From Lachnospiraceae bacterium (lineage in GTDB: Bacteria; Bacillota; Clostridia; Lachnospirales; Lachnospiraceae), in the NCBI GenBank assembly GCA_022781985.1, contig JALESH010000047.1, positions 1 to 32,059 of the forward strand: a stretch of 32,059 bases of DNA, in the 5' to 3' direction. Positions 1 through 32,059 of the stretch are shown here, piece after piece. Within the stretch, counting starts at the first letter, position 1. Every line of letters starts with the position of its first letter. The notes under the pieces were generated by a model. It saw only the letters and a list, made by a program, of their open reading frames with translations, was not told the DNA's origin and made no database searches. The position numbers were made by a program, and so were the translations under genes.

Positions 1-21
1 TTTTTCCCAAATGGGTGATAC

Positions 22-50
22 TTGAAAAGTATATAAAAAGTAAGTATAAT
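22..50 (+). promoter_or_regulatory. Sigma-A promoter of the kinase/ParB-like gene
   Basis: TTGAAA at 22-27 and TATAAT at 45-50 are separated by exactly 17 bp. Transcription would begin near 57, leaving a leader of about 60 nt before the gene at 118. The gene should be well expressed without an activator (inference). Confidence 0.75.
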
Positions 51-117
51 ATAAGACGGAAGGACGGATGGGATCAGGCTTTCAGATGTAAAGTGTATAA
101 AAATATGGAGGAGACAA

Positions 118-1023
118 ATGTTTTTGACGATAACCGGGAAATTGGGCAGTGGAAAATCTACAATATGTAAAATTTTTGCCGATAAATATGGATTTGAGAT
201 ATATTCCACAGGCAAGATTCAGCGGAAAATTGCAAATGATATGGGAATAAGCACACTTCAGCTCAATGAATTGATGAGAGAGGATTCCAGGTATGATGAT
301 TTGATTGATAATGAGGTGGTGCGGATTTCAAAAGAAAGAAAAGGAGATAATATTATATTTGATTCGAGGATGGCGTTTCACTTTGTGGAAGACAGCTATG
401 ATATTTTTACAACGATAGATCCTCAGGAAGCAGCGAAAAGAGTAATGCTCTCACCTCGGGGGAATGAAGAGGTATATCAAAATGAAGAAACAGCCAAAAA
501 AAAGCTGCTGGAAAGAGGCAAGGTAGAAAATCTCAGATTTAAAGATATTTACCATATAGATAATCAGGACTATGGGAATTACAGCTTAATTTTAGATACC
601 TCCTGGAGCGGGCCGGAGGAACTGGCAGATCTGATTCATAAAATGGTATCTGATGGATGGAACAGGCAAGCGCTTCATATGCTCCTTTCTCCAAAATCTG
701 TATACCCCACTGCGAAAATTACAAACGCAGATATGGAAAAAGCAGAGCAGTACCGTAAAAAAATGTTTGCAGATGATGAAATGATTACGTTGGTATATTT
801 TGAAAATTATCATTATATTGTGAATGACTGTTATAAACTAATAGCAGCCTTGCTGGATAAAAAGCCATTTATTCAGGCTAAAATCGTAAAAGTAGGGGAA
901 TGTGGACTTTCGGACAGTTCCGATCAATTTATAAAACGGATAGGACAAGTTGGAAAAAGTACATTGCATGATTATGAGAATATCGGAGGTTTTAAATATA
1001 TAAGTTATCCGGAGTATTATTAA
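118..1023 (+). CDS. Cytidylate-kinase-like P-loop protein fused to a ParB/sulfiredoxin-like C-terminal domain
   Basis: Residues 1-180 resemble the archaeal-type cytidylate kinase group of P-loop nucleoside monophosphate kinases. There is a Walker A GKLGSGKST at residues 7-15, an STGKIQRKIA segment like the family's 'SAGDIFREIA', then RxSKER and FDSRMAF in the nucleotide-binding and lid region. Residues about 186-301 look different: LSPKSVYP followed by YHYIVNDCYKLIAALLDKKP resembles the 'P..v.P' box and the 'y.iidGhHRl.Aa...g' helix of ParB/sulfiredoxin-fold domains, with the usual GHR replaced by NDCYK. The start at 118 is supported by GGAGGAG at 107-113. The gene is visibly more AT-rich than its neighbours, so it may have been acquired. 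The substrate is unknown; a free CMP kinase role is unlikely given the tail. I am fairly sure of the kinase fold and less sure of the tail. Confidence 0.75.
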   Translation: MFLTITGKLGSGKSTICKIFADKYGFEIYSTGKIQRKIANDMGISTLQLNELMREDSRYDDLIDNEVVRISKERKGDNIIFDSRMAFHFVEDSYDIFTTIDPQEAAKRVMLSPRGNEEVYQNEETAKKKLLERGKVENLRFKDIYHIDNQDYGNYSLILDTSWSGPEELADLIHKMVSDGWNRQALHMLLSPKSVYPTAKITNADMEKAEQYRKKMFADDEMITLVYFENYHYIVNDCYKLIAALLDKKPFIQAKIVKVGECGLSDSSDQFIKRIGQVGKSTLHDYENIGGFKYISYPEYY

Positions 1024-1093
1024 AAGTCAGGAGGATAGGGGGCATTTGGGCTCAGGTGTTGATCCGTCATCAGGCGATGCTGCCTGCCGGTTG

Positions 1094-1144
1094 GATATTG
1101 TGTGTGACAATATCACAGTAAAACGGGTTTCTGTTGTATATAAT
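1094..1144 (+). promoter_or_regulatory. Putative activator palindrome and -10 element of the ferredoxin operon
   Basis: GATATTGT (1094-1101), five bases, then ACAATATC (1107-1114) form a perfect interrupted palindrome. A TATAAT lies at 1139-1144, but the matching -35 position (1116-1121, CAGTAA) is poor. The palindrome centre is about 46 bp before the expected transcription start, close to where Crp/Fnr-type activators bind at class II promoters. The Crp/Fnr gene two genes downstream is the obvious candidate regulator (inference). A weaker hairpin, 1062-1096, precedes it and may end the upstream transcript. Confidence 0.45.
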
Positions 1145-1172
1145 CAGCTTATCAGTTTTTGGGAGGTTGATT

Positions 1173-1382
1173 ATGGATAAGGTAATAAAGAAAAAAAGGA
1201 AAGCATTTGTGGACCAGAGGCACTGTGTCGCATGTGGCTGCTGTATGAAAGTTTGCCCTATGTCTGCAATTCGGATTGTGAGCGGAATTATGGCGGAGGT
1301 AGATAGGGATAAATGTGTGGGCTGCGGAAAATGCGCAGAGGAATGTCCGGCAGCAGTCATTACTGTTCAGGGGGGATTATAA
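1173..1382 (+). CDS. 2x[4Fe-4S] ferredoxin
   Basis: This is a 69-residue bacterial-type ferredoxin with two cluster motifs: C18-x2-C21-x2-C24-x3-C28-P and C48-x2-C51-x2-C54-x3-C58-P. Each should bind one [4Fe-4S] cluster. An extra Cys23 sits inside the first motif. The N-terminus is lysine-rich. The start at 1173 is chosen over an in-frame ATG at 1134 because GGGAGG lies just upstream and the shorter protein begins where ferredoxins normally do. The next gene starts two bases after the stop, so the two are co-transcribed and the protein probably exchanges electrons with the membrane Fe-S protein encoded there (inference). Confidence 0.9.
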   Translation: MDKVIKKKRKAFVDQRHCVACGCCMKVCPMSAIRIVSGIMAEVDRDKCVGCGKCAEECPAAVITVQGGL

Positions 1383-1384
1383 AA

Positions 1385-2014
1385 ATGAAAAAACACTGGT
1401 ATGATTATCTCTGGGTCGTATCCCTTACCTATTTGATTTTGGGCCTTTTTAATATTATATTCGCATGGTTGGGGCTGCTTTGTTTTTTTATTCCGCTGAT
1501 GATAGCTGTGGCAAAAGGAAATAAAGCCTACTGCAATCGATATTGTGGACGGGGACAGTTGTTTGGAATGCTCGGGGGAGGGCTGGGTTTATCACGGAAA
1601 AAGGATATTCCCAGATGGATGAAGAGCAGAGGGTTCAGATATGGATTTTTGATTTTCTTTTTGGTGATGTTCTTCCAGATGCTATGGAATACTTATTTAG
1701 TATTTGCCGGGGTGCGGGATCTGCAGCAGGCTGTAACCCTGCTATGGACCTTTAAGCTGCCATGGCGCTGGGCATATCATGGAATGGCTTCCGCGTCCTG
1801 GACAGCCCAATTTGCCTTTGGATTTTACAGTGTGATGCTGACTTCTACCATATTAGGATTTATTACAATGATTTTATTCAAGCCCCGTTCCTGGTGTGTG
1901 TATTGTCCCATGGGCACGATGACACAGTTGATTTGTAAATCCAGGAAGCATTTTTCCGGATGTCAGTGCAGGGATGCGGACGGCGGAAGCTGCCGGGGAA
2001 AGGCGGAGATTTAA
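1385..2014 (+). CDS. Membrane-bound 4Fe-4S protein (NapH/YccM-like)
   Basis: A 209-residue integral membrane protein with hydrophobic segments near residues 10-45, 85-105 and 140-165. Two cysteine clusters face each other in the family manner: CNRYCGRGQLF after the first pair of helices and CVYCPMGTMTQ after the last one. This matches the Fer4_5 half-domain of NapH, YccM and PceC-like proteins, which pass electrons from the quinone pool or a ferredoxin. No extra cytoplasmic ferredoxin domain is present; the separate ferredoxin immediately upstream probably supplies it. The start at 1385 follows the GGGGGG at the end of the ferredoxin gene; a longer reading frame from 1313 only overlaps that gene. 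The C-terminus is cysteine-rich (HFSGCQCRDADGGSC) and of unknown function. The electron acceptor is not encoded nearby. Confidence 0.8.
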   Translation: MKKHWYDYLWVVSLTYLILGLFNIIFAWLGLLCFFIPLMIAVAKGNKAYCNRYCGRGQLFGMLGGGLGLSRKKDIPRWMKSRGFRYGFLIFFLVMFFQMLWNTYLVFAGVRDLQQAVTLLWTFKLPWRWAYHGMASASWTAQFAFGFYSVMLTSTILGFITMILFKPRSWCVYCPMGTMTQLICKSRKHFSGCQCRDADGGSCRGKAEI

Positions 2015-2036
2015 GGAAATTGAATAAATATAGAAT

Positions 2037-2069
2037 ATGCCCGCCGGGATTCATTTCTATGGCGGGCAT
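2037..2069. terminator. Hairpin terminator between convergent genes
   Basis: ATGCCCGCC (2037-2045) and GGCGGGCAT (2061-2069) form a perfect 9-bp GC-rich stem with a 15-nt loop. It lies between the stops of the membrane Fe-S gene and the Crp/Fnr gene and could serve both strands. Neither side has a long uninterrupted T run; the minus-strand side is the more T-rich. Confidence 0.6.
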
Positions 2070-2072
2070 TCT

Positions 2073-2732
2073 CTATGTATGGGCTAATTCCTGAAGCCGT
2101 TTTGTGTCCAGTATTTCAATACTGCCTCGGGTCAGTTTTACGATGCCCTCTTTTTGGAAATAATGAAGCATTCGAGTCACAACCTCGCGGGCGCTCCCAA
2201 GATGGTTTCCGATTTTTTCATGAGTGATCCTTAATCGCCCGGTTTCTTCTATCATGCTTTCCTCCAATAAAAAAGCAGCCAGTCTTTTGTCAAAGCTCCT
2301 CCACATAATCTGCTCAATCAGCCACATTACTTCGGAGAAGCGGCTTGCCATGATCTGGTTGGTATAATTTGCCAATGGCGCCGATTCTTCCATAAGTTCT
2401 TTATAGTTTTCCGGCGGAATAATCCAGAGCTCTGAATCCTTTTCGGCCTCAATCGTGATATCAAATTGAATATTCTGCATCATGCAGGAAGCAGAGAGCA
2501 GGCAGATATCCAATTCAAAGAGGCGGTAAATAGAGATTTCCCTGCCATCTTCAGATAGGATATAGGCTCTTAAGTGACCGGAACGAATCAGCAAAAGCCC
2601 TGTACAGTCTGTGGAGCCGCTGTGTATGACAGCGCCTTTTTTTACGCTGCGGCGAATGGCTGATCCCCTTATTTTGTTTTGCTGTACAGGGGTTAATTTG
2701 TCCCATATAGGAAAATATTCAGAACAATCCAT
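2073..2732 (-). CDS. Crp/Fnr-family transcriptional regulator
   Basis: A 219-residue protein with an N-terminal cyclic-nucleotide-binding-type beta barrel (about residues 15-125, containing GLLLIRSGHLRAYILSEDGR) and a C-terminal winged helix (about 165-215, THEKIGNHLGSAREVVTRML being the recognition helix-turn-helix). Cysteines are scattered at residues 3, 43, 77 and 83, and there is no FNR-type N-terminal cluster, so oxygen sensing through [4Fe-4S] cannot be claimed. The ATG at 2732 has a GGAGG 9 nt upstream. It faces the ferredoxin/membrane Fe-S pair and may regulate it through the palindrome at 1094-1114 (inference). The effector is unknown. Confidence 0.88.
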   Translation of the reverse strand: MDCSEYFPIWDKLTPVQQNKIRGSAIRRSVKKGAVIHSGSTDCTGLLLIRSGHLRAYILSEDGREISIYRLFELDICLLSASCMMQNIQFDITIEAEKDSELWIIPPENYKELMEESAPLANYTNQIMASRFSEVMWLIEQIMWRSFDKRLAAFLLEESMIEETGRLRITHEKIGNHLGSAREVVTRMLHYFQKEGIVKLTRGSIEILDTKRLQELAHT

Positions 2733-2764
2733 ATTGCCATGCCTCCTTTGGCGGACACAGTATC

Positions 2765-2793
2765 ATTATATTTTGATTTACGGCATCTGTCAA
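2765..2793 (-). promoter_or_regulatory. Consensus sigma-A promoter of the Crp/Fnr gene
   Basis: On the minus strand TTGACA (complement of 2788-2793) and TATAAT (complement of 2765-2770) are both exact and 17 bp apart. This is the strongest promoter in the window by consensus. It points away from the PTS gene. Confidence 0.85.
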
Positions 2794-2806
2794 TTATAGG
2801 AGGAAC

Positions 2807-2872
2807 ATGGATTCACGGATCAGCCGGAGGATCCGGAAGGAAATTTTTCCGGAAAACTGTCATGGACAATGA
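2807..2872 (+). CDS. Possible 21-codon leader peptide upstream of the PTS gene
   Basis: ATG at 2807 is preceded by a strong AGGAGG (2799-2804 region) and opens a 21-codon frame encoding an arginine-rich peptide beginning MDSRISRRIRK and ending in TGA at 2870-2872. The DNA inside can fold (CCGGAA and TTCCGG flank an AT-rich loop), so it could be an attenuating leader. It may equally be a chance frame with a good ribosome site. No homology is recognised. Confidence 0.3.
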   Translation: MDSRISRRIRKEIFPENCHGQ

Positions 2873-2945
2873 ATGAAGAAGAAGGAATCTGCACAAAGTA
2901 AAAGCATCCAAAGCAAATTTTCCCCCGGAAGGAATGGAGGTAAAC

Positions 2946-5093
2946 ATGAAAGACAAAATTTTTGGGGTACTGCAGCGTGTGGGAAGATCCTTTATGCTTC
3001 CTATCGCCATTCTGCCGGTTGCCGGCCTGTTATTGGGTGTGGGAGGTTCCTTCACAAATGAAACTATGCTGAGAGCCTACGGCTTATGGGGGTTCATGGG
3101 GCCCGGAACAGTGTTTTATGCTGTTTTTGAGGTGATGAAGGAGGCAGGAGATATTGTATTTGCCAATCTCCCTATTTTGTTTGCCATGGGTGTGGCTATC
3201 GGGATGGCAAAAAAAGAAAAAGAGGTGGCAGCCCTGGCAGCGGTCATAGCTTTTTTGATTATGCATGCATCAATTTCCGCCATGATTACCATCAATGGGG
3301 GAGCACAAAATCTGCTCAGCGGCGCGACGGCATCGGTAGTGGGAATCACTTCTCTGCAGATGGGTGTATTCGGTGGTATTCTGGTGGGGCTTGGCGTGGC
3401 TGCCCTGAATAATCGCTTCTATAAGATTCAGCTGCCCCAGGTGCTTTCCTTCTTTGGCGGAAGCAGATTTGTACCGATCATCAGTGCGCTGACATACACT
3501 GCAGTAGGGATTTTAATGTATTATCTCTGGCCTCCTGTGCAGAGCGGAATCTATGCCGTAGGGGATGTGGTTTTAAACTCCGGTTACGCAGGAACCTGGG
3601 TATACGGGCTTATGGAAAGGCTTCTTATTCCCTTTGGCTTGCATCACGTATTTTACATTCCCTTCTGGCAGACTGCCGTTGGCGGAACCATGGAGGTGGG
3701 GGGAGTGTTGGTTGAAGGGGCACAGAACATTTTCTTTGCCCAGCTTGCTGATCCGGCAGTAGAAAGGTTTTCTGTATCCGCAACCCGTTTTATGTCCGGA
3801 AAATTTCCGCTGATGATTTTCGGCCTTCCGGGAGCAGCACTGGCTATGTATAAAACGGCTAAAGAGGATAAGAAAAAGATTGTTGGAGGGCTTCTGCTGT
3901 CGGCAGGTTTAACCTCCATGTTAACGGGAATTACTGAGCCTATTGAGTTTACATTCCTTTTTGTGGCTCCCATTCTTTATATTATCCACTGTTTGCTGGC
4001 AGGTCTTGCTTATATGCTGATGCATGTTTTTGAGGTGGGTGTGGGCATGACCTTCTCCGGCGGACTGATCGATATGTTCCTGTTTGGTATTTTGCAGGGG
4101 AATGAAAAAACAAACTGGATATGGATTGTAATTGTAGGTATCGGATATTTCCTGGCGTACTACATCCTGTTCAGCTTCCTGATCAAAAAGATGGATTTAA
4201 AAACCCCCGGCCGTGATGATAATGAGGAGGTTAAGCTATATACAAGAAGCGATGTCAATGCAAAAGAGGGAAAAGAAAAGGGATCATTCCGGGAAGATGA
4301 AATATCCCGGGGCATTTGTGAGGGCTTGGGCGGTAAGAAAAATATTTCTGATGTGGACTGCTGTGCTACCAGGCTGCGTTGTACCATTTTGGATCCATCA
4401 TTGGTGGATGACCGGAGGCTGAAGGCTACCGGGGCATCCGGGGTTGTGCATAAAGGAAACGGAGTTCAGATTATTTATGGTCCCAGAGTTACGGTAATAA
4501 AATCAAATTTGGAGGATTATCTGGAGTCTGCCACTGATGTGCTGTATAACAAGGAAGAGCATGGCGCTTTGGAGAATAAGCAGCATGCTGTCGCAGCAGA
4601 AGAAAAGGAAGGCGGCGGAGGAAAAAGGGTGAGGACAGTGATTATTTCCAGCCCCATTACAGGGCAGGCCGGAAGTATCGAGACTGCACCGGACGACGCC
4701 TTCGCAGGAAAGCTTTTGGGAGATGGGGCAGTGGCTGAACCTGCGGCAAAGGAAATAGTTGCTCCGGAGGACGGAGAAATCAGTTTTATCTTTGATACAA
4801 AGCATGCCATGGGTTTTCTTACTGATTCCGGTATCAGTCTATTGATCCACGTAGGGATAGATACGGTGAAATTAAATGGGGAAGGTTTTGAGGTTTTGGT
4901 GGAAAATGGGCAAAAGGTAAAGAAAGGAACTCCGCTGCTCCGGCTGGATCTGGAGTATCTGAAGCAGAATGCCCCCTCCCTGATTTCCCCCATTGTATGT
5001 ACGGAAATGCAGGATAACCAGAGAGTTCGCCTGTTAAAGACGGGAGAGATCCAGGCAGGAGACCCCCTATTTGCAGTTGATTTTTATGAATAA
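2946..5093 (+). CDS. ptsG: PTS glucose-type permease, fused EIICBA
   Basis: This 715-residue fusion imports and phosphorylates a hexose at the membrane using phosphate from HPr. Order of domains: EIIC, about 1-415, with some ten hydrophobic segments and the HHVFYIPFW and TEPIEF motifs of the glucose/N-acetylglucosamine family; EIIB, about 455-535, with phosphorylated Cys473 in VDCCATRLR; EIIA, about 575-715, with active-site His635 in LLIHVGIDTVKL and the supporting KHAMGF histidine. The length is normal for Bacillus PtsG-type proteins. The start at 2946 follows GGAGG by five bases; a start at 2934 would lie on top of that site. The N-terminus is closer to PtsG than to NagE, but substrate cannot be settled from sequence alone. 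It follows a long leader with a possible small ORF. Confidence 0.9.
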   Translation: MKDKIFGVLQRVGRSFMLPIAILPVAGLLLGVGGSFTNETMLRAYGLWGFMGPGTVFYAVFEVMKEAGDIVFANLPILFAMGVAIGMAKKEKEVAALAAVIAFLIMHASISAMITINGGAQNLLSGATASVVGITSLQMGVFGGILVGLGVAALNNRFYKIQLPQVLSFFGGSRFVPIISALTYTAVGILMYYLWPPVQSGIYAVGDVVLNSGYAGTWVYGLMERLLIPFGLHHVFYIPFWQTAVGGTMEVGGVLVEGAQNIFFAQLADPAVERFSVSATRFMSGKFPLMIFGLPGAALAMYKTAKEDKKKIVGGLLLSAGLTSMLTGITEPIEFTFLFVAPILYIIHCLLAGLAYMLMHVFEVGVGMTFSGGLIDMFLFGILQGNEKTNWIWIVIVGIGYFLAYYILFSFLIKKMDLKTPGRDDNEEVKLYTRSDVNAKEGKEKGSFREDEISRGICEGLGGKKNISDVDCCATRLRCTILDPSLVDDRRLKATGASGVVHKGNGVQIIYGPRVTVIKSNLEDYLESATDVLYNKEEHGALENKQHAVAAEEKEGGGGKRVRTVIISSPITGQAGSIETAPDDAFAGKLLGDGAVAEPAAKEIVAPEDGEISFIFDTKHAMGFLTDSGISLLIHVGIDTVKLNGEGFEVLVENGQKVKKGTPLLRLDLEYLKQNAPSLISPIVCTEMQDNQRVRLLKTGEIQAGDPLFAVDFYE

Positions 5094-5161
5094 AAAGATG
5101 CCTTGCGAAACATGCACCATATGTGATAAACTGCTCTTGGATCAGTATCTATTGGGTGCCG

Positions 5162-5216
5162 GAGCATGTTTGAAAATTCTTTCCTGCGTTGCAGGAAGCT
5201 ATTTTCAGACATGCTC
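5162..5216. repeat. 55-nt near-perfect long hairpin
   Basis: GAGCATGTTTGAAAAT-TC-TTTCCTGC is followed by the loop GTT and then an almost exact reverse complement ending TTTTCAGACATGCTC. About 22 of 26 positions pair. The stem is much longer than an intrinsic terminator, and no T tract follows. It sits between the PTS gene and the acetyltransferase. It could be a dispersed palindromic repeat, an RNA-processing site, or a transcript-stabilising 3' end of ptsG. Confidence 0.7.
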
Positions 5217-5257
5217 TGGCAGCAGGATTCTTAGGATTTCAGGAGTGGATTGGTCAA

Positions 5258-5701
5258 ATGGACTGTAAAATAAGAGTCATGGTGGAAACAGACAGGGCTT
5301 GTGTGTTGGAAATGATGAGAGTGTTCTATGCTTCGCCGGCAGTGCTGAGTAATGGATCAGAGGAGATATTCAATAAGGATATAGATGCCTGTGTCAGCCA
5401 GTGTCCCTATGCAGAAGGCTTTATGATCCAGGGAGACGGGGAGGTACAGGGCTATGCAATGATTGCCAGGGGCTTTTCCACAGAGTTTGGAAAGCCCTGC
5501 ATATGGGTGGAGGATCTGTATATCAGGCAGAAGTACAGAGGGATGGGCATTGGCAGCAGGTTCTTTGAATACATAGAGGAGAGGTATCCCGGTGTGATTT
5601 TGAGACTGGAGGTGGAGGAGGAGAATACAAGAGCTGTTAAGGTGTATAAAAAAAGCGGCTTCGAGGTTCTTCCATATATGGAGATGAAAAAAGAAGTGTA
5701 G
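5258..5701 (+). CDS. GNAT-family N-acetyltransferase
   Basis: A 147-residue acetyl-CoA-dependent acetyltransferase. The acetyl-CoA pyrophosphate loop is visible as RQKYRGMGIGSRFF (the family's Q/RxxGxG/A), preceded by the IWVEDLYI strand and followed by the LEVEEENTRAVKVYKKSGFE segment typical of the C-terminal half. The start at 5258 (MDCKIRVM) is preferred to an upstream ATG at 5189, which would put coding sequence through the long hairpin; AGGAG lies about 12 nt before it. The acceptor is unknown: GNAT members modify amines on proteins, antibiotics or metabolites, and nothing adjacent narrows this. Confidence 0.85.
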   Translation: MDCKIRVMVETDRACVLEMMRVFYASPAVLSNGSEEIFNKDIDACVSQCPYAEGFMIQGDGEVQGYAMIARGFSTEFGKPCIWVEDLYIRQKYRGMGIGSRFFEYIEERYPGVILRLEVEEENTRAVKVYKKSGFEVLPYMEMKKEV

Positions 5702-5737
5702 GGATAGAGGGGAGAGGTGTGCCCTCCCTGCGGTTCC

Positions 5738-5770
5738 GGCCGCATCATCCTACAGCATATGGATGCGGCC
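5738..5770. terminator. Hairpin terminator shared by convergent genes
   Basis: GGCCGCATC (5738-5746) and GATGCGGCC (5762-5770) make a perfect 9-bp stem followed by TCTTATAT. It ends the acetyltransferase transcript. Its right part lies within the last codons of the minus-strand small protein (RGRIHML and stop), so terminator and coding sequence share bases. Confidence 0.65.
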
Positions 5771-5944
5771 TCTTATATCGCGTTCGGATATTGGGGTTTT
5801 AGGCGTCAGGTCTTCCAGCCGGACAGCCATCTTATCCTGCTTTAGCCCGAGGGAATCCAGACGGCTGTCGATTTTATCCAGCCGTTTGTTGATCCTGTCC
5901 AATTCAGTAAAAAGCTGTTCAAACATTTCCCTGCTTTCTGTCAT
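5750..5944 (-). CDS. Small coiled-coil protein
   Basis: A 64-residue protein beginning MTESREMFEQLF. Residues about 8-50 show a heptad pattern of leucine, isoleucine and methionine (LFTELDRINKRLDKIDSRLD), so it should form a parallel or antiparallel coiled coil. The tail is basic. The start at 5944 is chosen over 5962 because AGGAGG lies directly between the two ATGs, five bases before the second. It resembles SlyX-like and other short coiled-coil proteins only in general form; I assign no function. It is transcribed convergently with the acetyltransferase. Confidence 0.6.
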   Translation of the reverse strand: MTESREMFEQLFTELDRINKRLDKIDSRLDSLGLKQDKMAVRLEDLTPKTPISERDIRGRIHML

Positions 5945-6001
5945 ATGAATACCTCCTAACATAAGCGCAGTATATCACATCCGGCATGTAAAGTCTATGA
6001 C

Positions 6002-6043
6002 AGCGTCCGTAACAGTCGCAAAAGCGTCCGTAACAGTCGCAAA
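6002..6043. repeat. Two exact 21-bp tandem repeats upstream of the sulfhydrylase gene
   Basis: A 21-bp unit with core GCGTCCGTAACAGTCGC occurs twice, at 6002-6022 and 6023-6043, without mismatch. 21 bp equals two helical turns, so a dimeric regulator would meet both copies on the same face of the DNA. They lie about 58-99 bp before the expected transcription start, in the usual position for an activator. Confidence 0.8.
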
Positions 6044-6065
6044 AGTAATTTCTGTATATTTATAT

Positions 6066-6094
6066 TTTCAAAATCTTTCCATGAGTGTTATACT
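6066..6094 (+). promoter_or_regulatory. Putative promoter of the O-acetylhomoserine sulfhydrylase gene
   Basis: TATACT at 6089-6094 is a good -10. At 17 bp upstream, 6066-6071 reads TTTCAA, a poor -35. A weak -35 with repeats just upstream suggests an activator-dependent promoter (inference). Confidence 0.4.
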
Positions 6095-6141
6095 GATGGA
6101 AGGATGATAAAAATCAAGGCACTTATAAAAGGAGAAGCAAA

Positions 6142-7413
6142 ATGTCGTCTAAAATCGAAACAAAATGTATTCATGAGGGATGGAAGCCCTCTCAGGGAGA
6201 GCCCAGACAGCTTCCGATATATCAGAGCACCACTTTTAAATATGACAGCAGTGATGCCATGGGCAGGCTGTTTGATCTGGAAGCAGAGGGATATTTTTAT
6301 ACTAGGCTGCAGAATCCCACCAACGATGCGGTAGCGGCCAAGATATGCGCACTGGAGGGAGGCGCGGCAGCGATGCTCACATCCTCCGGGCAGGCTGCCA
6401 ATTTTTATGCGATTTTTAATATCTGCGAAGCAGGCGGCCATTTTATCGCATCCTCGTCCATCTATGGGGGAACCTATAATCTTTTTGGTGTTACCATGAA
6501 AAAGATGGGAATAGAGTGTACCTTTGTGGATCAGGAGCTGCCGGAGGAGGAGCTGGCAAAGTATTTCAGGCCCAATACCAAGGCAGTTTTTGGGGAGACG
6601 ATCACCAACCCTACCGTGTCTGTATTTGACTTTGAAAAATTTGCCGGGCTGGCCCATTCCCATGGGGTTCCGCTGATCGTGGACAATACCTTTGCAACAC
6701 CGGTCAACTGCAGACCCTTCGAATGGGGAGCGGACATTGTGACCCACTCTACCTCCAAGTATATGGATGGCCATGGGGTTGGCGTGGGAGGATGCATCGT
6801 AGACAGCGGTAATTTTGACTGGTCAGAGCATGCGGAGAAGTTCCCGGGACTGACCACGCCCGATGCATCCTATCATGGCATCACTTATACCGAAAGATTC
6901 GGTAAGGGCGCATACATAACCAAGGCTACAGCACAGCTAATGAGGGACTTTGGCTCTATCCAGTCCCCTCAGAATGCTTTTTATCTGAACCTGGGCCTGG
7001 AAACCCTCCCGCTGAGGATGGAAAGGCATTGCCGGAATGCTCTGGCTGTAGCCAGATTCCTGCAGTCTCAGGAACAGGTGGCCTGGGTACACTATCCGGG
7101 GCTGGAGGGTGACAGATATCATCACCTGGCAGTAAAATACATGCCTGATGGCACCTGCGGGGTACTGGCCTTTGGGATCAAAGGAGGGAGAGAAGCTTCC
7201 ATTGCATTTATGGATAAGCTGAAGGTGGCCTCCATCGTTACCCATGTGGCCGATGCTAAAACATGCCTGCTGCATCCGGCGAGCCATACTCACAGGCAGC
7301 TGACGGACGAGCAGCTTGCGGAATCCGGTGTGGCACCGGATCTGATCAGGCTTTCCGTAGGAATCGAAAATGCGGAGGATATCATTGAGGATCTGAGACA
7401 GGCGCTTCAATAA
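6142..7413 (+). CDS. metY: O-acetylhomoserine sulfhydrylase (Cys/Met metabolism PLP enzyme)
   Basis: A 423-residue PLP enzyme of the Cys/Met metabolism family. It is predicted to join O-acetylhomoserine with sulfide to give homocysteine in the cytoplasm, by-passing cystathionine. The cofactor lysine is K206 in THSTSKYMDGHG. Other family marks are YTRLQNPTN near the N-terminus, SSGQAANF, IVDNTFATP and LSVGIENAEDIIEDL at the end. The length (about 425) and the insertion around ASYHGITYTERFG favour the MetY type over cystathionine gamma-synthase (about 380). AAAAGGAGAAG precedes the ATG. It appears monocistronic: repeats and promoter upstream, strong terminator downstream. Sulfur-donor preference cannot be read from the sequence. 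Confidence 0.92.
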   Translation: MSSKIETKCIHEGWKPSQGEPRQLPIYQSTTFKYDSSDAMGRLFDLEAEGYFYTRLQNPTNDAVAAKICALEGGAAAMLTSSGQAANFYAIFNICEAGGHFIASSSIYGGTYNLFGVTMKKMGIECTFVDQELPEEELAKYFRPNTKAVFGETITNPTVSVFDFEKFAGLAHSHGVPLIVDNTFATPVNCRPFEWGADIVTHSTSKYMDGHGVGVGGCIVDSGNFDWSEHAEKFPGLTTPDASYHGITYTERFGKGAYITKATAQLMRDFGSIQSPQNAFYLNLGLETLPLRMERHCRNALAVARFLQSQEQVAWVHYPGLEGDRYHHLAVKYMPDGTCGVLAFGIKGGREASIAFMDKLKVASIVTHVADAKTCLLHPASHTHRQLTDEQLAESGVAPDLIRLSVGIENAEDIIEDLRQALQ

Positions 7414-7464
7414 ACATTTTATTATGAAGCTGTCTGGAGGCAGGGAACAGACATCAGGGGAAGC

Positions 7465-7505
7465 GGCAGTATAGTGTAATGCTATGCTGCCTTGTTTGTT
7501 TATTT
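7465..7505 (+). terminator. Rho-independent terminator of metY
   Basis: GGCAGTATAG (7465-7474) pairs fully, with one G-U, with CTATGCTGCC (7482-7491) around a 7-nt loop. TTGTTTGTTTATTTG follows. This is a classic intrinsic terminator. Confidence 0.85.
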
Positions 7506-7513
7506 GAACCTTT

Positions 7514-7542
7514 TTGTTCAGGTTAATCGTATTTCTTATATA
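7514..7542 (+). promoter_or_regulatory. Possible promoter of the two-gene hypothetical operon
   Basis: TTGTTC (7514-7519), 17 bp, then TATATA (7537-7542). Both hexamers are imperfect. The following leader has a small CCGG stem around 7575-7594. I saw no known riboswitch pattern in it. Confidence 0.3.
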
Positions 7543-7674
7543 GTGAGGATGAAACCCTGTGGCATGTGATGGAATTGCCGGCAGCCTACCGGAATCCGTT
7601 GTACTTATTTTATTATGAGGATTACTCGATATTATTTGCCGTTTATGGATGCGGGAAGGAGTAGGATTGCAGGG

Positions 7675-8070
7675 ATGTATATTAACGGATGGGGCAAAAA
7701 TATACCGAGGATAAATAATCTGTCAGAAGCTTCCGGAAAAATTAACAGATCCGGGGCTGAGGAGGAGAATTTCCAGGAGAACCTGCTGAAAAGGATATCC
7801 GGAGATGGGATGCAGAGGGCGAAGGAGGTTCCGGTGCGGGGGATTCCGTATGAGGAGTGTGACTGCGTCAGGATAAATGTGCTGGAGGGCTATACCGTGA
7901 AAATCAAGCTGGAGGATGGCAGATTTGGAAAGGATACTGATGTCTATATAGAAGTGAAATGGGATAACGGAGACAAAAGGGCCTGCCTCTATGGGATGGC
8001 TGGATTAAAAGCCAATGGAAGCGATATGATGGAAAAAATAGCATACGAGTTATTGAAGAACAGAAAATAA
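7675..8070 (+). CDS. Uncharacterised protein
   Basis: I do not recognise this family. From the chosen start the protein has about 131 residues: a polar N-terminal half rich in Asn, Ser and Glu, and a folded-looking C-terminal half (CDCVRINVLEGYTVKIKLED, then DVYIEVKWDNGDKRACLYG) with alternating hydrophobic strands, ending in a helix. No signal peptide or membrane segment is visible. The start is uncertain: ATG at 7615 (20 residues longer) has no ribosome site, whereas ATG at 7675 has AAGGAG 13 nt upstream and begins MYINGWGKNIPRINN. The gene is followed 22 bp later by another unknown gene with which it probably forms an operon. Confidence 0.6.
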   Translation: MYINGWGKNIPRINNLSEASGKINRSGAEEENFQENLLKRISGDGMQRAKEVPVRGIPYEECDCVRINVLEGYTVKIKLEDGRFGKDTDVYIEVKWDNGDKRACLYGMAGLKANGSDMMEKIAYELLKNRK

Positions 8071-8092
8071 ACGGAAGGAAAAGGGTATCAAT

Positions 8093-8758
8093 ATGACAAT
8101 CTACAGAGTCGGAAATATACAAAATCATTCTTACAGCATGTTGACAAACAGGATTGCCTCTGAAGATGGAGGCGGAGGGGCAGGTGCCGGTCCGCTGAAT
8201 TCCCAAAGTAAACAGAGGATACTGCAGCCGGCAGATTATGAAAACAGCCGGGAAGGTATCCGGGATGCGGTTTTGAGGGCGGGCAGGGTTCGGGAAAGGG
8301 AGGCAGCCTGGAAACGGGATGCTTTGGAAAAGGTGATCTTCAGCCGTCTGGGACTTTCTGAGGCTGATCTGGAAAAGGCCATGGACAGTGCCGGAGGAAC
8401 GATTCGGAGAAAAGGAACCGGCGCACCCTATTCCTATCTGGCAGATGAAAATGGTATCATAGAATATAAAGGTGTGATATTCACCTGTGACAATGAAAGA
8501 AGGAGGCTGTGTCTGGGAGATGTATCCAATCCTGATCATGTGATACAGATTCCCCTCTCCCAAGGGGGCTGCCTGCTAGTGAACCGGAACAACATCGGAG
8601 ATTTAGGACGTGCCATCAGCATGTTCTCTCCGGAGGATATCAACAGGATACTGAGAGCCCTGAGTTTGGATGCCAAGCTCCGGGGGACGGAGAAGGAAAT
8701 AGAGGAGTGGCAGCTGGATATGCTTACGGGGAAGGTAGGTGAGCGGAATGACAGATGA
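8093..8758 (+). CDS. Uncharacterised cytoplasmic protein
   Basis: A 221-residue protein that I cannot assign. It begins MTIYRVGNIQNHSYS, has a glycine-rich stretch (GGGGAGAG) near residue 28, a helical charged middle (residues 55-100, with many Arg and Glu), a strand-rich section (about 115-155: EYKGVIFTCDNERRRLCLGD), and a helical end containing MFSPEDINRILRALSLDAKL. There is no signal peptide or membrane helix. GGAAGGAAAAGGG precedes the ATG. It follows the previous unknown gene by 22 bp, suggesting the two work together. Confidence 0.65.
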   Translation: MTIYRVGNIQNHSYSMLTNRIASEDGGGGAGAGPLNSQSKQRILQPADYENSREGIRDAVLRAGRVREREAAWKRDALEKVIFSRLGLSEADLEKAMDSAGGTIRRKGTGAPYSYLADENGIIEYKGVIFTCDNERRRLCLGDVSNPDHVIQIPLSQGGCLLVNRNNIGDLGRAISMFSPEDINRILRALSLDAKLRGTEKEIEEWQLDMLTGKVGERNDR

Positions 8759-8834
8759 TGCAGGGGGACGCATCAGAGAGGAGGAAGCCGGAAGAAGGAT
8801 GAATGAAAAAACTGAAAATGGGAAGGATTTGTAA
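8748..8834 (+). CDS. Possible 28-codon ORF overlapping the end of the previous gene
   Basis: ATG at 8748 lies 11 bases before the end of the preceding gene, in another frame, with GTAGGTGAGCGG just upstream. The frame runs 28 codons of almost entirely charged and polar residues (RIREEEAGRRMNEK) to TAA at 8832. Spacing suits translational coupling, but nothing else supports it. Confidence 0.22.
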   Translation: MTDDAGGRIREEEAGRRMNEKTENGKDL

Positions 8835-8857
8835 TAAAGTAAAAGGAGAAGGCTTAC

Positions 8858-10531
8858 ATGAAATTTAAGGATATGCCCTATGAGAGGGTGAAGTATGAGG
8901 AGGCGGAAAAGGAATTCCGCAAAATAATTGAAGAATTTAAGAGGGCAGACAGCGGAGAGGATCAGTTTGAGGTGCATAAGAGGTATTATGACCTGAATAA
9001 AAGGCTGGACACAATGACCGCGATAGCCCATATCCGCCATGATATTGATACAACGGATGAATTTTACAGCAAGGAAAAGGAATATTATGATGAGATGCAG
9101 CCAAAGCTCACCAATTTATCAATAGAGTACAGGAAGGAGCTGTGTCGTTCGCCCCATCGGTACTGGTTGGAGGAAAAGATAGGTAAGGCAGCCTTCAAAA
9201 GTATGGAGCTGGAGCAGAGGTCCTTTGACGAAAAGCTGATTCCTCTGATGCAGGAGGAAAATGCGCTGACCTCCAAATATGATAGGCTGATTGCCGGAGC
9301 CAGGATTGAATGGGAGGGAGAGACTCTCAATCTTTCCCTGCTGCGGCCCTATCTCACTGACTGTGACAGGGGTGTGAGAAGAAAGGCATACGAGAAATAC
9401 AGCAAATTTTTTATGTCGGTATCGGAGGAGCTGGATGAGATTTTTGATAAGCTGGTGAAAAACAGAACAGAGCAGGCCAGGCTGCTGGGCTATGAAAATT
9501 TTATCCGGCTTGGCTATGATCGGATGAAGCGCAGCTGCTATGACCGGAATATGGTGGAAAATTACAGACGCCAGATCAAGGAGTATTTCGTGCCTTTTGC
9601 AGAGAGGCTGCATGAGAAAAGAAGAAAAAGGCTGGGGCTTGACAGGCTGTCCTATATAGATGAAGGTGTCTATTTTCAGGAGGGGAACCCGGTTCCCACA
9701 GGGAAGCCGGAGCAAATCATCCGGGCAGGACAGAGGATGTACTCTGAAATGTCGGCAGAGACGAAAAGGTTTTTTGATTTTATGATGGAAAATGAGCTGT
9801 TTGATGTGCTGGGAAGAAAGAGTAAGAAGGCGGGAGGCTACATGACCTCCCTGCCGGAGTACGGGGCGCCCTTTATCTTTGCAAATTTTAACGGAACCAG
9901 TGGTGATGTGGATGTCATTACCCATGAATGCGGCCATGCCTTCCAAGGCTACCTTTCCTCCGAGGATCCTATCCAGGAGCATTGGGATCTGACCATGGAA
10001 ACGGCGGAGATCCATTCTATGAGTATGGAGTTCTTTGCAGAGAAATGGATGGATCTGTTCTTCGGGGAGAGGGCAGAGGACTACAGGAAGATGCACCTGG
10101 AGTCAGCGGTGGCCTTTATACCCTATGGCTGTATGGTGGATGAATTTCAGCATATCGTATATGCTTCGCCTGAAATGACGCCTGAGGAGAGGCGGATGGA
10201 ATGGATGAGGCTGGAAAAAGAGTACCGCCCTCATATGGATTATGAGGACGATCCTTTTTTTGGAAAGGGAGGGTTCTGGCAGAAGCAGCTTCATATTTAT
10301 GACTATCCCTTTTATTATATAGATTATTGCCTGGCGCAGACCTGTGCCTTTCAGTACAAGGTGATAATGGATGAAGATTACGAAAGGGCATGGGAGAGCT
10401 ATTTGAAGCTCTGCAGGCTTTCGGCCTCAGACTTCTTTATCAATATGCTGGAGGAGGTGGGACTGGAAAGCCCCTTTGCGGATGGATGTATCAAAGATAT
10501 AGCCGGCAAGCTGAAAGAGGCTTTGGAATAA
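8858..10531 (+). CDS. M3-family oligoendopeptidase (zinc metallopeptidase)
   Basis: A 557-residue cytoplasmic peptidase of the thimet/PepF class, expected to cut short peptides. The zinc site is HECGH at residues 356-360, and the third ligand lies in the following METAEIHSMSMEFF helix, as in the family. A substrate-gating Tyr/His segment (DYPFYYIDYCLAQ) follows near residue 485. The length matches the shorter 'M3, not PepF' group (about 550-565) rather than PepF proper (about 600). AAAAGGAGAAGG precedes the ATG. The end of the gene lies antisense to the last 133 bp of the DUF885 peptidase gene on the other strand, and I see no terminator between them. Confidence 0.92.
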   Translation: MKFKDMPYERVKYEEAEKEFRKIIEEFKRADSGEDQFEVHKRYYDLNKRLDTMTAIAHIRHDIDTTDEFYSKEKEYYDEMQPKLTNLSIEYRKELCRSPHRYWLEEKIGKAAFKSMELEQRSFDEKLIPLMQEENALTSKYDRLIAGARIEWEGETLNLSLLRPYLTDCDRGVRRKAYEKYSKFFMSVSEELDEIFDKLVKNRTEQARLLGYENFIRLGYDRMKRSCYDRNMVENYRRQIKEYFVPFAERLHEKRRKRLGLDRLSYIDEGVYFQEGNPVPTGKPEQIIRAGQRMYSEMSAETKRFFDFMMENELFDVLGRKSKKAGGYMTSLPEYGAPFIFANFNGTSGDVDVITHECGHAFQGYLSSEDPIQEHWDLTMETAEIHSMSMEFFAEKWMDLFFGERAEDYRKMHLESAVAFIPYGCMVDEFQHIVYASPEMTPEERRMEWMRLEKEYRPHMDYEDDPFFGKGGFWQKQLHIYDYPFYYIDYCLAQTCAFQYKVIMDEDYERAWESYLKLCRLSASDFFINMLEEVGLESPFADGCIKDIAGKLKEALE

Positions 10532-12366
10532 AGTCCTTCGTGGGGAAACTGCCTGAGCTGTATTTGCAGACTGCTGAAATCTGCAGGTCCATTTTCCAGA
10601 TAAAATTTATGAAAGCAATACTCATTGTAGGCTTTTCCCCAGAGCTTTTTTGCCTGGGCCTTCAGGCTTAGGATCTCCAGATATCCAAGGTAGTATTTCA
10701 GATAGTTGGCAGGCTCCTCTGTAATATACTCATAGATGGCACGGGTGGTATCCGGATTGGAGATTCCTATGGCTGAAAGCATCTCGTGAACCTGTCGGCA
10801 GGAGGCTCCGTCATAGTGTATGGCGATGTCCAGCAGGGAATACAGACAGAGCTGAATCTGCCTGTCAAGTTTACAGATTTCATACAGGGTCTCGGTTTCC
10901 GGGGCCTTTTCTTTCATCAGAGCCTTGGCATACTCGTAGGATCTCAGCTCCACATACATGGCCCAGCCCTCCACGTAGCCCCCGTAGGAGAGAATGGAGC
11001 GGATGGGATTTACCTTTGTTTTTTGAAAAAAGAGCTGACTGTATACAGTCTGATACAGATGTCCGGGATAGCCCTCATGTGCCAGGGTGGTGTATAGCTC
11101 CACACCGGTGGGATTGTTTCGGTGGTTGATATAGATCACATTTTCCCGGATATCATCTAATGGAGGTGTCAGGTAAAAGGCAGGGCTGCAGTATTCCTGA
11201 AGGTTGGAAGAGACGGACTTTACGGTACAGACCGGCATCGTGTCTTCCGCTACACTGGCCAGAGAAGGAAAGCTGGAGGCCATCATGCGCTGAAGGCTTT
11301 TCAGCATATCCTCCGGCAGACGGTAGGCGAAAGGGGGGACAGGATCTGCTCCTGCCGGATTGGGATTGTCCTGCAGCAGGGAGGTCAGTGCCCTCAGATT
11401 GCGGTTGAGATCCTGGGTCAGCAGATACTTAATCTCCTTTATTTTACGGGGAGAGCCGGTGTTGGAGCGTATCAGGTGAAGGTAGTATTCCTGGCCCTGA
11501 GGGTAATGGCAGAGTCCTTCCTCATTTTTACCGCTGCCCTTTAAAAGTAATAATTCATCTCCCAGCTTTTGGTAGGCAGGAAGCATGACCGTAGTCAAAA
11601 GGCGGAAATTTTCAGCAATGTAGGAATCTTTTTCAGCCGGAGTGATCATCCTCTGCTCCACAAGAGTATCCAGCCGCTCCTCAAAAGTGGTATTTAAGAA
11701 ATGGGTCTGGGATTGGAGCAGGGAAGGATCCATGATTTCATCACATTGCTGAATGACCTTGTCTGCAGAATAGTCAGGCATGAAGAGTCCCTGGGAGGCC
11801 TGATCCTTCAGATAGTCGGTGATACCCTCAAAGCAGGTGTCCGTCTGATCCAGCAGGGCCAGATAGTCTGTCACATCCTGCCTGGTTCGAAAGGTGTATT
11901 CTGCCAGCAGGATAGGAAGCTGGGACTGCATCCCTGAGGAGGGAGAGAGAGGATTGGAGTAATAGTATAGATCCATGCCCAGGCGTTCGTTTTCCAGGTA
12001 AGAAAGCAGCAGCCGATAGGTGTAGCCATCTTCCCGGCTCAGCCTGTTCTCCTTCAGGGAACGGAGAGTATGAATAGCCTCCTCCAGTTCACGGCCGGAG
12101 TTTTTCACTTTTTCCCTGGAATAGGAAGGAAGCTGGGGAGTATAGGACCGGATACCATAATTTTCTGGATGGGCCACAGTATAATGCATATTCAGTGTGT
12201 TGCCTGTCAGCTCGGAGACAAAAAAATCATTACAGAAGTGCCGGAAGTTTCTGGTGTCCTTTCCCAGATAAAGCAGGGCCAGTGCCGAAAAAAATAATAT
12301 TGCTGAGGAAGCCAGGAAAATAGCTCTGCATTTAGTGTTTTTTTGGGGGAATTTGAAAATATTCAA
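10399..12366 (-). CDS. DUF885-family membrane-anchored zinc peptidase
   Basis: A 655-residue protein of the DUF885 family, gluzincin-like putative metallopeptidases. Residues about 14-34 form one hydrophobic signal-anchor with no lipobox cysteine, so the rest is predicted to be outside the cell. The zinc motif HEGYPGH is present, preceded by YINHRNNPTGVELYTTLA and followed by WAMYVELRSYEYA, both typical. The first codon is TTG at 12366 with no convincing ribosome site, so the start is uncertain. The last 44 or so residues (after SSLQIQLRQFPHEG) are serine-rich, lie antisense to the M3 peptidase gene and look like read-through rather than conserved domain. That suggests a lost stop codon or a real overlap of coding regions. 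Peptide substrate unknown. Confidence 0.85.
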   Translation of the reverse strand: MNIFKFPQKNTKCRAIFLASSAILFFSALALLYLGKDTRNFRHFCNDFFVSELTGNTLNMHYTVAHPENYGIRSYTPQLPSYSREKVKNSGRELEEAIHTLRSLKENRLSREDGYTYRLLLSYLENERLGMDLYYYSNPLSPSSGMQSQLPILLAEYTFRTRQDVTDYLALLDQTDTCFEGITDYLKDQASQGLFMPDYSADKVIQQCDEIMDPSLLQSQTHFLNTTFEERLDTLVEQRMITPAEKDSYIAENFRLLTTVMLPAYQKLGDELLLLKGSGKNEEGLCHYPQGQEYYLHLIRSNTGSPRKIKEIKYLLTQDLNRNLRALTSLLQDNPNPAGADPVPPFAYRLPEDMLKSLQRMMASSFPSLASVAEDTMPVCTVKSVSSNLQEYCSPAFYLTPPLDDIRENVIYINHRNNPTGVELYTTLAHEGYPGHLYQTVYSQLFFQKTKVNPIRSILSYGGYVEGWAMYVELRSYEYAKALMKEKAPETETLYEICKLDRQIQLCLYSLLDIAIHYDGASCRQVHEMLSAIGISNPDTTRAIYEYITEEPANYLKYYLGYLEILSLKAQAKKLWGKAYNEYCFHKFYLENGPADFSSLQIQLRQFPHEGLYSKASFSLPAISLIHPSAKGLSSPTSSSILIKKSEAESLQSFK

Positions 12367-12417
12367 TGAGGTTACCCGGTGTCGTTTCTTTCAATATATG
12401 AGGAGAAAGGAGAAAAA

Positions 12418-12468
12418 ATGATTTTCCTGAAACTGGCTTTCGTGCTGGACTTCAAGTATATAGTGTGA
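12418..12468 (+). CDS. Possible 16-codon leader peptide before the transketolase operon
   Basis: ATG at 12418 has an excellent site (AAAGGAGAAAAA) and encodes MIFLKLAFVLDFKYIV and a stop. It lies 74 bp before the transketolase start. The peptide is hydrophobic. It could be a leader for attenuation or a chance frame; no alternative hairpins were resolved. Confidence 0.3.
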   Translation: MIFLKLAFVLDFKYIV

Positions 12469-12541
12469 TAAAGTATGTGTAGCTGTATTGTGTGAATAAG
12501 CTGTGAAGACACTGAACAGTCATGAGTTTTGGAGGAGAAAA

Positions 12542-13369
12542 ATGGAAAATCAGGAATTGCAAAAAATAGCCAATGAAGTTCGGAAGGGAATCCTTACATC
12601 TGTGCACAGTGCAAAGGCAGGACATCCGGGCGGCTCGTTGTCGGCAGCAGATATCTTTACCTATCTGTATTTTGAGGAAATGAATGTTGATCCCGGAAAC
12701 CCTCATATGGAAGACAGAGACCGCTTTGTTTTGTCGAAAGGGCATACGGCTCCGGGCTTGTATGCGGCGTTGGCACTGAAGGGCTATTTTCCGGTAGAGG
12801 ATTTAATTACCCTGCGTAAACTGGGATCCTACCTGCAGGGACATCCTGATATGAAGATGGTTCCGGGTGTGGACATGTCCAGCGGTTCTCTGGGACAGGG
12901 AGTATCTACTGCAGTGGGAATGGCATTGGGGGCAAAGCTGACAGGAAAGGATTTTCGGGTATATACCCTTTTAGGAGATGGGGAAATTCAGGAAGGACAG
13001 GTGTGGGAGGCCGCCATGCTGGCGGGGCACAGGCATCTGGACAACCTGGTATTCATCGTGGATAACAATGGGCTGCAGATTGATGGCAGGGTTGAGGATG
13101 TGTGTTCTCCATATCCGATAGATAAAAAATTTGAAGCATTTCAGTTTCATGTGATCAATGTGGATGGGCATGATTTTGACGATATTAGAAGAGCTTTTCA
13201 GGAGGCCCGTGCAACGAAAGGAGTACCTACGGCTATCATTGCGCGCACTGTAAAGGGCAAGGGGATATCCTTTATGGAGGATCAGGCTGCATGGCATGGT
13301 GTGGCGCCCAACGATGAGCAGTACGAGGCTGCAATGGCGGAGCTGGAAAGGATTGGTGAAAGTCTATGA
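12542..13369 (+). CDS. Transketolase, N-terminal (thiamine-diphosphate-binding) subunit
   Basis: This 275-residue subunit is the first half of a split transketolase, which moves two-carbon units between sugar phosphates in the pentose phosphate pathway. SAKAGHPGGSLSAADIFTYL holds the family histidine, and GDGEIQEGQVWEAA with VDNNGLQIDG forms the GDG-N thiamine-diphosphate and magnesium motif. GHTAPGLYAALA is also typical. Split transketolases are normal in clostridia. The start at 12542 follows GGAGGAG by five bases; an upstream ATG at 12503 lies on the wrong side of it. The stop overlaps the start of the C-terminal subunit (ATGA), implying coupled translation and 1:1 assembly. Confidence 0.95.
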   Translation: MENQELQKIANEVRKGILTSVHSAKAGHPGGSLSAADIFTYLYFEEMNVDPGNPHMEDRDRFVLSKGHTAPGLYAALALKGYFPVEDLITLRKLGSYLQGHPDMKMVPGVDMSSGSLGQGVSTAVGMALGAKLTGKDFRVYTLLGDGEIQEGQVWEAAMLAGHRHLDNLVFIVDNNGLQIDGRVEDVCSPYPIDKKFEAFQFHVINVDGHDFDDIRRAFQEARATKGVPTAIIARTVKGKGISFMEDQAAWHGVAPNDEQYEAAMAELERIGESL

Positions 13370-14337
13370 GCGGAAAAAATCTATCTGAGGTAAGAAAGGC
13401 TGCGACCAGGGAGGGCTATGGAAGCATGCTTGTAGAGCTGGGAGCAGAATATCCCAATCTGGTAGTGCTGGATGCAGATCTGGCAGCAGCTACCAAGACG
13501 GGAATGTTCGGAAAGGTCTATCCGGACAGGCATATTAACTGCGGTATTGCAGAGGCGAATATGGTGGGAGTGGCAGCAGGAATGGCATCCCTGGGACTGA
13601 TTCCCTTCGTCAGCTCGTTTGCCATGTTTGTGGCAGGGCGTGCCTATGAGCAGGTACGCAACTCGGTAGGTTATCCCCATTTAAATGTAAAGATCGGCGC
13701 CAGTCATGCGGGTATCACGGTAGGTGAGGATGGAGCCACGCATCAGTGTAATGAGGATATCGCATTGATGAGATCCATTCCAGGAATGGTAGTCATGTGC
13801 CCGGCAGATGAGGTAGAGGCCAGGGCAGCCGTGCGGGCAGCAGTGGAATACGATGGCCCTGTATATTTACGGTTTGGCCGGGCGGCCTGTCCGGTGATCA
13901 ACGACACCCCAAATTATAAATTTGAAATGGGAAAGGGGACGGTCGTGAGGGAAGGCAGTGACGTCACCCTCATAGCAACAGGCATCTGTGTGGGAAGTGC
14001 TTTGGAAGCCGCAGAAAGGCTGGCTAAGGAGGGAATCAGTGCAGAGGTTATCAACATCTGTACGATTAAGCCACTGGATGAGGAACTGGTCATTGCCTCT
14101 GCAAAGAAAACAGGAAAAGTAGTTACTGCGGAGGAACATTCCATTATAGGAGGGCTGGGAAGTGCTGTCTGTGATGCGTTGTGCAGGAGCTATCCTGTTC
14201 CGGTGCATAAAATCGGCATAGAGGATGTCTATGGAGTATCGGCTTCGGCAGCAGTCCTGGTTGAGAAATTCGGGCTGGATGGTGCAGGCGTTTATAAGAG
14301 TGTAAAAGAATTTGTGGAGAGGACGGAGGGAAAATAA
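13366..14337 (+). CDS. Transketolase, C-terminal (pyrimidine-binding) subunit
   Basis: A 323-residue second half of transketolase. It has the pyrimidine-binding region with LDADLAAATKTG and the catalytic glutamate in NCGIAEANMVGVAAG, then SHAGITVGEDGATHQ, which lines the active site. The C-terminal domain begins near residue 190 (KGTVVREGSDVTLIATG). Size and motifs match the family fully. Its ATG overlaps the stop of the N-terminal subunit by four bases, and the epimerase gene starts two bases after its own stop, so all three form one operon. Confidence 0.95.
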   Translation: MSGKNLSEVRKAATREGYGSMLVELGAEYPNLVVLDADLAAATKTGMFGKVYPDRHINCGIAEANMVGVAAGMASLGLIPFVSSFAMFVAGRAYEQVRNSVGYPHLNVKIGASHAGITVGEDGATHQCNEDIALMRSIPGMVVMCPADEVEARAAVRAAVEYDGPVYLRFGRAACPVINDTPNYKFEMGKGTVVREGSDVTLIATGICVGSALEAAERLAKEGISAEVINICTIKPLDEELVIASAKKTGKVVTAEEHSIIGGLGSAVCDALCRSYPVPVHKIGIEDVYGVSASAAVLVEKFGLDGAGVYKSVKEFVERTEGK

Positions 14338-14339
14338 AG

Positions 14340-15005
14340 ATGTTGATTTTATCACCTTCTATCCTGTCCGCAGACTTTACCATTCTGGGTGAGCAGATGA
14401 AAGAGGTGGAAGCGGCTGGTGCAGAGTATCTCCATGTGGATGTGATGGATGGTATCTTTGTGCCGTCGATTTCCTTTGGAATGCCGGTCATTGCTTCTAT
14501 CAGAAAGGCATCGGATCTTATTTTTGATGTGCATCTTATGATAGACAGGCCGGAACGGTATATAGAGGAGTTTGCCGAGGGCGGGGCAGATATCATTACC
14601 TTCCATCTGGAGGCCACGGACTGCCCGGATCAGGTCATCCGCAGCATACACAGCCTTGGAAAGAAGGCGGGGATGTCAATCAAGCCAAAGACTCCTGTAG
14701 AGAGCATCCTGCCTTATGCAGACAGGCTGGATATGCTGTTGATCATGTCGGTGGAGCCGGGATTTGGCGGGCAGAGCTACCTTCCTGAATCCACAGAGCG
14801 GATCTGTCAGGCCAGAAGACTGCTGGATGAGCGTGGACTGAACATTGACCTGCAGGTGGACGGCGGTATCAGCACGGATAATGTGCATACAGTCTTAGGG
14901 GCCGGTGCCAACGTGATCGTTGCCGGAAGTGCTATATTCAGAGGCAGTATCAGTGAGAACATTAAGGCCATGCAGACGGCCTTTGCAAAATTTGAAAACG
15001 AATAA
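14340..15005 (+). CDS. rpe: Ribulose-phosphate 3-epimerase
   Basis: A 221-residue TIM-barrel enzyme interconverting ribulose 5-phosphate and xylulose 5-phosphate, the substrate of the adjoining transketolase. Recognised marks are LSPSILSADF at the start, HVDVMDGIFVPSISFG (metal-binding His and Asp), DVHLMIDRPERY, MSVEPGFGGQSY and QVDGGISTDN. The length is standard. The ATG lies two bases after the transketolase stop with GGAGGG nearby. An imperfect CCGT/ACGG hairpin followed by ATTTTTAT around 15028-15066 may end the operon. Confidence 0.96.
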   Translation: MLILSPSILSADFTILGEQMKEVEAAGAEYLHVDVMDGIFVPSISFGMPVIASIRKASDLIFDVHLMIDRPERYIEEFAEGGADIITFHLEATDCPDQVIRSIHSLGKKAGMSIKPKTPVESILPYADRLDMLLIMSVEPGFGGQSYLPESTERICQARRLLDERGLNIDLQVDGGISTDNVHTVLGAGANVIVAGSAIFRGSISENIKAMQTAFAKFENE

Positions 15006-15079
15006 AATGATGAAAGACAGGAAATAACCGTACAGTTTTATGGGAATGCTGGAACGGGTATTTTTATATTGAAAATGAC

Positions 15080-15955
15080 ATGTTGAAAAAACTGGAAAGA
15101 AACGCGCCCTGCTGGTGCGGAAGCGGAAGGAAATATAAGTCATGCCATGAGGCCTTTGATGAGAAGGTGATCGGATATGGGCTGAAGGGGCATATGATCC
15201 CCGACAGGGAGATGATAAAAACAAAGGCTCAGATAGAGGGCATCCGGGAGAGCAGCAAGATCAATATTGCAGTGCTGGATTATGTAGCTGAGCATATCCG
15301 GGAGGGGATGACCACGGAAGAGATAGACAGGATGGTCTATGAAAAAACCACACAGATGGGTGGTATTCCCGCTCCCCTGAATTATGATGGCTACCCCAAA
15401 AGTGTGTGTACCTCTGTGAATAATCAGGTCTGCCATGGAATCCCCTCGCGGGATGTGGTATTAAAGTCAGGTGATATTGTCAATGTGGATGCATCCACCC
15501 TATATCAGGGTTATTTTTCCGATTCCTCCCGAATGTTTTGTATCGGTCGGGTATCGGAGGAGGCTGCCCGTCTGGTCCGGGTAGCAAAGGAGTGTATGGA
15601 GCAGGGGATCCGACAGGTAAAGCCCTGGAGCTTTCTTGGGGATATGGCCGAGGCGGTTCATACCTGTGCCTGTGAGAATGGTTACAGTGTGGTAAGGGAG
15701 ATCGGCGGCCATGGTATAGGGCTGGAATTTCACGAAGATCCCTTTGTCAGCTACGTGGCAAAGGGGGGAACGGAGATGCTGATGGTTCCCGGCATGGTAT
15801 TTACCATAGAGCCCATGATCAATCAGGGCACAGAGGAAATTTATATAGATGAGAGCAATGGCTGGACTGCCTGTACGGATGACGGCAGGCTGTCGGCCCA
15901 GTGGGAAGTGACGATTGCAGTCACTGAGGATGGCCATGAGATCCTGACCTGGTAG
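15080..15955 (+). CDS. map: Type I methionine aminopeptidase with N-terminal SEC-C zinc motif
   Basis: Removes the initiator methionine from new proteins at the ribosome. Residues 8-23 hold a SEC-C zinc motif (C11-W-C13 ... C22-H23) like those on SecA and on the longer clostridial MetAPs; it probably aids ribosome or protein binding. The catalytic pita-bread domain follows: CHGIPS (active-site His), NVDASTLYQGYFSDSS (two metal-binding Asp), GGHGIGLEFHE (His), FTIEPMI (Glu) and WEVTIAVTEDGHE (Glu). 291 residues is normal for this type. The ATG at 15080 has only a weak ribosome site, but the SEC-C motif fixes the start within a few residues. The next gene is metG, a natural functional neighbour. 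Confidence 0.95.
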   Translation: MLKKLERNAPCWCGSGRKYKSCHEAFDEKVIGYGLKGHMIPDREMIKTKAQIEGIRESSKINIAVLDYVAEHIREGMTTEEIDRMVYEKTTQMGGIPAPLNYDGYPKSVCTSVNNQVCHGIPSRDVVLKSGDIVNVDASTLYQGYFSDSSRMFCIGRVSEEAARLVRVAKECMEQGIRQVKPWSFLGDMAEAVHTCACENGYSVVREIGGHGIGLEFHEDPFVSYVAKGGTEMLMVPGMVFTIEPMINQGTEEIYIDESNGWTACTDDGRLSAQWEVTIAVTEDGHEILTW

Positions 15956-15969
15956 AAGGGGCGCTGCAA

Positions 15970-15998
15970 TTGACATGGAAAATTCTGTGTGATAGTCT
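15970..15998 (+). promoter_or_regulatory. Extended -10 promoter of metG
   Basis: TTGACA (15970-15975), 17 bp, then TAGTCT (15993-15998) with TGA directly before it, giving an extended -10. It starts the metG transcript about 30 nt before the gene, leaving no room for a T-box leader. Confidence 0.6.
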
Positions 15999-16032
15999 TA
16001 AAACAAGATTGTAAAAAGGAGCATGATCATAA

Positions 16033-18009
16033 ATGTCTGTGAAAGGAAAGTATTATATCACTACGGCAATCGCCTATACTTCAGGCAAGCCTCATATCGG
16101 AAACAGTTACGAAATCGTACTGGCGGACAGTATCGCCCGGTTCAGGAGAAAGGATGGCTATGACGTTTTCTTTCAGACGGGAACTGATGAGCATGGACAG
16201 AAAATCGAACTGAAGGCCCAGGAAATGGGTGTCACCCCCAAGGAATATGTGGATAATGTAACGGGAACTATCAGGAAACTGTGGAATCTGATGGACACCT
16301 CTTATGATAATTTTGTGCGGACTACGGATGAGGTTCATGAAAAACAGGTACAGAAGATGTTTAAGCGGTTTTATGACCAGGGCGATATCTACAAGGGGGC
16401 CTATGAAGGGATGTACTGTACGCCCTGTGAGTCCTTCTGGACAGAGGGCCAGCTTGTGGAGGGCAAATGCCCGGACTGCGGCAGAGATGTAAGGCCGGCG
16501 AAGGAGGAAGCCTACTTCTTTAAAATGAGCAAATATGCGGACAGGCTGATTGAACATATCAATACTCATCCGGAATTTATACAGCCGGTATCCCGCAAAA
16601 ACGAAATGATGAACAATTTCCTGCTTCCGGGCCTGCAGGATCTGTGTGTTTCCAGGACTTCCTTCAAATGGGGAATTCCTGTAGACTTTGATGACAGTCA
16701 TGTGGTATATGTCTGGCTGGACGCGCTGGCAAACTATATCACCGGTATCGGGTATGACTGTGATGGAAACAGCAGTGAACAGTATAAAAAGCTCTGGCCC
16801 GCAGACCTGCATTTAATTGGAAAGGATATTATCCGATTCCATACAATCTACTGGCCCATTTTCCTGATGGCTCTGGGTGAGCCGCTGCCCAGGCAGATCT
16901 TTGGTCATCCCTGGCTGCTTCAGGGGGATGGAAAGATGAGCAAATCCAAAGGAAACGTGCTCTATGCCGATGACTTGGTAGATTTCTTCGGCGTGGATGC
17001 AGTGCGCTACTTCGTGCTTCATGAGATGCCCTTTGAAAATGATGGGGTGATTTCCTGGGAGCTGATGGTGGAACGACTGAATTCCGATCTGGCAAATACT
17101 CTTGGCAACCTGGTGAACAGGACGATCTCCATGAGCAATAAATATTTTGGAGGTGTGGTCTGTGACAAGGGTGTCACCGATACCATGGATGAGGATCTGA
17201 AAGCTGTGGCAGCAGGCGCCTATGATAAGGTCTGCGGGAAAATGGAGGAGCTGAGGGTTGCAGATGCCATCACAGAGATTTTTACCCTCTTCAAACGCTG
17301 CAATAAATATATTGATGAGACGGAGCCCTGGGTGCTGGCTAGGGATGAGGCCGGGAAAGACAGGCTCTCTACCGTACTTTACAACCTGGTGGAGAGTATC
17401 GTTATCGGTGCTTCCCTGCTGGAACCCTATATGCCTTCTACGGCGGCCAGGATTGCAGAGCAGTTGAATACTGCGCTGAGGGAGTTCGGTGATCTCAGGG
17501 GCTTCGGAGGCTATCCCTCCGGCAATAAAGTGACTGAAAAGCCGGAAATCCTCTTTGCCCGTCTGGATATGAAAGAGGTAGTGGAGAAGGCGGATGCCCT
17601 CTTTGCTGCCAGAAGGGCAGAGGCGGAAAAGGAGGCTGAGGCTGCTGTACCGGATGAGGAGGTCATCGACCTGGAGCCAAAGGCGGAGATCGTATACGAT
17701 GATTTTGCCAGACTGCAGTTCCAGGTGGGAGAAATTATTGCCTGTGAGGAGGTGCCGAAATCAAAGAAACTGCTCTGCTCCAGGGTGCGCATCGGCAGCC
17801 AGGTAAAGCAGATCGTATCAGGCATCAAACAGTATTATTCGGCAGAAGAGATGGTGGGCAAAAAGGTAATGGTTCTGGTGAACCTAAAGCCTGCAACCCT
17901 GGCGGGCGTGGTATCGGAGGGGATGCTTCTGTGCGCGGAGGATGGGGACGGTAATCTGGCTCTGCTGACACCGGAGAAGCCCATGCCGGCAGGCGCGGAA
18001 ATCAGCTGA
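16033..18009 (+). CDS. metG: Methionyl-tRNA synthetase
   Basis: Charges tRNA-Met with methionine using ATP. The 658-residue protein has the class I signatures PHIGN (residues 20-24, the HIGH motif) and KMSKS (301-305). A zinc knuckle is formed by C129-x2-C132 and C146-x2-C149 inside the connective-peptide domain. The helical anticodon-binding domain runs from about 340 to 510 (WELMVERLNSDLANTLGNLVNR). A C-terminal EMAP-II/Arc1p-like tRNA-binding domain (about 550-658, FQVGEIIACEEVPKSKKL) is appended, as in Bacillus-type dimeric MetRS. The ATG follows AAAAAGGAGCATGATCATAA, a variant of the initiation element seen at 24462 and 27506. Confidence 0.97.
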   Translation: MSVKGKYYITTAIAYTSGKPHIGNSYEIVLADSIARFRRKDGYDVFFQTGTDEHGQKIELKAQEMGVTPKEYVDNVTGTIRKLWNLMDTSYDNFVRTTDEVHEKQVQKMFKRFYDQGDIYKGAYEGMYCTPCESFWTEGQLVEGKCPDCGRDVRPAKEEAYFFKMSKYADRLIEHINTHPEFIQPVSRKNEMMNNFLLPGLQDLCVSRTSFKWGIPVDFDDSHVVYVWLDALANYITGIGYDCDGNSSEQYKKLWPADLHLIGKDIIRFHTIYWPIFLMALGEPLPRQIFGHPWLLQGDGKMSKSKGNVLYADDLVDFFGVDAVRYFVLHEMPFENDGVISWELMVERLNSDLANTLGNLVNRTISMSNKYFGGVVCDKGVTDTMDEDLKAVAAGAYDKVCGKMEELRVADAITEIFTLFKRCNKYIDETEPWVLARDEAGKDRLSTVLYNLVESIVIGASLLEPYMPSTAARIAEQLNTALREFGDLRGFGGYPSGNKVTEKPEILFARLDMKEVVEKADALFAARRAEAEKEAEAAVPDEEVIDLEPKAEIVYDDFARLQFQVGEIIACEEVPKSKKLLCSRVRIGSQVKQIVSGIKQYYSAEEMVGKKVMVLVNLKPATLAGVVSEGMLLCAEDGDGNLALLTPEKPMPAGAEIS

Positions 18010-18087
18010 TTTTCGCGGCATATTTACAGAGGCATCCTGATTTCATGAAAATTCTATGAACTTTCTGGAATCAAGGAAAAGATAGTG

Positions 18088-18138
18088 TATAATAGACCCA
18101 TGGCGCGGCAGGAAAGCCGGCTATGGGTTTGTTTGTTA
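18088..18138 (+). terminator. Hairpin with T-rich tail directly behind a TATAAT
   Basis: ACCCAT (18096-18101) pairs with ATGGGT (18123-18128), with inner GGC/GCC pairs, and TTGTTTGTTA follows: an intrinsic terminator. A perfect TATAAT lies at 18088-18093, so a transcript starting there would run almost at once into the hairpin. It is either simply the metG terminator or an attenuator for the DUF1002 gene at 18251. Confidence 0.6.
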
Positions 18139-18250
18139 TAAAAATGCTGTCAGGCCGTATGGGCAGGCTGTTTGTATACCGTCGGTGTGAGCTGATAGAC
18201 AGGGAGGCTGAAAATTCATTTTCGGATAGCGAAAGGAGCAGGGATATAAT

Positions 18251-19168
18251 ATGAAAAAATGGATATCGTTGATGGTGGCTTTATTTCTGGCAGGACTTTT
18301 CAGTATGAACGTCCGTGCAAAGGAAGGGCAGACTGTAGTAGCGCTGGGAGCTGATCTGACAGCGGCCCAGAGGGAGACTGTATTGGGGCTGTTGGGAATG
18401 ACAGAGGAGCAGCTGGCCGGCTGCCAGGTAGTCTATATCACCAATGGACAGGAGCGCCAGTATCTGGGAGCCTATCTGGATGCTTCGCTGATCGGGAGCA
18501 AATCCTTGTCCAGTGTGATGCTGAGAAAAGGGGCTGCAGGCAGCGGAGTCAATGTGACCACCAGAAATATCAATTACTGCACTACCGGAATGTACCGCAA
18601 TGCTCTGCTGACAGCGGGTGTGCAGGATACGGAGGTAGTAGTGGCAGCGCCCTCCCAGATGTCAGGAACAGCGGCCCTGATCGGTGCTGTAAAGGCTTAT
18701 GAAAAACTGGAGGAGCAGGAGATTTCCGATGAATCCCTGTCCAATGCCTTGGATGAGCTGATTACCACCGGAGAGCTGACAGAGGCGATGAAAAATGTGA
18801 GCAATGAGGAGATCGAAAGCCTGATTGCCTATATCAAAGAAAAGGTGGCTGCGGGAGAGCTGGAGACGGAGGCGGATATCCGCGCAGCCATTGCAGAAGG
18901 TGAGCAGCGATTTGGGGTGACACTGGATCAGGAGGCTGTCAATCAGCTTGTGGGACTGATGAATAAGCTGGAGAAAATGGGACTGGACAGCAGTTATCTG
19001 ATCAGTCAGGCCGAAAAGCTGTACAATAAATATGGATCGGAAATCGTCAATTATGCGGATGAAGCCATCAGTGAGGCAGTAAGTGAAGCGGCAGCCAGAG
19101 CCAAGGAGGGACTGTGGGAAAGCATGAAAAGTGCTTTCCGTGGCTTTCTGAATAAGCTTTTTGGCTAA
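18251..19168 (+). CDS. Secreted DUF1002 protein (YpuA-like)
   Basis: A 305-residue protein with a clear signal peptide (MKKW, hydrophobic core about residues 5-18, likely cleavage after NVRA near 23). The body matches the DUF1002 family represented by Bacillus YpuA: VVALGADLTAAQRETVLGLL at the N-terminus, then VYITNGQERQYLG and NVTTRNINYCTTGMYRNAL, and VVVAAPSQMSGTAALIGAV. The last 130 residues are helical and acidic. The function of DUF1002 is not known; such proteins are exported and likely cell-surface or extracellular. GCGAAAGGAGCAGGGATATAAT precedes the ATG in pieces giving a good AAAGGAG site. It stands alone between metG and the ldh gene. Confidence 0.85.
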   Translation: MKKWISLMVALFLAGLFSMNVRAKEGQTVVALGADLTAAQRETVLGLLGMTEEQLAGCQVVYITNGQERQYLGAYLDASLIGSKSLSSVMLRKGAAGSGVNVTTRNINYCTTGMYRNALLTAGVQDTEVVVAAPSQMSGTAALIGAVKAYEKLEEQEISDESLSNALDELITTGELTEAMKNVSNEEIESLIAYIKEKVAAGELETEADIRAAIAEGEQRFGVTLDQEAVNQLVGLMNKLEKMGLDSSYLISQAEKLYNKYGSEIVNYADEAISEAVSEAAARAKEGLWESMKSAFRGFLNKLFG

Positions 19169-19197
19169 AGGGAGCAGATAGAATAGAAAATGGAATT

Positions 19198-19240
19198 TAG
19201 GCAAATGCTATGGAAAGAAAAAGGAGGAGGCATTTGCTTA
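19198..19240 (+). promoter_or_regulatory. Hairpin presenting the ribosome binding site of the D-lactate dehydrogenase gene
   Basis: TAGGCAAATGC (19198-19208) pairs over 11 bp, with one G-U, with GCATTTGCTTA (19230-19240). The last base is the A of the start codon. The 21-nt loop carries AAGGAGGAG. In the folded RNA the start codon closes the stem and the ribosome site is in the loop, so folding could gate translation by temperature, a protein or an RNA (inference). Confidence 0.6.
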
Positions 19241-20232
19241 TGAAAATTGCATTTTACGGAACCAAACCCTATGACCGTATCTGGTTTGAGCCTTTGGCAG
19301 CAGACTATGGCTTTGAGCTGCGGTTTATTGAGCTTCCCTGCAAGGAGGAGACAATTGCTCTTGCAGAGGGGTATGATGCGATCTGTATCTTTGTTAATGA
19401 TTATGTGGATAAGAAGCTGATTGACAAATTGTACGAGATGGGGGTAAAGGCGATTCTGCTGAGAAGTGCAGGCTTTAATCACGTGGATGTGCGGGCGGCA
19501 CAGGGAAAGGTGGCGGTGCTGAGGGTTCCAAGCTATTCCCCGGAAGCGGTGGCAGAATTTGCCGTGACCCTGCTGCTGGCAGTCAACAGGCATATTCACA
19601 AGGCATACAATAGGACAAGGGACTTTAATATGAGCCTGAACGGGCTTATGGGCAGTGACCTGAACCACAAGGTGGCCGGAGTGGTGGGCACAGGAAAGAT
19701 AGGGCAGGCCATGATACGGATTCTGAAGGGGTTTGGGATGCAGGTTTTAGCCTATGACCCCTATCCGGCGGAAGAAGTGCAGGCCGAGTATGTGCCATTG
19801 GAGGAGCTGATAAGCCGGGCGGATGTCATCTCCCTGCATTGTCCGCTGACAGCAGATACAAAAAATCTGATCTGCCGGGAAAGCATTGCCCGGATGAAGG
19901 AGGGAGTTTATCTCATCAATACATCCCGGGGAGGTTTAATCGATACGGAGGCATTGATCGAAGGACTTTTGCAGAAGAAGTTCGCAGGAGTCGGGCTGGA
20001 TGTTTATGATGAAGAAGAGGGGATTTTTTATGAGGACTGCTCGGAGGATATCATTGAGGATGAGAATCTGGCCAGGCTGATGACATTTCCCAATGTGATC
20101 ATCACCTCGCATATGGGCTTCTTTACCATGGAGGCAATGCAGGCTATCGCCATAGAGACACTGGAAAATGCCTATGCTCTGGAGAACGGCCTGCCTCTGG
20201 TTAACAGTGTACAGCTGTCCGGTCAGACGTAG
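19240..20232 (+). CDS. ldhA: D-lactate dehydrogenase (D-2-hydroxyacid dehydrogenase, NAD-dependent)
   Basis: A 330-residue enzyme predicted to reduce pyruvate to D-lactate with NADH, regenerating NAD during fermentation. It has the NAD-binding GVVGTGKIGQA Rossmann turn near residue 150, the catalytic arginine in INTSRGGLIDTEAL, the glutamate in GLDVYDEEEG, and the histidine in SHMGFFT. RSAGFNHVD and the FYEDCSEDIIEDENLARL insertion are characteristic of true D-lactate dehydrogenases rather than glycerate or phosphoglycerate dehydrogenases. The start at 19240 (MKIAFYGTK) is chosen over 19210 because AAGGAGGAGG sits between them. A hairpin surrounds the start. No Rex-type TTGTTAA operator was seen. 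Confidence 0.9.
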   Translation: MKIAFYGTKPYDRIWFEPLAADYGFELRFIELPCKEETIALAEGYDAICIFVNDYVDKKLIDKLYEMGVKAILLRSAGFNHVDVRAAQGKVAVLRVPSYSPEAVAEFAVTLLLAVNRHIHKAYNRTRDFNMSLNGLMGSDLNHKVAGVVGTGKIGQAMIRILKGFGMQVLAYDPYPAEEVQAEYVPLEELISRADVISLHCPLTADTKNLICRESIARMKEGVYLINTSRGGLIDTEALIEGLLQKKFAGVGLDVYDEEEGIFYEDCSEDIIEDENLARLMTFPNVIITSHMGFFTMEAMQAIAIETLENAYALENGLPLVNSVQLSGQT

Positions 20233-20256
20233 AAGGACAGGTTTCGTAAGATTCAC

Positions 20257-20300
20257 TTGTAAATTATGAGTTCATTCGCTATAATTACCTGTATCAGGTA
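20257..20300 (+). promoter_or_regulatory. Promoter with a palindromic operator at the transcription start
   Basis: TTGTAA (20257-20262), 17 bp, then TATAAT (20280-20285): a good sigma-A promoter. Immediately after it TACCTG-TAT-CAGGTA (20286-20300) is a perfect interrupted palindrome covering the expected start site near 20292. A repressor bound there would block initiation. Confidence 0.7.
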
Positions 20301-20318
20301 TGGAAAGGACAAAAAGGA

Positions 20319-20798
20319 ATGGAAGAGTCAGTGTTTCCATATAAAATCCGTATGGCGTATGAAAATGAATGGGAAGATGCCATGTTGCTTGCATGGAGGA
20401 CTTTTCTGCAGTTTGAAGCAAACGATTACGGTCCTGAGGGAGTGCACAGCTTTGAAGACTTTATCACGGACAATACACTGCACCGAATGTTTGTCATGGG
20501 AGCGTATCAGATGTTTGTTGCCCTGCACCAGGACAGCATTGTGGGGCTGATCAGTCTGCGGAGCAATTCCCACATCTCTCTCCTGTTCGTAGATGCGGAC
20601 CACCATAGGAGAGGGATAGGAAGGGCATTGATGGGGCAGTTGTGTGAGTATCTCAGGACAGAGATGGGAATCAGAAAGGTGACCGTGAATGCTTCCCCCT
20701 ATGGTGTTGGGTTTTATCACAGGCTGGGATTCAGAGATCTGGGACAGGAGCAGATTTCAGAGGGAATCCGGTACACTCCGATGGAATTGCAGATTTGA
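20319..20798 (+). CDS. GNAT-family N-acetyltransferase
   Basis: A 159-residue acetyl-CoA-dependent acetyltransferase. The cofactor loop is DADHHRRGIGRALMGQL (R-R-G-I-G-R), with a preceding ISLLFVDAD strand and the C-terminal VTVNASPYGVGFYHRLGF, all standard for the fold. The acceptor is not evident. The start at 20319 has AAAAAGG just before it, and family members begin close to this point. It is the first gene behind the operator-containing promoter at 20257 and may form an operon with the YesL-like gene 41 bp later. Confidence 0.87.
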   Translation: MEESVFPYKIRMAYENEWEDAMLLAWRTFLQFEANDYGPEGVHSFEDFITDNTLHRMFVMGAYQMFVALHQDSIVGLISLRSNSHISLLFVDADHHRRGIGRALMGQLCEYLRTEMGIRKVTVNASPYGVGFYHRLGFRDLGQEQISEGIRYTPMELQI

Positions 20799-20839
20799 GA
20801 TTGCATAAGAAAAAGGTTTTACTGTAAAGGATATGGTAA

Positions 20840-21553
20840 GTGCTTATGAATAGATTTTTTAATCCGGATAGTCCCGCGATGCGTTTTATGTCAAAGATGG
20901 CTGATCTGATGATTCTTAACATAGCAGCACTGCTGTGCTGTATTCCGGTTGTTACCATAGGAGCTTCCCTGACAGCCATGCATTATGTCCTGCTTAAGAT
21001 GGTACGAAATGAAGAAGGGTATATACTGAGATCCTTCTTTAAGTCATGGAAGGAGAATTTTAAGCAGGCAACAATTATATGGCTTCCGATCCTGCTGTTT
21101 ATCATTGTATTTGCGGGAGACCTGATGATCTTTAAATATTCCGGAATAGAATTTCCTCAGATACTGAAGGCTCTGCTGTTGGCAGCGGCTGTTTTCGTTT
21201 ATATGGTAAGTTGTTATGTGTTTCCGATTCTCTCCAGATTTCACAATACGGTAAGGAACACATGGAAAAATGCCCTGCTGATGAGCATATGCAGTTTCCC
21301 CCGGACGGTAGCTATGATGGTTCTTTATGTCCTGCCGTTTGCTGCCTGTCTGAATATGATGACCATTCCGCTGGTATTCTTTTTTGGACTGTCACTGCCT
21401 GCCTATGCTTCGGCCATACTGTATGACAGAATTTTCAGGAAGTATGCGCCGGAGGAAGAGCCCCTGGCAGACAGCTTTGAGCTGACCGCTGAGGATACAG
21501 GTGCCGGAGAAATTGTGAGGAGTAGGGATGAAGCGCGGAAAAACAAAGAATGA
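20840..21553 (+). CDS. YesL-like (DUF624) integral membrane protein
   Basis: About 237 residues with five to six membrane helices. The opening MNRFFNPDSPAMRFMSKMADLMILNIAALLCCIPVVTIGAS is the hallmark of the DUF624/YesL family, followed by TAMHYVLLKMVRNEEGYI, RSFFKSWKENFKQ and FHNTVRNTWKNALLM. YesL-type proteins are often next to sugar transport or carbohydrate regulators; their function is unknown. GTG at 20840 has AAAGG nine bases upstream; ATG at 20846 fits family starts better, so either may be used. The last 26 bp overlap the diguanylate cyclase gene, implying coupling. Confidence 0.85.
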   Translation: MLMNRFFNPDSPAMRFMSKMADLMILNIAALLCCIPVVTIGASLTAMHYVLLKMVRNEEGYILRSFFKSWKENFKQATIIWLPILLFIIVFAGDLMIFKYSGIEFPQILKALLLAAAVFVYMVSCYVFPILSRFHNTVRNTWKNALLMSICSFPRTVAMMVLYVLPFAACLNMMTIPLVFFFGLSLPAYASAILYDRIFRKYAPEEEPLADSFELTAEDTGAGEIVRSRDEARKNKE

Positions 21554-23093
21554 GGGAGAAAAGAACGATATTATAAAGTGGTTGGTTCTGATAGCCGTAT
21601 TTATGATGGTAATAATAGCCATGGTCACTTTTTTTTCTGTAAAAAGCAGTGAGGCATCCCGGAAAGAGGCACAGCAGAGGGTGGTCAAAATTGCAGAGGA
21701 ATATGCTGCAAAGGTATATTTTGAGCTGGAGCATATAGCAGGAACAGGAAAAACAGTGCTGTACTATCTGAATCACTACGGATTTGATGATAACCGCAGC
21801 ATAGCCGGGATCGCAGAGTCGCTGTGTGGGAGCACGCCGGTCTATACTGTGGCCTATGTGGATGCTGATGGCCGGGGGATCCTGAGTGATGGTGAAGAGG
21901 TGGACATGGGGGGGATGAGCTACTATCCCCTGATGGTGGATGCTTGCCGGAAGACTGCAGAAAAAGCGTCTGAGGCGGATACCGTCCGGACAACGTATCT
22001 ATATGTTGCGGATGATGAAATGAAAGCCGGCAGGAGTGCAATTCTGGCTGTACTGTCCGATGATACACAGGGAGGAAGGAAACTTTGCCTATATTATCCT
22101 GTGGAGGAGCTGAAACCCCTCCTGAATGCAGGGCTGTTGGCGGGAGAAGAATTCTGTGCCCTGGCTGAGGCGGACGGATTGATCATGGAGGTGGCCGGAT
22201 CAGACAACGAGTTTATGCCGGGAGACAATGTCTGGGACAGGATGGGTGGAGATTCGGAGACGGAGATCGGGCAGGTTGCAGTCAGAATTAAAAATGGGGT
22301 AAGCGGAAGCCTGCGGACGGAAAGCACTGGAAAACCCAGGACTCTGGCTTATGCAGAGGTGGGAATCAATAACTGGGCCATAGTGCTTGGAATAGGCCAG
22401 TCTTACATAGATGCCTTTGTCAGTGCAGGGTGGCGGGATGCCATGAAGATGATACATCAGATGGTGGTAGTTATACTGATTTTCAGTACCGTCATAGTTA
22501 TAATGATCATCAGAGGCAGGATCACTGCCGGTGAAAAGAGTAAGGCACTGGAAGCTAAGGCGGATACGGATCTGCTGACGGGATTGAATAACAAAGCAGC
22601 CACGGAACGAAAGATCCAGGAGTATATCATGCATCATCCTGAGGATCAGGCACTGATGTTCATTCTGGATATTGATAATTTTAAAAAAATAAACGATACC
22701 ATGGGACATGCCTTTGGAGATGAGGTGCTGAAATCCCTGGGGCAGCAGATCGGTTCTATTTTTCGTTCCACCGATGTGATCGGAAGAACGGGAGGAGATG
22801 AGTTCATCGTCTTTCTTAAATATCTTAAGGAGGATGCGCTTTTGGAGAAAGAGGCCAGAAAGCTGTGTGACTTCTTTCAGGGCTTTCAGGCGGGTGAATA
22901 CGTAAAGTATTCTCCCACATCCAGTATAGGCGCGGCTGTATTCCCAAAAGATGGTAAGGATTTTACAGCACTGTACAAGGCAGCCGATTCCGCTTTGTAC
23001 ACAGCCAAGGAACGGGGCAAGAATCAGCTGGTATTCTATAAGGATGCGATAGCAGGGATTCAGGGCAAGAGGAAAGTAGAAAAGTATCGGTAG
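21528..23093 (+). CDS. Membrane-bound diguanylate cyclase with extracytoplasmic sensor
   Basis: Makes c-di-GMP from two GTP. The 521-residue protein has a transmembrane helix at about 16-36, an extracytoplasmic region of about 270 residues that looks Cache-like (VYTVAYVDADGRGILSDGEE), a second helix near 309-328, and a cytoplasmic GGDEF domain to the end. GGDEF is intact at residues 422-426, and RSTD at 413-416 is the product-inhibition I-site at the correct five-residue distance, so the enzyme is predicted to be active and feedback-controlled. DTDLLTGLNN-type opening (ADTDLLTGLNNKA) is present. The gene overlaps the end of the DUF624 gene by 26 bp with GAGGAGTAGGG as ribosome site. Sensed ligand unknown. 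Confidence 0.93.
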   Translation: MKRGKTKNEGEKNDIIKWLVLIAVFMMVIIAMVTFFSVKSSEASRKEAQQRVVKIAEEYAAKVYFELEHIAGTGKTVLYYLNHYGFDDNRSIAGIAESLCGSTPVYTVAYVDADGRGILSDGEEVDMGGMSYYPLMVDACRKTAEKASEADTVRTTYLYVADDEMKAGRSAILAVLSDDTQGGRKLCLYYPVEELKPLLNAGLLAGEEFCALAEADGLIMEVAGSDNEFMPGDNVWDRMGGDSETEIGQVAVRIKNGVSGSLRTESTGKPRTLAYAEVGINNWAIVLGIGQSYIDAFVSAGWRDAMKMIHQMVVVILIFSTVIVIMIIRGRITAGEKSKALEAKADTDLLTGLNNKAATERKIQEYIMHHPEDQALMFILDIDNFKKINDTMGHAFGDEVLKSLGQQIGSIFRSTDVIGRTGGDEFIVFLKYLKEDALLEKEARKLCDFFQGFQAGEYVKYSPTSSIGAAVFPKDGKDFTALYKAADSALYTAKERGKNQLVFYKDAIAGIQGKRKVEKYR

Positions 23094-23101
23094 AAAGGAA
23101 T

Positions 23102-23123
23102 TATACATTGTACAAAATGTATA
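23102..23123. promoter_or_regulatory. 22-bp AT-rich palindrome
   Basis: TATACATT (23102-23109) and AATGTATA (23116-23123) flank GTACAA, and a smaller palindrome TTGTACAA lies inside. It is too AT-rich for an intrinsic terminator and more like an operator. It lies about 60 bp upstream of a possible -10 (TATACT, 23179-23184) of the ABC ATPase gene. Confidence 0.5.
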
Positions 23124-23256
23124 GGAAATGAATAAATCTTTGTGGAATGTTAGCATGGTAAAAAAGGACTATCTTCGCTATACTTTCTTTTAGATTGATT
23201 TCAGTGTCGGCAAAAGCCGGAGCTGTAAATAAAGTGTGATTAGGAGGCAAATTTAA

Positions 23257-24366
23257 ATGGCAAGTTTATCATTAAAGAATATCTGCAAAAAATATCCCAA
23301 TGGATTTGAAGCAGTAAAGAATTTTAATCTGGAGATTGCAGATCAGGAATTTATTATTTTCGTTGGACCTTCAGGCTGCGGTAAATCCACCACGCTCCGT
23401 ATGATAGCAGGTCTGGAGGATATTTCTTCAGGCGAATTGAGGATTGGAGACAGGCTGGTTAATGATGTGGAGCCTAAGGACAGGGATATTGCGATGGTAT
23501 TCCAGAACTATGCATTGTATCCGCATATGTCTGTATATGATAACATGGCTTTCGGTCTTAAATTAAGAAAAGTTCCGAAGGATGAAATTGATAAAATGGT
23601 AAAGGAAGCTGCAAAGATTCTGGATCTGACAGCATTGCTTGACCGTAAGCCCAAGGCTCTGTCCGGTGGCCAGAGGCAGCGTGTTGCCATGGGGCGTGCA
23701 ATTGTCCGCAATCCTAAGGTCTTCCTTATGGATGAGCCTCTTTCCAACCTGGATGCCAAGCTGCGTGTGCAGATGCGTATTGAGATTGCAAAACTGCATC
23801 AGAGGCTGGGTACAACCATCATTTATGTTACCCATGACCAGACAGAGGCTATGACTCTTGGTACAAGAATCGTAGTTATGAAGGATGGTGTGGTACAGCA
23901 GGTTGACACACCTCAAAACCTGTATGAGAAGCCTCAGAACCTTTTTGTTGCAGGCTTCATGGGTTCTCCCCAGATGAACTTCCTGGATGCCGAAGTGGAG
24001 GTAAAGGGTGACATTGTTAATTTGAAGGTGGCAGGTAAGAGCATCCCTCTTCCTCCGGCTAAATCCAAGAAGCTGATTGAAGGCGGCTATGCCGGCAAAA
24101 AGGTTGCCTTTGGTATCCGGCCTGAGGATGTATATGATTCCGAAATGTTCATTGAGACTTCCAAATGTGTGTTTGAATCCACCATTAAAGTTTATGAATT
24201 GCTCGGAGCAGAGGTTTACTTATACTTTGATCTGGCTGAGTTCCCCATTACAGCAAGGGTAGACTCCCGTACCACGGCAAGGCCTGGTGACACAGTTAAG
24301 TTTGCTTTCGATGTTGAGAAGATTCATGTGTTTGATAAGGAAACAGAGCAGATTATTACAAATTAA
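23257..24366 (+). CDS. Multi-sugar ABC transporter ATP-binding protein (UgpC/MsmX type)
   Basis: A 369-residue ATPase that energises carbohydrate importers of the CUT1 class. Walker A is GPSGCGKST (37-45), Q-loop in VFQNYALYPHM, signature LSGGQ (135-139), Walker B VFLMDEPLSNLDAK, and switch His in YVTHDQTEAM. The C-terminal third (from about 240) is the MOP/TOBE domain typical of MalK, UgpC and MsmX, with GIRPEDVYD. No permease or binding protein genes adjoin it, so like Bacillus MsmX it may serve several separate sugar transporters. AGGAGG lies 9 nt before the ATG. A perfect palindromic terminator follows. Confidence 0.95.
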   Translation: MASLSLKNICKKYPNGFEAVKNFNLEIADQEFIIFVGPSGCGKSTTLRMIAGLEDISSGELRIGDRLVNDVEPKDRDIAMVFQNYALYPHMSVYDNMAFGLKLRKVPKDEIDKMVKEAAKILDLTALLDRKPKALSGGQRQRVAMGRAIVRNPKVFLMDEPLSNLDAKLRVQMRIEIAKLHQRLGTTIIYVTHDQTEAMTLGTRIVVMKDGVVQQVDTPQNLYEKPQNLFVAGFMGSPQMNFLDAEVEVKGDIVNLKVAGKSIPLPPAKSKKLIEGGYAGKKVAFGIRPEDVYDSEMFIETSKCVFESTIKVYELLGAEVYLYFDLAEFPITARVDSRTTARPGDTVKFAFDVEKIHVFDKETEQIITN

Positions 24367-24390
24367 AAACTGCAGGCAAGTCAAGATGCT

Positions 24391-24416
24391 GAAAGGGATG
24401 CAATTGCATCCCTTTC
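24391..24416. terminator. Perfect 26-bp palindrome terminator
   Basis: GAAAGGGATGCAA and TTGCATCCCTTTC are exact complements with no unpaired base. The RNA would fold into a stem of about 11 bp with a tight loop, followed by ATATTTATAT. It ends the ABC ATPase transcript. Confidence 0.75.
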
Positions 24417-24461
24417 ATATTTATATGCGCCCGGAACATGTTTGCAATTTATTTCAAAACT

Positions 24462-24487
24462 TTGAAAGGAGCATGGTTATAAGTATG
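24462..24487 (+). promoter_or_regulatory. Repeated translation-initiation element, copy 1
   Basis: TTGAAAGGAGCATGG followed by TTATAAGTATG. It matches the element at 27506-27531 in 25 of 26 positions and carries two in-frame ATGs, at 24473 and 24485. The second has usable spacing from AAAGGAG; the first is too close to it. Confidence 0.6.
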
Positions 24488-25573
24488 ATTTCTAGTCAGG
24501 TGATCAAAAGCAGTATTGATGAATTATACGGGATTACGAAGGTAGAGCTGGGTGTTTTTGATTTGGATGGCATGGCGGTGGCCTCTACCTTTGGCTGTGA
24601 AGGCATTTCCAAGGACCTTATCACCAATTTTGCAGCGGCGTCTGCGGACAGCCAGGTGATAGGGAGGGAGCATCTCCTGAAGGTCAGAGATGAGGGGGAG
24701 GCTGTGTATGTTCTTATTGCCCGAGGAGAAGGGGAAGGAGTTTATATGATTGGAAAGCTGGCTGTATGTCAGCTTCAGAATCTGATCATTGCGTACAAGG
24801 AAAGGCTTGACTGCAACAGCTTCTTTCAGAATCTTCTGCTGGATAACTTGCTTTTAGTGGATGTGTATAACAGGGCCAGGAGGCTTCATATAGAGGCGTC
24901 AGCACGCAGAGTCATTATGATACTGGAAACCGAAAATGGAAAGGATGGAGCTGCTGCGGAACTGCTGCGGGGGATGTTTTCAGCCCGGTGGGGGGACTAT
25001 ATTACTGCAGTGGATGAAAGGAATGTGGTCCTGGTCAAGGCTATGGAAGCAGGGGAGGGCTATGAGGAGGTTGAGCATACGGCTCAGGTGATCGTGGATA
25101 TGATGAATACAGAAGCCATGATGAATGTGAAGGTTGGCTATGGAACTATCGTAAATGAGCTGAAGGATCTGTCCAAGTCCTTTAAGGAAGCTAAGATGGC
25201 CCTGGAGGTAGGCAGGATTTTTTACGCGGAAAAAAGAGTGAATGCCTATAATACTCTGGGGATAGGCCGCCTTATTTACCAGCTTCCTGTGAACCTGTGT
25301 AAGATTTTCATAGAGGAAATATTCGGAGGACGCACAGCAGCTGATTTTGATGAAGAGACTCTTACTACCATATATAAATTTTTTGATAATAATCTCAACG
25401 TATCCGAGACTGCCAGGCAGCTTTTCGTCCACCGAAACACTCTGGTCTATAGGATAGAAAAGCTGGAAAAGGCTACAGGATTGGATGTCCGGACATTTGA
25501 TGATGCCCTGACCTTCAAGATAGCCCTCATGGTGGTAAGCTATATGAAGCATCTGGAAAGCCTGGAATTTTAG
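24485..25573 (+). CDS. CdaR/PucR-type helix-turn-helix regulator
   Basis: A 362-residue regulator. The N-terminal part (about 1-130, MISSQVIKSSIDELYGITKVELGVFD) resembles the sensory region of CdaR-like proteins that bind sugar diacids. The middle has a degenerate GGDEF-like fold typical of the family. The end (about 295-350) is the PucR-type HTH: FFDNNLNVSETARQLFVHRN and TLVYRIEKLEKATGLD. The open frame extends upstream to 24287 but that part overlaps the ABC gene and the terminator; the ATG at 24485 follows AAAGGAG. Position directly downstream of the sugar ATPase suggests control of carbohydrate uptake (inference). Confidence 0.85.
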   Translation: MISSQVIKSSIDELYGITKVELGVFDLDGMAVASTFGCEGISKDLITNFAAASADSQVIGREHLLKVRDEGEAVYVLIARGEGEGVYMIGKLAVCQLQNLIIAYKERLDCNSFFQNLLLDNLLLVDVYNRARRLHIEASARRVIMILETENGKDGAAAELLRGMFSARWGDYITAVDERNVVLVKAMEAGEGYEEVEHTAQVIVDMMNTEAMMNVKVGYGTIVNELKDLSKSFKEAKMALEVGRIFYAEKRVNAYNTLGIGRLIYQLPVNLCKIFIEEIFGGRTAADFDEETLTTIYKFFDNNLNVSETARQLFVHRNTLVYRIEKLEKATGLDVRTFDDALTFKIALMVVSYMKHLESLEF

Positions 25574-25696
25574 TAAAAATCTCCGCATATTAGAGAGGGA
25601 GGAGGAATAAAATGAGATAGCTGTAATTCCGGACAGGCGTGGGAGGATGTAAGGGATCCGGAGCATACGGCAAAATATGGATGCGGAGGCTGAGAA

Positions 25697-26560
25697 ATGT
25701 GTGTTTATGATAAGAGAATCGTTTATTTATCCTGTATGGAATATGGCAGCAAAATAAAAAGGGCCGGCTTTGCGAAAATGGAGTTCAGGGATACAGCCTG
25801 TTTCTTGGACATGCATATTTCCGGAGTGGAGGAAGCGGAAGAGGGAAAATATGATATATATGTAACCTCCTATGAGGGACAGGAGTGTTCCATTGGGAGA
25901 ATCCTGTTATACAGAGGGAAGGGTGACTATAGGGCCAGCTATGCTGACGGCATGCTGGAGGAAAAAGGAATAGGCTGCAGAGAAATAGAAAAAATATACA
26001 TCGGGCTGTCCCATGGTCTGCAAATCCAGGGGAAAACGGGGTTTAAGGAAGACAATAAGGAGAGGGCAGTCCGGGAACAGAAGACAGATACGGGAGAAAC
26101 CGAGAAGAAAAAGAGCAGAATCCCTGAGACCAAGGCGGCAGAAATAGGGGAGGAAAGGACAGACCTTCTGACGGAAAGAATTTCCCCGGCGGAAATCAGG
26201 ATAGAGGAAGTCATATTAAATGATAAGTGGGCACAGCTTTGCCAGACCTATCCGGTGGTTCATCCTTACGAGGATGAAAGGGAGTACATATCCATACAGC
26301 CCAAGGATTTTGTGATCATGACCGGAGACTACCAGCATCTGGCCAATAACAGCTTTCTGCTCCATGGATTTTATAACTACAGGCACCTTATTCTGGGGAG
26401 GGAATGGCAGGGAGATTGTTTTTACCTTGGGGTTCCGGGAGTCTATTATGAGCGCGAAAAAATGGTGGCAAGAATGTTTGGGTTTGAAGCCTTTGAATGC
26501 AGTGGGGGAAGGGCAGAGGCAGGAAGATTTGGCTATTACCTGAGAAAAGTAAATATATAA
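25697..26560 (+). CDS. Uncharacterised two-domain protein, possibly DUF6128-type
   Basis: A 287-residue protein that I know only as a type seen in Lachnospiraceae. The N-terminal domain (about 1-115) is strand-rich: RIVYLSCMEYGSKIKRAGF, then DIYVTSYEGQECSIGRILLY. A charged linker of Lys and Glu (about 116-170) follows. The C-terminal domain (about 185-287) has VVHPYEDEREYISIQPKDFV, NNSFLLHGFYNYRHLILG and YLGVPGVYYEREKMVARMFGFEAFEC. The C-terminal pattern recalls DUF6128, but I cannot confirm it. No signal peptide or membrane helix. GGAGG lies 8 nt before the ATG at 25697. It converges with the SRP RNA gene, which starts four bases after its stop on the other strand. Confidence 0.7.
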   Translation: MCVYDKRIVYLSCMEYGSKIKRAGFAKMEFRDTACFLDMHISGVEEAEEGKYDIYVTSYEGQECSIGRILLYRGKGDYRASYADGMLEEKGIGCREIEKIYIGLSHGLQIQGKTGFKEDNKERAVREQKTDTGETEKKKSRIPETKAAEIGEERTDLLTERISPAEIRIEEVILNDKWAQLCQTYPVVHPYEDEREYISIQPKDFVIMTGDYQHLANNSFLLHGFYNYRHLILGREWQGDCFYLGVPGVYYEREKMVARMFGFEAFECSGGRAEAGRFGYYLRKVNI

Positions 26561-26564
26561 TAAT

Positions 26565-26827
26565 ACCGTGCGTTCTGTGTTGAGCAAAACCAATATACGT
26601 TACCTTTACAGCCAACTCCGCCAGGCACCCTCACGGCACATGGAAGGTTCTGCTTAGTGCTGCTTTGTTCCCAACCTGACACGATTCACAGATTCCCATT
26701 GCGTGAGACCCAAACTTCAACGCCGCTTATAAAGGGCAGCTATACCAGCTAAAACCCGCGACAGAACATCACCCCTACTAGAGCGGATTGTAGGTACAGG
26801 ACACCGCTAACGCCCCGGCTGCACGGT
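26565..26827 (-). ncRNA. ffs: Signal recognition particle RNA, large (Alu-containing) type
   Basis: This 263-nt RNA with Ffh makes the signal recognition particle for membrane targeting. ACCGTGC at the 5' end pairs exactly with GCACGGT at the 3' end. The 5' part has the Alu-domain pattern (GGGGCGTTAGCGG, CCTGTACC, AATCCGCTCTAG). The SRP54-binding helix 8 is seen as GTCAGG, then TTG-GGAA-CAA (a GNRA tetraloop), then AGCAGCA. Location next to tadA is the common Firmicutes arrangement. The predicted transcription start, 26827, comes from the promoter spacing and agrees with the stem. Nothing in the stretch codes for protein. Confidence 0.93.
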
Positions 26828-27322
26828 CTATTTAGTATACTGTTTTTTTTGCATTTTGTCAATCTTATTCCGCAATCTCAGTTCCTTAAAAAAAAGAATG
26901 AGCAGCTGACTGCATTCCTCCTCCAGAATTCCCCGGCTTACTTCAGCCTGATGGTTGAACTGGGGCATCTCCAGGATATTGAGAATGGAGCCGCCGCAGC
27001 CGGCCTTGGGATTCATGCTTCCCATCACAACACGGGAGACACGGGCCTGAATGATTGCACCGGCGCACATCTGGCAGGGTTCCAGCGTAACATAGAGGGT
27101 GCAGCCCTCCAGACGCCAATCGCCGATCTTTTTGCTGGCCCTGCGGATGGCGGTGATCTCCGCATGGGAAAGGGTGTTTTTGTCGGTATTCCGGCGGTTG
27201 TAGCCCCTGCCGATGATTTTGCCTTCATAAACGATGACGCAGCCAATGGGAACCTCTCCCAGCAGATAAGCTTTTTTCGCCTGCTTTAAAGCTTCTTTCA
27301 TGTATTTTTCATCTATCTCCAT
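26828..27322 (-). CDS. tadA: tRNA-specific adenosine deaminase
   Basis: Converts adenosine 34 of tRNA-Arg(ACG) to inosine, needed to read arginine CGN codons. The 164-residue protein has the deaminase zinc site: His53 and Glu55 in SHAEITAI, and Cys83 and Cys86 in EPCQMCAGAI. GEVPIGCVIVYEGKIIGRG and NPKAGCGGS are also standard. The C-terminal tail is lysine-rich. AGGTGAT precedes the ATG at 27322. The stop abuts the first base of the SRP RNA, and the end of the gene carries the ffs promoter. Confidence 0.95.
   Translation of the reverse strand: MEIDEKYMKEALKQAKKAYLLGEVPIGCVIVYEGKIIGRGYNRRNTDKNTLSHAEITAIRRASKKIGDWRLEGCTLYVTLEPCQMCAGAIIQARVSRVVMGSMNPKAGCGGSILNILEMPQFNHQAEVSRGILEEECSQLLILFFKELRLRNKIDKMQKKQYTK
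26834..26862 (-). promoter_or_regulatory. Sigma-A promoter of ffs, inside the end of tadA
   Basis: Minus strand TTGACA (complement of 26857-26862), 17 bp, TATACT (complement of 26834-26839). The start site falls at 26827, the first base of the SRP RNA. The promoter is embedded in the last codons of tadA. Confidence 0.85.
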
Positions 27323-27443
27323 AAATCACCTCGTTTTTGGGTAGCATATATTTGCCGTCACTGTTGGCGGAATGAACAGTAACATTCAGTATAATATAAA
27401 TCAGCATTTACGGCAATATCCTGGTGCAAAAAGGCCCGGAATA

Positions 27444-27452
27444 TGCTATAAT
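27444..27452 (+). promoter_or_regulatory. Extended -10 promoter of the small membrane protein gene
   Basis: TATAAT at 27447-27452 with TG-C directly upstream (27444-27446). The -35 position (GTGCAA, 27424-27429) is poor, as usual for extended -10 promoters. Confidence 0.5.
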
Positions 27453-27505
27453 ACAAAGGCTGGGATACAAATGTAATATAAGGAAAGAGGCTGGGAATCA
27501 GGATC

Positions 27506-27531
27506 TTGAAAGGAGCATGGTTATAAATATG
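27506..27531 (+). promoter_or_regulatory. Repeated translation-initiation element, copy 2
   Basis: TTGAAAGGAGCATGG followed by TTATAAATATG; 25 of 26 positions match the copy at 24462-24487. Two in-frame ATGs, at 27517 and 27529. The near identity before two unrelated genes is unusual. Confidence 0.6.
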
Positions 27532-27645
27532 GAAATGATAATTTTAGGCGGCGGATTGTTGGTCATTATTGTTGCTGTTATTATTGCAGCGGTTACTTCT
27601 GTTGTGGCAGGTGTGGCAGCCAGTGAGGAGGATTCCAATATGTGA
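27529..27645 (+). CDS. 38-residue single-helix membrane peptide
   Basis: Starts MEMIILGGGLLVIIVA and ends ASEEDSNM. Residues about 3-30 form one uninterrupted hydrophobic helix with glycine and alanine, then an acidic tail. It could be a membrane-active peptide, a regulator of a larger membrane protein, or a type I toxin-like peptide. No convincing antisense RNA was seen on the other strand, which argues against the last. ATG at 27517 would add MVIN. A promoter and a strong ribosome site support expression. Confidence 0.65.
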   Translation: MEMIILGGGLLVIIVAVIIAAVTSVVAGVAASEEDSNM

Positions 27646-27782
27646 AAAGTATGAAGGTTTGTTTAGATTTTCTTTATAAATAGTTTTGAATGTTTACACA
27701 ATACGGACACAATTATAAGCTAATCTATATTACAGATAGTTGATATGACTATTTAAAACTCACTATCTCCCCCTCATAAGAA

Positions 27783-27818
27783 GAGAAAAAGACTCTGCAT
27801 CAGCAGAGTCTTTTTCTC
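27783..27818. terminator. Strong 16-bp stem terminator
   Basis: GAGAAAAAGACTCTGC, loop ATCA, then the exact complement GCAGAGTCTTTTTCTC. It has a T5 on the plus strand within the 3' arm, and is symmetrical, so it could act both ways. The 137 bp before it are AT-rich without an ORF and contain an AGATAGT/ACTATCT stem (27734-27768). That stretch is the 3' leader of the small peptide gene or an unannotated RNA. Confidence 0.85.
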
Positions 27819-27894
27819 AATTTATATATACGGGAAGATTTTTGAGTAGCCAACCTGTAAAAATATTGGTAATATAGAAGATAGAAACGATTAC

Positions 27895-27900
27895 TATAAT
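27895..27900 (+). promoter_or_regulatory. Possible -10 element of the VWA-MoxR operon
   Basis: TATAAT at 27895-27900 lies 24 bp before the VWA start codon. No convincing -35 lies at 16-18 bp upstream, so an activator may be needed. Confidence 0.35.
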
Positions 27901-27923
27901 GATTAACGGAGACATCGGAAGAG

Positions 27924-29285
27924 ATGGAAAGCCTGAAAAGTGTAAGTGAAGCATTGCATAATAAAGGTCGGGAAGGAGCAGAGCATGGCGGCAAATCAGA
28001 GAAGCTGGAGAAGGCTTCCCTCCTGGCTGACAGAGTGATGAAGCTGGCCAGGGACAACATCCTGGTAAACCTGCGTTTTCTGGATGTGGCCCTGTCCGGG
28101 CTGAGCGCTGAGACCCGTCCGGGACTGGATGGAGCGGCAGCCGATGGGAAGCTGCTTTGTTATGATCCTGTGTGGCTGCTGCTGCAGTATAAACTGGAGC
28201 CCCATTATCCGGTCAGACTGTATCTGCACAGCCTGTTCCACTGTGTTTTTTATCATGGCTTCCAGTGTAAGGAGAGGGAGGAGGAACTGTGGGATCTGGC
28301 AGCAGATGCAGCGGTGGAAAGCGTGATTCTGGAGCTGGATCTGCACATGGCCGCTCTGGGAACGGATGCGGAGGCCAGGAACAAGCTGTATTATCTGAAG
28401 CAGGATGCGGGAATGCTGACGGCAGAGCGGATCTACCGCTATCTGAAGCACAATCCTGTCACGCCGGGGGAAAAGGCGCAGTGGCAGCGGCTGTTCTGCA
28501 GGGATAAACACATTTACTGGAGACAGCCGGAAGAGCTGGTGGTTACAGATGCCCAGTGGAAGAAGATCAGTGAAAGGATCAAGGCTGACTTAAAATCCTT
28601 TTCCGGGGACAGGAATCCTTCCGAGAGTCTGGAAAAAAATCTGGCGGAAGCAACTAGGGACAGATATGACTATGCAGATCTGCTCAGACGTTTTACCGTG
28701 ATGGGCGAGGAACTGCAGGTTAATGAGGAGGAATTTGATTATATTTATTATACTTATGGACTTTCCTCCTATGGCAATATGCCGTTGATAGAGCCGTTGG
28801 AATATAAGGACAGGAAGAAGGTGAAGGAATTTGTGATCGCCATAGATACCTCCGCTTCCTGCAGGGGAGAGCTGGTAAAGGAGTTTATCAGAAAAACCTA
28901 TTCTATTCTGAAGGGAACCGAATATTTTTTTCAAAAAATAAATGTGCATATTGTACAGTGTGACAGTGAGCTGCAGAGCGATACTAAGATTACCTGTGAG
29001 AAGGATTTTGAGGAGTTTATGAGAAACGGCAGGCTGAAGGGGTTCGGCTCTACCGATTTCAGGCCCGTATTTGAGTATGTGGACAGGCTGGCTGAAACAG
29101 GAGAGTTTGAGAATTTAAAGGGACTGATTTACTTTACTGACGGCTATGGAATTTACCCCACGCAGATGCCCTCCTATGACACAATTTTTGCATTTTTGGA
29201 GGAGGACTACAGGCGGCCGGAGGTTCCGCCATGGGCAATCAGGGTGGTTCTGAGTGAGGAGGAGATAGAGCAGGATGAATATTAA
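27924..29285 (+). CDS. VWA-domain protein with degenerate metallopeptidase-like N-terminus (DUF2201-type)
   Basis: A 453-residue protein. The N-terminal half resembles the DUF2201 putative metallopeptidase domain found with MoxR ATPases; the zinc motif is HSLFH at 102-106, so the catalytic glutamate of HExxH is missing and the domain is probably not a protease. The C-terminal half (about 300-450) is VWA-like: metal-ion site D308-T-S310-A-S312, then GFGSTDFRPVFEYV and YFTDGYG with D406. No signal peptide or membrane helix, so it is cytoplasmic. The start at 27924 has GGAG at about 13 nt and GGAAGAG immediately before it. The stop overlaps the MoxR start by 11 bp, so the two are translated together. 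It is the presumed adaptor or substrate-recognition partner of that ATPase (inference). Confidence 0.85.
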   Translation: MESLKSVSEALHNKGREGAEHGGKSEKLEKASLLADRVMKLARDNILVNLRFLDVALSGLSAETRPGLDGAAADGKLLCYDPVWLLLQYKLEPHYPVRLYLHSLFHCVFYHGFQCKEREEELWDLAADAAVESVILELDLHMAALGTDAEARNKLYYLKQDAGMLTAERIYRYLKHNPVTPGEKAQWQRLFCRDKHIYWRQPEELVVTDAQWKKISERIKADLKSFSGDRNPSESLEKNLAEATRDRYDYADLLRRFTVMGEELQVNEEEFDYIYYTYGLSSYGNMPLIEPLEYKDRKKVKEFVIAIDTSASCRGELVKEFIRKTYSILKGTEYFFQKINVHIVQCDSELQSDTKITCEKDFEEFMRNGRLKGFGSTDFRPVFEYVDRLAETGEFENLKGLIYFTDGYGIYPTQMPSYDTIFAFLEEDYRRPEVPPWAIRVVLSEEEIEQDEY

Positions 29286-30792
29286 GCAGGCAAAGGAGTA
29301 TATCAGGAATACGGTGGATTTATATCTCAAAAAGGATGAATTCGGCGAGTACAGGATTCCGGTGGTGAGGCAGAGGCCTATTTTTTTGCTGGGAGCACCG
29401 GGGGTGGGCAAGACAGCAATTATGGAGCAGGCTGCTCAGGAGCTTGGCATTGCATTGGTTTCCTATTCTATGACCCACCACACCAGACAGTCTGCGCTGG
29501 GACTGCCTTTTATAGTAGAAAAGGAGTATGGCGGGGAGAAATATCAGGTATCAGAGTACACAATGAGTGAAATTATTGCTTCCATCTATGATGTTATGAG
29601 GGATAGCGGAATCCGGGAGGGCATTCTCTTTCTGGACGAAATCAACTGTGTGTCGGAAACCCTGGCACCGTCCATGCTGCAGTTTTTGCAGTATAAGGTG
29701 TTCGGCAGGCACAGAGTGCCGGAGGGCTGGGTCATCGTAACAGCAGGTAATCCCCCGGAGTATAACAAATCCGTCAGGGAATTTGATGTGGTGACCATGG
29801 ACAGGCTGAAGGTACTGGAGGTGGAGGCAGATTATTCTGTGTGGAAGGAATATGCCCTGGAGCGTGGACTGCACAATGTGGTTACCAGCTATCTGGATCT
29901 GAAAAAGGAACATTTTTACAGGATAGAAACTACGGTGAAGGGACGATCCTATGTGACTGCCAGAGGATGGGAGGATCTGTCTCAGATGCTTTTTCTGTAT
30001 GAGGAGGAAAAGCTGCCTGTGGATGAGACGCTGGTGGGGCAATATCTGCGCAGCGAACGGGTAGTAAAAGAGTTTACGGCCTACTATGATCTGTACAATA
30101 AATATAAGAAAAACTATCATATAGAAGAGATTCTGGAGGGCAGGCTTCCTGAGGAGGCACTCCTCCGGGCCGGAGCCGCCGCCTTTGATGAGCGGCTGTC
30201 TCTGTTAAGCATGCTGATAGACAGAATGCAGAGTGAGATGAAGGAAAGAATGGAGGCTGCCGATTATCTGAGTGAGCTGGCGGTTCAGCTGAAAGCAGTC
30301 CCTGTGGGGATGGCCGGGGAAACTGCTCCGGGAGCGGTGGGAGACATGCTGGAACAGCAGGCAGAGAAAGCCAGAAAACGGATGGATTCTTTGAGGAGGG
30401 CCAATACTCTGTCTGATGCGGTCAGGAAAAAGTACAGAAGGGTGATCCATTTTCTGGAGGAGACAAAAAAGGAGATTTACATCGGAGATGCGGGAACGGC
30501 AGAGGAGGCTGCTGCTTATATTAAGCAGAAGTTTGACGGGGAAGTGGCCGGAATGAAAAAGGCTACAGAGACAACAAAGGAGAGGCTTCATGCTCTGTTC
30601 CACTTTGTGGAGGAGGCTTTCGCGGAAGGAAATGAGCTGCTGCTCCTGGTTACAGAGCTGACGGTGCATACGGCAAGCTCCCGGTTTATCGCTATGTTCG
30701 GCTGCGAGGACTATCGAAGGCATAATGAGAAGCTGCGGTTATCCCGGCGCGGGGAGGAGCTGCGGCAGGAGATTGAGAGGCTGGAGCTGTAA
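29275..30792 (+). CDS. MoxR-type AAA+ ATPase
   Basis: A 505-residue AAA+ protein. Walker A GAPGVGKT is at 40-47, Walker B ILFLDEIN with D121-E122, and sensor 1 in TAGNPPEYN. The MHHTRQSALGLP and KVFGRHRVPEGW segments fit the MoxR/midasin-like subgroup with its pre-sensor insertion. Residues about 310-505 form a long helical extension (RMQSEMKERMEAADYLSELA and a coiled-coil stretch) beyond the usual lid. MoxR ATPases act with VWA proteins in maturation or remodelling of protein complexes. It overlaps the VWA gene by 11 bp and precedes the LRR gene by 20 bp. The 200-residue tail is larger than in simple MoxR proteins. Confidence 0.92.
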   Translation: MNIKQAKEYIRNTVDLYLKKDEFGEYRIPVVRQRPIFLLGAPGVGKTAIMEQAAQELGIALVSYSMTHHTRQSALGLPFIVEKEYGGEKYQVSEYTMSEIIASIYDVMRDSGIREGILFLDEINCVSETLAPSMLQFLQYKVFGRHRVPEGWVIVTAGNPPEYNKSVREFDVVTMDRLKVLEVEADYSVWKEYALERGLHNVVTSYLDLKKEHFYRIETTVKGRSYVTARGWEDLSQMLFLYEEEKLPVDETLVGQYLRSERVVKEFTAYYDLYNKYKKNYHIEEILEGRLPEEALLRAGAAAFDERLSLLSMLIDRMQSEMKERMEAADYLSELAVQLKAVPVGMAGETAPGAVGDMLEQQAEKARKRMDSLRRANTLSDAVRKKYRRVIHFLEETKKEIYIGDAGTAEEAAAYIKQKFDGEVAGMKKATETTKERLHALFHFVEEAFAEGNELLLLVTELTVHTASSRFIAMFGCEDYRRHNEKLRLSRRGEELRQEIERLEL

Positions 30793-30812
30793 GGAAGAGG
30801 AAAAAGAGGGAA

Positions 30813-31757
30813 ATGAAAAGGAGTGCAAAGAGAGTGGAGACCCCCCAGGGGAGTCTGGAATATATCCTTGGGAGGGAAGGAGGCTGTGTTGTGGTCACAG
30901 GCTGCAGCGGTTGGGATACAGAACTGCGGATTCCTGCTGCAATAGAGGGGTTGCCTGTGACGGTCATCGCAAAAAAAGCCTTCCTCAGCAGGAAGCAGCT
31001 GAGGAGAGTGGTGCTGCCGGAGACGGTTGAGGAGATCGGAGACTGGGCATTTGCCTATTGCACCAATCTGGAAAGTGTATGGATGCCGAGAAAAAAATGT
31101 ACGCTGGGCAGCCGTATTTTTATGGAATGTCCCGGTATCCGCCGTTTGTTCCTCTATGAGGGCGGCAGAGAGGAGAAGAATCCTGCCAAAGCCTCTGAGA
31201 GAGAGGAGCAGACAGCGGCTCTGTTGGCAGCCAGTGCAGCTTTGCTGGAGGCGGAGTATCTGATGGATCCTATGGAGGCTGGCACCGGGCCCTGGCTGCA
31301 GAAATGGGATGCCAGGATGCTGCAGATGCTGCGGGCTGAGGATGGTGAGGGTTATACCAAAATGATACTCTGCGGAGAGGAGGATGCGGGAAGCAGTATG
31401 GAAATCTATCTCAACCGCAGGAGAAAGAGTAAGGTGCGTCTGGCCTTGCTGCGTCTGATGAATCCTCTGGAATTGTCGGGTGAGAGGGCACAGGAGCTGA
31501 GGGAGTATCTGGCGGCCCACACCAGGGGCTGCGAGTCGGAGGAGACCTGGGAGGTGATCCTAGGTGAGCACGGCCATGAACAGAAGTATTTTGAACTATT
31601 TACTGAGATCGGCGGCATAACAGAAGAAAATTTCCATGCCGTATTGACGGATATGGGGAACGAATATGCCGAAATGAAGGCCTTTCTGATCCGATACAGG
31701 GAAGAGAAAATGGAGTGTAAGGATTTCTTTGAGACGCTGTCGCTGGAGGGCTGGTAA
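30813..31757 (+). CDS. BspA-type leucine-rich-repeat protein with helical C-terminal domain
   Basis: A 314-residue protein. Residues about 20-115 contain BspA-type (LRR_5) repeats: LRIPAAIEGLPVTVIAKKAF, LRRVVLPETVEEIGDWAF, then LESVWMPRKKCTLGSRIF and IRRLFLYE. From about 125 the chain is helical and charged with no family I recognise (AALLAASAALLEAEYL, SKVRLALLRLMNPL, ending YREEKMECKDFFETLSLEGW). There is no signal peptide or anchor, so unlike surface BspA proteins it is likely cytoplasmic. The repeats could bind a target presented to the MoxR-VWA pair (inference). Start at 30813 has GAGGG six bases upstream. Confidence 0.8.
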   Translation: MKRSAKRVETPQGSLEYILGREGGCVVVTGCSGWDTELRIPAAIEGLPVTVIAKKAFLSRKQLRRVVLPETVEEIGDWAFAYCTNLESVWMPRKKCTLGSRIFMECPGIRRLFLYEGGREEKNPAKASEREEQTAALLAASAALLEAEYLMDPMEAGTGPWLQKWDARMLQMLRAEDGEGYTKMILCGEEDAGSSMEIYLNRRRKSKVRLALLRLMNPLELSGERAQELREYLAAHTRGCESEETWEVILGEHGHEQKYFELFTEIGGITEENFHAVLTDMGNEYAEMKAFLIRYREEKMECKDFFETLSLEGW

Positions 31758-31825
31758 AAGCAGCAGGAGGAAAGGTGTGCTGCGCGCAGGGACTCCTGAC
31801 TTGGGAAGGAGAGAGGTGAAAAGGG

Positions 31826-32044
31826 ATGGATGATGAGAAGCTGATAGATGAGATATTGAACCATCTGGATGGAGAAACCCGAATGGGGGTGAAGCGGATG
31901 AGTGTGGAGGTGGACGCGCACAGCAGCGCTCCCGCCAGGGTATCCCGCAAATGCTGCAATATGTATGGACGGCCGGCCAGTGAAACGGTAGGGCTGCTGG
32001 ACTGTTATACCGACCTGAATGCCGGACGGCCGGATAATGAATAG
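31826..32044 (+). CDS. 72-residue cysteine-containing small protein
   Basis: An acidic helical start (MDDEKLIDEILNHLDGETRM) then VKRMSVEVDAH, a Cys-Cys pair in SRKCCNMYGRP, and GLLDCYTDLNAG with a third cysteine. I recognise no family. Three cysteines suggest metal or disulfide use, but no standard CxxC pattern is present. AGGAG and AAAGGG precede the ATG; the LRR gene ends 68 bp upstream. It is the last gene of the probable MoxR operon and is complete within the window. Confidence 0.6.
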   Translation: MDDEKLIDEILNHLDGETRMGVKRMSVEVDAHSSAPARVSRKCCNMYGRPASETVGLLDCYTDLNAGRPDNE

Positions 32045-32059
32045 GTCAGGAGACATAAG

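Follow-up and report, generated by a model that had tools for sequence, protein, structure and literature searches.

The VWA, MoxR and LRR genes at the end of the window (the whole contig, 32,059 nucleotides, of a Lachnospiraceae bacterium) belong together, and the fourth, small gene that follows them is probably a neighbour (Table 1). We propose, with middling confidence, that the three products act as a MoxR-VWA remodelling machine in which the LRR protein is a client adaptor docked through its helical CTD. No description of a MoxR-VWA-LRR-CTD trio was found among open-licence PMC papers, and the trio appears undescribed so far.

Table 1. Features of the module in the window.
Feature	Position	Strand	Remarks
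Terminator-like stem-loop	27783..27818		16-pair stem, on both strands; consensus match only
VWA ORF	27924-29285	+	453 aa
MoxR ORF	29275-30792	+	505 aa; 11-bp overlap with VWA
LRR ORF (LRR-CTD partner)	30813-31757	+	314 aa; 20-bp gap after MoxR
CTD core, conserved	31422..31724	+	residues 204-304 of the LRR protein; kept, or fused to VWA, at loci without LRR
Small-protein ORF	31826-32044	+	72 aa; 68-bp gap after LRR; probably neighbour, not core

The four open reading frames, all on one strand, and their spacings are as the first-pass annotation had them, except that its title put MoxR first, and the actual order is VWA, MoxR, LRR, small gene. The stem-loop lies between the module and a short upstream open reading frame, and may separate the module from transcription upstream. 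Because the contig ends 15 bp past the small gene, the gene content beyond it is unreadable here.

The LRR protein had been suspected to be a conserved partner of the MoxR-VWA pair, and the relatives bear this out. In a sample of 150 Lachnospiraceae genomes, one per genus, VWA is present in 78, and an LRR-CTD or CTD protein was found in 76 of these 78 genomes versus none of the 72 VWA-negative ones (Fisher 3e-41, a statistic not corrected for phylogeny); all 76 CTD-carrying genomes thus also carry VWA. Linkage was counted over 89 VWA loci, being the 90 fetched family loci minus a distant DUF2201 locus (L213), with a VWA fragment at a contig end (in G040) left out. At 78 of the 89, an LRR or CTD lies within 2.2 kb or is fused: the LRR gene is upstream at 50, downstream at 18 and on the other strand at one, a CTD-only open reading frame is upstream at four, and the CTD is fused to VWA at five. 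The remaining 11 have no partner, four of them (L204, L184, L171 and L214) being cut by contig ends. The CTD model behind these counts included CTD-only and fused sequences, and missed the CTD of L143.

The three genes are also closely spaced. Among the loci of the 150-genome sample with a nearby or fused partner, VWA and MoxR lie on the same strand and at most 100 nt apart in 70 of the 76 measured, as do an upstream partner and VWA in 51 of 54, and MoxR and a downstream LRR gene in 18 of 18; because each open reading frame was extended to its earliest start codon, the gaps are lower bounds. In the named genome collection, MoxR is directly upstream of the LRR gene at 44 of the 48 LRR loci (L041-L087 and L089); L077 among these comes from a genome recorded as Lachnospiraceae bacterium COE1 and not as a MAG. 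Outside the family, an LRR protein is near VWA in seven of eight loci, and the eighth is cut. A quick VWA tree indicates several changes of gene order in which the partner was retained; the tree holds 115 of 144 rows, with 12 named-collection loci kept and rows of 350 residues or fewer dropped beforehand, and scores the opposite-strand LRR gene of L169 as downstream.

Exceptions to this pattern were followed individually. One genome (G068) has VWA and MoxR with no CTD found, so the CTD appears dispensable there; its VWA has an altered MIDAS. In G021 a contig end truncates the partner. The LRR-CTD gene lies far away or on another contig in G119, G236 and G427, and about 6-8 kb from VWA in G052 and G041. 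Among individual loci, L201 and L202 are second VWA-MoxR copies in their genomes with no partner nearby, in L207 the MoxR and LRR genes sit together some 8 kb away from VWA, at L205 an LRR gene is located on the opposite strand at a distance of about 6 kb (L173 is in the same genome), and L165 has its LRR-CTD gene on another contig. No LRR-CTD partner was found in the genome of L157, and a search of G437 (L150, cut) with the window LRR protein gave no match.

What, then, is conserved in the third protein? Pfam recognises only LRR_5 (PF13306), at residues 51-112, and gives no match for the CTD. The AlphaFold2 model (pLDDT 92.5) consists of a short solenoid at about residues 6-118 and an all-helical part at 129-309, in agreement with the LRR plus helical-domain architecture guessed earlier. 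Foldseek and VIA-align bear on the LRR half, which matches BspA-type and other LRR proteins of solved structure; its PF13306 repeats and solenoid fold make it BspA-type. The window protein differs from BspA-type LRR proteins such as T. pallidum TpLRR (PDB 6mlx) in its helical CTD, in its linkage to MoxR-VWA, and in having no signal peptide apparent by eye at its N-terminus. No functional homologue of the CTD was found to lean on. The LRR array is variable, the partner proteins reaching 1,177 residues, and in most of the partner proteins inspected the CTD is at the C-terminal end.

A leave-out CTD model, trained on LRR-bearing proteins only, without CTD-only or fused sequences, matched 133 of 14,095 open reading frames. 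While 124 of these bear LRRs, the other nine do not: four lie directly upstream of VWA, and five are VWA proteins themselves. Since the 14,095 open reading frames come from loci centred on VWA or LRR, genome-wide specificity of the CTD rests on the 150-genome search. One branch lacks the LRR arm; there the CTD occurs either as a small protein of its own or as an N-terminal fusion to VWA. Because the CTD is found free upstream of VWA or within VWA, without LRR, conservation lies in the helical CTD and not in the LRR. The same forms bear on the reading in which the LRR-CTD protein is a dedicated client, matured or opened by MoxR-VWA and then working elsewhere in the cell. Such a client would leave identical linkage and co-occurrence data, and known MoxR-VWA pairs mature specific protein complexes, according to excerpts of the literature. 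We nevertheless consider it rather unlikely, because with the CTD fused to VWA in five loci and LRR-free in four, a machine part fits better than a client.

The VWA protein passes the Pfam cut-offs for both PF09967 (43 bits, cut-off 26.4) and DUF2201_N (PF13203; 34.8 bits, cut-off 23.2), which upholds the DUF2201-like N-terminus assigned previously. In its C-terminal VWA domain the MIDAS is intact (D308, S310, S312, T377 and D406), as it is in 138 of 141 VWA relatives. The N-terminal domain is degenerate metallopeptidase-like, with the pattern H102-x3-H106-x4-H111. Position 103 is Ser in the window, so that the catalytic Glu of HExxH is gone, and E132 is kept. Over the 141 VWA rows, H102 is conserved in 139, H106 in 138, H111 in 137 and E132 in 132, and Glu103 is found only in L157 and L176. 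Since three His and an acid are kept and the catalytic Glu is lost, the domain is, judged from its residues, a former metallopeptidase that now serves as a scaffold or putative metal-binding module and not as a protease. The structure model of the VWA protein is mediocre (pLDDT 78.7); a search with it brought up generic VWA domains, all with E above 0.001, and no solved relatives of the protein were found.

The near-invariant residues would also suit a metal-insertion chaperone, in which the three His and the acid hold a metal for a client metalloenzyme that the LRR finds; roles in metal insertion are described for NorQD, CoxD-CoxE and Mg-chelatase in literature excerpts. On the other hand, the metal site is a predicted one and is lost in two CTD-fused VWA proteins (L158 and L159), and no linked metalloenzyme was recognised by eye among the neighbours. 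We therefore regard metal insertion as distinctly unlikely.

The AAA+ protein is, by its motifs, of MoxR type, with an AAA+ core that scores 33.8 bits for PF07728 (cut-off 22) and 31.6 for PF00004 (cut-off 21.2). Its predicted Walker A (GAPGVGKT) and Walker B (LFLDE) patterns recur in 42 and 43 of 44 clade members, respectively, two members being cut by contig starts. Its matches among solved structures are weak ones, to Midasin and VCP-like ATPases.

We compared the trio with known MoxR-VWA systems. NorQ-NorD and CbbQ-CbbO likewise pair a MoxR protein with a VWA protein that carries both a MIDAS and an N-terminal domain, and the clients are nitric oxide reductase and Rubisco (excerpts of PMC13036017 and PMC9976466); the linked LRR-CTD protein sets the trio apart. 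No nor or cbb client genes were recognised near the module, judged by eye from the first residues of neighbouring open reading frames. Plain DUF2201-MoxR pairs (L154, L155 and L213; phage PHROG 1297 and 1314) share the kinds of VWA and AAA+ protein. In L154, L155 and L213, however, the order is MoxR before VWA, and neither LRR nor CTD was found in the vicinity; these three form a deep separate branch in the quick VWA tree, and two of them keep the HExxH Glu.

The same plan is found in the MoxR-vWA ternary systems (VMAP, iSTAND, FtsH, beta-propeller, iSTAND2 and TERNS3), in which a MoxR AAA+ and vWA pair is joined by a conserved, system-specific third protein (excerpts of PMC7159879 and PMC8195603). 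A conserved third component beside the MoxR-vWA core is present here too; it combines an LRR part with a helical CTD that matches nothing in Pfam, and the vWA carries a degenerate DUF2201_N. The excerpts report ternary systems mainly from multicellular prokaryotes, whereas the trio is mostly from one Bacillota family. The beta-propeller system differs further in that Pfam finds no propeller in the window VWA protein, although the MoxR protein barely passes the bpMoxR cut-off (PF20030; 27.2 versus 27). We regard the trio as a new variant of MoxR-VWA machines, marked by its LRR-CTD third part.

The shared plan, together with the variable LRR length, raises the question of a conflict (defence) system akin to the ternary ones, in which the LRR arm would sense an invader. 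Pfam, NCBIfam and PADLOC found no effector domain in the four window proteins, the contig ending after the small gene. PADLOC gave weak IetA-like matches to the window AAA protein and none to the other three, and a weak PDC-M15A match in two of 35 VWA relatives (best E 0.0028). By eye the neighbours look unremarkable; they vary from one lineage to another but are conserved in one clade, and plasmids hold only two distant matches. In the phage collection 11 records match, nine of them called Bacteriophage sp., short unannotated faecal records that are possibly bacterial; for Thermus phage phiFa the match extends over 30% of the query, and a Moorella record is not among the matches listed. Among viral contigs, 80 loci were kept, at 19-41% identity and mostly covering the VWA domain alone. 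A defence role is, in our judgement, unlikely.

The first-pass annotation had tied both the LRR gene and the small gene to the MoxR-VWA pair, the latter as client or regulator in a four-part operon. The LRR gene does stay linked, but the small gene is mostly apart. It follows the LRR gene directly only in the window and in five of the 48 LRR loci, L041-L045, which are the closest to the window. A strong match was found in six of the 150 family genomes, all of which carry the module, a point in favour of the link, though all six also fall in the clade that shares the gene order of the window; of the five besides the window, four have the small gene away from the module, and one has it about 1.6 kb upstream of VWA with two genes between. 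In the other 72 of the 78 module-bearing genomes nothing matches at E below 1e-30. Weaker relatives, at G000:C30 and at sites in six other genomes, align only with the N-terminal part, up to position 44 of 72. Pfam gave nothing above cut-off, and the second Cys of the pair is not invariant. On its linkage we reject the small protein as a core part; it is a member of a separate small-protein family and probably a neighbour, and the four-part operon is highly improbable.

In the three-part machine that we favour, the proteins would form a physical complex, with ring, VWA finger and MIDAS modelled on NorQ-NorD (excerpts of PMC13036017 and PMC9976466). MoxR would form an ATP-driven ring, and the VWA protein would be a lever that plugs into the ring and uses its MIDAS metal site to grip the client. 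The helical CTD of the adaptor would dock to the machine on its VWA side, leaving the LRR arm to recognise the client; selection of the client by the LRR, suggested earlier, is plausible.

Five genomes (G002, G022, G086, G112 and G129) each hold a linked and a second, unlinked LRR-CTD copy; G040, with its VWA on a contig end, and G041, with a partial match short of the CTD, were not counted. We tentatively raise the possibility that the CTD is a plug-in socket, such that several LRR-CTD adaptors, linked and unlinked paralogues alike, share a single MoxR-VWA engine in each cell, much as F-box proteins serve one ubiquitin ligase.

To our knowledge, MoxR-VWA machines are widespread and their client choice is poorly understood. 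Here one conserved domain marks the third part, whether free, fused to VWA or joined to LRR arms of differing length, and it was never found without VWA in the 150 genomes; client selection therefore becomes a testable, modular question. Of the 150 genera sampled from this family of gut bacteria, 78 have the system, and if the CTD does serve as a socket for several adaptors, this family would own a modular remodelling machine with LRR-coded specificity.

The window takes in the whole contig, which ends 15 bp past the small gene, and the overlap and gaps described in the first-pass annotation agree with the ORF coordinates (table). Pfam assigned domains to the VWA, MoxR and LRR proteins, NCBIfam matched none of the four proteins above its cut-offs, PADLOC gave only weak matches, to the AAA protein, and the small protein had no match above a cut-off in any of the three. 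The consensus scan listed no plus-strand terminator-like stem-loop between the LRR and small genes. For the short ORF ahead of the module, tblastn with 42 residues found no significant match among the fetched loci; in locus L100, a short ORF of similar appearance (6637-6840) is found close to the small-protein gene.

Features of the module and the region before it (window coordinates)
Feature	Position	Strand	Basis or remark
Bacterial large SRP RNA gene	26566-26826	-	Rfam RF01854, 177 bits
Deaminase-like ORF, adjoins SRP RNA gene	26828-27322	-	resembles tadA (by eye)
Short ORF before module	27424-27645	+	hydrophobic stretch, acidic tail
Terminator-like stem-loop ahead of module	27783-27818		consensus scan only
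VWA protein ORF	27924-29285	+	ORF call
MoxR-type AAA+ ATPase ORF	29275-30792	+	ORF call; 11-bp overlap with VWA ORF
LRR protein ORF	30813-31757	+	ORF call; 20-bp gap after MoxR ORF
Small protein ORF, 72 residues	31826-32044	+	ORF call; 68-bp gap after LRR ORF

The LRR protein goes together with the VWA and MoxR proteins. When a set of 84,980 species, each represented by a single genome, was searched with it, 59 loci were obtained, 48 of which (L041-L087 and L089) encode an LRR protein of the window kind. MoxR stands directly upstream of the LRR gene in 44 of the 48 (exceptions L082, L083, L087 and L089); LRR genes mostly away from MoxR-VWA pairs, the refuting case named in the first-pass annotation, are not what these loci show. 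Within Lachnospiraceae, the VWA protein was matched at E <= 1e-15 in 78 of 150 genomes (one per genus). Twenty divergent VWA loci hand-picked from these 78 genomes have the order LRR-VWA-MoxR, with the LRR gene directly upstream in 19 and about 2 kb upstream in L132. Among 89 fetched family loci with this VWA, and with a partner distance limit of 2.2 kb, the LRR protein is encoded upstream of VWA in 50, downstream in 18 and on the other strand in 1; the helical C-terminal domain (CTD) of the LRR protein occurs without LRR as an upstream CTD-only ORF in 4 and fused to VWA in 5; and 11 have no partner, 4 of them cut by a contig end.

Outside the family sample, VWA at E <= 1e-12 is rare (16/291 genomes in the class sample and 6/199 in the phylum sample, the window's own included in each). 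Fifteen further VWA loci from these samples were inspected, 8 of them from other families. An LRR protein lies within 2.2 kb in 10 of the 15 and one locus is cut; the LRR-CTD gene is about 5-6 kb upstream of VWA in genomes G330 and G175, and present but unlinked in G427 and G236. For the other families, LRR is near in 7 of 8 loci and the remaining one is cut. In the phage collection, VWA relatives (33-47% identity) occur in MT837836.1 and eight other short, unannotated faecal Bacteriophage sp. records, which are possibly bacterial contigs.

The CTD is the portion of the LRR protein that is kept. Alignment with hhalign (probability 99.9, E 5.9e-35) shows end-to-end homology between the LRR protein of the window and the upstream type, encoded before VWA. 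The LRR array varies in length, and partner proteins reach 591, 777 and 1,177 residues. A CTD model trained on 40 LRR-bearing upstream-type proteins matched 133 of 14,095 ORFs (176 loci, 2.14 Mb), 124 of them LRR-bearing, and matched the window LRR protein at 1e-6 over residues 204-304. The nine LRR-free matches (E 1.6e-12 to 1.4e-4) comprise four short ORFs that immediately precede VWA (L185, L189, L190, L197) and five VWA N-termini (L156, L158, L159, L196, L200). Because this ORF set was fetched around VWA or LRR genes, the genome-wide specificity of the CTD rests on a profile search of the 150 family genomes.

In that search, a 33-row CTD profile, CTD-only forms among its rows, matched 70 genomes, all within the 78 VWA-positive ones, and six further VWA-positive genomes have a window-type LRR protein with alignments extending into the CTD. 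Window-type alignments that extend into the CTD, to query residue 290 or further, were found in 18 genomes, all VWA-positive. LRR-CTD or CTD is thus present in 76/78 VWA-positive versus 0/72 VWA-negative genomes (Fisher 3e-41, uncorrected for phylogeny). As for the other two, the LRR gene of G021 runs off its contig, and in G068 no CTD was found, only ordinary BspA repeats. Cut loci apart, G068 (L157, 4952-8603) is the sole VWA-bearing genome without a CTD match; its VWA has an altered MIDAS and an HExxH motif with a glutamate, and its MoxR a long Gly/Asn-rich insert.

On a quick VWA tree, with weak support on 37 of 112 inner branches, the nine LRR-free CTD rows account for only two changes. 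All gene-arrangement labels together require 16 changes against a shuffled mean of 50.8, which argues that gene order changed repeatedly while the partner was kept.

The small protein, proposed in the first-pass annotation as a fourth member, is treated here as a neighbour of the module. It has strong matches in 6 of the 150 family genomes, and its gene directly follows the LRR gene only in the window and in loci L041-L045. In L100, L101, L102 and L104 the surrounding 10 kb contain no VWA, MoxR or LRR gene, and in L103 two genes separate the small gene from a VWA gene about 1.6 kb downstream of it. In L119 an unlinked LRR-CTD gene is immediately followed by a 71-residue ORF (8040-8255) that resembles the small protein by eye only; an 81-residue frame elsewhere in the window's own genome (G000:C30:32297-32428) resembles it by profile (E 4.8e-5).

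The trio shares its general plan with the MoxR-vWA ternary systems, but in the portions of PMC7159879 and PMC8195603 drawn on here those systems belong to another group of bacteria and the third component of the trio is not named; unlike them, the trio has no recognised effector. In NorQ-NorD, according to the parts of PMC13036017 and PMC9976466 that concern it, each MoxR hexamer carries a single VWA protein whose finger reaches into the pore, MIDAS is thought to contact an acidic client site, and the N-terminal domain provides a second point of grip. If this scheme is carried over by analogy, the CTD may dock close to the N-terminal domain of VWA, as suggested by its fusion at that end in five loci, and the LRR would contribute the choice of client.

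Unlinked LRR-CTD genes in two genomes (L111, 4235-5991; L118, 7671-9496) follow, by eye, fatty-acid-synthesis-like genes and a MarR-like regulator, and a similar-looking ORF of 251-260 residues comes next downstream; the L111 version of this ORF has no Pfam match. A second, unlinked LRR-CTD gene is present in five VWA-positive genomes (G002, G022, G086, G112, G129). These copies could equally have departed from the system, or they would fit several adaptors serving one engine.
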